Positions 1 to 64,000 of a stretch of DNA of 64,000 nt are shown here, piece after piece (the first letter of the stretch is position 1; each line of letters opens with the position of its first letter). The notes beneath the pieces were generated by a model. That model was not told where the DNA came from and ran no database searches. It saw nothing but the letters and a program-made list of their open reading frames with translations. The stretch is from Bradyrhizobium sp. DOA9 (GTDB lineage: Bacteria; Pseudomonadota; Alphaproteobacteria; Rhizobiales; Xanthobacteraceae), in contig NZ_DF820425.1 in NCBI RefSeq assembly GCF_000617845.2, forward strand, positions 3,461,725 through 3,525,724, given 5' to 3'. The position numbers and the translations under genes were made by a program.

Positions 1-675
1 CGCGTCGAACATGAGAAATCCGATACCGCTGGTGCCGACGATGATTTCGGTCGCGATCAATGCTCGCCAGCCATAGCCGAGCCCGTTGCGCAGGCCGGTC
101 ACGATGTTGGGCAGCGCTCCCGGCAACACCACTTCCCACAACATGCGAATGCGCGAGGCACCCAGACTCTGGGCCGCGCGGTGCAGGGTGATGGGGATCG
201 AGCGCACGCCCAGCACCGTGTTCAGGACGACTGGGAAGATGACCGTGTAGACGATGACGACAGTGATGGTCGTGAGGCCATAGCCGAACCAGATGACCAG
301 GATCGGCAGCCAGGCGATGTCGCCGATGGCCTGAAAGAACAGGAGCAGCGGCCATAGCGCCGTGCGCGCGCGCTGGTTAAGACCGACCAGGATTCCGAGA
401 GGAATGCCGAGCGCGACGCCCCAAAAAGCACCGACGGCCAATCGCACGATGCTGTCCTGGAGGTACGCTGGAAGGATGCCCATGTAGACCAGCGACCCGA
501 ACGAGCGCACGACCTCGGCCGGCCCAGGCAGGAACACGCGTGGGAATAGTTGCAGCTCTGTGACGATCCACCAGGCCGCGACCACCGGAATGAAAGGAGC
601 GATGGAAGCGATCGACGGCCAACGCGCCGTCAGGCGAACGCAGTGGCTCCAGATCTTGAGTAGAAACTGCTTCAT
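1..675 (-). CDS. ABC transporter permease, SsuC/TauC-like (3' end outside window)
   Basis: Inner-membrane permease of an ABC importer of the nitrate/sulfonate/taurine type. The 225 visible codons show several hydrophobic segments, and near the window edge the permease EAA-type loop (SLGASRIRMLWEVVLPGALP) that docks on the ATPase. The start is the ATG at 673-675, which overlaps the stop of the upstream permease as ATGA, so the two are probably translationally coupled. The C-terminus lies beyond base 1. The two permeases are paralogous and may form a heterodimer. No ATPase or binding protein of this system lies inside the window; they are presumably to the left. Substrate unknown. Confidence 0.85.
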   Translation of the reverse strand, partial: MKQFLLKIWSHCVRLTARWPSIASIAPFIPVVAAWWIVTELQLFPRVFLPGPAEVVRSFGSLVYMGILPAYLQDSIVRLAVGAFWGVALGIPLGILVGLNQRARTALWPLLLFFQAIGDIAWLPILVIWFGYGLTTITVVIVYTVIFPVVLNTVLGVRSIPITLHRAAQSLGASRIRMLWEVVLPGALPNIVTGLRNGLGYGWRALIATEIIVGTSGIGFLMFDA

Positions 676-1451
676 GCGCGCTGCACCATGCCCCAGCGTT
701 CAATGGTGGCGCGCTCGATGGGTGCCAGGACGAGCCGGTCGAGCAGCAGCCAAAGCACGCCGATCACGATCATGCCAAGCACGATCACTTCCGTTCGATA
801 GAAGTCGCGCGCCACGAACAGCATGTAGCCGAGGCCCAAATTAGTGGCGATCATCTCGGCCGCGATCAGCCCACGCCACGCAAAGCCCAGTCCGGTGCGT
901 ATGCCGGTGACGATGTTGGGAAGCGCTCCCGGCAGCAGCACTTCGGTCAACATCGCCCATCGTCCCGCGCCGAGCGATGCGGCCGCATTGCGTACCTGCA
1001 GGGGAATGGTCGATACACCGAGGAGCGTGTTGTACGTCACGATGAAAAACACGGCATTGAAGATCACAAAGGTGATGGCGCCGAAGCCATAGCCGAACCA
1101 TAGCGTCGCGATTGGGATCCATGCGATGCCGGCCAGTACCGAGAAAAATCTGAACAGGGGTGTCAGGAAGCTCGAGATGATCGGGCTCACGCCCATAGCG
1201 ATGCCCAAGGGAATCGCGATCAACAGGGCGAGCACTGTACCAACGGCGACGCGCAACAGGCTTGCACTGATGTGTTGAATAAGGGTGCCATCTTTTATTC
1301 CCTCAATTCCAGCCTGGATCACAGAGGAGAGGTGAGGAAACAGCCGGGGATTGACGTCGAAATACGGGATGAAAACAGCCCATAGAACGAGGAGCACCAC
1401 GAACGGCGCGCAGAACCAGAGTGCCGAAGACAGCCTGCGCAACATCATCAT
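672..1451 (-). CDS. ABC transporter permease, SsuC/TauC-like
   Basis: A 259-residue integral membrane permease with about six hydrophobic segments and the EAA-loop pattern (SLGAGRWAMLTEVLLPGALP). It closely resembles the next permease, which it overlaps by 4 nt (ATGA). Its own ATG overlaps the stop of the GntR gene in the same way. Three ATG codons follow one another (MMMLRR), so the exact start could be 3 or 6 nt later. The tight regulator-permease-permease coupling suggests that the GntR protein controls uptake of the transported compound. Substrate not readable from sequence. Confidence 0.87.
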   Translation of the reverse strand: MMMLRRLSSALWFCAPFVVLLVLWAVFIPYFDVNPRLFPHLSSVIQAGIEGIKDGTLIQHISASLLRVAVGTVLALLIAIPLGIAMGVSPIISSFLTPLFRFFSVLAGIAWIPIATLWFGYGFGAITFVIFNAVFFIVTYNTLLGVSTIPLQVRNAAASLGAGRWAMLTEVLLPGALPNIVTGIRTGLGFAWRGLIAAEMIATNLGLGYMLFVARDFYRTEVIVLGMIVIGVLWLLLDRLVLAPIERATIERWGMVQRA

Positions 1452-2314
1452 GTTTGCCTCAAGCTACGGCTGCCTCTTGGCTCGGCATCCCGCCGAACGG
1501 CGCCTACCCTTTTCTTGGACAATTGGGAGTGGGTCAAACCGAGAACTCGCTCCATGGCTTTGCGGGCCTTGGTTGCATCACCTTCGTCGATGGCCCGAGC
1601 AGTGGAGGCGTGGTTGGGGATGTTGTCCTCAAACCATCCAGCGACGCTATCGACGGCGACAACAAATACGGCGCTCAGGATCGTGTCGATGGCGCCGCGA
1701 AAGCCCTGCAGCACCGGATTGTGGGTCGCGTCCAGAATGGCGAGATGAAAAGCCTTGTCCGCTGCCGTTGCGGTAGCCTGATTGCCCGATGCTTCCATCG
1801 CCATGAGCGCCGCATTGATCCGTTGCCGATCCTGCTTGGTGGCGCGGGTCGCTGCGAGCGCAGCAGCGGCGGGCTCAATGATTGAACGTACTTCTTGAAT
1901 AGCAAGCAGCAGCTCACGGTCGGGTTGATCCTCTCCGACCAGCCAGTTCAACACGTCGCGATCGAGAAGACTCCAGTCGCGCCGCGGCAACACGCGGGTG
2001 CCGTGGCGCGGCCGCACGCTGACGAGCCCTTTCCCCGAGAGCATTTTGATCGCTTCACGAACAACACCGCGGCCGACGCCAAAGCGGGCTTCGAGCTCGT
2101 TTTCGGGCGGCAGCACCGCGCCGGCTGGAATGATCTCTTGAGCGATCTCGCGGCCGAGCGTCGTCAAGACCACGTGGATGCGGCCTGGCTTCAAACGCTT
2201 CTCGGAGGATTTGACGCGTTTAGCGCTCGACAATCCGTTCACTCCCGACCGCCGACTCTTGGGGCTGGCTGGTATGTTCAGGCCATACACCGATTTTGTT
2301 GAGCTCGCAATCAT
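1448..2314 (-). CDS. GntR-family transcriptional regulator, FadR/FCD type
   Basis: A 288-residue DNA-binding regulator. After an N-terminal extension of about 45 residues comes a winged helix with the GntR pattern LPPENELEARFGVGRGVVREAIKML and the wing GLVSVRPRHGTRV. The C-terminal helical FCD ligand domain carries DKAFHLAILDATHN, a likely metal/effector site. FadR-type regulators usually bind small carboxylates or sugar acids. It is coupled by a 4-nt overlap to the permeases and is divergent from the Fe-alcohol dehydrogenase, so it probably controls both sides. The N-terminal extension is longer than usual, so translation may begin at a later in-frame codon. Confidence 0.88.
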   Translation of the reverse strand: MIASSTKSVYGLNIPASPKSRRSGVNGLSSAKRVKSSEKRLKPGRIHVVLTTLGREIAQEIIPAGAVLPPENELEARFGVGRGVVREAIKMLSGKGLVSVRPRHGTRVLPRRDWSLLDRDVLNWLVGEDQPDRELLLAIQEVRSIIEPAAAALAATRATKQDRQRINAALMAMEASGNQATATAADKAFHLAILDATHNPVLQGFRGAIDTILSAVFVVAVDSVAGWFEDNIPNHASTARAIDEGDATKARKAMERVLGLTHSQLSKKRVGAVRRDAEPRGSRSLRQT

Positions 2315-2334
2315 CCGATGTTAAATGTCCGATG
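2314..2334. promoter_or_regulatory. direct repeat TCCGATG in the GntR/ADH divergent region
   Basis: TCCGATG occurs at 2314-2320 and again at 2328-2334, 14 bp apart centre to centre (about 1.3 helical turns), between the divergent GntR and dehydrogenase genes. It could be an operator, but it does not match the FadR-type TGGT-N3-ACCA pattern. Confidence 0.25.
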
Positions 2335-2385
2335 AATAAAAAAGTTTTGCGGCGCAATAATTTCGTCGGCTGGGAGGAGTTCGCT

Positions 2386-3513
2386 ATGTCGATCATTGGG
2401 TATCTGACGACGACAATCTTCGATTACGGTGCCATCAAGAGCCTGCCGACTGAGTTGGCGGCACTCGGAGTTCGTCGGCCGCTGCTCGTCACGGATGCCG
2501 GCGTGCAGCGGGCCGGTATTGCGGCGCAGGTCCTGGCTCACCTCGATCCGACGACTGTTGTGGTGTTCGCCGGCACGCCGCCGAATCCATCTGAGGAGGC
2601 AGTCCTTGAAGGCGTCGCCTCCTACCGCGAAGGCGGTTGCGATGGCGTGATTGCGCTCGGCGGCGGTTCGCCGATCGATCTTGCCAAGGGCGTTGCGTTG
2701 GCCGTTACCCATGAGGGGCCACTGGAGCAATATGCGGCTATCCTCGGCGGCGTCGGCAAGATCACTGAGAAGGTCGCTCCCGTGATCGCTATTCCGACCA
2801 CTGCAGGAACTGGTAGCGAGGTCGGCCGCGGTGCTTTGATCAATATGACCAACGGCTCGAAGCTGGCGTTGATCAGTCCATATTTGATACCGAAAAGGGC
2901 GATCTGCGATCCTGAACTCACGCTGGGACTGCCGCCGTTGCTGACGGCGGCGACTGGCATCGATGCGCTCACGCATTGCATCGAAACGTTCCTGTCACCG
3001 TTGGTCAACCCGCCGGCGGAAGCGATTGCGCTCGACGGTGCAAAGCGTGCATGGCACTTCATCCAGCGCGCTGTGACAAACGGCGCCGATCGCGAGGCGC
3101 GTTGGGAAATGATGATGGCGGCACTCGAAGGTGGGCTGACGTTTCAGAAAGGGCTCGGCGCAGTGCATTCCCTTTCTCACGCCGCCGGCGCATTGCGCTC
3201 GCCGACGCTACATCATGGTATGCTGAACGGCGTGTTCCTGCCGCACATCCTGCGCTTCAGCGCGCAAAGCGTCGGGAGCAAATACGAGAAGCTGAGCGCT
3301 ATATTTGGCATTTCGCGCGAAACGGGCCTCGCTGCTGCGGTATCCGATCTCGTTCAATCGTTGAAACTGCCGACAACGCTCGGCCAAATGGGCTTTGAGG
3401 CTCGGCACATTCCCGAAACAATCGTCCGAGCATTGGCCGACCATTCGAACGCGACCGCTCCGCGAAAAGCGTCTGCAGAAGAATTTGAAGGCTTGCTGCG
3501 TGCGGCGCTCTGA
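2386..3513 (+). CDS. iron-containing alcohol dehydrogenase family protein
   Basis: A 375-residue cytoplasmic NAD(P)-dependent dehydrogenase of the Fe-ADH (group III) family, which includes 1,3-propanediol dehydrogenase, lactaldehyde reductase and maleylacetate reductase. The cofactor motif GGGSPIDLAKG lies near residue 91, followed by TTAGTGSEVG. Metal ligands of the D-H-H-H set are visible in ICDPE, THCIE, HSLSHAAG and LHHGM. The chosen ATG has GGGAGGAG 8 nt upstream; an open frame extends 90 nt further but without a ribosome site. It is divergent from the GntR regulator and probably oxidises or reduces the imported compound or its product. The substrate cannot be assigned. Confidence 0.9.
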   Translation: MSIIGYLTTTIFDYGAIKSLPTELAALGVRRPLLVTDAGVQRAGIAAQVLAHLDPTTVVVFAGTPPNPSEEAVLEGVASYREGGCDGVIALGGGSPIDLAKGVALAVTHEGPLEQYAAILGGVGKITEKVAPVIAIPTTAGTGSEVGRGALINMTNGSKLALISPYLIPKRAICDPELTLGLPPLLTAATGIDALTHCIETFLSPLVNPPAEAIALDGAKRAWHFIQRAVTNGADREARWEMMMAALEGGLTFQKGLGAVHSLSHAAGALRSPTLHHGMLNGVFLPHILRFSAQSVGSKYEKLSAIFGISRETGLAAAVSDLVQSLKLPTTLGQMGFEARHIPETIVRALADHSNATAPRKASAEEFEGLLRAAL

Positions 3514-3534
3514 GAGCCATCCTTCGTAGCACGG

Positions 3535-3562
3535 CACGGGGCGCCGACGGCGCCCCGTGTTT
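3535..3562. terminator. bidirectional intrinsic terminator
   Basis: An 11-bp perfect stem (CACGGGGCGCC at 3535-3545 with GGCGCCCCGTG at 3549-3559), GAC loop, followed by TTT. It sits between the convergent dehydrogenase and binding-protein genes. Confidence 0.75.
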
Positions 3563-3579
3563 GGCAAGTGTCAGGACGC

Positions 3580-4860
3580 TCAGCGCGCCGCGCCGGTCGT
3601 CTTCGGCAGCAGCTTCTGCACGTCGGCCGTCATGTCGGCGAGGACGGCCTCGGGCTCCTTGGCGCGGGCACCCGAGATGATCGAGTTGAGATGATCCTTG
3701 ATCACGTCGGTGATCTTCAGGCCGTTGTCGCCGGGGAAGGCGTACCATTTGGTGAGCAGCGCGAGCTGGCTGACGGCGGTGTAATTATTGGGGTTCTTGA
3801 CGTAGAAGTCCTTTAGATAGACCTCGTTGGCGACCTTGTTCGGCGGCATGTAGCCGGTGGTTTCGGCCATGATCGCGGCGCCCTTGGGGCCGGTCCAGAA
3901 CTTCACCGCTTCCCAGGCCGCGTCGCGCTTGGCCTTGTCCTTGGCGAGGATCAGCACGACGTTGCCGCCGGCCGGCAGCCTGCCGTTGGGGGAGGCGACG
4001 TCCGGAAACGGCATCGTCTTCAACGCGAACTTGCCGCCGGTCATCTGCGTGACCTTGTTCAGGTCCGAGGTCGAGGTGACGTGGAAGCCGGTCTTGCCGG
4101 CCGCGAACGCGGCGCGCATCGACGGCTGGTCGAGATTGGGCATGCCGCCCTCGTTGACGAGCCGCGCAATCGTGTTGATGGCGAACTTGCCTTCCGCCCC
4201 GTCGAACGCGACCTTGGTCTCGTCGGCGTTGAGCATGGTGCCGCCGCGCGCGAACACCGGCGCCTGCCACAGCCAGTTGCCGGTGATGTCCCAGGCATAG
4301 GTGACGCCGTTGGTGTCGTTGCCGAGCGCCTTGATCTTATTGGCGAGCGCGATCAGCTCGTCCCAGCTCTTCGGCAGATTGTTGACGTCGCCGCCGGCCT
4401 GCTTCACCAAATCGAGATTGACGTAGACGATGGGGAGCGAAATCGCGAAGGGCAGGGCGTAGACCTTGCCGCTGGCGGTGCCGATGTCGAACATCGCCTG
4501 GTGGAAGCCCTGCTTGTCGAAATCCTTTTCGGCGGCGATGTAGCCGTCGAGCGGCGCCGGGATGTTCTTATCGACCAGGACGCGGATGCGGTTCAGGCCC
4601 TGGAACGAGACGTCAGGCATCTGGTTGGTCACGGCTTCGCGCAGCACCTTCTGGGTGCCGTCCTCGTAGGATTCGTAAGGCGCGCGCATGGTGACCTTGA
4701 TCTCCGGGTGCACCTTGGCGAACTCCTCGGCGATGCGCTTGTGGGTCTCGGTGAACAGCTCCGGATAGGGATACTGCATCACGATCTCGGTCTGGGCCTG
4801 CGCGAGCGCAGATCCGGCCACGAGCGACAGAGCCGCCGCGGCGATGATGGATTTCAGCAT
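3580..4860 (-). CDS. ABC transporter substrate-binding protein, family 1 (UgpB-like)
   Basis: A 426-residue periplasmic solute-binding protein. The start ATG at 4860 has GGAG 7 nt upstream and opens a clear signal peptide (MLKSIIAAAALSLVAGSALAQ). An open frame continues upstream into the permease gene but is not coding. The body has the class-I sugar/glycerol-phosphate binder pattern (FAKVHPEIKV near the N-terminus, PKSWDELIALANKI in the middle). It is followed in the operon sense by nothing and preceded by ATPase, MalF-like and MalG-like genes, so the four form one importer. The ligand is probably a carbohydrate or polyol derivative, but this is inference from family only. Confidence 0.88.
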   Translation of the reverse strand: MLKSIIAAAALSLVAGSALAQAQTEIVMQYPYPELFTETHKRIAEEFAKVHPEIKVTMRAPYESYEDGTQKVLREAVTNQMPDVSFQGLNRIRVLVDKNIPAPLDGYIAAEKDFDKQGFHQAMFDIGTASGKVYALPFAISLPIVYVNLDLVKQAGGDVNNLPKSWDELIALANKIKALGNDTNGVTYAWDITGNWLWQAPVFARGGTMLNADETKVAFDGAEGKFAINTIARLVNEGGMPNLDQPSMRAAFAAGKTGFHVTSTSDLNKVTQMTGGKFALKTMPFPDVASPNGRLPAGGNVVLILAKDKAKRDAAWEAVKFWTGPKGAAIMAETTGYMPPNKVANEVYLKDFYVKNPNNYTAVSQLALLTKWYAFPGDNGLKITDVIKDHLNSIISGARAKEPEAVLADMTADVQKLLPKTTGAAR

Positions 4861-4889
4861 GGATAGACTCCTTGGTTGAGGTGACGTGG

Positions 4890-5726
4890 TTACTTGATCC
4901 CGGTCAGGGTGATGCCCTCGATGAAACGGCGCTGGGCAAAGAGGAAAGCGATGACGAGCGGCGCGATGATCACCATCGCCGCCGCCATCAGCGGGCCGTA
5001 GCTGGTGCCGGCCTCGCTGTTGCGGAAATGGGCGACCGCGAGCGGCGGCGTGCGCAGGTGCTCGCTGTTGAGCACGATCAGCGGCCAGAAATAGTCGTTC
5101 CAATGCGCGACCACGGAGAAGATGCCGAAGGCGGTCACGGCGGGAATCGCGGCCGGCAGCATCACCCGCCAGACGATGCCGAATTCGGAGATGCCGTCCA
5201 TGCGCGCGGCGTCGACGAGATCGTCGGGCACGGTCTTGAAGAACTGGCGCATCAGGAAGATGCCGAACACCGAGATGGTGAAGGGCAGCACCAGCGCGGC
5301 ATAGCTGTCGAGCAGGCCGGCCTTGTGCAGCAGCAGGAAGACGGGGACCGCGGTCGCCTGCGGCGGAATCAGGATCCCGAACAGCACCAGCGCAAACAGC
5401 GTCTCGCGGCCGAAAAAGCGAAGTTTTGCGAGCGCATAGGCCGCCGGCAGCGCCACCATCACCTGCAGCACGAAGATCGAGACCGTGACGATGATTCCGT
5501 TGAGCAGGAAGCGCAGCAGGTTGGCCTTGGCGAAGGCCTCGCGCAGGTTCTCGGCAAGCGCGAACCGGTAGGGGATCAGATGCAATTCGCTGGAGAAGAT
5601 CTCGGTCTGCGGCTTGGACGCGGTCGAGATCATCCAGATGAAGGGCGCCAGCATGACCGCGGCACCGGCGATCAGCAGCACGTGACGCAGGATCGCACGG
5701 AACGGGATCGGATGTGCGTTGCTCAT
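4890..5726 (-). CDS. ABC transporter permease, MalG/UgpE-like
   Basis: A 278-residue inner-membrane permease with six predicted hydrophobic segments and the EAA loop AARMDGISEFGIVWRVMLPAAIPA typical of MalG-type carbohydrate permeases. The ATG at 5726 overlaps the stop of the MalF-like gene (ATGA, 5723-5726), which fixes the start even though the frame is open further upstream. It lies 29 nt before the binding-protein gene, so the operon order is ATPase, MalF-like, MalG-like, binding protein. Confidence 0.88.
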   Translation of the reverse strand: MSNAHPIPFRAILRHVLLIAGAAVMLAPFIWMISTASKPQTEIFSSELHLIPYRFALAENLREAFAKANLLRFLLNGIIVTVSIFVLQVMVALPAAYALAKLRFFGRETLFALVLFGILIPPQATAVPVFLLLHKAGLLDSYAALVLPFTISVFGIFLMRQFFKTVPDDLVDAARMDGISEFGIVWRVMLPAAIPAVTAFGIFSVVAHWNDYFWPLIVLNSEHLRTPPLAVAHFRNSEAGTSYGPLMAAAMVIIAPLVIAFLFAQRRFIEGITLTGIK

Positions 5727-6655
5727 GTGTAATGCACGCCGCGATCGGCGAGCCTCGATTTGATCAGCGTGAGAGCGAGAACGAAGACCAGGAACACCAC
5801 GGTGATCGCCGCGGCGTAGCCCGAGCGGAAGAACTCGAAGCCTTCGGTGTACATGGTGTGGATCAGGACCTCGGTCGATTTCGACGGGCCGCCCTTGGTC
5901 AAGACGTGCACGGTGTCGAACACCTGGAACGAGCGGATGCCGGAGATCACGACGACGAAGGTCGTGACCGGTCCCAGCATCGGCCAGGTCACGAGGCGAA
6001 AGCGCGCCCAGCCGCTCGAGGCGCCGTCGATTTCGGCCGCTTCGTACAGCTGCTTGGGAATGGAGACGAGGCCGGCGAGAAACAGCACCATGTTGAAGCC
6101 GACCGCCTGCCAGATCCCGATCGCGCACAGCGCATAGAGCGCGGTGCTGCGGTCCTGCAGCCAGGCAAAGGCCGGCAGGCCGGCGCCGCGGAGCAGCCCG
6201 TTCACCAGGCCGAATTGCGGGTGCAGCATGAACTCCCACACCACCGCCATCGCGATCAGGGTCGCCATCACGGGCAGGAAATAGATGGTCCGGTAGAGGC
6301 TGCGCAGGCTGGTGCCGCTCTGGATCAGAAGCGCGATCGCAAGGCCCGCGATCACGGCGCCGGGCACCACGATCACGACGTAAGTCAGCGTGTTGCGCAG
6401 CGCGGTCCAGAACACCTTGTCGGCGAACAGGTCCTGGTAATTGGCGAGCCCGATCCAGGAGAAATGCGGCGCGCCGAGCTGATAGTCGCTGAAGGAGAGG
6501 GCGATCACGCCGGCGAGCGGGCCGAGCAGCATGATCACCATCAGCGCGGCGGCCGGCGTCACCAGCGCGTAGGCGGCATAGGTCCGTCGGCTGCCATGCG
6601 CCGGCACCGCGCGCCTCGTCGCGCCCGCGGGAGCAACAGTCGCCCCGATCGTCAT
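5723..6655 (-). CDS. ABC transporter permease, MalF/UgpA-like
   Basis: A 310-residue permease with six hydrophobic segments and the EAA-loop motif EAAEIDGASSGWARFRLVTWPML. I chose the ATG at 6655 (MTIGATVAP) because GAGG lies 5 nt upstream and it clears the ATPase stop by 7 nt. In-frame ATGs at 6670 and 6682 would overlap the ATPase gene and remain possible. It pairs with the MalG-like permease through a 4-nt overlap. Confidence 0.87.
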   Translation of the reverse strand: MTIGATVAPAGATRRAVPAHGSRRTYAAYALVTPAAALMVIMLLGPLAGVIALSFSDYQLGAPHFSWIGLANYQDLFADKVFWTALRNTLTYVVIVVPGAVIAGLAIALLIQSGTSLRSLYRTIYFLPVMATLIAMAVVWEFMLHPQFGLVNGLLRGAGLPAFAWLQDRSTALYALCAIGIWQAVGFNMVLFLAGLVSIPKQLYEAAEIDGASSGWARFRLVTWPMLGPVTTFVVVISGIRSFQVFDTVHVLTKGGPSKSTEVLIHTMYTEGFEFFRSGYAAAITVVFLVFVLALTLIKSRLADRGVHYT

Positions 6656-6662
6656 GGAGCCC

Positions 6663-7814
6663 TCAGACATGGGCGGGCTCACGGATGCGTTCGGCCTGCT
6701 CCAGGCGGAGCTCGATCCGTTTCCCGGCCGGATCGAACAGCCGCACCGCGTCCGGTGCGAAACCGAAGGCGACGGAGCTTGCCATCGCCGGCAGATGCCT
6801 GACGTCCGCGAGCCGCGCGATCAGGCGCGACCCGGTGCCCTCGACCGCGAGATGCACGAAGGCCTCGGCGCCGAGATTCTCCAGGTGGATGACGGTTCCG
6901 GAGAACGGCCCCGTGCCGAGCTCGATCCGCTCCGGGCGGACCCCGATGCGACAATCGCCGGCCGCCGCATTACACGTAAGTTTCAAGGCGGTCCCCGGCA
7001 CATCGACGCCGCCGTCCTTGCGGATCCGGCCGGGGAGGACGTTGATCTTGGGGCTGCCGATGAATTCGGCAACGCGGATGTCGCCGGGCTCGTGGTAGAT
7101 CTCGGCCGGCGTCCCGGCCTGGATCAGCTCACCGCCCATCATGACCGCGATCCGGCTCGACATCGTCATCGCCTCGGCCTGGTCGTGCGTGACGTAGACG
7201 AACGTCGCCTTGAGGCGGCGGTGCAGCTCGGCGAGCTCCGCCCGCATGTGGACGCGCAGCTTCGCGTCGAGATTGGAGAGCGGTTCGTCGAACAGGAAGG
7301 CGAGCGGCTCGCGCACCATGGCGCGTCCGACCGCCACGCGTTGCCGCTGTCCGCCGGACAATTGTCCGGGCTTGCGCCGCAGCAAGGGTGCGATGTCGAG
7401 CTGCTCGGCGATGCCTTCGATGTCGGCGCGGATGTGCCGTTCCTTGGCGCGCCGGCCCGGCAGCAGAGCACCGAGCAGCGGCAGCCGTTCGATCGCCGAG
7501 AGGCGCCGCATCCGCAGCGGCACCGCGATGTTGTCGAAGGTGCTCAAATGCGGATAAAGCGCATAGGATTGGAAGACCATCGCGAGGTTGCGCGCGCTCG
7601 GGCGAATGCCGTCCACGGGACGGCCGTCGATGTGGACCTCGCCGGAATTTTGCGGCTCCAGCCCGGCAATGATGCGAAGCAGGGTCGACTTGCCGCAGCC
7701 GGACGGGCCGACCAGCGAGATGAACTCGCCGTCGGCGATGCGGAAATCGATGCCCTTCAGGACGTCGTTGCCGTCAAAGGACTTGCGGATTGCGGAAAGT
7801 TCGATTTGCGCCAT
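6663..7814 (-). CDS. ABC transporter ATPase, UgpC/MalK-like
   Basis: A 383-residue cytoplasmic ATPase. Motifs in order: Walker A GPSGCGKST, Q-loop region (MVFQSYALYPHLS), signature LSGGQRQRVAVGRA, Walker B LAFLFDEPLSNLD, H-loop VTHDQAEAM, then a C-terminal TOBE-type regulatory domain (about residues 240-383) as in carbohydrate importers. The ATG at 7814 gives the canonical MAQIELSAI start; the frame is open 36 nt upstream but adds only a basic leader. It is first in the importer operon and divergent from a LysR regulator. Confidence 0.9.
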   Translation of the reverse strand: MAQIELSAIRKSFDGNDVLKGIDFRIADGEFISLVGPSGCGKSTLLRIIAGLEPQNSGEVHIDGRPVDGIRPSARNLAMVFQSYALYPHLSTFDNIAVPLRMRRLSAIERLPLLGALLPGRRAKERHIRADIEGIAEQLDIAPLLRRKPGQLSGGQRQRVAVGRAMVREPLAFLFDEPLSNLDAKLRVHMRAELAELHRRLKATFVYVTHDQAEAMTMSSRIAVMMGGELIQAGTPAEIYHEPGDIRVAEFIGSPKINVLPGRIRKDGGVDVPGTALKLTCNAAAGDCRIGVRPERIELGTGPFSGTVIHLENLGAEAFVHLAVEGTGSRLIARLADVRHLPAMASSVAFGFAPDAVRLFDPAGKRIELRLEQAERIREPAHV

Positions 7815-7964
7815 GCGCGCTGATCCCCTGCTGGTCCGTGTGCGGCGCATCAGGAGTAGGAAGCGCGTCTGACATTCACATAACGGTCAATGGCCTTGCT
7901 TATGGTCATCCCAGGTTTTGCTTTCGCCCGGTCCGACGGGGAATATCGATCTGGGGTTGTTGTC

Positions 7965-8864
7965 GTGGCGTTGACGTCGTCGCGCGTCCGGGCGGTCAAT
8001 GCGGTGTTCGAGACCGGCAGCTTTGCCGCGGCGGCAAGGCGGCTCGGGGTGTCGCAGCCGGCCGTGGCGCAGCTCGTGCGCGATCTGGAGGCCGAGTTCG
8101 GGGTGGCGCTGTTCGACCGGCACGGCCAGACCCTGATCGCGACGTCGCTGTGCCGGCGGCTCTATGCCGCGACGAGCCGCATGCAGGCGGTCGAGGCGGA
8201 TGCGCTCGCCATCCTGCAACAGCGCGACGAGCTCACGGGGGGCGAGCTTCGCATCGGGCTCGGCAACGCCATGCCGGGCATGGCGTTGATTGCGGCGTTC
8301 CGCAATCTCTATCCGAAGATCCAGATCAACATCGAGATCGGCAGCTGGTCGGCGATCATGGCCGCGGTGGTCGACCAGCGCGTCGATGTCGCCGTATTGC
8401 CGGAGGTGCCGCAGGACAACCGCTTCCGGCGCGAGCCCTGCGTGCAGCAGCGCGTCGTTGCGATCTGCCATCCCGTTCACGACCTCAGCCGCCAGTCGCG
8501 CGTGTCCATCGCCGGCCTCATGCAATATCCGCTGGTGTTCCGGACCCGGGATTCCGCGACGCAGCGCGCCGTGGACAGGGCGTTTCGCGCCGTCAATTTG
8601 CGCGCCAGTCCGGCGATCATCGTCAATACGCGCGAGGGCATGCTGGAGGCCGTAGCCAACCGTCTCGGTGTCGGCTTTGTCTGGGAGCACGGCTCGAGCC
8701 GCATCGATCGCATCGCGAAGGTGGCGATCGCGGAGATCGAGGCGGAGTCGCCCGAATACATCTTCTCGCTGACGGGCAAGCGCGGCAAGCTGGTCGAGCT
8801 GTTCTATCTCGCCAGAAGCCTCTCGCGCTCGTCCGACGGCGCCGATATTCTGGCCGCCCCCTGA
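7965..8864 (+). CDS. LysR-family transcriptional regulator
   Basis: A LysR regulator of about 299 residues: N-terminal winged helix (SFAAAARRLGVSQPAVAQLVRDLEAEFGVALFDR) and a C-terminal periplasmic-binding-fold effector domain. A GTG at 7965 places the helix-turn-helix at the usual distance from the N-terminus, with GGGG upstream. The ATG at 7890 would add 25 residues with no ribosome site. It is transcribed away from the ABC importer operon and is its likely regulator. A weak inverted CATAA/TTATG pair (7879-7883, 7900-7904) lies in the shared intergenic region. Confidence 0.85.
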   Translation: MALTSSRVRAVNAVFETGSFAAAARRLGVSQPAVAQLVRDLEAEFGVALFDRHGQTLIATSLCRRLYAATSRMQAVEADALAILQQRDELTGGELRIGLGNAMPGMALIAAFRNLYPKIQINIEIGSWSAIMAAVVDQRVDVAVLPEVPQDNRFRREPCVQQRVVAICHPVHDLSRQSRVSIAGLMQYPLVFRTRDSATQRAVDRAFRAVNLRASPAIIVNTREGMLEAVANRLGVGFVWEHGSSRIDRIAKVAIAEIEAESPEYIFSLTGKRGKLVELFYLARSLSRSSDGADILAAP

Positions 8865-9076
8865 GCGGGCGGTCGCTTGCCGGCTGCTTTTGGTTGTGCT
8901 GAACTGTGACGGCAACCTTGATGTTGCGCAGCGGGACGTCGAGGAATTTACCTATTTTCGTCCCCCGACGTTTGGTGACCCGGCCCAAGATGGGCTATGC
9001 TTCCCGCCGCGTCGAGGGACAAGAATGAGACCTCGGGAGATGGCATGGGATACCAGCGGCGGACGGGGCTGCATCC

Positions 9077-9904
9077 ATGATGACCTTACCCAGACTGGCG
9101 GCTGAATCCCTGGAGAAGCTGCTGGGTACGTTCATGCGGCGTCGGTACGGCGAGACCGCTGCAAGCATGGTCGAGAGCGCAACCCGCACCGCAATGGAAT
9201 GCATCGGTAACAGCGACGCGCTTTACCATAATATCGAACATACGATGCTGGTGACGCTGGCGGGCCATTCGATCCTCAGTGGCCGAAATCTCCATACCCA
9301 CCTGACGGCCGAGGACTACGTCCATGTTCTGATCGCCTGCCTCGCGCACGATATCGGCTATGTTCGCGGCCTGTTTGAAGAGGACGACATCGACGGTTTC
9401 GTCATCGACGCCGCCGACACCAAGATCTCGTTGCCGCGCGGTGCGTCGGATGCCAGCCTGATGATGTATCACGTCGATCGCTCGAAGCTCTATGTCTCGC
9501 GGCGGCTGCAGCACATTCCCGGTCTCGATCCTGAACGCATCGCCCGGGCGATCGAGGGAACGCGCTTTCCGGCCCAGGAAGGCCAGGAGTATGACGTCGA
9601 TGCCTCGATCCTGCGCGCCGCCGACTTCATCGGCCAGCTCGGCGATCCCAACTATCTGCGCAAGGCCAACGCGCTCTATTACGAGTTCGAGGAGGTCGGC
9701 ATCAACCGCCAGCTCGGTTACGACTCGCCCGCCGACATCGTGAACCGCTACCCGCAATTCTATTGGAACAGCGTCGCACCGCACATCCAGACCGAGATCG
9801 GCTATCTCAACAAGACCGAGATCGGCCGGCAATGGATTGCCAACCTCTACAGCAACGTGTTCCGCGCCGAGCGCGACATCTCGCTGTCCGGGCCGCAGAA
9901 ATAG
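9077..9904 (+). CDS. HD-domain metal-dependent phosphohydrolase-like protein
   Basis: A 275-residue soluble protein with an HD-type metal site: YHNIEHTMLV near residue 50, then LIACLAHDIGY around residue 90, the H...HD arrangement of the HD superfamily. The later conserved-looking YDVDASILRAADFIGQLGD supplies a further Asp. Family members are nucleotide or cyclic-nucleotide phosphohydrolases, but I cannot say which substrate applies here. Two ATGs follow each other (9077, 9080). The epoxide-hydrolase-like gene begins 11 nt downstream, so they are probably co-transcribed. Confidence 0.75.
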   Translation: MMTLPRLAAESLEKLLGTFMRRRYGETAASMVESATRTAMECIGNSDALYHNIEHTMLVTLAGHSILSGRNLHTHLTAEDYVHVLIACLAHDIGYVRGLFEEDDIDGFVIDAADTKISLPRGASDASLMMYHVDRSKLYVSRRLQHIPGLDPERIARAIEGTRFPAQEGQEYDVDASILRAADFIGQLGDPNYLRKANALYYEFEEVGINRQLGYDSPADIVNRYPQFYWNSVAPHIQTEIGYLNKTEIGRQWIANLYSNVFRAERDISLSGPQK

Positions 9905-9915
9905 CCACGGCATGC

Positions 9916-10812
9916 ATGCAACAAAACACCGTCACCACTGATATTCTCGACATTGCTTATCGCGAATACGGTGCGCCGGACGGCTGGCCCTGCATCATGG
10001 GGCACGGCTTTCCCTATGACGTCAACGCCTATGCCGAGACCGCGCCTGTCATCGCCGAGGCCGGCGCACGCGTGCTGGTGCCCTGGCTGCGCGGCTACGG
10101 ACTGACGCGGTTTCGTTATCCCGAGACGCTGCGCTCCGGCGAGCAGGCGGCGTTAGGTGCCGATCTCCTGGCCTTCATGGATGCGCTTGGTATCGAGCGC
10201 GCAATCGTCGGCGGCTATGATTGGGGCGGGCGCGCGGCCTGCGTGGTCTCGGCGCTCCATCCGGAGCGCGTGATCGGCCTCGTCTCCGGCAATTCCTACA
10301 ACATCCAGAACATCGCCCTCGCCATGGAGCCGGCCTCGCCGCCGGAGGAGGCGGCGCTCTGGTATCAATATCTCTTCCACAACGAGCGCGGCCGCCGCGC
10401 ACTGGAGCGCAACCGCCGCGGCTTTGCCCGTCAGCTCTGGACGATGTGGTCGCCGAAATGGATCTTCGACGACGCGACGTTCGAGACCAGCGCTTTGTCG
10501 TTCGACAATCCTGACTTCGTCGACGTGGTGATCCACTCCTACCGTCACCGCTATGCGCTGGTGGCGGGCGATCCCGCCTATGCGGCGATCGAGGCAAAGC
10601 TCGCCGCGCAGCCCCCGATCCGTGTCCCGACGATTGCGATCGACGGCGACAGCGACGGCGTCAATCCCGGCACCGCCCACCACGCGCGCAAGTTCGAAGC
10701 ATTCTTCGAACGGCGCGTCTTCACCGATGCCGGTCACAACCTGCCGCAGGAGCGGCCCACCGAATGGGCGCAGGCCGTGATCGACGTCCGAAAGGCGGCG
10801 GAACCCGCCTGA
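9916..10812 (+). CDS. alpha/beta hydrolase, epoxide hydrolase/haloalkane dehalogenase-like
   Basis: A 298-residue alpha/beta hydrolase. The oxyanion region is HGFPYD near residue 30. The nucleophile elbow GGYDWGG has Asp (residue 102) rather than Ser, which is the mark of epoxide hydrolases and dehalogenases. The catalytic His is in DAGHNLPQE near the C-terminus, with an acidic residue in IDGDSDG. The second of two nearby ATGs (9916, MQQNTV) is in frame. It lies 11 nt after the HD-domain gene. The exact substrate is unknown. Confidence 0.85.
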   Translation: MQQNTVTTDILDIAYREYGAPDGWPCIMGHGFPYDVNAYAETAPVIAEAGARVLVPWLRGYGLTRFRYPETLRSGEQAALGADLLAFMDALGIERAIVGGYDWGGRAACVVSALHPERVIGLVSGNSYNIQNIALAMEPASPPEEAALWYQYLFHNERGRRALERNRRGFARQLWTMWSPKWIFDDATFETSALSFDNPDFVDVVIHSYRHRYALVAGDPAYAAIEAKLAAQPPIRVPTIAIDGDSDGVNPGTAHHARKFEAFFERRVFTDAGHNLPQERPTEWAQAVIDVRKAAEPA

Positions 10813-10967
10813 CGTTGCGAAGAGCCGGGCGCGAGCAAGCGGCCGCATCCAATCTTGATTTGCATCAATGTTCCTGCAGCTAAGGGTGCTTTGCTGGCTG
10901 TCGTCGCGGTGCAGTGCCTGCTAGCATTGGCATTGGCTCGCGGGCTTCGCTTGCAGGAGTGGCCGCC

Positions 10968-11543
10968 ATGACCAGTGCCTCCGATACGTCTGCCCATGCC
11001 AGCCTCGGCTCCGGCATCGCCTCGCTCCACGCCAAATGGGGCTGGATCGTCGCGCTCGGCGCCGTCTATCTCATCGCCGGCTTCGTCGCGCTCGGCAGCA
11101 TGGTGATGGCGACGGTGGCGAGCGTGATCGTGGTCGGCGCCATGATGATCGTCGCCGGCGTGACGGAGATCGTCGGCGCATTCCAGCTGAAGAGCTGGGG
11201 CAAGTTTCTGATCTGGGCCTTGCTCGGCATGCTCTATGTCGTCGCCGGTTTCCTGACCTTCGCGAACCCGCTGTTCGCGGCAGTGCTGCTGACGTTGTTC
11301 CTGGGCGCCTCGCTGATCGCCTCGGGCGCGGTGCGGCTGTTCCTCGCCTTCAGCATGAAGCGCGAGAGCCCGTGGGTGTGGGTCGCGCTCTCGGGCGCCG
11401 TCACGCTGCTGCTCGGCCTCTTGATCGTGGCACGCTGGCCGGTGAACAGTGTCTATATCCTCGGCCTGTTCCTCGGTATCGATCTGATCATGGCCGGCGC
11501 CGGCTGGATCAGCCTGGGCTTCGCCCTGAAGCGGCGCGGCTAG
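10968..11543 (+). CDS. HdeD-family membrane protein
   Basis: A 191-residue inner-membrane protein with six closely spaced hydrophobic helices and the HdeD/DUF308 pattern (GAVYLIAGFVAL, GMLYVVAGFLTF, LLLGLLIVARWPVNSVYILG). HdeD is linked to acid tolerance in enteric bacteria; the role in rhizobia is not established. The ATG at 10968 has AGGAG 8 nt upstream and is preferred over earlier in-frame codons. Confidence 0.85.
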   Translation: MTSASDTSAHASLGSGIASLHAKWGWIVALGAVYLIAGFVALGSMVMATVASVIVVGAMMIVAGVTEIVGAFQLKSWGKFLIWALLGMLYVVAGFLTFANPLFAAVLLTLFLGASLIASGAVRLFLAFSMKRESPWVWVALSGAVTLLLGLLIVARWPVNSVYILGLFLGIDLIMAGAGWISLGFALKRRG

Positions 11544-11666
11544 CGCGACGCCATCAGCAACTCGACGCAAGACCCTCTTTCAGATCTCCGCTGAGCTGAC
11601 GTGCTGACAAGAAGCAGCACGCCGCGCGGGTCGCCTCGCGCGGGCGATGATCATCGGGGAGAAACC

Positions 11667-12878
11667 ATGAAAGCCGCTCTGGCCCTGGCCGCAGCGCTGG
11701 CTGCCGCCTGCGTGTCCGCTCCTGTCTCCGCGCAAAAATCCTACGGTCCCGGGGTCAGCGACACCGAGATCAAGATCGGCAACACCATGCCCTATAGCGG
11801 CCCGGCTTCGCCGCTCAGCATCACGGGACGGGTGATCGCGGCCTATTTCGACGAGATCAACGAGAAGGGCGGCGTTGGCGGCCGCAAGCTCAACCTGATC
11901 TCGCTCGACGATGCCTTCTCGCCGCCCAAGACCATGGAGGCCGCGCGCCGCCTCGTCGAAGGCGACGGCGTCGCCTTCATCTTCGCCACCATGGGCACCG
12001 CGCCGAGCTCGGCGATCGCAAAATATCTCAACAGCAACAAGGTGCCGCAGATCTTCCTGATCAGCTCGGCCTCGAAGTGGAACGATCCCGCCAACATGCC
12101 CTGGTCGATCGCGCTGCCCTGGGCGCCGAACTACACCAGCGAGGCCGCGATCGACGTCGCCTATGCCCGCGCCAAGAACCCGAATGCCCGCTTTGCGGTG
12201 CTCTACCAGAACGACGATGCCGGCAAGGAATATCTTCGCGGCGTCAGGGAGGCGCTCGGCACCGAGGCCGACAAGGCGATCGCGATGGCCTCGAGCTTCG
12301 AGGTCACTGACCCCACCGTCGATTCCCAGGTGCTGACGCTCGCCAATACCAAGGCCGACGTCTTCATGATCTATTCGGTGACGCCGCGCGCCTGCGCGCA
12401 GGCGATTCGCAAGGCGCACGAGGTCGGCTGGCAGCCGACGCGCTTCCTCGCCTCCGGCTGCGCCAACAAGGCCACGGTGATGGCGCCAGCCGGCCTCGAG
12501 GCCGGCAAGGGCGTGCTGTCACTCGGCGCGCTGAAGCCGTTCGTCGAGACACCGAAGGACGATCCGGCGATGACAGCCTATGTCGACTTCATGAAGAAGC
12601 GCCTGCCCAATGCCGACATCAACAACGTCGCCGGCCTCTATGGCTACACCGTCGCGGAGGCGCTGGTGGCGCTGCTGAAGCAATGCAAGGACAATCTGAC
12701 GCGCGAGAACATCATGGCGCAGGCCGCGAATCTGAAGAACGTGCCGCTGTCGCTCCTGATGCCCGGCATCACCCTCAACACCACGCCGCAGGATTTCCGC
12801 CCGATCAAGGACGGCTACATGCTCCAGTTCGACGGCAACGACTGGGTGGTGGCGAGCGAGCTGTTGCGCGGGACGTGA
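11667..12878 (+). CDS. ABC transporter substrate-binding protein, LivK-like
   Basis: A 403-residue periplasmic binding protein. A signal peptide (MKAALALAAALAAACVSAPVSA) follows GGGGAG and the ATG at 11667. The mature part has the type-I periplasmic fold of branched-chain amino acid binders: VSDTEIKIGNTMPYSGP at the start, FDEINEKGGVGGRKL, and PNARFAVLYQNDDAGKEYL at the second lobe. No Liv permease or ATPase genes are nearby, so it is an orphan binder that probably shares a transporter encoded elsewhere. Bradyrhizobia typically carry many such orphans. Confidence 0.87.
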   Translation: MKAALALAAALAAACVSAPVSAQKSYGPGVSDTEIKIGNTMPYSGPASPLSITGRVIAAYFDEINEKGGVGGRKLNLISLDDAFSPPKTMEAARRLVEGDGVAFIFATMGTAPSSAIAKYLNSNKVPQIFLISSASKWNDPANMPWSIALPWAPNYTSEAAIDVAYARAKNPNARFAVLYQNDDAGKEYLRGVREALGTEADKAIAMASSFEVTDPTVDSQVLTLANTKADVFMIYSVTPRACAQAIRKAHEVGWQPTRFLASGCANKATVMAPAGLEAGKGVLSLGALKPFVETPKDDPAMTAYVDFMKKRLPNADINNVAGLYGYTVAEALVALLKQCKDNLTRENIMAQAANLKNVPLSLLMPGITLNTTPQDFRPIKDGYMLQFDGNDWVVASELLRGT

Positions 12879-12945
12879 GGGGAAGCGCCCGACGACTGAT
12901 CAAACGGTGCTTTTGACCATCTCGGACCTGGCTAGTTCGGAACGT

Positions 12946-13686
12946 TCACATTGTGAGTTCGCGAGCCAACACTCGGGCGGGGGCGCCGTCGCAGCCTTCG
13001 ATAGAAAGCGGACAAAAAAGAAACTCCACCCGTTTTCCAGCCAGTTGCCGAAGGTTGGCAACTTGCTCCGAGATCAACACGCCGTCCTTAAGAAGCAAAC
13101 AGTGTACCGGAAATGAAAAATCCACAGAACGGAGATCAAAGGGAAGATCCGGTGTCGCAGTATCAACCGCGACGAGCTTAACTTTACGGTCCACCAACCA
13201 TCGAGCAGCTTCGAGCGAAAGGTAAGGGTGTTGGTTCCATTCCGGTGTCCCCCAACGTGCGCTCCAGCCCGTATCGATGGCGACGATATCGCCGGGCTCT
13301 ATCATTGGGCTAGCAGCGGCAAGATCAGCGACGCCGATTTCTTCGTTGATCGACTTGTCCAATCGAATGACAGCGCCTTCACCCATCAGACGTTCGAGTG
13401 GTATTTCGTCCATGCTCGGACCGTCGGCATAAAAGTGCCTTGGTGCGTCAACGTGGGTGCCCATGTGGACGATGGTTTCCATATAGGTGATGTTGAGAGG
13501 CTTCTCCGGCATTCGCGCAAAATACGAAAACTGCGGCGCGGCAAACATCGCGGAGCGGGGCACTGAGCTTGAAAAGGGGTAAGTAAGATCAATCCACTTC
13601 GCGTCGGTCCGTCGCGCCTCCCTTGACGGAAGATCAAGCCATCCGCGCCAACCGGTGCGACCTTTGGTGTTTGGCCCATCACACAT
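12946..13686 (-). CDS. cyclase-family metal-dependent hydrolase (kynurenine formamidase-like)
   Basis: A 246-residue protein of the cyclase/arylformamidase family. The metal-binding motif HMGTHVDAPRH (H74, H78, D80, H84) is intact, followed by GDIVAIDTGW and VKLVAVDTATPD. Family members hydrolyse amides or lactones such as N-formylkynurenine or isatin. The ATG at 13686 has a GGGGGGAA tract upstream. It is divergent from the frameshifted reductase gene and convergent with the LivK-like gene. Substrate uncertain. Confidence 0.82.
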   Translation of the reverse strand: MCDGPNTKGRTGWRGWLDLPSREARRTDAKWIDLTYPFSSSVPRSAMFAAPQFSYFARMPEKPLNITYMETIVHMGTHVDAPRHFYADGPSMDEIPLERLMGEGAVIRLDKSINEEIGVADLAAASPMIEPGDIVAIDTGWSARWGTPEWNQHPYLSLEAARWLVDRKVKLVAVDTATPDLPFDLRSVDFSFPVHCLLLKDGVLISEQVANLRQLAGKRVEFLFCPLSIEGCDGAPARVLARELTM

Positions 13687-14074
13687 CAAAATTCCCCCCG
13701 TTTGAGAGAAAGCACTATATTCCAGCTATCCTGAAAATACATTGTCTCCGCAGTCTTGCTCGTTCTTCCGCTGTTGGTCTTTGCGTCATTTCGCTGCGAT
13801 GCGGAAGCTAATTGCTGCCAGCGTATAGCGGACGTTCTGGCGAGCCCTGCAACTGCAACAACGAATTTTCGCACCAGATGTTTTCGGTAATTGAGGGTCG
13901 CGTGTCCTCTGACCAGGTTGACGGCCTCCACGTACCTGCAGGTCCACGGTGACGACCGATCGACTGCGAGCCGTCTCTGTGCAGCCGAGATCGTGCCCGG
14001 CGATGGTCATCGCCCTCTAGCCCAAAGGTTCCCCGGCATGCTTTGATGCTCGAAACGTACATGGGGGAAAGCAG
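13687..14074. other. intergenic region, divergent promoters expected
   Basis: About 390 bp between the divergent cyclase and reductase genes. Short open frames on the minus strand have no ribosome site or recognisable product. No repeat or terminator was seen; it probably holds two promoters. Confidence 0.4.
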
Positions 14075-15018
14075 ATGCGGTATCTGGTTTTGGGTGCGGG
14101 CGCCCTCGGTGGCTATTTTGGCGGAATGTTGGTCAAGGGCGGCGCTGACGTTACTTTTCTCGTTCGGCCCAAACGCGCCGAGCAACTTGGGAAGGACGGC
14201 CTGATCGTAAAGCTACAGGACGGCGGCGAACTCCGGACGAAGGTCAGGACAGTCCAGCAGGATCAACTCGACGGGACTTACGATGTCATTCTGCTGTGCT
14301 GTAAGGCCTACGATCTCGACGGTGCAATGGACGCACTGGCTCCGGCCATATCCGACCGGAGCGTGATCCTTCCCGTTTTGAATGGTGTTCGGCATATCGA
14401 CGTCCTGACGGCGAGGTTCGGTCAGGCGCGCGTGCTGGGTGGTCTGACGACCATCAATACTGCCTTGATGCCGGACGGCACGATCCAGCAGAGCCAGATA
14501 CGGATCAACCTCAACGCCATTGGAGAACTCGACGGCCGTTCTTCCGACCGCTGTGCGGCTATAAAAGCCGCGCTGGAAGCAGGCGGCATTCCCGTTCAGA
14601 TCAGCGACACCATCGTTGCAATGATGTGGGCCAAGTTCTTCGGCTTTGTGATCAGCGCTACAGTCGCAACCTTGACGCGGTCCCGAGCGGGGGCGATTGC
14701 CGCATCGGCTTCCGGGCCATCGTTCGTTTCCAATGTGATCGAGGAATGCACACGCGCTGTTACAGCGGCAGGATATCCGCCAGCTCCGCCACCTGCTCCC
14801 GATACGGCCGGGATGATGCGCGGCATGTTTTCTCAACCGGGATCGACCTAGGGCCTTCGATGCTAATCGATATGGAAAATGGTAAGCCGACGGAAGGCGA
14901 GCATACGATTGGTGATCTGGCGGATCGCGCAGTCCGACTGGGTGTCAGTGCTCCACTTCTCACGGCAGCTCGCTGCAATCTCCAAGCCTACGAAATCAAC
15001 CGAGTCCGTTCGAGGTAG
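14075..15018 (+). pseudogene. ketopantoate reductase-like (ApbA/PanE family), single frameshift
   Basis: The first frame (14075-14851) gives 258 residues with the NAD(P) motif GAGALGGYFGG at the N-terminus and the family motif NGVRHIDVL. It meets TAG at 14849-14851, just after MFSQPGST. The missing C-terminal segment continues one frame over from 14851 (GPSMLIDMENGKPTEGEH..., ending at 15018), containing the family's S-M-x-x-D and E-x-x-x-I-x-G-D-like region. Adding a single base after 14850 would restore one 314-residue protein, which is the usual family length. So this is a 1-nt deletion, or a sequencing error. The start has GGGGAAAG upstream. The family reduces 2-ketopantoate, but paralogues act on other 2-ketoacids. 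Confidence 0.85.
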
Positions 15019-15236
15019 CACCCCCTGCCGTCGGCTGGAAGTCGAATTCGTTTGGGCCGTCTCTTGCGAGCGGCAGCCGCGCGTCGTGGGGTCAGCGGAG
15101 CACACCGCAGCCACCGCAACGAGGCGAGAGGCCGGGCTAGGGGCCGCTCGACGCAGGTCGCTGGAAGCTGTTTCCGGCGACCTCGGCGGGGGTTTGGGGA
15201 AGAGGCATCATCAAGCGCGGCGAACAGGAGACCATC

Positions 15237-16466
<1,230 letters not shown>

Positions 16467-16526
16467 GGTTGGGGGGCGCGGCCTCAGCCGACCTTAGTCG
16501 GAAAGATAAAGAGCCAATGCGCCGGA

Positions 16527-17540
16527 TCAGCGAAACGATCGGTATCTTCGGGCTTGAACGAGTGTCTCTGAGGGAAATTCACCGAATTCAACTTTGTAGA
16601 ATCGGGAGAAATCTCCCATGTGCCAGAACCCGTGCGCGCCAGCGATCGCTTTCACGTTAGTTGACGGATAGCCCCTCGCCAACTCACAACGAACCATCCA
16701 AAGCCGTCTTGTGCGTATGTACTTGTGCAGCGAGATGCCATGTACCGTCGCTACGGCAGTCTGTAGCGTTCGAACGGAAGTGCCAAGAGCAAGGGCCAGA
16801 TCCTCGCTGTACAGCGAGGCGTTCGGCGACTCTCGGATCAGATCGTCAAGCTGGCTGACGTACTTGCGGTGGCGATCGTGCGATCTCGGGCGCGCGCGTA
16901 TGGCGTCCGGTTTGATCAGGACGTCGTCAAATGCGGCGTAGAGGGTTTCCTGCATATCAGCCGCCTGTCTCGCGAAGTCCGCGGAGGTCAGGCAGGCTGA
17001 GGCCCGCTGGGCGATATTCCAAAGTACGCGCTGAAGGTCATGCATCCGCTGAGCATCGGCGCTGAACAAACCTATTCCTCGCTCGAAGTCCGGCCATCCT
17101 CTCGTCTGCATTGCCGTACTCATGCGCACGAGCGCGTAACTGTTGGGAAGCGGTTCACGCACACGACATGACACAATTCCACGCAGAAGGACGATTCCAT
17201 CGCTTCCAACCAGTTGCCCGTTCAAGGTGTGACAGTGATCGCGCGACATGGGGATAACCAGGCCGCAGGTTTCCGCGCCGAGATCGCCTTCGGATTCCCG
17301 GGCAAAAGATCGCTGCAGCACCACGCGGCATTCGGGCAAAGCCAGAGCCGCGCGACTGATCGATGATGATGCAGGATCCAACGCCACGGTCTTTGAGGTG
17401 CCGAGAATGCCGGTTGGGCGAAATTCCTCGATGTTCTCGAAATGATCGATGCGAAGAACCGATGATGCTCTCAGTTCGCAAGCAGCATCGAGCTTGCCGG
17501 TTTGATCTCGAAGTTTTTCGATCGAGCCTAGAGGAGGCAT
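16527..17540 (-). CDS. AraC-family transcriptional regulator
   Basis: A 337-residue regulator with a C-terminal AraC/XylS double helix-turn-helix (about residues 235-330: LYSEDLALALGTSVRTLQTAV, then AIAGAHGFWHMGDFSRFYKVEFGEFPSE). The N-terminal 200 residues would be the effector domain and resemble no family I can name. The ATG at 17540 has GAGG just upstream, and its first 13 nt overlap the end of a small upstream ORF on the same strand, suggesting translational coupling. It is convergent with the acyl-CoA dehydrogenase gene. Targets unknown. Confidence 0.87.
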   Translation of the reverse strand: MPPLGSIEKLRDQTGKLDAACELRASSVLRIDHFENIEEFRPTGILGTSKTVALDPASSSISRAALALPECRVVLQRSFARESEGDLGAETCGLVIPMSRDHCHTLNGQLVGSDGIVLLRGIVSCRVREPLPNSYALVRMSTAMQTRGWPDFERGIGLFSADAQRMHDLQRVLWNIAQRASACLTSADFARQAADMQETLYAAFDDVLIKPDAIRARPRSHDRHRKYVSQLDDLIRESPNASLYSEDLALALGTSVRTLQTAVATVHGISLHKYIRTRRLWMVRCELARGYPSTNVKAIAGAHGFWHMGDFSRFYKVEFGEFPSETLVQARRYRSFR

Positions 17541-17833
17541 GGTCGCAAGGCGGTGACTTTATCGCGAGCCGTTTCAATCAAGGAGCTTAGAGCAGCCGAC
17601 TGCTCGATCAGCTCTGCCGTCGCCGGAACGTCCCTAAAGTCATTCAATATAATCCGGATGCACTTGTTCGCCGTGTCGAGCGTGTTCAGAGTGCGCGACA
17701 TATCGGCCAGGCTGCAGAGACGAGAAGTATCTAGTTTGTTCAAGGCTTCTTGAATCCCCCTGAGCCGTTCTAGAGCCGGATGACGGTCCTCCCAACGTCG
17801 GTTTCGGCTGGGAAGAGATACTACGTTCGACAT
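17528..17833 (-). CDS. small hypothetical protein coupled to AraC gene
   Basis: A 101-residue soluble helical protein (MSNVVSLPSRNRRWEDRH... ending TALRPCLL), rich in Leu, Ala and Arg, with no recognised domain. The ATG at 17833 has AGGA 6 nt upstream, which is better than the upstream alternative at 17866. It overlaps the AraC start by 13 nt. The MSNVVSLPSR-type leader is common in small cytoplasmic alphaproteobacterial proteins. A role as a partner or leader gene for the regulator is only inferred from the overlap. Confidence 0.6.
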   Translation of the reverse strand: MSNVVSLPSRNRRWEDRHPALERLRGIQEALNKLDTSRLCSLADMSRTLNTLDTANKCIRIILNDFRDVPATAELIEQSAALSSLIETARDKVTALRPCLL

Positions 17834-18223
17834 GCAGATTCCTCGCCGGGTGAGCGACTTCGTCAATCAAGTTTCGAAATATGATGCATATCATTCAACA
17901 TTTGACGGTCAATTGCCGCGGCTATCGGATTTCGGCCAAGTTGCAGTCGGTCCGGTAATTAGCTGCCTGCGGTCTCAATGATGCCATCGCAATACGACTT
18001 GCCGGAGGCACAAATTGATCTAGGTCAAGTCGGCTCGGATTTAATTCGTCGCCACGTTGCCCCTTCGCGAGTCGTTGCAGATTCGTTGGAATACCGAAGG
18101 CTGGCCTCACTTTGCCGAAATCCGATATCTGCTTTAACGCGACCGATACCGCACTCCATTACGAGTTGTTGAGCCGTCGGCGCGGCCACCCGGTTGGACG
18201 GCATATTCCAGATGTACGGAGAC
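17834..18223. other. intergenic region with two inverted repeats
   Basis: About 390 bp between the divergent small ORF and the chemoreceptor. It contains ATGAT-GCAT-ATCAT at 17881-17894 and an FNR/FixK-like box at 18015-18028, and is locally AT-richer than its surroundings. No credible ORF was found. Confidence 0.5.
18015..18028. promoter_or_regulatory. FNR/FixK-type box
   Basis: TTGAT-CTAG-GTCAA matches the TTGA-N6-TCAA palindrome recognised by FNR/FixK-family regulators of low-oxygen genes. It lies about 200 bp before the chemoreceptor start and about 190 bp before the divergent small ORF. No convincing -10 lies at the expected spacing on either side, so direction is undecided. Confidence 0.45.
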
Positions 18224-20203
18224 ATGCGCGTGAACCTGCGCTTCTCGATCAAGCTTCGCATCTACGCAATTATCGGGCTGAGCTTCTGCGGATTGATCGG
18301 CCTTGGAGCCGTCCAGGTGAGTAATCTCGCCACGGCCCTGCGAGAGCAGCGTCAGGGAGAGCTGAGCCATCTGGTGGAAACGGCGCTGAGCATCGTGAAG
18401 GCCGAGTATGATGGTGCGGAGCGCAATAAAACGTCAGATGACGCTGCCCGGGGACGTGCCGCTGAAGAGATCGGTCGTCTGCGGTATGGCAATGGCGATT
18501 ACTTCTGGATCAACGATCTCGCGCCGCGCATGGTCATGCATCCGATCAAGCCGGAACTGAACGGCGAGGATCTGAGTGACAACAAGGATCCGACGGGTAA
18601 GCGACTGTTTGTCGAATTTGTCGAAACCGTGAAGCGTCAGGGCTCGGGATTTGTCGAATACCACTGGCCGAAGCCGGGCAAAGAGACTCCACAGCCAAAA
18701 CTGTCGTACGTCGCCGGCTTTGCGCCGTGGGGGTGGGTGATCGGTAGCGGAGTGTATATCGACGACTTGGAGGCGCAAGTCTGGACCAGCGCTCGGGACG
18801 TGATCATCGCGGCCTTATCCGTAATCGTACTGCTTGGCGCGATCACGCTCGTGATCGCACGGCGGATGTCATCGGCGCTGTCGTCCATGACCTCTGCGCT
18901 GCTTGCGCTCGGGGCCGGGCAGTTTGACGTCGAATTGCCGGGCCTCGATCGTTCCGATGAGCTCGGTGAAATGGCGCGTTCCATCGCCCAGTTCAAGATC
19001 GGGGCCGCTGAGAAGGCCCGCGAGGAGGCCTTGGTCGAGGAGCAACGGCGAGTGCATGCCGAGCAGGTCAAGGCGATGGCGCTCAAGGAGATGGCCGAGA
19101 CGGTCGAGCGAGAGACTAATACAGCCGTCGGCGAGGTGGCCGACGGCACCGCCCGAATGGCGGAGAACGCCACCTCCATGAACGAAACGGCGCGGACACT
19201 TGGTCACAATTCAAGCAGCGTCGCGGCCGCAGCAGAGGAGGCGCTTGCCAATGCGCAAACGGTGGCGAGGGCGTCTTCGCAAATGGCAGGGTCGATCAGC
19301 GAGATTGCCACGAAGGTCTCGTCCTCCCGTGAGCTGACGCGGCGAGCGGTCCTCGCCTCGACGGATGCTCAATCGACGATAGCAAAGCTGTCCGAGGCCG
19401 CGGGGAAGGTCGACACCGTCACCAATCTGATCAGCGAAATTGCCGAGCAGACCAATCTGCTGGCGCTCAACGCCACGATCGAGGCGGCGCGGGCCGGGAT
19501 AGCCGGACGCGGCTTTGCAGTAGTCGCATCAGAGGTGAAGTCTCTGGCGGAGCAGACGGCGAAAGCGACCAGCGAGATTTCCCAACAAATCTCCGAGATC
19601 CAGGAATCGACCCACGCTTCGGTGCAGTCGATTTGCGCGATCGGGGAGGTCATTCGCAACGTGGAGGTGGTTTCCACTGCCATTGCTGATGCCATCGAGG
19701 AGCAGAACGCGACGACACTGGAGATCTCTCGCACTGTCGAGGAGACTTCGCTGGCTGCCCGCGAAGTGGCGGCTCAGATCGCCTCAGTCTCGCGCGAGGC
19801 TGCCGAAACCGGTCGCCGCGCTTCGGAAATCCTCGATGGTTCGGTGAATATCGCCAGGAAGGTCGACGTCCTTCGCACGACGCTCGTTCGCGTTATTCGG
19901 ACTTCGACAACTGACGTCGACCGCCGCCTCGCGACGCGGATGGAGATCCGACGGCCAGGTACGGTTCTGGTGGCTGGTATTCCGTTCAATGTCACAGTTC
20001 GCGATATCTCGGCCGGCGGCGCGCGAGTCGACGACATACCCACGAGGTGGCCCATAGAAACCCAGGTGCAGCTGAGGATAGAGGGCACCTCGGCGGCTCT
20101 AACCGGCACCATCGCCCGGATCGACGGGGAATCCGCTCTGGTGAGGTTCACACTTACTGAAGCGGAGCGAAGCGTCCTGGATGAATTGGTTCGTGCCGCC
20201 TAG
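18224..20203 (+). CDS. methyl-accepting chemotaxis protein, Cache-HAMP-MCP-PilZ
   Basis: A chemoreceptor of about 659 residues. Order: TM1 (12-32), periplasmic single-Cache domain (about 40-190, with [20 protein letters not shown] and [14 protein letters not shown]), TM2 (about 195-215), HAMP, then the MCP signalling hairpin with the conserved tip [21 protein letters not shown]. The C-terminal 90 residues form a PilZ-like domain: [11 protein letters not shown] supplies the RxxxR motif and DISAGG the D/NxSxxG motif for cyclic di-GMP. The receptor would link small-molecule sensing and c-di-GMP to motility. No che genes are nearby. Start uncertain: ATG at 18224 or GTG at 18230, with GGAG 8 nt before the latter. 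Confidence 0.88.
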
Positions 20204-20251
20204 AGCATGATCCGGAAAAGTGCGTAGCGGTTTTCCGAAAAGATCATGCTC
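20203..20251. repeat. dispersed palindromic repeat (GAGCATGATC family)
   Basis: GAGCATGATC (20203-20212) pairs with GATCATGCTC (20242-20251), and the inner CGGAAAA (20213-20219) pairs with TTTTCCG (20231-20237). It forms a long hairpin that starts on the chemoreceptor stop codon. I recognise it as a common intergenic hairpin in Bradyrhizobium and relatives; it may also act as a 3' stabiliser or terminator. Confidence 0.7.
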
Positions 20252-20618
20252 AAACAATAACCTGAAGCGCGATTACAGCGGTCGACTCACCGCAAGCCAC
20301 AGGCGATCGTCGGTGCTTTTCTGGTGGTGATGATGGCGTGCGTCCTGGGCTTGGTGGGCTGGAAAGCCGCCGTCTTCGTGAGGAGGCCAGACAAGGAGCG
20401 TGCACGCCGGCCCTCTTGACCGTGGGTCGGCGGTGCCGAAATCGAGCGCCCGCCCCATGCGCATCGGCCCCCTACTGGAATCAGAGACTTCGCACCCAGC
20501 ATGCGGCGACGAATGTTTGTGATGCCGCCTTGATCTCCATCAAGGGTCTGGTTGCCGGCGGCGTACGATGGGTCTTGGAATGCCGACGAAATTTCTTCAG
20601 GAGCAAGGGAGAACCGCA
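20252..20618. other. intergenic region, no confident gene
   Basis: About 365 bp. A short plus-strand frame ending near 20420 reads as a hydrophobic stretch followed by basic residues (MMACVLGLVGWKAAVFVRR), but it has no ribosome site and no stable upstream boundary. It may be a remnant or chance. Confidence 0.35.
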
Positions 20619-20885
20619 ATGCGGAGCAAGGGTATTTCAACGAAATGTCTGGCTGGCAGGGGCTTTGTGGCCAGCTTGCTATTGGGCATTGCCGGCACGG
20701 CCGTCGCCCCGGCGCCGGCTCATGCGGTGGTGTACTGCCAGTACATTGATTACCCGCCGAGTTGCGTGGCGAGAGCCGGCGTCGTGCTGAGACCTCGTCC
20801 GGTGGCTCGGGCGGCGGTGCGGGCGGGCACAGCAAGCTCGACCAACTGGAATGGAGGAGTCAATCGCGTCGGAGTGCGGCGCTGA
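20619..20885 (+). CDS. small exported hypothetical protein
   Basis: An 88-residue protein with GGGAG 8 nt before the ATG at 20619. Residues 1-35 form a signal peptide ending PAPAHA. The mature part begins VVYCQYIDYPPSC, with two cysteines that could form a disulfide in the periplasm, then a basic Pro/Arg/Val-rich tail ending NRVGVRR. I know similar short exported proteins from bradyrhizobia but no function. A strong terminator follows, so it is a single-gene unit. Confidence 0.65.
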   Translation: MRSKGISTKCLAGRGFVASLLLGIAGTAVAPAPAHAVVYCQYIDYPPSCVARAGVVLRPRPVARAAVRAGTASSTNWNGGVNRVGVRR

Positions 20886-20950
20886 TCGTTTGAGCGTCGG
20901 GGACCGTTCCCCTCGGCCCGATGCAAGGACCGGCCGACCGATCAATCAGG

Positions 20951-20980
20951 AAGCCCCGGTGTTTGCACCGGGGCTTTGTG
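20951..20980 (+). terminator. intrinsic terminator
   Basis: An 11-bp perfect stem (AAGCCCCGGTG 20951-20961, CACCGGGGCTT 20966-20976) with a TTTG loop and a short T-rich tail, downstream of the small exported protein. Confidence 0.75.
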
Positions 20981-21058
20981 CTGGATCGGATCGCTGTAGC
21001 ATAAAAGTAACGACTGCTGACCGAGAGTGACCCTGCACGCCATGGCAGGTTCACCCAG

Positions 21059-22609
21059 GTGAAAGAGCACAGATCGCTTTCGCGCGAGAAACCGTCCGCT
21101 GCCGAGGCCACCAGCGATCACGCCCTGGCAATGCCGGCGCGCCATGTCCTTATGAGCCTGCGTTGGCTGGTCGTTGCTGCGCTCCTCCTGGCCGCCTTGC
21201 TCGTCCAGATCCCCGTCGTTCTCAACCCGGATCTGGCCTGCCTGCTGACGGAGGGCGAGCAGGTCCTGGCTGGCCGCAAGCCTGGCGTCGACCTCCTGGA
21301 GCTGAATCCGCCCCTGTCGGTCTATCTGTACATGCCGGCGTCGATGCTGGCGCGAATGACCGGCATTGCGCCTGAAGTCATCGTGATCATCCTGATCCTG
21401 GTCGAAATCGCCGGCGCGCTTCTGTTGATCGATCGGGCCGCTGCGGCAGCAAGGCTGGGAGCTGAAGAGCGGATCGTCGCAACCTGCCTGTTCGCGTTCT
21501 TGTTCGCACTTCTTCCGAGCGGCGTATTCGGACAGCGCGAGCACATCGCCGTCATTGCGCTGACCCCTTTCGTCGCCGTCACCGCGATCCGCTGGCGCGG
21601 CCTCAGCCCCGGACCCGCGGCGGTCCTGGCAGGACTTGGCGCCGGGCTCGCCATGAGCATCAAGCCCCACCTTGCCCTGGTCGTGGGACTTCCGGTCGTG
21701 CTTGCAGCCCTTCGACAGCGCTCTCTCAGGCCGTTGCTCTCTCCGGAAGCGATGGCGGCGACCGCCGTCGTGATCGGCTACGGAGCGGTCCTCGTCATCG
21801 TCTTTCCGGCTTATCTGTTCGACTATGCGCCGATGGTTTCCGCCGCTTATCTACCGCTGCGGATGAATCTGGGCGATCTGCTGTCCTTTCCGGCCACGGT
21901 GATCGCCGGGTCCATCGTGTTTCTCGGCCTGCTGGCCCCGCAGGAGTTCAAGATCGGGGGCAACGCGACCCCGTGGCTGGCCGCGGCGGTCGGCGGAGCT
22001 GCGAGCTTCGTTCTCCAGGGCAAGCATTGGACCTACACGGCGTTTGCGCTCTGCGTCTTTGCGATTGCCGCGCCGCTGTTGCATGCGCGCGTGAGGACGA
22101 TGCGGATGCCGGTCATGATCGCCGGCCTCGCTGCCATTGCGCTCGTCGGCTACTGCCTGTCGTTGCAGGTCCGGCCGTTTCCGCCGCTCAAGGAGCGCAT
22201 CCAGGCTCTCGCGAGGCATCCGCGGCTGATCACGATCGGCGATCACGTCGCGCTGGGGCATCCGCTCGTCCGTGAGGTCAACGGGACCTGGGTGGGCAGC
22301 TCCTGCGTGCAGCTGTTGGCGGCCGGCGCGATGATGCTCCAGAAGACGACGCAGCCGACCCAAAGCGAGCGTGCAAGACTGGACAGCATCATCGAGTTCG
22401 AGCGGCGGCACTTGCTCGCGGACCTGCGCGCCGGCCGGCCGGATGTGATCCTGGTGGATACCCAGCTGCTGAGCGCGGTCCCGTTCGACTGGCTGGCCTG
22501 GGCAAGGTCCGATCCCGAGCTCGAGGCGGAGCTAAGTCGCTACCGCGAAGTCGAAGATGCCGGCGGCCGCGTCCGGATCCTGGTCGACCGATCGGGTTCG
22601 GAGCGGTAA
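21059..22609 (+). CDS. polytopic membrane protein, GT-C glycosyltransferase-like
   Basis: A protein of about 516 residues with roughly ten hydrophobic segments between residues 30 and 375 and a soluble C-terminal part. An early extracytoplasmic loop contains VDLLELNPP, resembling the acidic D/E-x-N-P-P loops of GT-C-type lipid-linked sugar transferases, and QREHIAVIALTPF follows a later helix. This assignment is by topology and loop only. The GTG start at 21059 has GGCAGG about 9 nt upstream; ATGs at 21131 and 21152 lack ribosome sites but would trim an unremarkable leader. It stands alone between a terminator and a convergent chemoreceptor gene. Confidence 0.7.
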   Translation: MKEHRSLSREKPSAAEATSDHALAMPARHVLMSLRWLVVAALLLAALLVQIPVVLNPDLACLLTEGEQVLAGRKPGVDLLELNPPLSVYLYMPASMLARMTGIAPEVIVIILILVEIAGALLLIDRAAAAARLGAEERIVATCLFAFLFALLPSGVFGQREHIAVIALTPFVAVTAIRWRGLSPGPAAVLAGLGAGLAMSIKPHLALVVGLPVVLAALRQRSLRPLLSPEAMAATAVVIGYGAVLVIVFPAYLFDYAPMVSAAYLPLRMNLGDLLSFPATVIAGSIVFLGLLAPQEFKIGGNATPWLAAAVGGAASFVLQGKHWTYTAFALCVFAIAAPLLHARVRTMRMPVMIAGLAAIALVGYCLSLQVRPFPPLKERIQALARHPRLITIGDHVALGHPLVREVNGTWVGSSCVQLLAAGAMMLQKTTQPTQSERARLDSIIEFERRHLLADLRAGRPDVILVDTQLLSAVPFDWLAWARSDPELEAELSRYREVEDAGGRVRILVDRSGSER

Positions 22610-22826
22610 CGCCCGTTCGGCTGCGCCCGGCCGCGGCGCGGGCGCCACGCTCGCCATGCTGGCATCATGCCAGTGTTTTGCCCGACGAGTCAAAATCGAT
22701 TCGTAAAAACAGCAGGCTTTCGCGCCGGCCGACCAAGCCATTGAAAAGCCTGGCCCCGTCTACTGTGCATGGGGTTGTTTTCCGGCTTTTGTTGAAGCGA
22801 CCGCTTTCGCGGCGCCAGGCGGGCCG

Positions 22827-24566
22827 CTATCCCGCCTTGGCGATGCGGCCGTCCGCCGAGCCTGCGCGCAGGTTCTGGAAGAACGTCTCCACCTCCCGCG
22901 ACAGCGTCTGCGCCGTCTCGGTCAGGCTGCTCGCGGCGGTGAGGACCGACGCCGCCGCCGTATCGGTCTCGCCGATGGCATCGCGCAGCGAGGTGATGTT
23001 CGCCACCAGCGTCTCGTTGCCCTGGGCGGCGCTTTGCGCGTTGGAGGAGATCTCGCGCGTGGCCGCGTCCTGCTGGCCGATGGCGCCGGCGATCGCTGAC
23101 GTGACCTCGTTGATCTCGCGCACCGCCCCGCCGATCTCGCGCACGGCGTCGACCGCATTGCGCGTCGAAGCCTGGATCATCGCGACGTTCTCGCTGATCT
23201 CGGCGGTGGCCTTGGCGGTCTGGCCCGCGAGCGCCTTCACCTCGTGCGCGACGACGGCAAAGCCGCGGCCGGCATCGCCGGCGCGCGCCGCCTCGATGGT
23301 GGCGTTCAGCGCCAGTAGATTGGTCTGCTCGGCGATCGCCTGGATCAGATTGAGCACGCCGTCGATGCGTTGGGTGGCCGCAGCGAGGCTCTCGATCTCG
23401 GAGATCGACTTCTCGGTGCGCCGGCCGGTCTGCTCGACCGCGCCGGCGCTCTGCCGCACCTGGCGGCCGATCTCCAGCACCGAGGCCGACAGCTCCTCGG
23501 CCGCGCCCGCGACCGCCGTGACGTTGTGCGAAGCCTGCTCGGTGGCGTTCGCCGCGGTGCCGGCGCGGCTGCTCGCATCCGCAGTGACCCGCGTGATGGT
23601 CTGCGCGGTCTCGCGCATGACGGAGGCGTTGTCGCTGAGCCCGCGCATGATCGCGCCGATCGCCTCGCGGAATTGCTCGACGGACCGCTCGACGTGACGG
23701 GCGCGCTGCTCGCGCGCGGCGGCGTCCTGCGACACTTGCGAGGCGAGGTTGCGGTTGCGGCCCATCGAGTCCTGGAACACCTGGATGGCGCGGGCCAGCG
23801 CGCCGATCTCGTCGGCGCGGCCGGAGTGCGGCACCTTCACGTTTTCGGCGCCGCCCGCGACCTGCTCGATCGTGGCGGTGATCGCGGCGAGCGGCCGGGC
23901 GATCGAGCGGGCGATGATGACGATGCCGATGACGACGAGCGCCAGCGCCACGCCGCCGAGACAGGTCAGCACGAAGGACAATTCGCGATTGGTCTCGGTC
24001 TGCTGCGCGATCTGCCTGCCGCGCTCGGCATAGACCTTGGACAGCGCCTCGAGGTCCTTGTTCAGCGCCGAGCGGACGCTGCGGTTGGCGTCGTTGTCGC
24101 CCCATTCGCGGCCCGCCGTCGCGTTGATCTCGACGCCGCGCCGTACCAGCTCCTTGCGGAACTCGACGAACTGCTCGATGCGCTTCTTGAACGTGGCGAA
24201 CTGCTCGGCGTCGTCGGCCTTGACGATGGTCTCCCAGCGCTTCACGACGTCGAGGATCTGGGCGTTGAACTTGAGCAGGCCGTCGCCGTATTTCTTCACC
24301 ACGGCCGGCTCGGTCGACATGTAGATGCCGCGCGACTCCATGACGACGGCATAGACCAGCGAGTTGACCCGCTCGACGTTCAGCGCCGCGGCATTCGCAG
24401 TCTCGATCGCGCCCGCCAGGTCGGCACTGCGGCGGCTGTTGTAGTCGGACAGCAGCGCGATCGCCGCCGTGAGCAGGGCGAACAGCGCGAAGATCGCATA
24501 GAGCTTGCCGGCAAGCGTGAAACGGCCTGCCAGCTGCGTGGCATTCCCAGATCGGTCGGATATCAT
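22827..24566 (-). CDS. methyl-accepting chemotaxis protein
   Basis: A 579-residue chemoreceptor: TM1 near residues 20-42, a periplasmic helical ligand domain (about 45-185, four-helix-bundle type, with [11 protein letters not shown]), TM2 (about 190-215), a HAMP linker with [12 protein letters not shown], and a signalling domain with the tip [35 protein letters not shown]. No PilZ domain and no C-terminal CheR-tethering pentapeptide. The ATG at 24566 is chosen because it gives a normal short cytoplasmic N-terminus; the frame is open a further 138 nt upstream. Ligand unknown. Confidence 0.9.
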
Positions 24567-24800
24567 GGTGTTCAGGGCCCGGATTGGCCTGGAGCGGCCG
24601 GTGAGCGGGGTTGGGTAAAATTGTTGCAAAACTATGCAGAACGAAGATGGATGCGGCGTTAACGCGAGCCTTGGCCGCCCCGTCCCTGGTCGAAGGAAAG
24701 CCAAGCCATTTCAGCGTCTTGATCCCTGGGTTTAGTTTCGGAATAGTCTTTCGGGATAGTCCTGAAGTCGGCCGCTGGCCGAGCAACCCCGGAGCGACCC

Positions 24801-26183
24801 TTGGTCTACCGCCACAGCATCGACGCCACGACCTACAGCTTCCCTGATCTGCGCGACCTGCTCGCCAAGGCGACACCGCCGCGCTCCGGCGACCGGCTGG
24901 CCGGCATCGCCGCTGCCAGCTCCGAGCAGATGATCGCCGCGCGGATGGCGCTCGCCGACGTGCCGCTCGGCCAGTTCCTGCAGGAAGCCGTCGTTCCCTA
25001 CGAGGCCGACGAGGTCACCCGCCTCATCATCGACAGCCACGACGCCAAGGCCTTCGCGCCGGTGGCATCGCTGACGATCGGCGCCTTCCGCGACTGGCTG
25101 CTGTCGGACGCGGCAACGCCCGAGATCCTGCGCAAGCTGGCGCCCGGCATCACGCCGGAGATGGCAGCCGCGGTGTCGAAGCTGATGCGCAACCAGGATC
25201 TGATCCTGGCTGCGCGGAAATGCGAGGTCACCACCGCCTTTCGCAACACCATCGGCCTGAAGGGGCGGATGAGCACACGCCTGCAGCCGAACCATCCGTT
25301 CGACGATGCCAGGGGCATCACCGCCTCGATCCTCGACGGCGTTCTGCTGGGGGCGGGCGATGCCTGCATCGGCATCAATCCCGCCAGCGACGATCCCGCC
25401 ATCATCGGCCAATTGCTGCGGCTGCTCGACGAGATCATCGCGCGGCTGAATATCCCGACGCAAGGCTGCGTTCTGACCCATGTCACGACGACGCTGTCGC
25501 TGATCGGGCAGGGCGTGCCGGTCGACCTCGTCTTCCAGTCGGTCGCCGGCACCGAGGCCGCCAACCGCAGTTTCGGCATCGACCTCGCGCTGCTGAAGGA
25601 GGCACAGGAGGCCGGGCTGTCGCAGTCGCGCGGCACCGTGGGGCGGAACCTGATGTATTTCGAGACCGGCCAGGGCTCGGCGCTGTCGGCGGGTGCCCAT
25701 CACGGCGTCGACCAGCAGACCTGCGAGGCCCGCGCCTATGCCGTCGCCCGTGCCTTCGCCCCGCTCCTGGTCAACAGCGTGGTCGGCTTCATCGGCCCGG
25801 AATATCTCTATGACGGCAAGGAAATCATCCGGGCCGGGCTGGAGGATCATTTCTGCGGCAAGCTGCTCGGCCTGCCGCTGGGCGTCGACATCTGTTACAC
25901 CAACCATGCCGAGGCGGACCAGGACGACATGGACAATCTGCTGACGCTGCTTGCGGCGGCCGGCGTCACCTTCATCATGGGCGTCCCCGGCGCCGACGAC
26001 GTCATGCTGAACTACCAGTCGACGTCTTTTCACGACGCGCTCTATGTCCGCGACGTCTTCGGTCTGCGCCGCGCGCCGGAATTCGACGATTGGCTGGCGC
26101 GCTCGGGCATTTCGGGCGCCGATTTCCGGCTTGCCGGCGATCCAGCCCTGCTGCCGGATTTTGCCGCGCGGCTGATCGCATGA
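24801..26183 (+). CDS. eutB: ethanolamine ammonia-lyase large subunit
   Basis: A 460-residue catalytic subunit of the adenosylcobalamin-dependent enzyme that splits ethanolamine into acetaldehyde and ammonia. Family sequence is clear throughout: SSEQMIAARMALADVPLGQFL, RLQPNHPFDDARGITAS, GDACIGINPASD, FETGQGSALSAGAHHGVDQQT and GVPGADDVMLNYQSTS. The start is a TTG at 24801 with GGAG 7 nt upstream. The small-subunit gene eutC is not adjacent; it follows hpnP 1.7 kb downstream. There is no microcompartment or other eut gene in the window, so this is the simple cytosolic form. It is divergent from a chemoreceptor gene. Confidence 0.95.
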   Translation: MVYRHSIDATTYSFPDLRDLLAKATPPRSGDRLAGIAAASSEQMIAARMALADVPLGQFLQEAVVPYEADEVTRLIIDSHDAKAFAPVASLTIGAFRDWLLSDAATPEILRKLAPGITPEMAAAVSKLMRNQDLILAARKCEVTTAFRNTIGLKGRMSTRLQPNHPFDDARGITASILDGVLLGAGDACIGINPASDDPAIIGQLLRLLDEIIARLNIPTQGCVLTHVTTTLSLIGQGVPVDLVFQSVAGTEAANRSFGIDLALLKEAQEAGLSQSRGTVGRNLMYFETGQGSALSAGAHHGVDQQTCEARAYAVARAFAPLLVNSVVGFIGPEYLYDGKEIIRAGLEDHFCGKLLGLPLGVDICYTNHAEADQDDMDNLLTLLAAAGVTFIMGVPGADDVMLNYQSTSFHDALYVRDVFGLRRAPEFDDWLARSGISGADFRLAGDPALLPDFAARLIA

Positions 26184-26330
26184 GGCCGAGGGCAAGTCGA
26201 TCAGGAAACCATCGGCGCCTCTCGGAATTATGCTTATGCCACAATATTGAGAAATTCCGGCGGCAGCATTACCCTATGTGTCTGGCTGGCAATTTCCGCA
26301 CCATCGTTTGAGTGTGGCGGGGGAGCTTTG

Positions 26331-27917
26331 ATGCGAGCTGAAAGTAACGGAACGTCCCGGCGGATTCTCTGCGTGTTTCCGCGCTATACCTCGTCCTTCG
26401 GCACGTTCGAGCATTCCTATCCCCTGACCGATGGCGTCCGCGCCTTCATGCCGCCGCAGGGGCTGTTGCTGATCTCCGCCTATCTTCCAAAAGAATGGCA
26501 GGTCAGGTTCGTCGACGAGAACCTCCGTCGCACCACGAGGGAGGAGTTCGAATGGGCGGAAGCCGTCTTCGTCAGCGGCATGCACATCCAGCGCCAGCAG
26601 ATGAACGACATCTGCCGCCGCGCCCATGAGTTCGATCTGCCGGTCGCGCTCGGCGGGCCCTCCGTCAGCGCCTGCCCGGACTATTATCCGGCGTTCGATT
26701 ATCTGCATGTCGGCGAGCTCGGCGACGCCACCAACCAGCTGATCGAGATTTTGTCGCGCGACACCTCGCGTCCGGAGAGCCAGGTCGTGCTCACGACCAG
26801 GGACCGCGTGCCGATGACGGAGTTTCCGATCCCGGCCTACGAGCTTGCGGACGTGAAGAAATATTTCCTCGGCAGCATCCAATATTCCAGCGGCTGTCCC
26901 TATCAGTGCGAGTTCTGCGACATCCCCGGCCTCTACGGCCGCAATCCGCGCATCAAGACGCCGCAGCAGATCATCGCCGAGCTCGACCGCCTGCGCGAAT
27001 GCGGCATGACCGACACGGTGTACTTCGTCGACGACAATTTCATCGGCAACCGCAAGGCGGCCATGGACCTGCTGCCGCACCTGATCGAGTGGCAGAAGCG
27101 GACCGGCTACGTGGTGCGGCTCGCCTGCGAGGCGACGCTCAACATCGCCAAGCGCCCCGAGATCCTCGAGAAGATGCGCGAGGCCTATTTCATTACGATC
27201 TTCTGCGGCATCGAGACGCCCGATCCCGACGCGCTGAGGGCGATGCAGAAGGACCATAACATGATGGTCCCGATCCTGGAGGGCGTGCGGACCATCAACT
27301 CCTACGGCATGGAGGTGGTCTCGGGCATCATCATGGGCCTCGACACCGACAAGCCGAACACCTCTGAGGCGCTGCTCGCCTTCGTCGAGGAGTCCCGGAT
27401 TCCGCTGCTCACCATCAACCTGCTGCAGGCGCTGCCGAAGACGCCGCTGTGGGACCGGCTGGAGCGCGAGGGACGCCTGGTCGACGACGACAGCCGCGAT
27501 TCCAACGTCGACTTCCTGTTGCCCTATGACGAGGTCGTCGCGTCCTGGAAGCACGCGATGGCGGTCGCCTACGCGCCCGACAAGGTCTACGCGCGCTATC
27601 AGCATCAATGCGACAACGTCTATGTGAACCGGGTCAAGGTACCGGTGCCGGACGAGATGAAGACCTGGCGGAACATCCGGCGCGGCCTCGTCATGCTGCG
27701 CAATATCTTCTGGAAGGTCGGCGTGCTCGGCGACTACAAGCGCGTGTTCTGGAAGTTCGCGCTGGGGCGCATCAAGCGCGGCGATCTCGAAGGCCTGATC
27801 GGCTGCACGCTGATCGCGCACCATCTCATCACCTTTGCGCGCGCGGCCTCCAGCGGCAAGCAGAACGCCTCGAACTATTCGATCCGGCTGCGCGAGGCCG
27901 CCGTTCCCGCCGAATGA
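26331..27917 (+). CDS. hpnP: hopanoid C-2 methylase, B12-binding radical SAM protein
   Basis: A 528-residue protein. The N-terminal half is a cobalamin-binding fold without a full DxHxxG motif. The radical SAM cluster motif CPYQCEFC lies at C189, C193 and C196, followed by VYFVDDNFIGNRK and a long C-terminal region. Its length and sequence match HpnP, which adds a methyl group at C-2 of hopanoids using SAM and cobalamin. The ATG at 26331 has GGGGGAG 7 nt upstream. It sits between eutB (147 nt upstream) and eutC (6 nt downstream), away from the main hopanoid cluster. Another B12-radical SAM function cannot be fully excluded. Confidence 0.88.
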   Translation: MRAESNGTSRRILCVFPRYTSSFGTFEHSYPLTDGVRAFMPPQGLLLISAYLPKEWQVRFVDENLRRTTREEFEWAEAVFVSGMHIQRQQMNDICRRAHEFDLPVALGGPSVSACPDYYPAFDYLHVGELGDATNQLIEILSRDTSRPESQVVLTTRDRVPMTEFPIPAYELADVKKYFLGSIQYSSGCPYQCEFCDIPGLYGRNPRIKTPQQIIAELDRLRECGMTDTVYFVDDNFIGNRKAAMDLLPHLIEWQKRTGYVVRLACEATLNIAKRPEILEKMREAYFITIFCGIETPDPDALRAMQKDHNMMVPILEGVRTINSYGMEVVSGIIMGLDTDKPNTSEALLAFVEESRIPLLTINLLQALPKTPLWDRLEREGRLVDDDSRDSNVDFLLPYDEVVASWKHAMAVAYAPDKVYARYQHQCDNVYVNRVKVPVPDEMKTWRNIRRGLVMLRNIFWKVGVLGDYKRVFWKFALGRIKRGDLEGLIGCTLIAHHLITFARAASSGKQNASNYSIRLREAAVPAE

Positions 27918-27923
27918 TGCGAA

Positions 27924-28709
27924 ATGTCTGATCCGGCCCCGCCGCGCCGCCCCGTCCTCGATCTCCGGGCGTTCACGCCGGCGCGCGTCGCGCTCGGCCG
28001 CAGCGGCGCGAGCCTGCCGACGAAGGCGCTGCTCGATTTCACGCTCGATCATGCCCGCGCCCGCGATGCCGTGCATGCTGCATTCGATACGCCGCGTCTG
28101 ATCGCCGATCTCGGCGCGCTCGGTCTTGCGGCGACCGAGGTGAGGAGCCGGGCGGTCGATCGCAGCGACTATCTAAGACGGCCGGATCTGGGACGACAGC
28201 TCGACCCCGGTTCGGCGCAGCGTCTGGCGCGAAGCGTCTCGGCGCCATGCCAGCTCGCGGTCGTGATCGCGGACGGCCTGTCCGCGGCGGCGGTCCACGG
28301 TCATGCGGCAATCGTGGTCGAGCGCCTGTTGCAATCGCTAGCGGAGGGCGATGCCGTCGCGGTCGGCCATGTCGTCGTCGCATCGGGCGCCCGCGTTGCG
28401 CTCGGCGACGAGATCGGCGCCATTCTCGGTGCGCGCATGGTCCTGATGCTGATCGGCGAGCGGCCCGGCCTGTCCGCCCCCGATAGCCTCGGTGCCTATC
28501 TGACCTTCGCACCGAAGCCCGGCCGCACCGATGCCGAGCGCAATTGCGTCTCGAACATCCACCACGCCGGGTTGAGCCATGACGAGGCGGCCTTCAAGAT
28601 CGCCTGGCTGGTCCGCGAGGCGCTGGCCCGGGAGGTCACCGGCGTAGCGTTGAAGGACGAGAGCGCAGACCGCGCGCCGCGCCAAATTGGCACATCCTCG
28701 CCGGGATGA
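27924..28709 (+). CDS. eutC: ethanolamine ammonia-lyase small subunit
   Basis: A 261-residue partner of EutB that completes the adenosylcobalamin site. Family landmarks: [38 protein letters not shown] at the N-terminus, [12 protein letters not shown] in the middle, [24 protein letters not shown] and [10 protein letters not shown] toward the end. The ATG lies 6 nt after the hpnP stop, so the two are surely co-transcribed. The C-terminal 15 residues are poorly conserved-looking and end near 28709. Confidence 0.93.
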
Positions 28710-28915
28710 CCGGGGACCGAACCCGAAATCGCCGCATCTTGATCGATTTGCCCACACTTCGCCTGCTTGCGAGAGGGGTGATTGACCTGCTAAACCGCTG
28801 CCGGCGATTTTCCGCGCATTTTCAAGGGGCAAGCCTCCCATTGGTATGGCGTTTTCAAGCCGTTCGCGGGGCGCAATAAGCTCACACATGAGCCGATTTA
28901 GGAACTGGACAAGGC

Positions 28916-31282
28916 ATGCTCGAAAAGCACAGCGAGAGTGAGGTTCATGTCGACAAGGTCGAACAGGGACCTACGTCCTCCATCGCCTTCGGGCTGGAGC
29001 GTCTCGGGCTGATCGCCGTCCGGGCCCCGATCGTCTCCTGCATCGTCCTGCTCGCGCTGATCGTCGGCGCGGTGTTCGGCATCCACCGGATCAAGATCGA
29101 CGATTCGCTGTCGCAGCTGTTCCGCTCCGACAGCCGCGAGTTCCGCCAGTACGAAGAGGTGACCAAGAAATTCCCGGCGGAGGAGTTCGACGTCCTCGTC
29201 GTGGTCGAGGGCAAGACCCTGCTGGCGCGCAACAACCTGGAGAAACTGCGCGACTTCGTCACCGATCTGCAGCTGATCGAGGGCACGCGCGGGCTGGTCT
29301 CGCTGTTCTCGGCGCGCCAGGCGCCGGCCCCGGGCAAGCTGCCGGCGGCGCTGTTCCCGCCCGAGCTGCCCGAGGGCGCGGCCTATGACAAGTTCATCGA
29401 GACCGTCAAGAACAACGAGATCATCCGCGGCAAGCTGCTGTCGGAGGACGGCACGCTGGCGCTGGTCGTGCTCTCGCTCGATCCGGAGGTGGTCGCTTCC
29501 AACAAGCTGACCAAGACCGTCGCCGACATCCGGGCGCTGATGAAGGAGACCCTCGGCGACACCGGCCTCAACGTGCAGCTCTCCGGCGTGCCGGTGATGC
29601 AGCTCGAGATCCGCAATGCGGTCGAGCGCGACGGGCTGACCTACAACATCCTCGGCATCCTCGCCGGCTGCATCATCGCCATCATCTTCTTCCGCAAGAT
29701 CTCGTTCATGATCGCGGCGGCATTCCCGCCGATGATCGCGATCCTGCTGGCGCTCGGCGCGCTCGGCTGGGCCAATTTCAACCTCAACATGTTCCTGAAC
29801 GTGATGACGCCGCTCATCATGGTCATCAGCTTCTCGGACTCGATGCAGCTGACCTTCGCCGCGCGCGACCGGCTGATCGCAGGCCAGGACAAGTTCACCG
29901 CGTTCAAGAACGCGGTGCTGGTGGTTGGCCCGGCCTGCGTGCTGACGCACGGCACCGCCGGCATTTCCTTCATCGCGCTGCAATTCTCCGACTCCGATTT
30001 GATCCGCAAGTTCGGCGAGGCCGGGCTCGCCGCCACCATCATCGCGCTGGTCGCGGTGCTGTCGTTGGTGCCCGTGTTCGGCGTGCTGTTCGTGCGCAAC
30101 GAGAAGGTCTTTGCGGTCAAGTTCCAGGGTGCGGACGCCGGCGTTCAGGCTCTGCGCAATTTCTGCTACTGGATCGCGGTGCGCATGGTCGGCCGGCCCG
30201 GCCTGTTCAGCCTGATCGCAGTACTGTTCGTCGGCGGCCTCGGCGTCATCTACGCCAATCTGGAGCCGCGCTACCGGCTCGCCGACCAGGTGCCGGACAA
30301 GCGCCAGGCGGTCGCCGCCAGTGACCGGCTCGACGCCAAGCTGACCGGCGCCAACCCCGTCAACGTGCTGATCGCGTTCCCCAAGGGCGAATCGCTCTAT
30401 TCACCGGAGACGCTCCAGACCATCGCCGACGTGCATGCGACGGTCGAGAAAGCGGCGGGCGTCGGCAACGTCTGGTCGCTCGAGACCCTGCGCCGCTGGC
30501 TCGCGGAAAAGGCCGGCAGCGCCGACGTCGCGACGCTGAAGGAATATGTCAGCGTCATCCCCGAGCATCTGGTGCGGCGCTTCATCGACGCCGAGCAGGA
30601 TGCCGTGGTGGTTGCAGGCCGCGTGCCGGACAAGGATTCCAGCCAGCTCCTGCCGATCGTCGACAAGCTCGATTCCGAGCTCGACGCGGTCCGCAAGAAG
30701 CATCCGGGCTACGAGATCGCGGTGACGGGTCTTGCCGCCATCGCTGCGCGTAACTCGGCGAACATGATCGAGAAGCTAAATCACGGCCTCACGATCGAAT
30801 TCGCGCTGGTCGCGATCTTCATCGGTCTCGCCTTCCGCTCCTGGGTGGTGACGCTCGCCTGCATCCTGCCGGGCATCTTCCCGGTGGTGATGTCGGGAAC
30901 GGTGCTGTGGGCGATGGGCGAGGGGCTGCAATTCGCCAGCGTCGTCGCGCTCACCGTCTCGTTCGGCCTTGGCCTCTCCGCCACCATCCACTTCCTCAAC
31001 CGGCTCAGGCTGGAAAACAAGCCGGGTGTCGGCTCGGCGCTGGCGGTGGAGCGGGCGACCGTGCTGGTCGGCCCGGCACTGATCCTGACCACGGTGGTGC
31101 TGGCCTGCGGCCTCGTCGTCACCGTGTTCTCCGACCTGCCGTCGCTGCGGCTGTTCGGCTGGCTCAGCGCCTTCTCGATGGTGATGGCGCTGGTCGCCGA
31201 CCTCTTCATCCTGCGGCCGACGGCGATGTGGCTGATCAACCTGCACGGCAAGCTGCAGGGCACGGACAAGCCGGCGATCTGA
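28916..31282 (+). CDS. MMPL/RND-family transporter, HpnN-like
   Basis: A 788-residue inner-membrane protein with the RND layout: TM1 near 37-57, a large periplasmic loop, a block of TM helices (about 240-400), a second loop, and a last TM block (about 625-775). MMPL-type landmarks include ISFSDSMQLTFAARDRL and SFGLGLSATIHFLNRLRLE. It is a paralogue in type of hpnN at 45317 and follows eutB-hpnP-eutC after a 206-nt gap. Transport of hopanoids or another lipid is plausible but inferred only from family and position. Confidence 0.85.
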   Translation: MLEKHSESEVHVDKVEQGPTSSIAFGLERLGLIAVRAPIVSCIVLLALIVGAVFGIHRIKIDDSLSQLFRSDSREFRQYEEVTKKFPAEEFDVLVVVEGKTLLARNNLEKLRDFVTDLQLIEGTRGLVSLFSARQAPAPGKLPAALFPPELPEGAAYDKFIETVKNNEIIRGKLLSEDGTLALVVLSLDPEVVASNKLTKTVADIRALMKETLGDTGLNVQLSGVPVMQLEIRNAVERDGLTYNILGILAGCIIAIIFFRKISFMIAAAFPPMIAILLALGALGWANFNLNMFLNVMTPLIMVISFSDSMQLTFAARDRLIAGQDKFTAFKNAVLVVGPACVLTHGTAGISFIALQFSDSDLIRKFGEAGLAATIIALVAVLSLVPVFGVLFVRNEKVFAVKFQGADAGVQALRNFCYWIAVRMVGRPGLFSLIAVLFVGGLGVIYANLEPRYRLADQVPDKRQAVAASDRLDAKLTGANPVNVLIAFPKGESLYSPETLQTIADVHATVEKAAGVGNVWSLETLRRWLAEKAGSADVATLKEYVSVIPEHLVRRFIDAEQDAVVVAGRVPDKDSSQLLPIVDKLDSELDAVRKKHPGYEIAVTGLAAIAARNSANMIEKLNHGLTIEFALVAIFIGLAFRSWVVTLACILPGIFPVVMSGTVLWAMGEGLQFASVVALTVSFGLGLSATIHFLNRLRLENKPGVGSALAVERATVLVGPALILTTVVLACGLVVTVFSDLPSLRLFGWLSAFSMVMALVADLFILRPTAMWLINLHGKLQGTDKPAI

Positions 31283-31310
31283 GTATGGGGCGGCAGGCGC
31301 CGCCTCGCGC

Positions 31311-32144
31311 TCACGCCTCGACGCGGACGATCCCGTAGGGATTGAACTTGAAATTGCTCTCGGCGTAATCCTGCTCACGCGACAGCGTGAGCTTGCGCTC
31401 GCGCAGCGTCGCTTCGATGCCATGCTCGGCCATGGCGTCGGCAATCTCGTCCATCAGCGTCACGGCGGACCGATCCGTGCCGCGCGCCTTTGCGACATAG
31501 ACGTCCGGCAGACCGACGAGGTGGTAGCCGACGCTCTCGAAGAAGCGATCGCCGGCGAGCGGGCGCTTGGCGAAGGCGAGGCGACACGCCTTGGCGACGG
31601 CCGGCGTCATGCGAAGGCCTTGCTCCGTCTTCGCGCCGTTGCGTGCCTGCTCGGCGAGGCTGCGCCAGCGCGCAACGCCGTGGGCGACGCCGGCGCTTTC
31701 GCCCTTTGCGGCAATCGCGCCCGCGTCGAACATCTCGTCCACGATCTGCAGTGCGGCGGCCGAACCGGCGGCTGTCTTCTCCTGATCCATCCGCGGGCTC
31801 AGCACGTAGAGCACCGCCTTGTGGTTGGCGACCGCCGCCTCGTCCGCCGCGGACCATGCCTTCGGGAAGACGCGGTCCCAGCATACGCCGAACGAGCGTT
31901 CCATCTTCGCATCGGGCTTCGCTTGCGAATAGGAGCGGTCGATCTCGAAGCCGAAATCGGCAATCGTCTTGGCCACAGCCTTTGGCGGCTGCAGCAGGCT
32001 GGCGTCCTTGCCGAGAAAGCACAGCACGTGACGCGGCTTCACGGGAGAGGGTTGCATGGTCGCTCCCGGCTGATCATCGGCGAAGGCGCGCGTGGCGATG
32101 AGAAGCCCTGCGGCCTTGAGCAGATGTCTGCGAATGGGGTCCAT
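31311..32144 (-). CDS. exported hypothetical protein, probable Tat substrate
   Basis: A 277-residue protein that I do not recognise. The N-terminus MDPIRRHLLKAAGLLIATRAFA has a twin-arginine motif (RRHLLK), a hydrophobic core and an AFA cleavage site, so export by the Tat pathway in folded form is likely. The mature part contains RHVLCFLGKDASLLQPPKAV, FGVCWDRVFPKAWSAADEAAV and LYVLSPRMDQEKTA, mixed alpha/beta in character. It is convergent with the MMPL transporter gene and separated by a terminator from the next gene on its strand. Confidence 0.7.
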   Translation of the reverse strand: MDPIRRHLLKAAGLLIATRAFADDQPGATMQPSPVKPRHVLCFLGKDASLLQPPKAVAKTIADFGFEIDRSYSQAKPDAKMERSFGVCWDRVFPKAWSAADEAAVANHKAVLYVLSPRMDQEKTAAGSAAALQIVDEMFDAGAIAAKGESAGVAHGVARWRSLAEQARNGAKTEQGLRMTPAVAKACRLAFAKRPLAGDRFFESVGYHLVGLPDVYVAKARGTDRSAVTLMDEIADAMAEHGIEATLRERKLTLSREQDYAESNFKFNPYGIVRVEA

Positions 32145-32172
32145 CGTCGGAAGTGACCTCCGTCATGCCAGC

Positions 32173-32204
32173 AAAAAGCCCCCGGCTCGCGAGAACCGGG
32201 GGCT
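32173..32204 (-). terminator. intrinsic terminator, leftward
   Basis: A 9-bp perfect stem (AGCCCCCGG 32177-32185, CCGGGGGCT 32196-32204). Read on the minus strand it is followed by TTTTT. It ends the exported-protein gene at 32232-32729. Confidence 0.8.
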
Positions 32205-32231
32205 GTACGCCTCGTCCAAGCGGAAGGGCCT

Positions 32232-32729
32232 TCAGCCCTTCGTCATGGTGATGTTGACGCCGCGGATCTCGCCCTTTGAGCTGATCTGCACCGTCTGCTT
32301 GTTGCCGTTGGTGCGCAGCGACAGATTGGCGGCAAAGCCGTTGGCCTCGACGAAGACGTCGATCTGGCCGCCGCCGGCGGTGCCCTGGAGGTTGCCGAAG
32401 ATGTTGCGGCTCGCCTCGCTCCAATTTCCGGAGATGCGGTCGCCCTGGCTCGTCACGTCGCTGGTGAGGTCGAACTTGTAGCTGTCGGAGGCGCAGTGCA
32501 GCGCCTGCTTCAGGTTGAGGCCGCTGCCGGCGACCTTGTAATCCGCCTTGCAGCGGATGCGCTCGGTGGAGCCGTCGGACAACGACACCGTGCCGGTGCC
32601 GGTCCATGCGCCGTCGAAGCCGGCAAACGGTCCGGACGACTGAGCATGGCTTGCCGTAACCGAAAACAGCAGCGCCGCCCCGATGCCGGCCGCTGTGATT
32701 GCCAGTCCAGATCGCCCAATGAATTTCAT
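32232..32729 (-). CDS. exported hypothetical protein
   Basis: A 165-residue periplasmic protein. A signal peptide of about 29 residues ends ASHAQ. The mature domain (FAGFDGAWTGTGTVSLSDG, RCKADYKVAGSG, ISGNWSEASRNIFG) looks like a small beta-barrel of a type seen in many rhizobial exported proteins; Cys residues in RCKADY and LHCASD could pair. The ATG at 32729 is chosen because it opens the signal peptide. No function known. It has its own strong terminator. Confidence 0.72.
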   Translation of the reverse strand: MKFIGRSGLAITAAGIGAALLFSVTASHAQSSGPFAGFDGAWTGTGTVSLSDGSTERIRCKADYKVAGSGLNLKQALHCASDSYKFDLTSDVTSQGDRISGNWSEASRNIFGNLQGTAGGGQIDVFVEANGFAANLSLRTNGNKQTVQISSKGEIRGVNITMTKG

Positions 32730-33186
32730 CGCAAATATCCCGTTTTGGAACGACGTTCGCTCACCATTGAGAACGTCTCGCCACATCGAAAGTTTAGTGC
32801 TCCGAGCAAGTCGCAGGTTCAAAGCCCGGCGGCCAGAGACGGCGGTTCACGCCGCCCCGCCGTGCTCCAGGGCCGCGATTTGCCGTGTTTCGGCACGTTT
32901 CCGGCAGCCAAGGACGGGCAAAGAGATGCAGCGCGGCAACAGGTCTGCATTAAAACGCAGTGCTTACGAATTATGTTGTAGTATCAATCCCTTACATCTG
33001 CGATGGAACGCGTGGGGAAGACCTGATCGGGCGGGTGCGGCGCCAATTTGGCCGCATTTGCCAGTGCTTGTGCCTTCTCTGAGGCCGCTACCCCGCGGCG
33101 ACTTGCCATCAGAACAATCCGTTCCGGCCGTCCGCCCTGTGCAGTCCGGGATCGGTGCGATTCTGCCGTCAGAATGAAGGAATACA
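32730..33186. other. intergenic region
   Basis: About 455 bp between divergent exported-protein genes. No ORF with ribosome site or recognisable product; it probably holds both promoters. AT-rich patches lie near 32950-32990. Confidence 0.4.
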
Positions 33187-33420
33187 ATGCGTAATCTTCT
33201 CGTCGCTCTCACCCTGCTGTCGGCCTCCCTTTCGACGGCGGCGTTCGCCCAACAAGGGCGTGGCACGGACGCCGAGCAGAAGGCCTGCACCCGCGATGTG
33301 CAGAAGTTCTGCCGTCCGGTCATCGACCAGGGCGATTTCACCATCCTGGCCTGCCTCAAGGAGAACCGGGCCAAGATCTCGCAGGCCTGCGACCAGGTCC
33401 TGAAGAACCACAATCAGTAA
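33187..33420 (+). CDS. small exported cysteine-rich protein
   Basis: A 77-residue protein: a 21-residue signal peptide ending AFA, then a short domain with four cysteines in the pattern AC-x7-FC-x12-AC-x13-AC. This spacing resembles a single cysteine-rich GLG1-type repeat found in small rhizobial exported proteins. An AAGGAA-like ribosome site lies just before the ATG. A terminator follows, so it is monocistronic. Function unknown. Confidence 0.72.
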   Translation: MRNLLVALTLLSASLSTAAFAQQGRGTDAEQKACTRDVQKFCRPVIDQGDFTILACLKENRAKISQACDQVLKNHNQ

Positions 33421-33439
33421 ACTCGGCCATTGGCCCCCC

Positions 33440-33462
33440 AAAGGCGGCCCTCGGCCGCTTTT
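33440..33462 (+). terminator. intrinsic terminator
   Basis: AAAGGCGGCC pairs with GGCCGCTTTT around a CTC loop (one G-T pair), with the T-run forming the tail. It lies 19 nt after the cysteine-rich protein gene. Confidence 0.7.
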
Positions 33463-33611
33463 CCGGACGCAATCCGAAGGGGCAACCATCGACGGACAGG
33501 ATTGGTTTTGCGGCCGTATTCCCCTATATGGGGGCCGCGGCGGCATCGCCGGCATGAGCCCGCGCGAGCCAAAAAGCCCTTCCTGTCCAAACGATTGTAA
33601 ACCAGCCCTCG

Positions 33612-34496
33612 ATGACCTCTGCGAGCGAATTGCGATCCGGCAAGGGTGACCGCGACGAGAATTTTCCCGTCGCGTCCTGGATCATTCATCCGCGTCATCG
33701 CGCCCTGATCCTGGCCTATTACAATTTCGTCCGTACCGCCGACGACATCGCCGACCACGCCACGCTGCCCGCCGACCAGAAGCTTAGCTATCTCGACCTG
33801 CTCGAGGCCGAGCTGCTCGGCAAGGGCGACACCCAGCCCGAGGCCGTGAGCCTCCGACGCGCGCTGGCCGAGCGCGGCATGGCGCCGCGTCACGCGCTCG
33901 ACGTGCTGATCGCCTTCCGCATGGACGTGACCAAGCTGCGCTACGAGACCTGGGACGAGGTCATCCATTATTGCCGCTATTCGGCGATGCCGGTCGGCCG
34001 CTTCATGCTCGACGTTCACGGCGAGAGCACTTCGACCTGGGCCGCCTCGGACGCGCTCTGCGCGGGCCTTCAGATCAACAATCACCTGCAGGATTGCGGC
34101 AAGGATTATCGCGAGCTCGACCGCGTCTATCTGCCGCGCGATGCGCTGGCAGCACACGGCGCCTCGGTCGAGCAGCTCGGCCTCGCGCAATCGCCGCCGG
34201 CGATGCTGGCCTGCCTGCAGTCGCTCGCCGCGCGCAACGAGGCGCTGCTCGAGGAGGGCAGGTCGCTCGCCGCCGAGATCCGGGATTTCCGTCTCGGCGT
34301 CGACGTCTCCGTCATCCAGGCCTATGCCGATCGCATCGTGCGCCTGCTCAAGGTACGCGATCCCTTGCGCGAGCGCGTGCATCTGAACAAGTTCGAGCTG
34401 CTCGCTTTCAGCCTCGCCGGGATCATCGGCGAGGTCGGCCGCCGTGCGGTTGGTCGCAAGGCCATTTCCAGACCGGGGACTGCCCATGACGCTTGA
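33612..34496 (+). CDS. hpnC: presqualene diphosphate to hydroxysqualene synthase
   Basis: A 294-residue squalene/phytoene-synthase-fold protein. The N-terminal aspartate-rich region is FVRTADDIADH and the second is INNHLQDCGKDYRELDRVYLP, where the last Asp positions fit the HpnC branch. In the HpnCDE route, HpnC converts presqualene diphosphate to hydroxysqualene. It is first of five rightward genes ending at hpnG and overlaps hpnD by 11 nt, pointing to coupled translation. No signal peptide or membrane helix; it is probably peripheral to the membrane. Confidence 0.93.
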   Translation: MTSASELRSGKGDRDENFPVASWIIHPRHRALILAYYNFVRTADDIADHATLPADQKLSYLDLLEAELLGKGDTQPEAVSLRRALAERGMAPRHALDVLIAFRMDVTKLRYETWDEVIHYCRYSAMPVGRFMLDVHGESTSTWAASDALCAGLQINNHLQDCGKDYRELDRVYLPRDALAAHGASVEQLGLAQSPPAMLACLQSLAARNEALLEEGRSLAAEIRDFRLGVDVSVIQAYADRIVRLLKVRDPLRERVHLNKFELLAFSLAGIIGEVGRRAVGRKAISRPGTAHDA

Positions 34497-35325
34497 GGCG
34501 ACCACGCCCGGCGCCAATTACGGCTCGACCGCATCCGGCAGCTCGTTCTATGCCGCGATGCGCATCCTGCCGCGCGACCAGCGCGAAGCGATGTTCCAGA
34601 TCTACAGCTTCTGCCGCCAGGTCGACGACATCGCCGATTCCGACGGCCCGCGCGAGGAGCGGCTCGCCGCACTTCAGGAATGGCGCAACGACATCGACGC
34701 GCTCTATCAGGGCCATCCGCCGCCGCGGCTGAAGGACTACGTCGCCTCGGTGAAGACCTTCGGGCTCAAGCGCGAGGATTTCCTCGCCATCGTCGACGGC
34801 ATGGAGATGGACGTGCCGCAGGACATCCGCGCGCCCGACATGGCGACGCTGGATCTGTATTGCGATCGCGTCGCCAGCGCCGTGGGACGGCTGTCGGTGC
34901 GCGTGTTCGGCATGCCCGAGGAAGACGGCGTCCTGCTCGCGCACCATCTCGGCCGCGCGCTGCAGCTCACCAACATCCTGCGCGACATCGACGAGGACGC
35001 AGGCCTCGGCCGGCTCTATCTGCCGCGCGAGGCGCTGCTGCATGCCGGCATCACCTCCAACGATCCGAACCGCGTGATCGCCGAGCGCGCGCTGCCGAAG
35101 GTCTGCCTGCCGCTGGCGCAGCGCGCAAAGGTGCATTTCGAGAAATCGGACGAGATCATGAACCGCAACAGGCGCCGCGCCGTGCGGGCGCCGCGGATCA
35201 TGTCGAAATATTATCATTCCATTCTGGACCTCCTGATCGCGCGCGGCTTCGCCGCGCCGCGCGAGCCGGTGCGTGTGTCGAAGATCACGCGCATCTTGAT
35301 CCTGCTCCGTTACGCTTTCATCTGA
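34486..35325 (+). CDS. hpnD: presqualene diphosphate synthase
   Basis: A 279-residue squalene/phytoene-synthase-fold enzyme that joins two farnesyl diphosphates into presqualene diphosphate. Both metal-binding Asp clusters are present: FCRQVDDIADSDG and TNILRDIDEDAGLGRLYLP. The ATG at 34486 lies inside the end of hpnC, and its TGA shares a base with the ATG of hpnE (TGATG at 35323-35327), so hpnC-D-E is a tight translational unit. Confidence 0.95.
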   Translation: MTLEATTPGANYGSTASGSSFYAAMRILPRDQREAMFQIYSFCRQVDDIADSDGPREERLAALQEWRNDIDALYQGHPPPRLKDYVASVKTFGLKREDFLAIVDGMEMDVPQDIRAPDMATLDLYCDRVASAVGRLSVRVFGMPEEDGVLLAHHLGRALQLTNILRDIDEDAGLGRLYLPREALLHAGITSNDPNRVIAERALPKVCLPLAQRAKVHFEKSDEIMNRNRRRAVRAPRIMSKYYHSILDLLIARGFAAPREPVRVSKITRILILLRYAFI

Positions 35326-36581
35326 TGCAAAACACAGCTCACATCATCGGTGCTGGAATTTCCGGCCTCTCCGCCGCCGTGCGGCTCGCCAATGCCGGCT
35401 TCAAGCTCGCCGTGCACGAGGCGACGCACCAGGCCGGCGGCCGCTGCCGGTCCTATTTCGACGGCGCGACCAACCTCACCATCGACAACGGCAATCATCT
35501 GCTGCTGTCGGGCAACAGCCATGCGCGGGCCTATGCGCGCGCGATCGGCACCGAGGCGGGCCTCGTCGGCCCGGAACGCGCTCAATTTCCGTTCGTCGAC
35601 ATCAAGACCGGGCAGCGCTGGCAGATCGATCTCGGCGACGGCCGGTGGCCGACCTGGGTGCTCGACGAAAGCCGCCGCGTGCCCGACACCGGCCTTTCCG
35701 ATTATCTCAAGCTGGCGCCGCTGATCTGGGCGTCGGAGAACACGCTGGTCGGCAAGTCCATACCGACCGAGGGCATCCTCTATCAGCGCCTGGTGCAGCC
35801 GCTGCTGCTGGCAGCTCTCAACGTCGATCCGCCCGAAGGCTCGGCCGGGCTCGCCGGTGCGATCGTGCGCGAGACGCTGCTTGCGGGCGGGCAGGCCTGC
35901 CGTCCGCTGATCGCGCGCGATGGCCTCAGCGCGGTGCTGATCGAGCCCGCCGTGACGTTTCTGCAGGAACGTGGCCACAGCGTTCAGCTCGGCCATGAGC
36001 TGCGCTCGTTCGTCAGCACCGACGGCAAGGTGACCGCGCTGAATTTCGGCGGCGAGGATGTGATCCAGCTCGGCGCGGGCGATGTCGTGGTGATGGCGGT
36101 GCCGCCGCGCGCGGCTTCCAGCCTGCTGCCGGGCCTGAAGACGCCGACCGAATTCCGCGCCATCGTCAACGCGCATTTCCGCTTTGGGCCGCCGCCCGGC
36201 TCGGCGCCGATCCTCGGCGTGATCGGCGGCGTCGTGGAATGGCTGTTCGCGTTCCCGAACCGGCTCTCGGTGACCATCAGCAACGGCGACCGTCTCGTCG
36301 ACATGCCGCGCGAGGAACTGGCGCAGACGATCTGGAACGAGGTCTGCGAGGCGGGCGGTGTTTCGGGCGAGCTGCCTCCTTGGCAGATCGTGCGCGAGCG
36401 CCGCGCCACCTTTGCGGCGACGCCGGCCCAGAATGCCCTGCGTCCGGGGCCGGTCACCGCGCTGAAAAACCTGTTCCTCGCCGGGGACTGGACTGCTACG
36501 GGATTGCCAGCAACCATCGAAGGATCGGTCCGGTCGGGTGACCGCGCCGCCGATCTGGTTCTGGCCGCCCAGGGCTCTTGA
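35325..36581 (+). CDS. hpnE: hydroxysqualene dehydroxylase (squalene-forming FAD amine-oxidase-like)
   Basis: A 418-residue flavoprotein that reduces hydroxysqualene to squalene. The N-terminal dinucleotide motif is HIIGAGISGLSAAVRLANAG, followed by GGRCRSYFD; the C-terminal FAD contact is LFLAGDWTATGLPATIEGSVRSG. The ATG is fixed by the 1-nt overlap with hpnD; the frame is open for 645 nt further upstream but that is hpnD sequence in another frame. It completes the HpnCDE squalene route. Confidence 0.94.
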   Translation: MQNTAHIIGAGISGLSAAVRLANAGFKLAVHEATHQAGGRCRSYFDGATNLTIDNGNHLLLSGNSHARAYARAIGTEAGLVGPERAQFPFVDIKTGQRWQIDLGDGRWPTWVLDESRRVPDTGLSDYLKLAPLIWASENTLVGKSIPTEGILYQRLVQPLLLAALNVDPPEGSAGLAGAIVRETLLAGGQACRPLIARDGLSAVLIEPAVTFLQERGHSVQLGHELRSFVSTDGKVTALNFGGEDVIQLGAGDVVVMAVPPRAASSLLPGLKTPTEFRAIVNAHFRFGPPPGSAPILGVIGGVVEWLFAFPNRLSVTISNGDRLVDMPREELAQTIWNEVCEAGGVSGELPPWQIVRERRATFAATPAQNALRPGPVTALKNLFLAGDWTATGLPATIEGSVRSGDRAADLVLAAQGS

Positions 36582-36660
36582 CTAAAAGCATCCTGAAAGG
36601 CGGCCCGACGGGCAAATGTCCCGGTCAACTTTCAATCGACTATCGGAGCAATCGAGCGAC

Positions 36661-38613
36661 ATGGATTCCGTGACCGCGACCAGCCGCGAAGCTTTGGAAT
36701 CGAGCATTGCATCGGCGACCCATGGCCTCGTCGGCTTCCAGCAAGCCGACGGCCATTGGGTGTTCGAGCTCGAGGCCGACTGCACGATTCCGGCCGAGTA
36801 CATCCTGCTGCGCCACTACCTCGCCGAGCCGGTCGACGCCGTGCTCGAGGCCAAGATCGGCAACTATCTGCGCCGCATCCAGGGCGCCCATGGCGGCTGG
36901 CCGCTGGTGCATGACGGCGAGTTCGACATGAGCGCCAGCGTGAAGGCGTATTTCGCGCTGAAGATGATCGGCGATTCCGTCGACGCGCCGCACATGGTGC
37001 GCGCGCGCGAGGCGATCCACGCCCGCGGCGGCGCGATCAACAGCAACGTTTTCACCCGCTTCCTGCTCGCAACCTTCGGCGTCGTGACCTGGCGCGCGGT
37101 GCCGGTGCTGCCGATCGAGATCGTGCTGCTGCCGTTCTGGTCGCCGTTCCATCTCAACAAGATCTCCTACTGGGCGCGCACCACCATGGTGCCGCTGATG
37201 GTGATCGCCGCGCTGAAGCCGCGCGCGAGGAATCCGAAGGGCGTCGGCATCGACGAATTGTTCCTGCAGGACCCGCGCTCGATCGGCATGACGGCCAAGG
37301 CGCCGCACCAGAGCATGGCCTGGTTCCTGCTGTTCCGGTCGCTCGATGCGATCCTGCGCGTGATCGAGCCGCTGTTTCCGAAGAGCCTGCGCAAGCGCGC
37401 GATCGACGCCGCGCTCGCCTTCACCGAGGAGCGGCTCAACGGCGAGGACGGCATGGGCGCGATCTATCCGCCCATGGCCAACATCGTCATGATGTACGAC
37501 GCGCTCGGCAAGGACGAGAATTATCCGCCGCGCGCGACGACGCGCCGGGGCATCGACAAGTTGCTCGTCATCAAGGACGACGAGGCCTATTGCCAGCCCT
37601 GCGTCTCGCCGGTCTGGGACACGACGCTGACCGCGCATGCGCTGCTGGAAGCCGGCGGCGACAAGGCGGTGCCGGCGGCCAAGCAGGGCCTCGACTGGCT
37701 GATCCCGAGGCAGGAGCTCGCGGTGAAGGGCGACTGGGCGGTGAAGCGGCCTGACGTCCGCCCGGGCGGCTGGGCCTTCCAGTACAACAACGCGCATTAC
37801 CCCGATCTCGACGACACCGCGGTCGTCGTGATGTCGATGGACCGTATGCGCCGGGAGCACGGTGCGACCGGCTATGACGAGGCGATCGCCCGCGGCCGGG
37901 AATGGATCGAGGGCATGCAGAGCGACGACGGCGGCTGGGCCGCCTTCGACGTCAACAATCTCGAATATTACCTGAACAACATCCCGTTCTCGGACCACGG
38001 CGCGCTGCTCGATCCGCCGACCGAGGATGTCACCGCGCGCTGCATCTCGATGCTGGCCCAGCTCGGCGAGACCGCGAAGAGCAGCAGGCACGTGGCCGCC
38101 GGGGTCGCCTATTTGCGCAAGACCCAGCACCCCGAGGGGTCCTGGTACGGCCGCTGGGGCATGAACTTCATCTATGGAACCTGGTCGGTGCTGTGCGCGC
38201 TCAACATGGCCGGCGTCGACCACGAGGATCCCATGATCCGCAAGGCGGCGGACTGGCTGGCTTCGATCCAGAACGAGGACGGCGGCTGGGGCGAGGACGC
38301 CGTCAGCTACCGGCTCGACTACAAGGGCTGGGAAGCCGCCCCCTCGACCGCCTCGCAAACGGCATGGGCCTTGCTTGCCCTGATGGCGGCAGGCGAGGTT
38401 GATCACCCGGCCGTCGCCCGCGGGGTGGAGTACCTGATTGCAACACAGAACGAAAAAGGACTGTGGGACGAGCAGCGGTACACCGCCACAGGCTTCCCCC
38501 GCGTGTTCTATCTACGTTATCATGGTTACCCGAAGTTCTTTCCGTTGTGGGCGTTGGCGCGGTATCGGAACTTGCGGAACACCAACAGCAGGGTGGTAGG
38601 GGTCGGAATGTGA
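36661..38613 (+). CDS. shc: squalene-hopene cyclase
   Basis: A 650-residue class-II triterpene cyclase that folds squalene into hopene and hopanol at the membrane. The catalytic acid motif DLDD (DxDD) is at residues 382-385 in HYPDLDDTAVVV. Several QW repeats are present (QADGHWVF, QSDDGGWAAFD, QHPEGSWYGRWG, QNEDGGWGED, QNEKGLWDEQ). The ATG at 36661 is preferred; an ATG at 36616 would add 15 residues. The stop TGA overlaps the GTG of hpnG (ATGTGA). Confidence 0.96.
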   Translation: MDSVTATSREALESSIASATHGLVGFQQADGHWVFELEADCTIPAEYILLRHYLAEPVDAVLEAKIGNYLRRIQGAHGGWPLVHDGEFDMSASVKAYFALKMIGDSVDAPHMVRAREAIHARGGAINSNVFTRFLLATFGVVTWRAVPVLPIEIVLLPFWSPFHLNKISYWARTTMVPLMVIAALKPRARNPKGVGIDELFLQDPRSIGMTAKAPHQSMAWFLLFRSLDAILRVIEPLFPKSLRKRAIDAALAFTEERLNGEDGMGAIYPPMANIVMMYDALGKDENYPPRATTRRGIDKLLVIKDDEAYCQPCVSPVWDTTLTAHALLEAGGDKAVPAAKQGLDWLIPRQELAVKGDWAVKRPDVRPGGWAFQYNNAHYPDLDDTAVVVMSMDRMRREHGATGYDEAIARGREWIEGMQSDDGGWAAFDVNNLEYYLNNIPFSDHGALLDPPTEDVTARCISMLAQLGETAKSSRHVAAGVAYLRKTQHPEGSWYGRWGMNFIYGTWSVLCALNMAGVDHEDPMIRKAADWLASIQNEDGGWGEDAVSYRLDYKGWEAAPSTASQTAWALLALMAAGEVDHPAVARGVEYLIATQNEKGLWDEQRYTATGFPRVFYLRYHGYPKFFPLWALARYRNLRNTNSRVVGVGM

Positions 38614-39359
38614 CTTTGGGGACGGGGGACTATGTTACCGTGGGTCAGGCCATCGACCCGCGGCCGATACTGATCGTGACCGGATTGGTTCAGGAGGCCC
38701 GCATCGCGGCCGGGCCTGGAATGGCGGTCATCTGTTCATCCAGCAGCCCGACCCAGTTGCGGGCGCTTCTGACGGTGGTGGACCCCGAGACGATTCGCGG
38801 CGTGATCTCGTTCGGCGTGGCCGGCGGGCTCGACCCGAGCTTGCGCTCCGGCGACGTCGTGCTGGCAACCGAAGTGCTCGCTGGCGACGCCCGCTGGGCC
38901 GCCGGCCTGTCGCTCGGCGACGACCTGATCGAGCGCCTGACCTCCGGCCGCCGCCGCGTCGTGCGCGGCAGTCTCGCCGGCGCCGAGGAAGTGGTCACCA
39001 AGCGCTCCTGCAAGGCGGCGCTGCACTCGGAGACGGGAGCCGCCGCCGTCGACATGGAAAGCCACATCGCGGCCGCCTACGCCACTGAAGCCGGGCTGCC
39101 CTTCGCCGCCGTCCGCGTCATCAGCGATCCCGCCCACCGCGCGCTGCCGGCGCTCGCCCGCGCCGCGATCAAGCCCAACGGCCAGATCGACCTCGGAGCC
39201 GTGCTGCGCGGCATCGCGCGCAATCCGGCAACGCTGCATGCCCTGGTCTCGACCGGCATCGACTTCAACCGCGCGCTGCGGAGCCTGCGCGGCTGCCGGG
39301 ATTATTTGATCGGGACGGAGTTCGTCGAGAGCGAGGCGCTGGTGTCGAAGGCGGCCTGA
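38610..39359 (+). CDS. hpnG: hopanoid-associated phosphorylase / adenosylhopane nucleosidase
   Basis: A 249-residue member of the purine nucleoside phosphorylase family that removes adenine from adenosylhopane. Landmarks: ILIVTGLVQEARIA at the start, ISFGVAGGLDPSLRSGDVVLA, and the substrate-binding TGAAAVDMESHIAA. The start is a GTG at 38610 overlapping the shc stop, with AGGGG upstream. It is last in hpnC-D-E-shc-hpnG, closed by a terminator 25 nt downstream. Confidence 0.93.
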   Translation: MTLGTGDYVTVGQAIDPRPILIVTGLVQEARIAAGPGMAVICSSSSPTQLRALLTVVDPETIRGVISFGVAGGLDPSLRSGDVVLATEVLAGDARWAAGLSLGDDLIERLTSGRRRVVRGSLAGAEEVVTKRSCKAALHSETGAAAVDMESHIAAAYATEAGLPFAAVRVISDPAHRALPALARAAIKPNGQIDLGAVLRGIARNPATLHALVSTGIDFNRALRSLRGCRDYLIGTEFVESEALVSKAA

Positions 39360-39385
39360 GCGGGGTCGTTCCAGTACGCAAGAGG

Positions 39386-39419
39386 AAAGGCCCGGTCGTG
39401 CGACTGGGCCTTTTGTTTT
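39386..39419 (+). terminator. intrinsic terminator after hpnG
   Basis: Stem AAAGGCCC (39386-39393) with GGGCCTTT (39406-39413), continuing inward with GTCG/CGAC, then TTTTGTTTT. It marks the end of the hpnCDE-shc-hpnG operon. Confidence 0.8.
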
Positions 39420-39467
39420 GAGCTGCGCGACTACCGTCACGGCGAGTGGCGTGCATCTGCTCGCTTG

Positions 39468-39498
39468 AATGTAAGCCCGTGTGAGCTTATCTTACATT
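39468..39498. promoter_or_regulatory. inverted repeat, likely VapBC operator
   Basis: AATGTAAG (39468-39475) and CTTACATT (39491-39498) form a perfect 8-bp inverted repeat 27 bp upstream of the antitoxin ATG. A partial third copy (TCTTAC, 39500-39505) follows. The position fits autorepression by the toxin-antitoxin complex. Confidence 0.6.
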
Positions 39499-39524
39499 CG
39501 TCTTACCTCGGGAAGGTCCAGGCA

Positions 39525-39800
39525 ATGGCCGGCACGGACAAGCTTACCACCGTCGTTTCCACTAAGGGACAGGTCATCCTGCCGAGCGCTATTCGCAAGG
39601 CGCGGGAATGGAAGGCAGGAACGCGGCTCACCGTCGAGGAGACACCGGAGGGCGTCCTGTTGAAGCCGGCGCCGGCCTTCGCGGCGACGCGTCCGAAAGA
39701 GGTGTTCGGTATCTTGGCTTATCGAGGCAAGCCGAAAACGCTCGAAGAGATGGACGCGAGCGTGCTGGCCGAAGCCAGGCGGCGGCATGATCGCGATTGA
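39525..39800 (+). CDS. vapB: AbrB/MazE-type antitoxin
   Basis: A 91-residue antitoxin. The N-terminal swapped-hairpin AbrB domain is TTVVSTKGQVILPSAIRKAREWKAGTRLTVEE, and the C-terminal tail (KTLEEMDASVLAEARRRHDRD) would wrap the toxin. The ATG at 39525 has GGGAAGG upstream. It overlaps the toxin gene by 14 nt, the normal toxin-antitoxin arrangement. The upstream inverted repeat is its probable binding site. Confidence 0.88.
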   Translation: MAGTDKLTTVVSTKGQVILPSAIRKAREWKAGTRLTVEETPEGVLLKPAPAFAATRPKEVFGILAYRGKPKTLEEMDASVLAEARRRHDRD

Positions 39801-40179
39801 TACCAACCTCATCGTCCGCTACCTGACCGGGGATCACGTCAGTCAATCCCGGCGTGCCCGCGGCTTGATTGACGCCGAAAGCGTCTTCGTCCCCATCACG
39901 GTGCTCCTCGAAGTCGAATGGGTGCTGCGAAGCGCGTACGGCTATCGGGCCGCCGACGTGGTGCACGCGCTACGTGCCTTCGCCGGACTTCCGACCGTCA
40001 CCGTCGAGGACGGCACGACGATCGCGGCGGCGCTCGACCTTGCCGAGAGAGGAATGGATTTCGCCGATGCGCTGCATCTGGCGAGATCCGGACATTGCGA
40101 GGCTTTCGTCACGTTCGATCGCAAGCTCATCAAAGCTGCGAAAGTGGCGGGCTGTGAGGGGGTCCGGGAAGCGCGGTGA
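39787..40179 (+). CDS. vapC: PIN-domain toxin ribonuclease
   Basis: A 130-residue PIN-domain endoribonuclease. All acidic site residues appear present: D5 (AIDTN), E42 or E44 (LLEVEW), D94 (DFADALH) and D111 (TFDRK), so the toxin should be active. VapC toxins cut tRNA or rRNA when VapB is degraded. It lies just downstream of the hopanoid operon terminator and next to a decayed second vapB on the other strand. Confidence 0.88.
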   Translation: MIAIDTNLIVRYLTGDHVSQSRRARGLIDAESVFVPITVLLEVEWVLRSAYGYRAADVVHALRAFAGLPTVTVEDGTTIAAALDLAERGMDFADALHLARSGHCEAFVTFDRKLIKAAKVAGCEGVREAR

Positions 40180-40244
40180 TCGCGGCGTTCGTCCGACTGA
40201 TCGTCCGCGCAATTAATCGAGCGGCGGTCGCAGCACGAACAAGT

Positions 40245-40462
40245 TCAGCAAGAGGGTCGGCTATTCGGGCTGAAGCCGCGCGCAACGGCTGCTGGAAGCG
40301 ATGTCCACGGTCCGGCGGCGCTCCGCTGGGGGCGTAGAAGGACGGCGTCGCCTTGCCGCGCCACCTCGATCGCATCGCACGAGAAATGAACTGCACCGGC
40401 AATCGGACGAACTGGAAGTTACCGACCTTGAAGACCTTGGCGACGTAGGGCAGGGCAGCCTC
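40245..40462 (-). pseudogene. degraded VapB-type antitoxin fragment
   Basis: Read leftward, 40384-40462 encodes ALPYVAKVFKVGNFQFVRLP, matching the VapB signature AKVFK-x-GN-x-Q-x-VRLP. One frame over, 40245-40382 continues with CDAIEVARQGDAVLLRPQ and PWTSLPAAVARGFSP, matching the second half of the family (D-E-V-x-x-x-x-x-G-D-A-V-x-L-x-P), and ends at TGA (40245-40247). The shift lies near 40380-40385. There is no start codon with a ribosome site and no partner toxin on this strand. It is therefore a dead antitoxin, overwritten at its 3' side by the active module. Confidence 0.65.
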
Positions 40463-41106
40463 CTGTAAACGCTTGAGCGAACATACACCTTGAAGTCGAA
40501 CCAGGCGAATCGCCCCGGAATGACGACGAGAGCCGCGGCAGGCGGCTGGTCAAAATGACCCGTCGGGCAAAACACCTGCACCTCCGTCAACCCCTCTGCG
40601 CGAAAATATTCTTCTTTTCAGAATTTCGGATTTATGGCATAGGACGCTCATCCCGGCCCTCCCAGAGGGGCGCTTCGCGATCGTCACGAGATGCGGGTCG
40701 GGGTGCGGTGGACGCGGTAGCGCCGGCGCGGAAGGCGATGACAGGGACGGGCGACCGTTGAGTCAGGCGCGACGCGGGACGACCGGCGCGGTCACAGCGG
40801 TTTGGTCAATGGTCAGGGGCGCGCACATAAGCTCCGGGCGCTGAGGCCGGGCCGTCCGCGGACGGAGAAGTCGTGTGGTCCTGACGCCCGAAGGCTGGCG
40901 TCAAGCAATGCGGTGGTGCGGCGGCCCGACCGGGCGCGCATCGATCAGCCGCAACGCGACGGGGGCAACAGTGCATCGCTCCCCGAGGAGCAACTGTGCT
41001 GAAATAGACCGCCGATCAGCCGGCCTCAAGGCTGGCGCGAAGACGCGCCCCCGCCTTCGGCGGCTGACGGCCTTGACCCCGTCCGCTCGCCGGTCTGTCG
41101 GCTTGG
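40463..41106. other. accessory debris, no intact gene
   Basis: About 640 bp between the vapB remnant and the IS110 element. Broken frames such as KIFFFSEFRIYGIG, SSRPSQRGASRSSRDAGRGAVDA and KSCGPDARRLASS resemble spurious ORFs that I associate with a dispersed intergenic sequence in Bradyrhizobium genomes. That recognition is from memory, not a search. No coding gene is supported. Confidence 0.4.
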
Positions 41107-41135
41107 CATGCGCTCGGTCCGGGACCGAGCGCATG
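41107..41135. repeat. 14-bp perfect inverted repeat beside IS110 transposase
   Basis: CATGCGCTCGGTCC (41107-41120) and GGACCGAGCGCATG (41122-41135) form a perfect palindrome with one spacer base, 18 bp past the transposase stop. It could be a subterminal structure of the insertion sequence. There is no T-run, so a terminator is unlikely. Confidence 0.55.
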
Positions 41136-41153
41136 GAGGCGCGCTCGATCAGT

Positions 41154-42116
41154 TCACCGCAACGCATAGCGGGCGGGATCCCATTTCTCGCCGCGTGCAA
41201 TCATCGTGTTGAGAATGACGATCAGCTTGCGCATGCAGGCAATCACTGCAACCTTCTTCAGCTTTCCCTTGGCGATCAGCCTTTCATAGTAGGCCTTGAG
41301 CACCGGGTTGCTCTGGGTGGCTGCGCCGATACAGGGCATGTAGAGGGCGTTGCGGACCCAGCGCCGACCGCCCTTGATGTGGCGCTCACCACGCCGTTTG
41401 CCGCTGTCGTCGTCATAAGGAGCGGCTCCCAACAACGCGGCAGCGACCTCCTCGCGCACTGTCCCGAGCTCTGGGAGGCCCGCAAGGAGGACCGCAGAGG
41501 CCACATCGCCGAGACCCGGCACGCTCTCGATGATCTCGGCGCGTTTGGCAAATGCCGGTGTGGCCTTGATCGTGGCGGTGATGGCGTCCTCGATCTTGGC
41601 CGTCTCGATGTCGAGGCCCTTCAAGACGCGAGCGTGGGCTTTCTGAACCGCTCCCGGCACCGCATGTTCGTTCTGGCTTTGCAGGCGGATCCTCAGATCA
41701 ACCAGGGCTTTGCGCGCTTTGACTAGTGTCGCCAGCTCGTCGCGTGCGGCATCGTGGATCTGGTCCAATACTTCGTCGAACGTCTCGGCGAACCAGGCGA
41801 TCATCTCCGCGTCGATCGTATCGTTCTTGGCGAGCCGTCCGGCCGATCGGGCGAAGCTGCGCACGCGCTTGGGATCGACAATCCGCACCTCGATGCCAGC
41901 CTGACGCAGCACCCTGGCCCAGTCCCGCTCATAGCCGCCGGATGCCTCCATCACCGCCTTGGCTACTTTGTGCTTGCGCAGCCAGGCCACCAGTTGGCGG
42001 TGCCCCGCTGCGGTGCTCGGGAACGTTTGCCGTTGCGACAACGGGCGGATGCATGCATCCACCTTGCCCTTGGCCACATCGATACCGACGACAATGCGAT
42101 CGTTTTGTGCCATCAT
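41154..42116 (-). mobile_element. IS110-family transposase (DEDD recombinase)
   Basis: A 320-residue transposase. The N-terminal RuvC-like DEDD domain begins VVGIDVAKGKVDACI with the first catalytic Asp; KNDTIDAEMIAW supplies later acids. The C-terminal Tnp_20 domain has SVPGLGDVASAVLLAGLPE and PYDDDSGKRRGERHIKGGRRWVRNALYM, where the Ser would be the nucleophile. It is intact and full-length for the family. The start is one of two consecutive ATGs (42116 or 42113) after GGAAGGGAG. IS110 elements lack terminal inverted repeats, so I could not mark exact ends. Confidence 0.9.
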
Positions 42117-42554
42117 CCACTCCCTTCCTTGCTCGTCCGGGCTCGAAGCCCATGCAACTGTTCGGGTTGAGGAAGACACACCGGATCTGTCCCTAGCTCC
42201 CCGTCAGGCTCCCAGGCCTTTGAGCACGAACGGGCTCAGATCTAGCGACGGGCGGTTGGTGAGAACCGCCCGTTCGCGCATTCTGGCAGATTTTGCGGAC
42301 ACAAGATCACGAAGGACACGTTAAAACCATCCGCGCAGGGAAGGCCGGGCGACCGGCTCGCCTGTGATCCACTCCGTGTGCATTTCTGTGCATACGGATT
42401 GCGGGTGCCGCCGGCGCCCGGCCTTCCCTGCGCCCTCTGGTCTTTCATGGGCGTGAACGAACAGCAAAGCTCGGGCGAAACAAGCCGCGAGAACGCGCAG
42501 GTATGTCTGCAGGCAAGAGTGCGCATGTTAACTGCAAGCTGGTGCCGCACACTC
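42117..42554. other. IS110 upstream non-coding end and repeat debris
   Basis: About 440 bp upstream of the transposase. It contains the hairpin at 42248-42273. From 42280 to 42540 broken frames such as LACRHTCAFSRLVSPEL and GRPGAGGTRNPYAQK resemble dispersed Bradyrhizobium debris known to me from spurious annotations. No gene is supported. Confidence 0.45.
42248..42273 (-). other. hairpin upstream of IS110 transposase, possible bridge-RNA element
   Basis: ACGGGCGGTT (42248-42257) pairs perfectly with AACCGCCCGT (42264-42273) around a 6-nt loop, 132 bp before the transposase start. IS110-group elements encode a structured bridge RNA in this non-coding end; one stem alone does not prove it. 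Confidence 0.35.
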
Positions 42555-42634
42555 CGTCATTGCGAGCGCAGCGAAGCAATCCAGACTGTCTCCGCGGATA
42601 GATTCTGGATTGCTTCGCTGCGCTCGCAATGACG
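42555..42634. repeat. 31-bp perfect inverted repeat (GTCATTGCGAGCGCAGCGAA family)
   Basis: Arms at 42555-42585 and 42604-42634 are perfect reverse complements (CGTCATTGCGAGCGC... and ...GCGCTCGCAATGACG) with an 18-nt loop. This is a widely dispersed intergenic palindrome in rhizobial genomes, probably a transposase-mobilised non-autonomous element. Confidence 0.8.
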
Positions 42635-42672
42635 CTGGGGTCAACAGCTGGCTCCAAGCCCCACGAAGCTTG

Positions 42673-42712
42673 CGCAAAAGAAAAGGCCCGGTCGCGATCG
42701 CGGCCGGGCCTT
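42673..42712 (-). terminator. intrinsic terminator after hpnH, leftward
   Basis: AAGGCCCGG-T-CGCGATCGCG-G-CCGGGCCTT (42683-42712) folds into a long stem. On the minus strand it is followed by TTTTCTTTT. It ends the ispH-hpnH unit. Confidence 0.8.
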
Positions 42713-42737
42713 CGTCGTGAGGGTTGATTGCGTGTGC

Positions 42738-43898
<1,161 letters not shown>

Positions 43899-43934
43899 TA
43901 CAGGTTTCTTTCTGGGCTTTTCAATTCGGGTGGG

Positions 43935-44861
43935 TCAGCTCGCGGCCAGTTGGGCCGGAAGCCGGAATTCGATGTTTTCCTCGCGGCCCGGCAACACCGA
44001 GACCTTCACCGGTCCGATCCGCCGCATCGCTTCGATCACGTCATCCACGAGTACCTCGGGCGCCGAGGCGCCGGCCGTGACGCCGACGGTCCTGGCATCC
44101 TTCAACCACTCCGGATTGAGCTCGCTGCCGTCGGCAATCAAATAACTCACGACGCCGGCCTCAGTGCCGATTTCGCGGAGCCGGTTCGAGTTCGAGCTGT
44201 TGGCAGCGCCCACCACCAAGATCACGTCGACCAGCTTGCTCAAGTCCCTTACCGCAGATTGGCGGTTCTGTGTCGCATAGCAGATATCCCGGATATCCGG
44301 ACCTTGAATGTCTGTAAAGCGGGCTTGAAGGGCCGCGATGATGTCCTTGGTGTCGTCGACCGACAGGGTGGTCTGGGTGATGTAGGCCACTGGCGTATCC
44401 GCCGGCAGGGTCAGGGCGTTAACCTCTTCAACGCTTTGGACAAGCTGCACCGGCCCCGGGACCTGGCCCATGGTGCCCTCGACCTCGGGGTGGCCGGCAT
44501 GGCCGATCAGGATCAGGGTGCGGCCCCTGCCGATGTAGCGCTTCCCCTGATTGTGAACCTTCGTGACCAGCGGGCAGGTGGCATTGAGCACCGGAAGGTC
44601 GCGCGCGGCGGCCTCTTCCTCCACGCTGCGGGCGACGCCGTGGGCGCTGAACACCGTCACCGCCTTCGGTGGAACTTCGGACAGCTCCTCCACGAAGATC
44701 GCACCCTTGTTCTTCAGGCTCTCGACCACGTATTTGTTATGCACGATCTCATGGCGCACGTAGACGGGCGGGCCGTACTTCTCCAGCGCCCGTTCCACGA
44801 TCTCGATTGCACGCACCACGCCCGCGCAGAAGCCGCGCGGTTGCGCCAGATAAACTTCCAT
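43935..44861 (-). CDS. ispH: 4-hydroxy-3-methylbut-2-enyl diphosphate reductase
   Basis: A 308-residue 4Fe-4S enzyme, last step of the MEP isoprenoid pathway, giving IPP and DMAPP for hopanoid synthesis. Cluster cysteines: C12 in QPRGFCAGV, then [11 protein letters not shown] and [10 protein letters not shown]. Substrate-site motifs include [28 protein letters not shown] and [11 protein letters not shown]. The start at 44861 ([10 protein letters not shown]) is the family start; the frame is open for 318 nt upstream but not coding. It is divergent from hpnN and co-transcribed with hpnH. Confidence 0.96.
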
Positions 44862-45316
44862 GGGACGCCCATCACGCAAGTTGCACCAATCCGCTCTCGC
44901 AAAGTCCCCAAGCGGCACTCCGATACTGACCAATGAGTTGCAATATCCGCACCATTGGTTCGCGCCTGAGGTAGCTACCCACCCCTGCGGGGAGTTCCGG
45001 CGCATGGAGGCGCAATACTTTGTGTCAAAAAATCGGCGGGAGCGAAAGGTGGAACCGAAGAAACAGGCGCCTCTAAGGTATTTTAGTAGGGGTTGCGGTC
45101 TGCCTGCATGCGCGACATTGCTGCATAGTCCTTCGTCACTTTCCCGCCTCAACTCAACGGCTATACCGGCCGCCCGCATGATTTTGCCACGGTCTCCCGC
45201 CGTTTACTCGAACCTTCTGGCGGCGAGAACCACCCAAAACAGCAATAGGTTTCGCCCGGGAACTCCGATAAACAGCGGGCGTTTCCGGCAAGCTGTTAAC
45301 CGCAGAAAGAAAAGAA
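44862..45316. other. divergent promoter region ispH/hpnN
   Basis: About 455 bp between ispH and hpnN. No ORF with a ribosome site, no repeat, no obvious operator. It should hold promoters for both directions. Confidence 0.4.
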
Positions 45317-47905
45317 GTGCTGCAAAGCGTCGTCGTTGCCATCGTCAGGGCCTGCACCCGGTTTGCCTCCCTCGTCGTCGTAGTCGGGCTCCTGCTCTCG
45401 GTGGGGGCGGGCTATTACGCTGCGCGCCACTTCGCCATCAACACCGACATCAACTCGCTGATTGCCCAGAATCTGGACTGGCGGAAGCGTGACCAGCAAT
45501 TCGACAAGGCGTTCGATCAGAACGAAACGATTCTCGCTGTGGTCGAGGCCCGCACACCGGAAATGGCGAGCGCTGCGGCGGACGCACTCTATGCCAGGCT
45601 GAAGGACGACAAGACCAACTTCCACTCCATGCAGCAGCTCGGCAGCGGCGAGTTCTTCGAGAAGAACGGCCTGTTGTTCCTGCCGACCGAGGAGGTCGCC
45701 AAGGCCACCGGCCAGTTCGAATCCGCAGCGCCCCTGATCGAGATCATGGCCGGCGATCCCTCGATCCGCGGTCTCACCGGGGCGCTGGAGACGGGCCTTG
45801 CCGGGGTCAAGCGCGGCCAGGTCAAGCTCGACAACACCGAGCGCCCCTTCAACCTGATCGCGCAGACGGTCGAGACCGTGCTCAACAAGGGCAACGCCAG
45901 CTTCTCCTGGCGCGAGCTCGTCGGCGACGAGCCGCTCAAGGACTCCGACAAGCGCACCTTCATCGAGTTCAAGCCGATCCTCGACTACAACGCGCTGGAG
46001 CCGGGCAAGGATGCGACCGACGCCATCCGGAAAGCCGCGGCGGATCTGGATTTTGCCGGCAAATATCAGGCGCGGGTGCGACTGACCGGCCCGGTGCCGA
46101 TCGCCAACGAGGAATACGCGACCGTTCAGGAGGGCGCGGTCGTCAACGCCGTCGGCACGATTCTCGTCGTGCTGGTCATCCTGTGGCTCGCGCTGCATTC
46201 GTCGAAGATCATCTTCGCGGTGTTCGTCAATCTCTTCGTCGGTCTTGCGATCACGACAGCCGCCGGCCTGATGATGGTCGGGTCGTTCAACCTGCTGTCG
46301 ATCGCATTCGCGGTGCTGTTCGTCGGCCTCGGCGTCGATTTCGGCATCCAGTACAGCGTCCGTTATCGCTCCGAGCGATACAAGCACGACGACCTCGCGG
46401 GCGCGCTGGTGCTGGCCGCGAAGCGCTCGGCGGTGCCGCTGTCGCTGGCGGCAATGGCGACGGCCGCGGGCTTCCTCTGCTTCATGCCGACCGATTACCA
46501 GGGCATCGCCGAGCTCGGACAGATCGCCGGCGTCGGCATGCTGGTGGCGTTCATCTCGTCGATCACCGTTCTGCCGGCGCTGCTCAAGCTTCTGAACCCG
46601 CCCGGCGAGCCGGAGCCCGTCGGCTACGCCTTCCTGGCGCCGCTCGACCACTTTCTCGAGAAGCATCGCGTGCTGATCGTCGGCGGCACGCTGCTGCTGG
46701 CGCTCGGCGGCCTGCCGTTGCTCTATTTCATGAAGTTCGACTTCAACCCGATGAACCTGCGCAACCCGAAGGCCGAATCGATCGCGACCTTCCTCGATCT
46801 GCGCAAGGACCCCAACACGGGTGCAAATGCCATCAACGTGATGACCACGTCCGAGGAGCAGGCAAGGCAGATCGAGGCGAAGCTGGAGAAGGTGCCGGAG
46901 GTGCTCAGGGTGATGTCGCTCAACAGCTTTGTGCCGCAGGACCAGGCGCCGAAGCTGAAGCTCATCGCGCAGGGCGCCAAGGTGCTCAATCCCGCGCTCA
47001 ACCCCGATCAGATCGACGCGGCGCCGACGGACCAGGAGAATGTCGAATCGCTGAAATCGTCGGTCGACAATCTGCGCCGGACGGCGGGCGAGGCGAAGGG
47101 TCCGGGCGCTGTCGCCTCGCGCCGTCTTGCCGACGCGCTCGAGAAGCTCGCAAACGGCGACGAGGCCACGCGCAACAAGGCGCAAGACGTGTTCGTCGCG
47201 CCATTGAAGATCGTGTTCGACCAGCTCAGGAACGCGATGCAGGCGGGTCCCGTCACCCTGAGCTCGCTGCCGCCCGATCTCGTCAGCGCCTGGAAGAGCA
47301 AGGACGGCATCATCCGCGTCGAGGCGTTGCCCAAGGGCGATCCCAACGACAACGATACTCTGCGCAAATTCGCGGCGGCGGTGCTCCAGGCCGAGCCGAC
47401 TGCGATCGGCGGTCCGGTCTCGATCCTGAAATCCGGCGACACCGTCGTGAAGGCGTTCATCCACGCCGGCATCTATGCGCTGCTGGTGATCGGGCTCCTG
47501 CTGTGGATCACGCTTCGCCGCTTCGTCGACGTGCTGATGACGCTGGTGCCGCTTCTGGTTGCCGGCGCGGTGACGCTCGAGATCTGCGTGTTGATCGGCC
47601 TGCCGCTCAACTTCGCCAACATCGTCGCGTTTCCGCTGCTGCTCGGCGTCGGCGTCGCCTTCAAGATCTATTATGTCGTGGCATGGCGCTCGGGCAGGAC
47701 GAACCTGCTCCAGACCAGCCTGACACGCGCGATCTTTTTCAGCGCGCTGACGACGGCGACCGCGTTCGGCAGCCTGTGGCTGTCGAGCCATCCCGGAACG
47801 TCCAGCATGGGCAAGCTGCTGGCGCTCTCGCTGGTGACGACGCTCGCCGCCGTGCTGCTGTTCCAGCCGGCCCTAATGGGCAAACCCCGCAATCTCAGGG
47901 AGTAG
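45317..47905 (+). CDS. hpnN: hopanoid transporter, RND/MMPL family
   Basis: An 862-residue inner-membrane transporter that carries hopanoids toward the outer membrane. Typical RND layout: TM1 at 15-36, periplasmic loop to about 270, TM block about 275-410 with FVGLGVDFGIQYSVRYRSER, TM7 about 450-470, second periplasmic loop, last TM block about 715-855 with FPLLLGVGVAFKIYYVVAW. HpnN identity rests on this sequence and on its place between ispH-hpnH and hpnO. The start is GTG at 45317. Its last 33 bp overlap the 3' end of the convergent DUF2147 gene. Confidence 0.93.
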   Translation: MLQSVVVAIVRACTRFASLVVVVGLLLSVGAGYYAARHFAINTDINSLIAQNLDWRKRDQQFDKAFDQNETILAVVEARTPEMASAAADALYARLKDDKTNFHSMQQLGSGEFFEKNGLLFLPTEEVAKATGQFESAAPLIEIMAGDPSIRGLTGALETGLAGVKRGQVKLDNTERPFNLIAQTVETVLNKGNASFSWRELVGDEPLKDSDKRTFIEFKPILDYNALEPGKDATDAIRKAAADLDFAGKYQARVRLTGPVPIANEEYATVQEGAVVNAVGTILVVLVILWLALHSSKIIFAVFVNLFVGLAITTAAGLMMVGSFNLLSIAFAVLFVGLGVDFGIQYSVRYRSERYKHDDLAGALVLAAKRSAVPLSLAAMATAAGFLCFMPTDYQGIAELGQIAGVGMLVAFISSITVLPALLKLLNPPGEPEPVGYAFLAPLDHFLEKHRVLIVGGTLLLALGGLPLLYFMKFDFNPMNLRNPKAESIATFLDLRKDPNTGANAINVMTTSEEQARQIEAKLEKVPEVLRVMSLNSFVPQDQAPKLKLIAQGAKVLNPALNPDQIDAAPTDQENVESLKSSVDNLRRTAGEAKGPGAVASRRLADALEKLANGDEATRNKAQDVFVAPLKIVFDQLRNAMQAGPVTLSSLPPDLVSAWKSKDGIIRVEALPKGDPNDNDTLRKFAAAVLQAEPTAIGGPVSILKSGDTVVKAFIHAGIYALLVIGLLLWITLRRFVDVLMTLVPLLVAGAVTLEICVLIGLPLNFANIVAFPLLLGVGVAFKIYYVVAWRSGRTNLLQTSLTRAIFFSALTTATAFGSLWLSSHPGTSSMGKLLALSLVTTLAAVLLFQPALMGKPRNLRE

Positions 47906-48520
47906 GCAGATGTCGCCGACCGGGTCGGCGGCGGCGCCCTTCTGACCGGGTTTCGCTGTGCTGGCGGCCTTGGGAGCTGCGGGCGCAGGCGCGGTGGTGC
48001 CGCTCGGGGCTTGGGCCGCCTGGGCCCCTTGGGGCTTCGGCGCAGCGCCGCTGGATTTCGCCGCGCCCTTGGCCATGGCGTTGGCAGGGCTCGAGGGGAT
48101 CGGCGGGCCGACTCGGGTCCAGGTTTCGCCGCCGCAGAGAAAGCCCATGACGCAGCCCTTGATCTCGAGCTGGTCGGGACCGGCCGGCGTGATGGTCGCG
48201 CTGTAGAGCTGGCCGTCCTTGGCGTTGTAGACCTGTCCTTCCCACTGATCGACGCCGGGCTTCTTCTTCATGTCGATCAGGGTTGCCATGCCGAGCGTCG
48301 GCCTGTTCTTTTTCGAGACGTCCGGGTTGTTCTCGTCGCGTCCGCCGGGCTGCTTTTCCCAGGAGACCGCGCCCCACACGCTGCCATAGCATTGGGCGAC
48401 GCGAATGTTGGCAACGCCGTCGGCGACCCGCCAGTCGCCGGTCGGATCCACGGCAAGTGCGGGCGTCAGGCCGGCGTAACCGCCAGCCAGTATTAGTCCG
48501 GTGTAAAGGGCCAAACGCAT
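47873..48520 (-). CDS. exported DUF2147-domain protein
   Basis: A 215-residue exported protein. A signal peptide of about 23 residues follows the ATG at 48520 (AAGGAA upstream). The DUF2147 domain (ADPTGDWRVADGVANIRVAQCYGSVWGAV..., QWEGQVYNAKDGQLYSATIT, KGCVMGFLCGGETWTRV) occupies residues 25-125 and is a small lipocalin-like barrel. A long Ala/Pro-rich linker and short tail (GDICLLPEIAGFAH) follow. It overlaps the hpnN 3' end tail to tail. Confidence 0.82.
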   Translation of the reverse strand: MRLALYTGLILAGGYAGLTPALAVDPTGDWRVADGVANIRVAQCYGSVWGAVSWEKQPGGRDENNPDVSKKNRPTLGMATLIDMKKKPGVDQWEGQVYNAKDGQLYSATITPAGPDQLEIKGCVMGFLCGGETWTRVGPPIPSSPANAMAKGAAKSSGAAPKPQGAQAAQAPSGTTAPAPAAPKAASTAKPGQKGAAADPVGDICLLPEIAGFAH

Positions 48521-48660
48521 GTGTGTTCCTTGGCAGTGCAACATGGTCTAAAGCTGTGCTTGCGAAGATGGTCCGAAAAAGGGCAAAAGGCCGCACAGCC
48601 GTTTTCAGTAACGGTCCGTTTTCAGTTGACGAGACGGCCCTCAAGCGAAGTATGTAGCGG

Positions 48661-50052
48661 ATGCACAGCCCAAATCCAGACATGTCTCAGCTATTCGCGG
48701 ACCGTCAGGCCCAGCGCAGCACCCTGCATAACCGGTATCTGAACGAGCAGTTCGTTCGGGTTCTCAAGACCATCGGCTACGATGTCGGCTTCCAGAAGGG
48801 GCAGGGGCAGTACCTCTACGACCGCGAGGGCGCGCGCTATCTCGACCTGTTGTCCGGCTTCGGCGTGTTCGCGATCGGACGCAATCATCCCGTCATGCGC
48901 GAGGCGCTCAAGAGCGTGCTCGATGCCGACCTGCCCAACCTCGTCCAATTCGACGTCTCGACGCTGGCCGGTGTGCTGGCCGAGCGCCTGCTGAAATACG
49001 TTCCCTATCTCGACAAGGCGTTCTTCGCCAATTCCGGCGCCGAATGCGTCGAGGCCGCGATCAAGTTCGCGCGTGGCGCGACAGGGCGTCCCGGCATCGT
49101 CTATTGCGCGCACGGCTATCACGGGCTGACCTATGGTGCGCTGTCGCTGACTGGCGACGCCAACTTCCGCACCGGCTTCGAGCCGCTGCTGCCGGGCTGC
49201 ACCCCGATCCCGTTCAACGACCTGGCCGCGCTGGAAAAGGCGCTGGCCTCGCGCGAGGTCGCCGCCTTCGTCGTCGAGCCGATCCAGGGCAAGGGCGTCA
49301 ACATGCCCACCGACGAGTTTCTGCCGGGCGCGGCCGCGCTCTGCAAGAAATACGGCACGCTGTTCGTCGCCGACGAGATCCAGACCGGCATGGGCCGCAC
49401 CGGCCGCTTCCTCGCGGTCGAGCACTGGAACGTCGAGCCCGACATGGTGCTGCTGTCGAAGTCGCTGTCGGGCGGCCACGTGCCGGTCGGCGCGGTGCTG
49501 ACGCGCAAGAGCATCTTCGACAAGATCTTCAACCAGATGGACCGCGCGGTGGTGCACGGCTCCACCTTCTCCAAGAACGACCTGGCGATGGCTGCGGGCA
49601 TCGCGACGCTCGACGTCATGGAATCGGAGAAGCTGATCGATGCGGCCGCCAAGCGCGGCGCCGAGCTGCGCCTCGCGCTGACGCGCATGGTGCCGGGCTA
49701 CGAGCTGCTCAAGGAAGTCCGCGGCAAGGGCCTGATGATCGGCATCGAGTTCGGCCCGCCGAAGTCGCTGCGCCTGCGGGCCTCCTGGAACGTGCTGGAG
49801 ACCGCCAACAAGGGCCTGTTCTGCCAGCTCATCACCGTGCCGCTGTTCAAGGATCACAAGATCCTGACGCAAGTCGCCGGCCACGGCAGCCACACCATCA
49901 AGCTGCTGCCGCCGCTCACCATCACCGAGGAAGACTGCAGCTGGATCGAGCGCGCCTTCGACGACGTCATCGCCGGCAGCCACAAGGTCCCCGGTGCGAT
50001 CTGGTCGCTCGGCAAGACGCTGGTGGACAACGCGGTGCGGCGGTCGGCGTAA
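48661..50052 (+). CDS. hpnO: aminotransferase for aminobacteriohopanetriol synthesis
   Basis: A 463-residue class-III PLP aminotransferase, which converts a hopanoid side-chain aldehyde to an amine. PLP motifs: ANSGAECVEAAIK (phosphate cup), YHGLTYGALSLT, VADEIQTGMGRTG (Asp to the pyridine N) and LLSKSLSGGHVPVGA with Lys267 as the Schiff-base lysine. Assigned to HpnO by its hopanoid context and family. It lies 140 bp from the divergent DUF2147 gene and is convergent with a hydrolase gene. Confidence 0.9.
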   Translation: MHSPNPDMSQLFADRQAQRSTLHNRYLNEQFVRVLKTIGYDVGFQKGQGQYLYDREGARYLDLLSGFGVFAIGRNHPVMREALKSVLDADLPNLVQFDVSTLAGVLAERLLKYVPYLDKAFFANSGAECVEAAIKFARGATGRPGIVYCAHGYHGLTYGALSLTGDANFRTGFEPLLPGCTPIPFNDLAALEKALASREVAAFVVEPIQGKGVNMPTDEFLPGAAALCKKYGTLFVADEIQTGMGRTGRFLAVEHWNVEPDMVLLSKSLSGGHVPVGAVLTRKSIFDKIFNQMDRAVVHGSTFSKNDLAMAAGIATLDVMESEKLIDAAAKRGAELRLALTRMVPGYELLKEVRGKGLMIGIEFGPPKSLRLRASWNVLETANKGLFCQLITVPLFKDHKILTQVAGHGSHTIKLLPPLTITEEDCSWIERAFDDVIAGSHKVPGAIWSLGKTLVDNAVRRSA

Positions 50053-50093
50053 TAAGGCCAATCGCTCCAGGCCGCCTCGTCCGCGGCCGAAAC

Positions 50094-50972
50094 TTACTTC
50101 GCGAACTCGCGCACGGCTTCCACCACTTGCTCCGGCACTTCCTGCGCGACACAGTGCCCTGCATTCTCGAAAACCAGCGTGGCAACGTCCGGAATCAGCG
50201 ACACAGCGCGTTGCGCCATTTCCTTGTAGATCGGGCCCGACTTCGCCGCTGTCGTGACGCACACCGGACAGTCGAGCTTGGTGAGCGAGGCAAATGGATT
50301 GCCGCGGGCATCGCCAATGTAAACCTGCTCCATCGCCTCGTAGATGGGACGCAAGATCGCGGCTTCTATTTCGGGCGTGCAGCAGAGCCGGATGCGGCCG
50401 TCGTCGAGCGGCGCGAAGCCGTGGCGCACATACGCCCGTAGCGAGGTTTCGGTCCAATCCGCAAACGCCGGTGCTGCGCGGTAACGTTCGAACACCGCGT
50501 CGGGACTGTCGAACTCGGCTCGACGGCGCAGCGTGCCCTGCACGCGGGCGAGCGATTCTTCGCTCAATGTTCCGGAGCGCGCGGCGCGCGGGTCCATGAT
50601 GGTCGGCTCCATCACGAACAGGCGTGCGAAGCGACCAGGCAGGAGTTTCGCCGCAAGAAGGAGATCGGTCGCGCCCGCGCTGTGGCCGATTCCATAGATG
50701 TCGTGGAGATCGAGCGTATCGACCACCCGGCAGACGTCGTCAGCGTAATCGAGGAAGTGATAGGCGCCGGGTTTGTGGCTTGCGCCATGACCGCGGCGGT
50801 CAAGGGCATAGACGGTGTAGGTCGATGCGAGCTCGCGCGCGACCTCGTGCCATACATCGGCGACGAAACCGGTGCCGTGCACGAGCAGCGCGGCAGGCTT
50901 GCCGCTCTCGCCCCATTGCAGCATGACGATCTCTGCGTCGGCTGGACCGATTGAAAAGCGATGACCAATCAT
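50094..50972 (-). CDS. alpha/beta hydrolase
   Basis: A 292-residue hydrolase. The oxyanion region is VHGTGFVADVW; the nucleophile elbow is GIGHSAGAT with Ser98; the catalytic His is in FENAGHCVAQEVPE. No signal peptide. Its start lies 12 nt after the GMC oxidoreductase stop, so the two are in an operon and may act in one pathway, for example oxidation then hydrolysis of an alcohol or ester. Substrate unknown. Confidence 0.87.
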   Translation of the reverse strand: MIGHRFSIGPADAEIVMLQWGESGKPAALLVHGTGFVADVWHEVARELASTYTVYALDRRGHGASHKPGAYHFLDYADDVCRVVDTLDLHDIYGIGHSAGATDLLLAAKLLPGRFARLFVMEPTIMDPRAARSGTLSEESLARVQGTLRRRAEFDSPDAVFERYRAAPAFADWTETSLRAYVRHGFAPLDDGRIRLCCTPEIEAAILRPIYEAMEQVYIGDARGNPFASLTKLDCPVCVTTAAKSGPIYKEMAQRAVSLIPDVATLVFENAGHCVAQEVPEQVVEAVREFAK

Positions 50973-50984
50973 GATGGCTGGATA

Positions 50985-52604
50985 CTACTTCGCATCCTCC
51001 AGGATCATGGCCGCGCCCTTCTCCGCGATCATCGCGGTCGGCGTGTTGGTGTTGCCCGACGTGATCGTCGGCATGATCGAGGCATCGACGATGCGCAGGC
51101 CGTCAAGGCCGTAGAAGCGCAGGCGCTCATCCACCACCGCCATCGGATCGTTTGCCGTACCCATCTTGGCGGTGCCGACGGGGTGGAAGATGGTGGTGCC
51201 GATGTCGCCGGCGGCCTTTGCCAGCGAGGCGTCGTCATCGCCGACGGTCGGCCCCGGCAGATATTCGCTGGGGCGATATTTGGCCAGCGCTTTCTGCTGC
51301 ATCAGGCGTCGCGTGGTGCGAATGGCGTCGGCGGCGACCTGGCGGTCGTCGTCGGTCGACAGGTAGTTCGGCGCGATGACCGGCTTCTCGTCCGGGCTCG
51401 CCGAACGAAGCCGCACGTTGCCGCGCGAGGTCGGTTGCAGATTGCAGGCGCTCACCGTGATCGCGGGGAAGCGGTGCAGGGGATCGCCGAACTTGTCGAG
51501 CGACAGCGGCTGCACGTGAAACTGGATGTTGGCGCGCGCCCGCGTCGCGTCGGAGCGCGTGAAAATGCCGAGCTGCGACGGCGCCATGGTCAGCGGGCCG
51601 CGGCGGCGGAAGGCGTAGTCGAGCCCCATCAGGCCGCGGCGGAACAGATTGTAATAGGTCTCGTTCAGCGTGCGCACGCCCTCGACCTTGTAGATCGCGC
51701 GCTGCTGGAGATGGTCCTGCAAATTCCGCCCGACGCCGGGCTTGTCCATGACGATGTCGATGCCGAGCGGCGACAGCCAGTCGGCAGGGCCGATGCCGGA
51801 GCGATGCAGCACCTGTACCGAGCCGATCGAGCCTGCCGAGAGCAACACCTCGCGCTTCGCGCGCGCCTCGATGATCTCGCCGTTCCGCATGAAGCGCACG
51901 CCGACGGCGCGGCCCTGCTCGACGATGAGGCGGTCGACCAGCACGTGCTTCTCGAGCCGAAGGTTCGGACGGTTCAGTGCCGGCTTGAGGAAGCCGCGAG
52001 CCGAGGACCAGCGCCGGCCGCGCTTCTGGTTGACGTGGAAATAGCTCGTGCCTTCGTTGTCGCCGGTGTTGAAATCCGGGATGCGCTTGATGCCCATCTC
52101 CTCGGCGGCGTCACCGACCGCGTCGAGAATGGCCCATGACAGCCGCGGTGCCTCGATGCGCCAGCCACCGCCGGCGCCGTGATGCTCGCTGGCGCCGAGG
52201 AAGTGGTCCTCGATGCGCTTGAACAGCGGCAGCACGTCGTCATAGCCCCAGCCGGTCAGGCCCAGCTGGCGCCAGTGATCGTAGTCGGCAGCCTGACCGC
52301 GCATCGAGATCATGGCGTTGATCGCCGAGCAGCCGCCGATCACCTTGCCGCGCGGATAGGCCAGCGAACGGCCGTTCAGGCCGGGCTCGGCCTCGGTCTT
52401 GAACATCCAGTCCGAACGCGGATTGCCGATGGCGAAGAGATAGCCGACCGGAATGTGGAACCAGATCCAATTGTCGTCGCCGCCGGCTTCAAGGATGAGA
52501 ACGCGGTTGCTTGGGGCGGCCGACAGCCGGTTGGCGACGATGCAGCCCGCCGTGCCCGCTCCGACGACAATGTAGTCAAACTCACCTTCAAGCCGCCTCG
52601 GCAT
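50985..52604 (-). CDS. GMC-family FAD alcohol oxidoreductase (choline dehydrogenase-like)
   Basis: A 539-residue flavoprotein. N-terminal FAD motif FDYIVVGAGTAGCIVANRL, GMC signature 1 region YPRGKVIGGCSAINAMISMRG, signature 2 LLSAGSIGSVQVLHRSGIGP, and the C-terminal active site HPVGTAKMG plus NTNTPTAMIAEKGA. The usual catalytic His and Asn lie in HPVGT and the GNTNTPT segment. The ATG at 52604 has GGAAG upstream; earlier in-frame sequence is not coding. It is first of a two-gene operon with the hydrolase. Confidence 0.92.
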   Translation of the reverse strand: MPRRLEGEFDYIVVGAGTAGCIVANRLSAAPSNRVLILEAGGDDNWIWFHIPVGYLFAIGNPRSDWMFKTEAEPGLNGRSLAYPRGKVIGGCSAINAMISMRGQAADYDHWRQLGLTGWGYDDVLPLFKRIEDHFLGASEHHGAGGGWRIEAPRLSWAILDAVGDAAEEMGIKRIPDFNTGDNEGTSYFHVNQKRGRRWSSARGFLKPALNRPNLRLEKHVLVDRLIVEQGRAVGVRFMRNGEIIEARAKREVLLSAGSIGSVQVLHRSGIGPADWLSPLGIDIVMDKPGVGRNLQDHLQQRAIYKVEGVRTLNETYYNLFRRGLMGLDYAFRRRGPLTMAPSQLGIFTRSDATRARANIQFHVQPLSLDKFGDPLHRFPAITVSACNLQPTSRGNVRLRSASPDEKPVIAPNYLSTDDDRQVAADAIRTTRRLMQQKALAKYRPSEYLPGPTVGDDDASLAKAAGDIGTTIFHPVGTAKMGTANDPMAVVDERLRFYGLDGLRIVDASIMPTITSGNTNTPTAMIAEKGAAMILEDAK

Positions 52605-52774
52605 TCTGCTTCCACCCGGATGATCTCTTTGCGTTCGTCTAATAGGCCGACGCAGCCGATCGGGACAAGCCCGCCATGCCGGGTGAACAGGGCTAGACCC
52701 CAATTGCCGGCGGTTGGGTGGACCGACGCTTGCATGGTAGACAGTCCGGACTTTCAACCAGCCTGAGACCTTCC

Positions 52775-53947
52775 ATGCCCATCGTGAACCGCGTCGCCGA
52801 CCTTCAACCCGATATCCAGGCCTGGCGGCGCGACATCCATCAGCACCCCGAGTTGCTGTACGACGTGCACCGCACCGCAGCATTCGTTGCGGACCGGTTG
52901 CGGGAGTTCGGCTGCGATGAGGTCGTGACCGGCCTCGGCCAGACCGGCGTCGTCGGCGTGATCAGGGGCAGCAAGCCGGCCGGCGAGGGGCTCAAGGCGA
53001 TCGGCATGCGCGCCGACATGGACGCGCTGCCGGTCGAGGAGCAGACCAGGCTGCCTTACGCCTCCAAGATTCCCGGCAAGATGCACGCCTGCGGCCATGA
53101 CGGCCACACCGCGATGCTGCTCGGGGCGGCCCGCTATCTCGCCGAGACGCGCAATTTTGCCGGCGATGCCGTGGTGATCTTCCAGCCCGCCGAGGAGGGC
53201 GGCGCCGGCGGCGCGGCCATGGTCAAGGACGGCCTGATGGAGCGCTTCGGCATCGATCAGGTCTACGGCATGCACAACGGCCCGGGCATCCCGGTCGGCT
53301 CGTTCGCGATCCGGCCGGGCCCGATCATGGCATCGACCGACGAGGTCGACATCATGATCGAGGGACTCGGCGGCCACGCCGCGCGTCCGCACAAATGCGT
53401 CGATTCCGTTCTCGTGGGTGCGCAGCTGATCACGGCCTTGCAGTCGATCGTGTCTCGCAGCGTCGATCCGCTGGAATCGGCGGTGATCTCGATCTGCGAA
53501 TTCCACGCCGGCAACGCCCGCAACGTCATTCCGCAGACCGCGACGCTGAGAGGCACGATCCGCACGCTGACGCCGGAGGTGCGCAAGCTGGTCGAGAAGC
53601 GCGTCCATGAGGTCGTGGCGGGCGTCGCCCAGATCACCGGTGCCAAGATCGATCTGCACTACAAGCGCGGTTATCCTGTCGTGAACAATCACGCCGCGGA
53701 GACCGAGGTGGCGACGCGCATTGCCAAGCAGGTCGCGGGCGAGACCCATGTCCACGAGATGGCGCCGCTGATGGGCGGCGAGGATTTCGCCTACATGCTG
53801 GAGGCGCGGCCCGGTGCCTTCATCTTCTGCGGCAACGGCGACAGCGCCGGCCTGCATCACCCCGCCTACAATTTCAACGACGAGGCGATCGTCTACGGCA
53901 CGTCCTACTGGGTGAAGCTGGTCGAGGAGCAGCTCGCGGCGTCGTAA
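52775..53947 (+). CDS. M20-family amidohydrolase (hippurate hydrolase-like)
   Basis: A 390-residue metal-dependent amidohydrolase of the M20D branch (IAA-amino acid/hippurate hydrolases). Metal motifs: MRADMDALPVEE, MHACGHDGHTAMLLG, QPAEEGGAGGAAMV, with the last His in PLMGGEDFAYM and GLHHPAYNFND. The dimerisation lid begins near EGLGGHAARPH. The ATG at 52775 is the family start. Divergent from the GMC oxidoreductase. Confidence 0.91.
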   Translation: MPIVNRVADLQPDIQAWRRDIHQHPELLYDVHRTAAFVADRLREFGCDEVVTGLGQTGVVGVIRGSKPAGEGLKAIGMRADMDALPVEEQTRLPYASKIPGKMHACGHDGHTAMLLGAARYLAETRNFAGDAVVIFQPAEEGGAGGAAMVKDGLMERFGIDQVYGMHNGPGIPVGSFAIRPGPIMASTDEVDIMIEGLGGHAARPHKCVDSVLVGAQLITALQSIVSRSVDPLESAVISICEFHAGNARNVIPQTATLRGTIRTLTPEVRKLVEKRVHEVVAGVAQITGAKIDLHYKRGYPVVNNHAAETEVATRIAKQVAGETHVHEMAPLMGGEDFAYMLEARPGAFIFCGNGDSAGLHHPAYNFNDEAIVYGTSYWVKLVEEQLAAS

Positions 53948-53971
53948 TTTTTCGTCCTTGCCGGCTTGCAG

Positions 53972-54057
53972 CGTCATGGCCGGGCTTGTGCCGGCCATCC
54001 ACGCCTTTCCACGCAGCACAAAGGACGTGGATGCCCGGGACAAGCCCGGGCATGACG
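53972..54057. repeat. dispersed palindrome (GTCATGCCCGGGCTTG family)
   Basis: Arms 53972-54003 (CGTCATGGCCGGGCTTGTGC...) and 54026-54057 (...CAAGCCCGGGCATGACG) are imperfect reverse complements of 32 nt. It lies between convergent genes and resembles a common intergenic repeat of bradyrhizobia. Confidence 0.7.
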
Positions 54058-54126
54058 ACGTCTGCTGAATGTTCAACAGCAATTGCCCTCTTCCCGTAAG
54101 ATTGGGGAGGGGGAGAAGCGGCACCT

Positions 54127-55755
54127 TCAGAACATCCGCGAGAAGACCACGTAGAGCGTGGCCGACAGCATGATCGCGCAGGGCAGCGTCAGCACCCAGG
54201 CCATCAGCAGGTTGCGGATGGTCGACCATTGCAGGCCCGAACCGTTCGCCGCCATGGTGCCGGCAACGCCCGACGACAGCACATGCGTGGTCGAGACCGG
54301 CAGTCCGAACACGTCGGCGGCGCCGATCGTGCCGGCGGCCACGAGCTCGGCCGAGGCGCCTTGCGCGTAGGTGAGATGGCTCTTGCCGATCTTCTCGCCG
54401 ACCGTGATGACGATGCGCTTCCAGCCGATCATGGTGCCGAGGCCGAGCGCGATCGCGACCGCGATCTTCACCCAGGTCGGGATGAACTTGGTGGCGGCGT
54501 CGAGCGAGCCCTTGTAGGCGTTCAGGGTGGCGATCTCCTCCTTGTTGAGGTCGTTCTCCTTGTCCTTCATCAGGAAGCGGATCGCTTCCGAGGTCATGTA
54601 CATGTCGTTGCGGGTGTTGCCGACGGCTTCCGCCGGCACCTTGTTCAGCGTGCCGTATTTGGCGACCTGATCGCCGATATCCTTCACCAGCACGGCGAGC
54701 GAGGGATAGGTGCCCTCGTTGATGTGGCGCTGCGTGATGTATTGCGTCACGGCCGGGCGGGGATCGCCGATGATGCTGTGGCCGGCGCCCTTCGCCGCGA
54801 TCACCCTGGCGGCGGCATCCGAGGTCTTCTGGAACTGGACGACCTGGGATTCCGGCAGCGCGCGGTTGAGCGCGTAGGCCGTCGGCACGGTGCCGATCAG
54901 GATCAGCATGATCAGGCCCATGCCCTTCTGGCCGTCGTTCGAGCCGTGCGCGAAGCTGACGCCGGTGCAGGTCGCGATCAGGAGGCCGCGGATCCACAGC
55001 GGCGGCGGCTTGTTGCCTTCCGGCGCGGAATAGAGCGCCGGGTTGCGGACGATGAACTTGAGCAGGAGCAACAGCGTGGCGGCGCAGATGAAGCCGAATA
55101 GCGGCGACAGCAGCAGCGCGTAGCCGATCTCGGTCGCCTTGGTCCAGTCCACGCCCGAGGTGCCGTCGCGGCCGCGCATGACAGCGTTGGCGACGCCGAC
55201 GCCGATGATCGAACCGATCAGCGTGTGCGAGGAAGAGGCGGGCAGGCCGAAGAACCAGGTGCCGAGGTTCCACAGGATCGCGGCGATCAGCAGCGCGAAC
55301 ACCATGGCAAAGCCGGCGCTGGAGCCGACCTGGAGGATCAACTCGACCGGCAGCAGCGAGACGATGCCGAAGGCGACCGCGCCGGAGGACAGCAGCACGC
55401 CGAGGAAGTTGAAGAAGCCCGACCACATCACCGCCATTTCGGCTGGCAGCGAATGGGTGTAGATCACGGTCGCCACCGCATTGGCGGTGTCGTGGAAGCC
55501 ATTGACGAACTCGAAGCCGAGGGCGATCAGAAGCGCGACGAACAAGAGGATGTAGGGCAGGTAGGTCGTCACCCGGGTGCCGGTGGCGCTGACGTCGACA
55601 TAGATGCTGTAGGCGACGAACAGCAGACCCCCGGCGAGCACGCCGAAGAACAGGATCATCGCCAGCGGATTGAACCCCTTGTCGAGATTTGGCCGCGAGG
55701 CCGGCTGGATCGGCGCGGGATCTGCCACCGCGCGGTCGAATGCAACATCGGTCAT
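54127..55755 (-). CDS. inorganic phosphate transporter, Pit family
   Basis: A 542-residue low-affinity phosphate transporter with about 11-12 hydrophobic segments. Both Pit repeats are clear: GFEFVNGFHDTANAVATVIYT in the first half and SFAHGSNDGQKGMGL in the second, plus GLPASSSHTLIGSIIG and GLPVSTTHVLSSGVAG. A central soluble loop of about 130 residues (NRALPESQVVQF to KEEIATLNAYKG) is longer than in PitA of E. coli. The ATG at 55755 has AGGGG upstream. Confidence 0.91.
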   Translation of the reverse strand: MTDVAFDRAVADPAPIQPASRPNLDKGFNPLAMILFFGVLAGGLLFVAYSIYVDVSATGTRVTTYLPYILLFVALLIALGFEFVNGFHDTANAVATVIYTHSLPAEMAVMWSGFFNFLGVLLSSGAVAFGIVSLLPVELILQVGSSAGFAMVFALLIAAILWNLGTWFFGLPASSSHTLIGSIIGVGVANAVMRGRDGTSGVDWTKATEIGYALLLSPLFGFICAATLLLLLKFIVRNPALYSAPEGNKPPPLWIRGLLIATCTGVSFAHGSNDGQKGMGLIMLILIGTVPTAYALNRALPESQVVQFQKTSDAAARVIAAKGAGHSIIGDPRPAVTQYITQRHINEGTYPSLAVLVKDIGDQVAKYGTLNKVPAEAVGNTRNDMYMTSEAIRFLMKDKENDLNKEEIATLNAYKGSLDAATKFIPTWVKIAVAIALGLGTMIGWKRIVITVGEKIGKSHLTYAQGASAELVAAGTIGAADVFGLPVSTTHVLSSGVAGTMAANGSGLQWSTIRNLLMAWVLTLPCAIMLSATLYVVFSRMF

Positions 55756-55850
55756 GTCGGGACGCCCCTTAACTTTCAGGTAAGGTATTGTCCGCGACGG
55801 ATTTGAAGGTTGGATGACAACCGGGGCGCGAGAGGCGCTTTCCTGCCAGT

Positions 55851-57293
55851 TTAGGCGGCCCGTGCGGCCTTCTTCTGCAAGCCGGCGACGATCTTCAGGT
55901 CTTCGACAAAGCGTCGATACTCCAGCGCCTTGGCTTCGGGATCGGGCAGCCGCAGCAGGTAGGACGGATGCACCGTCACGAGCGCTTTGCGCCCGTCGGG
56001 AAGATCGATCAACCGGCCGCGGTTCTTGCCGATCGGAGTGATCTTGCCGAACACGCTTTGCGCGGCGGTGGCGCCCATCGCCACGATGAGTTCCGGCTGG
56101 ATGACTGAGACTTCCCGCTCGTACCATTGCCGGCAGGCGCGGATCTCCGTTGTGTTCGGCTTCTGGTGCAGGCGGATCTTTCCGCGCGGCACGAATTTGA
56201 AGTGCTTCACCGCGTTTGTGACATAGACCTTTTTGCGGTCGACGCCGGCTTCCTGCAGCGCGCGGTCGAGCATCTGGCCGGCCGGGCCGACGAAGGGATG
56301 GCCGGCGAGGTCTTCCTTGTCGCCGGGCTGCTCGCCGACCAGCATGATATTGGCATTCTCAGGACCTTCCCCGAACACGGTCTGCGTCGCGTCCTTGTAG
56401 AGATGGCAGGCGCGGCAATGGGCGGCTTCCTCGCGGAGCGTTTCGAGATCGTCGACAGCTGGCTTGCGTTTCATCGGAGCCTCCGGCCGCTTCTGAGGCT
56501 TGTGCGGATCGGTCGCGGCATTGGCGATCATGGCGCCGGTCATGCGTTCGGCGTCCTCGATCAAGGGCTTAATGATCGAAGCCTCCGGCAGGTTCCTCCA
56601 ATATTTCTTCGGCATCTCGGCCTGCATCGCCTTCACCTTGAGCCGGGCCGGATTGAAGATGCTGGCATAATAGCGCCGCCAGGTTTCCTCGAGCCGGTCT
56701 TCGCCCGGCGCCTCGCTCTTGCTGACGCCCGGTGTGAACGAGAGCGCGTGGCCGTCCCAATGCGCGCAGAGGTCCGGCGTCAGGATCGACCAGGGCATGT
56801 CGGCAAAGCGCTTGGCGAAGAACGGCGCGGCGAGCTCGACGATGTGATGCTCCGGCTCGAACCAGGCGACGTAATGGGCCTGGCGTTCCCGGCCGATTTC
56901 GCGGAAGCGCACGAAGGCGTGCATCTTGTGCTCGTCGCGATAGACCGCTTTCACCATGGAAGTGACGAGCGCGACATCGGGGTCGGTCGCGACCTCGATG
57001 AGATCATGGTTGTCCTTCAGCCGGAACAGCAGGCGATAGAGGATCGCAAAGCGCTCACTGTGGCGATGCAGGATCGCCGCCTTGGCGAGCTCGACGAATT
57101 TGCCTGGTACGTTGAAGGTGCCGTCGTTCACCGCGAGGATCGGAGACGGCGCTTGCGGCGCGAACAAATCCGCTTCGCCGCCCTGCACGGTCCAGGTGAC
57201 GTCGCTGGGGGGCACGTGGTGGAGCACGAGGCTGCGCGCGGCTTTGCGCCAGCCGTCAAAATCGGTTTCGGTGTCGAGCGTGATGTACTGCAT
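55851..57293 (-). CDS. udgX: UdgX-family uracil-DNA binding protein with DUF4130 domain
   Basis: A 480-residue fusion. The N-terminal 240 residues match the DUF4130 domain (VRFREIGRERQAHYVAWFEPEHHIVELAAPFFAKRF). The C-terminal 200 are a Fe-S uracil-DNA glycosylase fold: CRACHLYKDATQTVFGEGP, GEQPGDKEDLAGHPFVGPAG and VTVHPSYLLR. In UdgX the loop KRRIH carries a His that bonds covalently to abasic DNA; here the loop reads KIRLH, keeping the His. The ATG overlaps the radical SAM stop by one base. The pair lies under a LexA box, so damage induction is likely. Confidence 0.88.
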   Translation of the reverse strand: MQYITLDTETDFDGWRKAARSLVLHHVPPSDVTWTVQGGEADLFAPQAPSPILAVNDGTFNVPGKFVELAKAAILHRHSERFAILYRLLFRLKDNHDLIEVATDPDVALVTSMVKAVYRDEHKMHAFVRFREIGRERQAHYVAWFEPEHHIVELAAPFFAKRFADMPWSILTPDLCAHWDGHALSFTPGVSKSEAPGEDRLEETWRRYYASIFNPARLKVKAMQAEMPKKYWRNLPEASIIKPLIEDAERMTGAMIANAATDPHKPQKRPEAPMKRKPAVDDLETLREEAAHCRACHLYKDATQTVFGEGPENANIMLVGEQPGDKEDLAGHPFVGPAGQMLDRALQEAGVDRKKVYVTNAVKHFKFVPRGKIRLHQKPNTTEIRACRQWYEREVSVIQPELIVAMGATAAQSVFGKITPIGKNRGRLIDLPDGRKALVTVHPSYLLRLPDPEAKALEYRRFVEDLKIVAGLQKKAARAA

Positions 57294-58528
57294 CAGAAGC
57301 CAAATCCCAGTTGTGTCGCTTTCGGCTTGAATCGATCGATCAGTCCGGCGGCATCGAGACGATGCGGCGAGGGTCGGTGATCGCTGAGGACGATGAACGG
57401 CAGCGCCTTGTTGCGGGGGATATGCAATCGCTCGAGATCGGCAAGGCGGATCGTGGTGGTGCGCCTTGTTGCGATGATGCGGTCGACCGTCCTGGTGCCG
57501 AAGCCCGGCACCCGCAGCAGCTCCTCACGGCTGGCGCGGTTGACGTCGAGCGGGAAACGGTCGCGATGGCGCAGCGCCCAGGCGAGCTTGGGATCGATGT
57601 CGAGCGGCAGCATGGCGCTGTCCTCGACGATCTCGCCGACATCGAAGCCGTAGAACCGCATCAGCCAGTCGGCCTGGTAGAGCCGGTGCTCGCGCAGCAG
57701 CGGCGGCGCGCGCAGGGGCAGTGCGCGGCTGGCATCGGGGATCGGGCTGAAGGCCGAGTAATAGACGCGCCGCAGCCGGTAGGCGCCGTAGAGATTGGCG
57801 CTGGTGTGGAGAATGGTGTGATCGGAGGCACTATCGGCGCCGACGATCATCTGCGTGCTCTGGCCGGCGGGCGCGAAGCGCTGCGGCTTCGCTTTGGTTC
57901 TCGCGCTGCGATATTCCTCGGCCTCGTCCAGCTTCAGCCGCAGCCGGCCCATGGTGCGGCGGATTGCGCGGACGTCCTTCTCCGGCGCGAATTGCTGCAG
58001 GCTCGTCTCCTCGGGCATCTCGATGTTGATCGAGAGACGGTCGGCATATTTGCCGGCCTCGGCGATCAGCGCATCGTCGGCCTCGGGAATGGTCTTCAGA
58101 TGGATGTAGCCGCGGAAGTGATGCTCCTCGCGCAGTTTGCGCGCGACGCTCACCACCTGCTCCATCGTGTAATCAGGGCTGCGGATGATGCCGGAGGAGA
58201 GAAACAGGCCCTCGATGTAATTGCGCCGGTAGAAGTCGAGCGTGAGCTTGACCAGTTCGTCGATGGTGAAGCGGGCGCGCGGCACGTTGGAGGAGGCGCG
58301 GTTGACGCAATAGAGGCAATCGTAGTTGCAGGCATTGGTCAACAGCACCTTGAGCAGCGAGATGCAGCGCCCGTCCGGCGCGTAGGAATGGCAGATACCC
58401 ATGCCAGGCGCGGTCGAGCCCATGCCCTTGCCGTCGCTGGAATCCCGCTTTTCGGTGCCGCTGGAGGCACAGGACGCGTCGTACTTGGCGGCGTCGGCGA
58501 GGATCTCCAGCTTGCGTTGCACGTCCAT
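57293..58528 (-). CDS. putative DNA modification/repair radical SAM protein
   Basis: A 411-residue radical SAM protein commonly paired with UdgX. Cluster motif CNYDCLYC lies near residue 67, preceded by GICHSYAPDGRCISLLKVLLTN. The C-terminal part has helix-hairpin-helix-like sequence (VNRASREELLRVPGFGTRTVDRII), which suggests DNA binding. It overlaps udgX by one base (TGATG). Its chemistry is unknown; the partner and the LexA box argue for DNA repair or processing. Confidence 0.88.
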   Translation of the reverse strand: MDVQRKLEILADAAKYDASCASSGTEKRDSSDGKGMGSTAPGMGICHSYAPDGRCISLLKVLLTNACNYDCLYCVNRASSNVPRARFTIDELVKLTLDFYRRNYIEGLFLSSGIIRSPDYTMEQVVSVARKLREEHHFRGYIHLKTIPEADDALIAEAGKYADRLSINIEMPEETSLQQFAPEKDVRAIRRTMGRLRLKLDEAEEYRSARTKAKPQRFAPAGQSTQMIVGADSASDHTILHTSANLYGAYRLRRVYYSAFSPIPDASRALPLRAPPLLREHRLYQADWLMRFYGFDVGEIVEDSAMLPLDIDPKLAWALRHRDRFPLDVNRASREELLRVPGFGTRTVDRIIATRRTTTIRLADLERLHIPRNKALPFIVLSDHRPSPHRLDAAGLIDRFKPKATQLGFGF

Positions 58529-58577
58529 GTCTAAATCCCTTTGATTCCGCTCATGAATCCGACGTGCGCCAATTCGA

Positions 58578-58608
58578 TTGACTCTTTGAGCGCCGTTAGC
58601 TTTATATT
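58578..58608 (+). promoter_or_regulatory. sigma70-like promoter for imuA
   Basis: TTGACT (58578-58583) and TATATT (58603-58608) are spaced by 19 bp; TTATAT one base earlier gives 18. The LexA box begins 2 bp downstream, where it would block transcription initiation. Confidence 0.5.
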
Positions 58609-58609
58609 A

Positions 58610-58624
58610 GAACATATCATGAAC
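58610..58624. promoter_or_regulatory. LexA box (SOS operator)
   Basis: GAAC-ATATCAT-GAAC is an exact match to the alphaproteobacterial LexA site GTTC-N7-GTTC read on the other strand. It lies 67 bp before imuA and 82 bp before the radical SAM gene, so one site could repress both directions. Confidence 0.85.
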
Positions 58625-58690
58625 AAATGAGCCAGCCGCTGGTTTCTCTTTCGAGAGCCATCGGCAATCACCTCTGAAGGAGCGGCGTAT

Positions 58691-59479
58691 ATGAGCGGCG
58701 CACGCATCAGCGCGCTTGCGATCCTGCGCGGCCAGATCGAGCGCATCGAGACGGCGGAGGTCGTGCATCCGCGCGATCGTATCGCGCTCGGCCATGGCGC
58801 GGCCGACGCCGCGCTGAAAGGCGGACTCGCGCGCGCGGCGATCCACGAGGTGTTTTGTGAGGGGCGTCAGGGCGCGGCCGCGACGGGCTTCGTCATGGGC
58901 CTTGCGGGACGCGTGAGCGCGCGCCGGCCGCTATTGTGGGTGCGGCAGGATTTTTCGGAAGTGGAAACCGGCGCCCTGTCGATGAGCGGGCTCGCCGAGC
59001 TTGGCCTCGATCCGCGCCGTGTGGTGATGGTGCGCGCCGCCGATGTCGAGAGCGCGCTGCGCACCTCGGCCGACGCGCTTGCCTGCGATGCGCTGGGGGC
59101 CGTCGTGCTCGAGCTCTGGGGCGAGACCAGGCAGTTTGATCTCGTGGCAAGCCGCAAGCTGACGCTCGCCGCGCAAGGCTCGGGCGTTACCGGCCTCTTG
59201 CTGCGGATGGCGGCGCAGCCGCTGCCTTCGACCGCGGAAACACGATGGATGCTGCGTGCGGCGCATTCGCCGCCGGGGGCCGCCTGGAGCGTTTGGGGCG
59301 CGCCGCGCTTCGATGCCGAGCTGTTGCGCAATCGTCATGGCCCCTGCGGCCGGTGGATCATGGAATGGAATTGTGATGAGTGCCAGTTCAGTGAACCGTC
59401 GACGTATCCTCAGCCTGTGGCTGCCGCGCCTGCCCATCGACAGGATCCAGCGCTTCTTCAACAGCGCCGGGCTGGGTAA
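58691..59479 (+). CDS. imuA: SOS mutagenesis protein ImuA
   Basis: A 262-residue RecA/SulA-like protein, first gene of the damage-inducible mutagenesis cassette. Landmarks: IHEVFCEGRQGAAATGFVMGL, RRPLLWVRQDFSEVETG, LGAVVLELWGE and ending with RWIMEWNCDECQF. The ATG has AAGGAG 8 nt upstream. Its last 104 nt overlap imuB in another frame, a feature known from rhizobial imuAB. With ImuB and DnaE2 it supports translesion synthesis. Confidence 0.92.
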   Translation: MSGARISALAILRGQIERIETAEVVHPRDRIALGHGAADAALKGGLARAAIHEVFCEGRQGAAATGFVMGLAGRVSARRPLLWVRQDFSEVETGALSMSGLAELGLDPRRVVMVRAADVESALRTSADALACDALGAVVLELWGETRQFDLVASRKLTLAAQGSGVTGLLLRMAAQPLPSTAETRWMLRAAHSPPGAAWSVWGAPRFDAELLRNRHGPCGRWIMEWNCDECQFSEPSTYPQPVAAAPAHRQDPALLQQRRAG

Positions 59480-60971
59480 AGCCAATCATCAGCCTGATAT
59501 CGTCGTCATCAAGGACAATAATGCGCTGGTGATCCATGCGCTGGACGAGGCCGCCGAACGCCTCGGCCTGTATATCGGCCAGCCGCTGGCCAATGCGCGG
59601 GCGATGTGTCCGGACTTGCGTGTGTTCGACGCCGATCTCGTGGCCGATGCGAAGACGCTCAGCGACATCGCCGATTGGTGCGACCGCTTCACCCCGCTGG
59701 TGGCGCTCGATCCGCCGCACGGGCTGTTCCTCGACATTACCGGCTGTGCCCATCTGTTCGGCGGTGAGGCCGCGCTGCTCAAGACGCTGGTCCGCGCCTT
59801 GGCCCGGCAAGGCTTTGCCGTCAGCGCGGCGATTGCGGGCACCTCGGTCTGTGCCCGCACGCTGACGCGGCAGGCATCCGGCACCATCGTGGCCGATGGC
59901 GGCGAGGCGGAGGCGATCAGGTCGTTTCCAGTCTCCGCGCTCGGTGCAGGTGAGGCCATCACCACCGGCCTGCGCCGCGCCGGGCTGAAGACCATCGGCG
60001 ATGTCGCATCGCGCGAGCGGAGCGAGATCACGGCGCGGTTCGGCGCCCGGTTCTCCACGCTGCTCGCCCATGCGCTGGGGCAGGGCGATGCGCCGATAAG
60101 TCCGCGCAAACCGCTGCCCGACTACATCGTGGAAAAACGCTTTGCCGAGCCGATCGCGACCGACACCATGATCGCGATGACGCTGTCGCGCCTGGCGGAC
60201 ACGTTGATCGCCTCGATGGAGAAACAGGGCAAGGGCGCGCGGCGGCTGGAGGCCGCCTTCTTCCGCACCGACGGCGTGGTGCGCACGATCACGGTCGAGA
60301 CCGGTCGCCCCGTGACGCGGAGCGCGGTGATCGACCGCCTGTTCCGCGAGCGGCTCGATGCACTCGCCGATCCCCTCGATCCCGGCTTCGGCTTCGACAT
60401 GGTGCGGCTGTCGGCGAGCCGCACCGAGATCGTGGCGCAGGAGCAGCGCGATCTCGACGCGCATGTCCACGACAATGACGAGCTCGCCGCGCTGATCGAC
60501 CGCATCGCCGCGCGCATCGGGGGAAAACGCGTCGTCGTGCACTTGCCGCAGGACACCCACATCCCCGAACGTGCGGTGCTGGCCGCATCGGCGCAGCATC
60601 ATCTCACCGCCGCCATGCAGGCCACATGGCCCGCGCGCACCGAGAGCGAGCCGCCGCTGCGTCCCTTGCGGCTGTTCGACAAGCCGGAGCCGATCAAGGT
60701 GCCGTTCGCGACCGTGCCCGACGGCCCGCCGCATCAATTCACCTGGCGCCGCGCGCTGCATGCGGTGGTGCGGGTGGAGGGGCCCGAGCGCATCGCGATG
60801 GAATGGTGGCGGCAGGACGGCAAGCAGCTGACGCGGGATTATTTCCGCATCGAGGATGCCGAGGGCCTGCGTTTCTGGATCTTTCGCGACGGTCTCTATG
60901 AAGGCGAGGTGTTCGACGGTGACGGCAAGCCTGCGTCTCCCGGCTGGTATGTGCACGGTCTCTTCGCATGA
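59376..60971 (+). CDS. imuB: Y-family polymerase-like protein ImuB
   Basis: A 531-residue member of the Y-family that lacks the full catalytic acid set and acts as a clamp-binding adaptor for DnaE2. N-terminal palm region: RILSLWLPRLPIDRIQRF, LDPPHGLFLDITGCAHLFGGE; then fingers and little-finger regions (GLRRAGLKTIGDVA, PRKPLPDYIVEKRFAEPIAT). The ATG at 59376 is used because it gives the MSASSVNRRRILSLWLP start and lies inside imuA. The stop overlaps the dnaE2 ATG (ATGA). Confidence 0.92.
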   Translation: MSASSVNRRRILSLWLPRLPIDRIQRFFNSAGLGKANHQPDIVVIKDNNALVIHALDEAAERLGLYIGQPLANARAMCPDLRVFDADLVADAKTLSDIADWCDRFTPLVALDPPHGLFLDITGCAHLFGGEAALLKTLVRALARQGFAVSAAIAGTSVCARTLTRQASGTIVADGGEAEAIRSFPVSALGAGEAITTGLRRAGLKTIGDVASRERSEITARFGARFSTLLAHALGQGDAPISPRKPLPDYIVEKRFAEPIATDTMIAMTLSRLADTLIASMEKQGKGARRLEAAFFRTDGVVRTITVETGRPVTRSAVIDRLFRERLDALADPLDPGFGFDMVRLSASRTEIVAQEQRDLDAHVHDNDELAALIDRIAARIGGKRVVVHLPQDTHIPERAVLAASAQHHLTAAMQATWPARTESEPPLRPLRLFDKPEPIKVPFATVPDGPPHQFTWRRALHAVVRVEGPERIAMEWWRQDGKQLTRDYFRIEDAEGLRFWIFRDGLYEGEVFDGDGKPASPGWYVHGLFA

Positions 60972-63900
60972 ATACGCCTGGCTATGCCGAGATCGGCATC
61001 ACCACGAACTTCTCCTTCCTGCGCGGCGGCTCGGATCCGCGCGCCTATGTGCATCAGGCCAGCAAGCTCGGGATTCCCGCGATCGGCATCGCCGACCACA
61101 ACACGCTCGCCGGCGTGGTGCGCGCCTGGAACGAGCTCGACAATGACAAGGTGCTGCACAAGCCGAAACTGTTGATCGGCGCCCGCATCGTCTTCATCGA
61201 CGGCACGCCCGACATCCTGGTCTATCCACGCGACCGCGCCGCCTATGGCCGGCTGTGCCAGCTCCTCACGAGGGGCAAGCGCGGCGACGACATCACGCGG
61301 ATCGAGAAGGGCGAGTGTCATCTCAGGCTTGACGATCTCCTGGAATTCTCGGAAGGCCAGCTCCTGGTCCTGACGCTGCCGCATCGCTTCGAAGCCGTGC
61401 AGGCGCTGGATGTCCTCGCAAAGCTCAAAGCCAGTCGCGCCGATGGCGTCTGGCTGGCGGCGAGCCTGCTCTATCGCGGCGACGACAAGCGTCGTCTCTC
61501 GCGGCTCGATGATCTCGCCGCAAAGGCCAAGGTGCCGCTGCTCGCGACCAACGAGGTGCTGTATCACGATCCCGGCCGCCGTCCGCTTCAGGACGTGCTG
61601 ACCTGCATCCGGGAAAAGACCACGATCGAGGCGATTGGGCGGAAGCTCGAGGCCAATGCCGAGCGCTTCCTGAAAACGCCGCGCGAGATGGCGCGGCTGT
61701 TCCGCGATGTCCCCGAGGCAGTCGCGGAGACCATGCGCTTCGCGGACGCAATCGAGTTCTCGCTCGACCAGCTCAAGTACCAATATCCCGACGAGCCGGT
61801 GCCGCCGGGCAAGACCGCGCAGGGGCATCTGGAGGATCTGACCTGGGCGGGCGTCGACAAATATTTCGACGGCAAGATCGACGACAAGCTGCGCGCCACC
61901 CTGAAGAAGGAGCTCGCGCTGATCGCCGAGCTGAAATACGCGCACTACTTCCTCACCGTGCACGACATCGTGCACTACGCGCGCAGCCAGAACATTTTGT
62001 GCCAGGGCCGCGGCTCGGCGGCGAATTCGGCCGTGTGCTACGTGCTCGGCATCACCTCGGTCGACCCGACCAAGGTCGACCTGTTGTTCGAGCGCTTCAT
62101 CTCCAAGGAACGGCTGGAGCCGCCCGATATCGACGTCGATTTCGAGCATTCGCGGCGCGAAGAGGTGATGCAATATGTCTACCGCCGCTACGGCCGCCAC
62201 CGCGCCGCGATCATCGCCACCGTCATCCATTACCGCCCGCGCAGCGCCATCCGCGACGTCGGCAAGGCGCTCGGCCTGACCGAGGACGTCACCGCCGCGC
62301 TCGCCGATACCGTCTGGGGCAGCTGGGGCAAGGGCCTCAACGACATGCAGGTCCGGCAGGCCGGGCTCGATCCGCAAAATCCCATGATCAATCTCGCGGT
62401 CGAGCTCGCGACCGAGCTGATCGAATTCCCGCGCCATCTTTCCCAGCATGTCGGCGGCTATGTGCTGACCCAGGACCGGCTCGACACCTATGTGCCGATC
62501 GGCAATGCCGCGATGGACGACCGCACCTTCATCGAATGGGACAAGGACGACGTCGACGCGCTTCATATGATGAAGGTCGACGTGCTCGCCCTGGGCATGC
62601 TGACCTGCATCAGGAAATGTTTCGATCTGATCGACCAGCACAAGGGCGAGCGTTTTGTGCTGGCGAGCGTCCCGCAGGACGATCCCAACGTCTATGACAT
62701 GCTGTGCCGCGGGGAATCGCTCGGCGTGTTCCAGGTCGAGAGCCGCGCCCAGATGAACATGCTGCCGCGGCTGAAGCCGCGCACCTTCTACGATCTCGTC
62801 ATCGAGGTCGCGATCGTGCGTCCCGGGCCGATCCAGGGCGACATGGTGCATCCTTACTTGCGGCGGCGGAACGGGCTGGAAAAGGTGAGCTATCCGTCTC
62901 CGTCGCCGGAGCATGGCGACAAGGACGAACTCTACAAGGTGCTGCACAAGACGCTCGGTGTCCCGCTGTTCCAGGAGCAGGCGATGCGCATCGCGATCGA
63001 GGCCGCACATTTCACCTCCGAGGAAGCCAACGGCCTGCGCCGCTCGATGGCGACCTTCCGCAATGTCGGCACCATCGGCCAATACGAGGAGAAGCTGATC
63101 GGCAACATGGTCGCCCGCGGCTACGACCCCAATTTCGCCAAAAGCTGCTTTGACCAGATCAAGGGATTTGGCTCCTACGGCTTTCCGGAGAGCCATGCCG
63201 CGAGCTTTGCGCAGCTGGTCTACATCTCGTCGTGGCTGAAGCACTATCATCCCGACGCCTTCTGCTGCGGTCTGTTGAACTCGCAGCCGATGGGCTTTTA
63301 TGCGCCGGCGCAGATCGTCGGCGATGCCCGCAAGAACGGTGTCGAGGTCCGCGACATCGACGTGTCCTACAGCTTTGCGCAGAACACGCTGGAGCAGGGG
63401 AGCGGCAAGTACTGCGCCGTGCGCCTCGGCTTCCGCCAGATCGACGGCTTCCATTGGCTGGATGAAGATGAAGAGAGACTGAAACGCTCCCAGCTGTCAT
63501 TCCGGGATTTGCCTGAAGAATCTTCCGTGATTGGGCCGGTCTTGCCGCAGGCTCCGTTCACCTCTCCCCAACGGGGAGAGGTCGATTTGCTCCTCGCGAT
63601 GCGAAGCATCGTCGAGTGCAAATCGGGTGAGGGGGCTCAGGTCCCTCGAGAGACCCCACCCCTCACCCGCGCCTTCGGCGCGACCTCTCCCTATGGGAGA
63701 GGTGTAGCACCTCCGATGCCTCAGCAGGACTGGGCCGACCGCATCGTCGCCGCGCGCAACCGTCGCCCCTTCACGTCACTGGAAGATTTCGCCCGCGACA
63801 CCGGCCTGCCCAAGCGCGCGCTGATCCTCTTGGCGGACGCCGATGCGTTCCGCTCGCTCGGGCTCGACCGCCGCGAGGCGCTGTGGCAGGTGCGGCGGCT

Positions 63901-64000
63901 GCCCGACGACGTGCCGCTGCCGCTGTTCGAGGCGGCGACCGCGCGCGAGCAGCCGGACGAAGGCGCAAAACCGCTGCCGGTGATGCCGCGCGCCGAGCAG
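60968..64000 (+). CDS. dnaE2: error-prone DNA polymerase III alpha subunit DnaE2 (3' end outside window)
   Basis: 1011 codons are visible without a stop. An N-terminal PHP domain (EIGITTNFSFLRGGSDPRAYV, GIADHNTLAG) is followed by the polymerase III palm with catalytic acids in PPDIDVDFEHSRREEV, then AIVRPGPIQGDMVHPYLRRR, and SYGFPESHAASFAQLVY. DnaE2 performs translesion synthesis with ImuA and ImuB. After GFHWLDEDEERL an extra stretch of about 70-80 residues appears before DWADRIVAARNRRPFTSLEDFA; much of it is encoded by a dispersed palindromic repeat (63560-63703). The C-terminal OB-fold region is beyond the window. Confidence 0.93.
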   Translation, partial: MNTPGYAEIGITTNFSFLRGGSDPRAYVHQASKLGIPAIGIADHNTLAGVVRAWNELDNDKVLHKPKLLIGARIVFIDGTPDILVYPRDRAAYGRLCQLLTRGKRGDDITRIEKGECHLRLDDLLEFSEGQLLVLTLPHRFEAVQALDVLAKLKASRADGVWLAASLLYRGDDKRRLSRLDDLAAKAKVPLLATNEVLYHDPGRRPLQDVLTCIREKTTIEAIGRKLEANAERFLKTPREMARLFRDVPEAVAETMRFADAIEFSLDQLKYQYPDEPVPPGKTAQGHLEDLTWAGVDKYFDGKIDDKLRATLKKELALIAELKYAHYFLTVHDIVHYARSQNILCQGRGSAANSAVCYVLGITSVDPTKVDLLFERFISKERLEPPDIDVDFEHSRREEVMQYVYRRYGRHRAAIIATVIHYRPRSAIRDVGKALGLTEDVTAALADTVWGSWGKGLNDMQVRQAGLDPQNPMINLAVELATELIEFPRHLSQHVGGYVLTQDRLDTYVPIGNAAMDDRTFIEWDKDDVDALHMMKVDVLALGMLTCIRKCFDLIDQHKGERFVLASVPQDDPNVYDMLCRGESLGVFQVESRAQMNMLPRLKPRTFYDLVIEVAIVRPGPIQGDMVHPYLRRRNGLEKVSYPSPSPEHGDKDELYKVLHKTLGVPLFQEQAMRIAIEAAHFTSEEANGLRRSMATFRNVGTIGQYEEKLIGNMVARGYDPNFAKSCFDQIKGFGSYGFPESHAASFAQLVYISSWLKHYHPDAFCCGLLNSQPMGFYAPAQIVGDARKNGVEVRDIDVSYSFAQNTLEQGSGKYCAVRLGFRQIDGFHWLDEDEERLKRSQLSFRDLPEESSVIGPVLPQAPFTSPQRGEVDLLLAMRSIVECKSGEGAQVPRETPPLTRAFGATSPYGRGVAPPMPQQDWADRIVAARNRRPFTSLEDFARDTGLPKRALILLADADAFRSLGLDRREALWQVRRLPDDVPLPLFEAATAREQPDEGAKPLPVMPRAEQ
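63560..63703. repeat. dispersed palindromic repeat inside dnaE2 coding sequence
   Basis: ACCTCTCCCC/GGGGAGAGGT at 63560-63581, CGATTTGC/GCAAATCG flanking a further stem at about 63583-63626, and CCTCACCCGCGCCTTCGGCGCGACCTCTCCC...GGGAGAGGT at 63661-63703. This is the CTCTCCC...GGGAGAGG type of intergenic repeat that is frequent in bradyrhizobial genomes. It keeps the dnaE2 frame open. Confidence 0.8.

Follow-up and report, generated by a model that had tools for sequence, protein, structure and literature searches.

A loop in the (HhH)2 region of the error-prone DNA polymerase DnaE2 of Bradyrhizobium appears to be a tolerated and recurrent in-frame landing site for dispersed palindromic repeats, a reading to which we assign a probability of roughly 0.8. 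At this one site of dnaE2, two unrelated classes of repeats are found, alone or stacked, with the reading frame kept open, and the rest of the gene is under strong purifying selection. The type of linker present at the site has changed many more times than a single gain of each type would require, and one copy of the repeat designated type B has collapsed by an in-frame deletion between its terminal direct repeats.

The dnaE2 gene and its linker

The window, i.e., the whole 64-kb stretch of DNA that was analyzed, belongs to a genome of 7.85 Mb (G000). Its relevant features are given below with the evidence on which they are based.

60968..64000, + strand, running past the window end: dnaE2, error-prone DNA polymerase III alpha homologue (ORF; end read in locus L009; NF004225)
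63482..63724, + strand: hypervariable linker, residues 839-919, (HhH)2 region (anchor alignment of 111 genus loci; AlphaFold2; loose alignment with E. coli DnaE)
63495..63507, + strand: TGTCATTCCGGGA, leftover 5' arm of a type-A (CGTC-REP-like) element (arm counts in A linkers; scan of the window with A linkers)
about 63557..63705, + strand: type-B palindromic repeat, in frame, ~50 codons, residues 864-913 (blastn matches in its own genome)
63560..63582, + strand: left terminal hairpin of the repeat, ACCTCTCCCC-AAC-GGGGAGAGGT (sequence, repeat analysis)
63625..63668, + strand: central stem of the repeat, GGGTGAGGGG ... CCCCTCACCC (sequence, predicted fold)
63683..63703, + strand: right terminal hairpin of the repeat, ACCTCTCCC-TAT-GGGAGAGGT (sequence, repeat analysis)

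The dnaE2 ORF starts at 60968 and encodes a product of 1190 amino acids in all, of which the 1010 residues inside the window score 1373 bits with the NCBIfam profile NF004225 (error-prone DNA polymerase, DnaE2; cut-off 939). Two ORFs that precede it (58691-59479 and 59256-60971) may be imuA and imuB. An AlphaFold2 model of DnaE2 matched bacterial DnaE chains at VIA with Z scores of 27-38, several with high rmsd, the best match being 5lew (Z 37.9, rmsd 12.3, 733 aligned). An earlier note on this DNA had spoken of a replicative polymerase; the NF004225 match corrects this to DnaE2, a translesion polymerase that PMC3919608 describes as nonessential and linked to damage-inducible error-prone synthesis. 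Among named relatives, the closest segment (93% to the window) is that of Bradyrhizobium sp. CCBAU 51765. Directly 3' of the dnaE2 stop codon, outside the window (G000:C1:3526264, read in L009), lies a CGTCATTGCGAGCGCAGCGAAGCAATCCA-type inverted pair that resembles a CGTC REP dimer.

The linker comprises 81 amino acids and is bounded by the conserved segments ...GFHWLDEDEERL and QDWADRIV.... It contains the type-B repeat, whose bounds were set by where genomic copies align and across the whole of which the dnaE2 frame stays open. Like Rickettsia palindromic elements (RPEs), this is a dispersed palindromic repeat of about 150 bp. Its inverted arms (20-21 nt, 80-81% complementary) are within the size range of MITE terminal inverted repeats (15-30 bp), and the left and right terminal hairpins form a 19-nt direct repeat (79%) with a spacing of 123 bases, or 41 codons. 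The region 63555-63708 has a predicted folding energy of -102.3 kcal/mol (z = -10.4 against dinucleotide shuffles), and the fold of minimum energy has the left and right terminal hairpins pairing with one another and not each on itself. The ends of the element, ACCTCTCCC and GGGAGAGGT, are free of the CGTC/TGTC tag of the CGTC REP superfamily. The loop had been expected to be basic, which its composition does not bear out: the linker has 9 K/R and 8 D/E residues, and the repeat part 6 and 5, respectively.

Upstream of the B element, within the same linker, sits the type-A half-arm at 63495-63507. When the 64-kb window was scanned with linkers, the only matches were at 63482-63729 and in one 28-base type-A stretch at 40506-40533. 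The previous account, which invoked a single repeat, was right about the type-B insertion and incomplete with regard to this second, unrelated half-arm and to the A, B, C, and D occupants found across relatives.

The two halves of the repeat have some similarity to the Rfam whalefall-1 RNA (RF01762), with 25.1 bits for 63558-63634 (+ strand) and 20.3 bits for 63659-63705 (- strand), both short of the gathering score of 37. Possibly, what is known as the candidate RNA whalefall-1 is one half of a dispersed palindromic repeat.

Dispersed copies of the repeats

Dispersed copies were counted by blastn (E ≤ 0.001) with whole linkers as queries (63540-63720 for type B), and the counts of related types overlap. 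The type-B query had 59 matches in its own genome; several copies account for two matches each, and many of the matches come from D-like relatives and not from B itself. With type A, there were 59 matches in G000, 67 in G046, and 50 in G031; with type C, 56 in G010, 89 in G004, and 16 in G000; and with type D, 56 in G050, 73 in G038, and 41 in G000. The earlier note had proposed a genome search for copies of 63560-63703, bounds close to the ~63557-63705 delimited here, and such copies do exist.

To locate these copies, we asked for each place whether any frame was open across it with coding-like sequence on both sides. By this test, in which L212 was left out of the counts, just one of the 40 distinct B/D-like places in G000 was intragenic (dnaE2 alone; 9 of the 40 match over just 28-63 bases), as were none of the 12 type-A places. 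The proposal that a repeat normally located between genes is read in frame within dnaE2, with no stop codon, is upheld. A protein search with the translated repeat returned two further places in the genome, both intergenic by ORF maps (one locus, L172, is the same copy as L002).

The 40 places are held by 39 loci, 18 of which (dnaE2 included) are closest to the B core and 21 to the D core. They are thus a mixed B/D class, and the view that all 40 are type-B copies is ruled out. When the cores were compared with one another, C matched D at E 5e-8 and B matched D only faintly, at E 0.013, and A against B, C, or D gave nothing better than E 0.1. The C-D match rules out four mutually unrelated families, and the most that can safely be said is that there are two unrelated classes: type A on its own, and B, C, and D together as a loose class with hairpin motifs in common. 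Genomic copies of 90-220 bases have on average 2.33 of six frames open (27 copies matching B) or 2.00 of six (9 copies matching A), so that chance insertions that keep the frame should not be rare.

The same site across the genus

A DnaE2 match was present in all 117 genomes of the genus that were searched. Five genomes (G035, G041, G045, G090, and G096), with matches that were incomplete or reached a contig end, were left out, and of the 112 loci obtained, 111 were usable (L116, at a contig end, was dropped). A second match in G014, G016, G076, and G105, 63-66% identical to the query, looks like another DnaE2.

Linker length ranges from 9 to 111 residues over the 111 loci, and both anchors are in one open frame in every locus. 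Type A accounts for 65 linkers, C for 13, D for 8, B for 5, and a B+D tandem for 1; 4 are remnants or odd, and 15 are empty, with 9 or 15 residues. In line with the check that the earlier note proposed, there are relatives without the repeat and relatives with a different one there. A blastn search against the core elements (E ≤ 1e-4) gave a match in 94 of the 111 linkers, i.e., 65/65 A, 5/5 B, 21/21 C/D, the tandem, and 2 of the 4 remnants, and in none of the 15 empty linkers. Every A, B, and empty row received the same type by this assignment as by our typing, and the 21 rows typed as C or D all fell in C/D. Visual inspection was the basis for calling four linkers (L048, L086, L088, and L105) remnants or odd, and three (L034, L053, and L055) were typed by hand, in agreement with blastn.

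The type-A arms TCATTCCGGG and CCCGGAATGA, with at most one mismatch, are both found in 56 of the 65 A linkers, with the TGTC seen by eye; the arm TGTCATTCCGGGA, with the same tolerance, is in 59 of 68 A-type linkers if remnants are included. The frame as translated is open in all 96 filled linkers, other frames being open just in part, and the translated motifs have a constant frame within the genus. Named genomes gave a similar picture: in the best 80 of 191 relatives, a set picked by similarity to the window and hence biased towards filled sites, 79 linkers have a repeat-core match and 41 are identical to one of the 111.

Tandem linkers were observed in L096, L223, and L224 (D+B, with D first in L223 and L224), in L226 (B, part of D, A), and in L087 and L289 (A+D, with A first in L289), and the B allele is present without D in L015/L221 and with D in L096/L223. 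In L215, the B allele has collapsed to one hairpin, with 99 bases, i.e., 33 codons, missing between two copies of ACCTCTCCC. Given the 123-base (41-codon) spacing of the same repeats in the window, a comparable collapse there would keep the frame. By eye, the linkers of L086 and L283 look like collapsed B elements with one ACCTCTCCC-type hairpin left.

Turnover and inheritance of linker types

When linker type was placed, as four states, on a dnaE2 tree from which the linker had been removed, 32 changes were counted, with a minimum of 3 and a mean of 40 for shuffled labels; none of 200 label shuffles gave 32 or fewer. The fewer changes than with shuffled labels indicate that linker type is partly inherited with the gene. 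Counting only well-supported branches still leaves 23 changes for A, 17 for C/D, 8 for empty linkers, and 6 for B.

Over all pairs, the Spearman correlation of linker with flank distance was 0.06 for the far 5' flank, 0.26 for the nearest 400 bases, and 0.15 for the 3' flank, and flank-flank correlations were 0.65 and 0.82. The linker-flank correlation was 0.21-0.64 within empties and 0.22-0.42 within type A, the latter again suggesting that part of the linker is inherited with the gene. Concordance of type between nearest neighbors (106/111 rows) was 0.53-0.56 in the intervals between position -534 and the linker and 0.60 within the 150 bases that directly follow the linker, compared with ~0.41 when shuffled. 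It was 0.40 at 75-225 after the linker, 0.56 at -834 to -684, and 0.38-0.51 in the remaining intervals, and because of such exceptions away from the linker the local peak is modest.

The ratio of divergence beside the linker to far divergence was 2.83 and 1.94 in 31 sister pairs of different type and 2.36 and 1.55 in 40 pairs of the same type, and exchange footprints in the flanks of sister pairs were too faint for breakpoints to be mapped. With so little extra divergence beside the linker, exchanged tracts would have to be short. Non-repeat bits of the linker are common to B alleles from separate parts of the tree (e.g., L010 and L011), which makes one insertion followed by exchange likelier than repeated identical insertion.

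The site in other genera

Linkers of 2-19 amino acids were found in all 30 loci examined in other genera of the family (L122-L151), a sample of best contiguous matches that is biased towards empties. Since short linkers extend across several genera, the empty state is likely ancestral. Eight loci from two genera, g20 and g40, that were picked for split matches have inserts of 60-80 residues; two more listed genomes in each genus have contiguous matches. A C-core match is present in seven of these eight inserts. The C element is common to L154 (g20) and L016, with 84% over 103 aligned bases, in a different codon phase, and with an alignment score of 108 compared with at most 31 in 200 shuffles. 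The L154 peptide motif recurs in three of four g40 linkers, and the insert of L158 (g40) has matches elsewhere in genomes, i.e., 26 in G240, 17 in G155, 3 in G176 (g20), and 0 in G224.

As the peptide is not conserved across frames, what recurs would be the DNA element and not the peptide. Alternatively, the different frame in the other genus could have arisen by compensating frameshifts within one old insertion. L160 (G189, genus g45) may carry a repeat-derived insert that is offset downstream from the usual site by a few residues; the anchors of this locus are badly aligned, and it was excluded from all counts. In an order-level search, the full-length matches listed outside the family, several of which may be other DnaE paralogues, span ~756-852 bases by eye and have no insertion of such size.

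Constraint and structure of the loop

In the same 34 disjoint same-type pairs, pN/pS was 0.64 for the linker and 0.11 for the flanks; for empty linkers it was 0.27 (29 pairs). The corresponding pS values were 0.14 and 0.33, a gap partly forced by the requirement of 80% or more linker identity within a pair. A linker pN/pS below 1 suggests that some constraint on the loop or the palindrome remains. In an AlphaFold2 model made with 100 aligned sequences (mean pLDDT 67.9, pTM 0.60), residues 849-918 have pLDDT under 50, between values of 78-92 (801-840) and 60 (841-850) on one side and 84-93 (921-970) on the other. In an alignment with E. coli DnaE that is loose there, the site falls in the (HhH)2 region, at about residues 840-855. 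The low-confidence loop and the difference in pN/pS are in accord with the suggestion of the earlier note that the linker is variable and a tolerated hot spot, and the model with its suggestion of a probably disordered loop.

Proposed origin of the insertions and alternative explanations

We propose that the elements insert by their normal mobility and at random with respect to frame, and that selection retains open-frame insertions only. Once one repeat is in place, further repeats may land beside it, and short recombination tracts, to which the distance and tree statistics point, may shuffle linker alleles between strains. The protein would thereby gain a long, probably disordered loop, and the polymerase would keep working.

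A preference of the repeats' mobility enzyme for this DNA, e.g., for existing palindromes, is possible, if on the low side, and is compatible with tolerance of the insertions. Such targeting would account for several kinds and tandems being piled at one site, and for the 5' half-arms of type A that lie beside other types (in 6 of 8 D, 3 of 5 B, and 2 of 13 C linkers). Against it, inspection by eye revealed neither a shared target sequence nor a duplication, such as a target-site duplication at the D insertion of L223/L224 as compared with L221. In addition, empty alleles have no palindrome (median fold z -0.25, lowest -2.5, in 14 linkers), so that there was no palindrome to which the first insertion could have been directed.

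It is improbable, in our estimate, that the linker is a contingency site at which switching of repeats tunes translesion activity, with lineages selected for different settings and the loop placed at the hairpin of the first HhH motif. The frequent changes of linker type would fit such a role, as would the location in the (HhH)2 region (by the loose alignment), which has been modeled against the ImuB thumb (PMC12926913); REP insertions in repair genes have also been speculated to help make mutators (PMC3733652, in its main text). However, the linker pN/pS of 0.64, the finding of the same element in two frames, and the persistence of empties in 15 of 111 strains are what mere tolerance would give. 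We see a similarly slim chance for a cassette site, at which Bradyrhizobium strains would exchange repeat-encoded loops through short recombination tracts, the loops being favored for altering the contact of the mutagenic polymerase with ImuB or DNA. If this were true, an SOS mutator would be tuned by intergenic repeats.

Still less credible is a role of the mRNA, in which a very stable hairpin would impede ribosomes or RNases and keep DnaE2 production low, the peptide being a by-product. Filled linkers do mostly fold far better than shuffles, with a median z of -8.0 for A, -5.2 for B, -7.6 for C, and -8.0 for D, but any recently inserted palindrome would fold in this way, and poorly folding linkers persist, both filled (L072, -1.4; L048, -2.1; L086, -0.6) and empty. 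Finally, ordinary protein sequence that resembles the repeats by chance would agree with the frame open in all 111 linkers and with pN/pS below 1, and is ruled out by dozens of relatives of the element at other places in the genomes, by the empty sites, and by the short linkers in all 30 best contiguous matches from other genera.

The strains provide a natural set of variants in which a single position of the protein is filled by several different palindromic repeats, empty, stacked, or collapsed, with the enzyme around it conserved. How intergenic repeats enter proteins is an old question that becomes directly testable with existing strains. A note of caution is that the length of DnaE2 in Bradyrhizobium reflects repeats.

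Comparison with known systems

RPEs are palindromic repeats of ~150 bp that are translated in frame within functional genes (PMC10969869). The type-B repeat is like them in being open in frame in dnaE2, whose flanks have a pN/pS of 0.11, and, judging by its open frame, it is presumably translated. The two differ in that RPEs occur in many unrelated genes and here one of 40 B/D-like places in G000 is genic, with a single site gathering several kinds of repeats. They also differ in that, in place of one conserved peptide frame, the C element is read in two codon phases in different genera (L016 and L154).

A second comparison is with REPs. In the text of PMC3733652, REP-tagged proteins include DnaE2, and CGTC and GTAG REPs are described in DNA-repair genes. 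Type A resembles a REP dimer of the CGTC superfamily (TGTCATTCC ... GGAATGA), whereas the type-B element of the window has no CGTC tag at its ends. The main text of that article gives no species or position for DnaE2 and is silent on whether one DnaE2 site can hold several kinds of repeats or tandems or undergo collapse or turnover. It also describes recB of two Xanthomonas species with different REPs at about the same site of one repair gene; this is a likeness to our case, although it concerns one species pair and not a genus-wide dnaE2 site with many alleles. Br-REP1 and Br-REP2 (PMC5082802) are from the same genus and have ATTCCGGG-type palindromes like type A, but the accessible text describes them in intergenic regions and 3'-UTRs only. 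A literature search of article text, i.e., apart from figures and supplements, found no report of several repeat kinds turning over at one DnaE2 site. Thus, translated palindromes are known from Rickettsia and REP-tagged DnaE2 has been recorded, and what the present data add is that several kinds of repeats turn over at one site.
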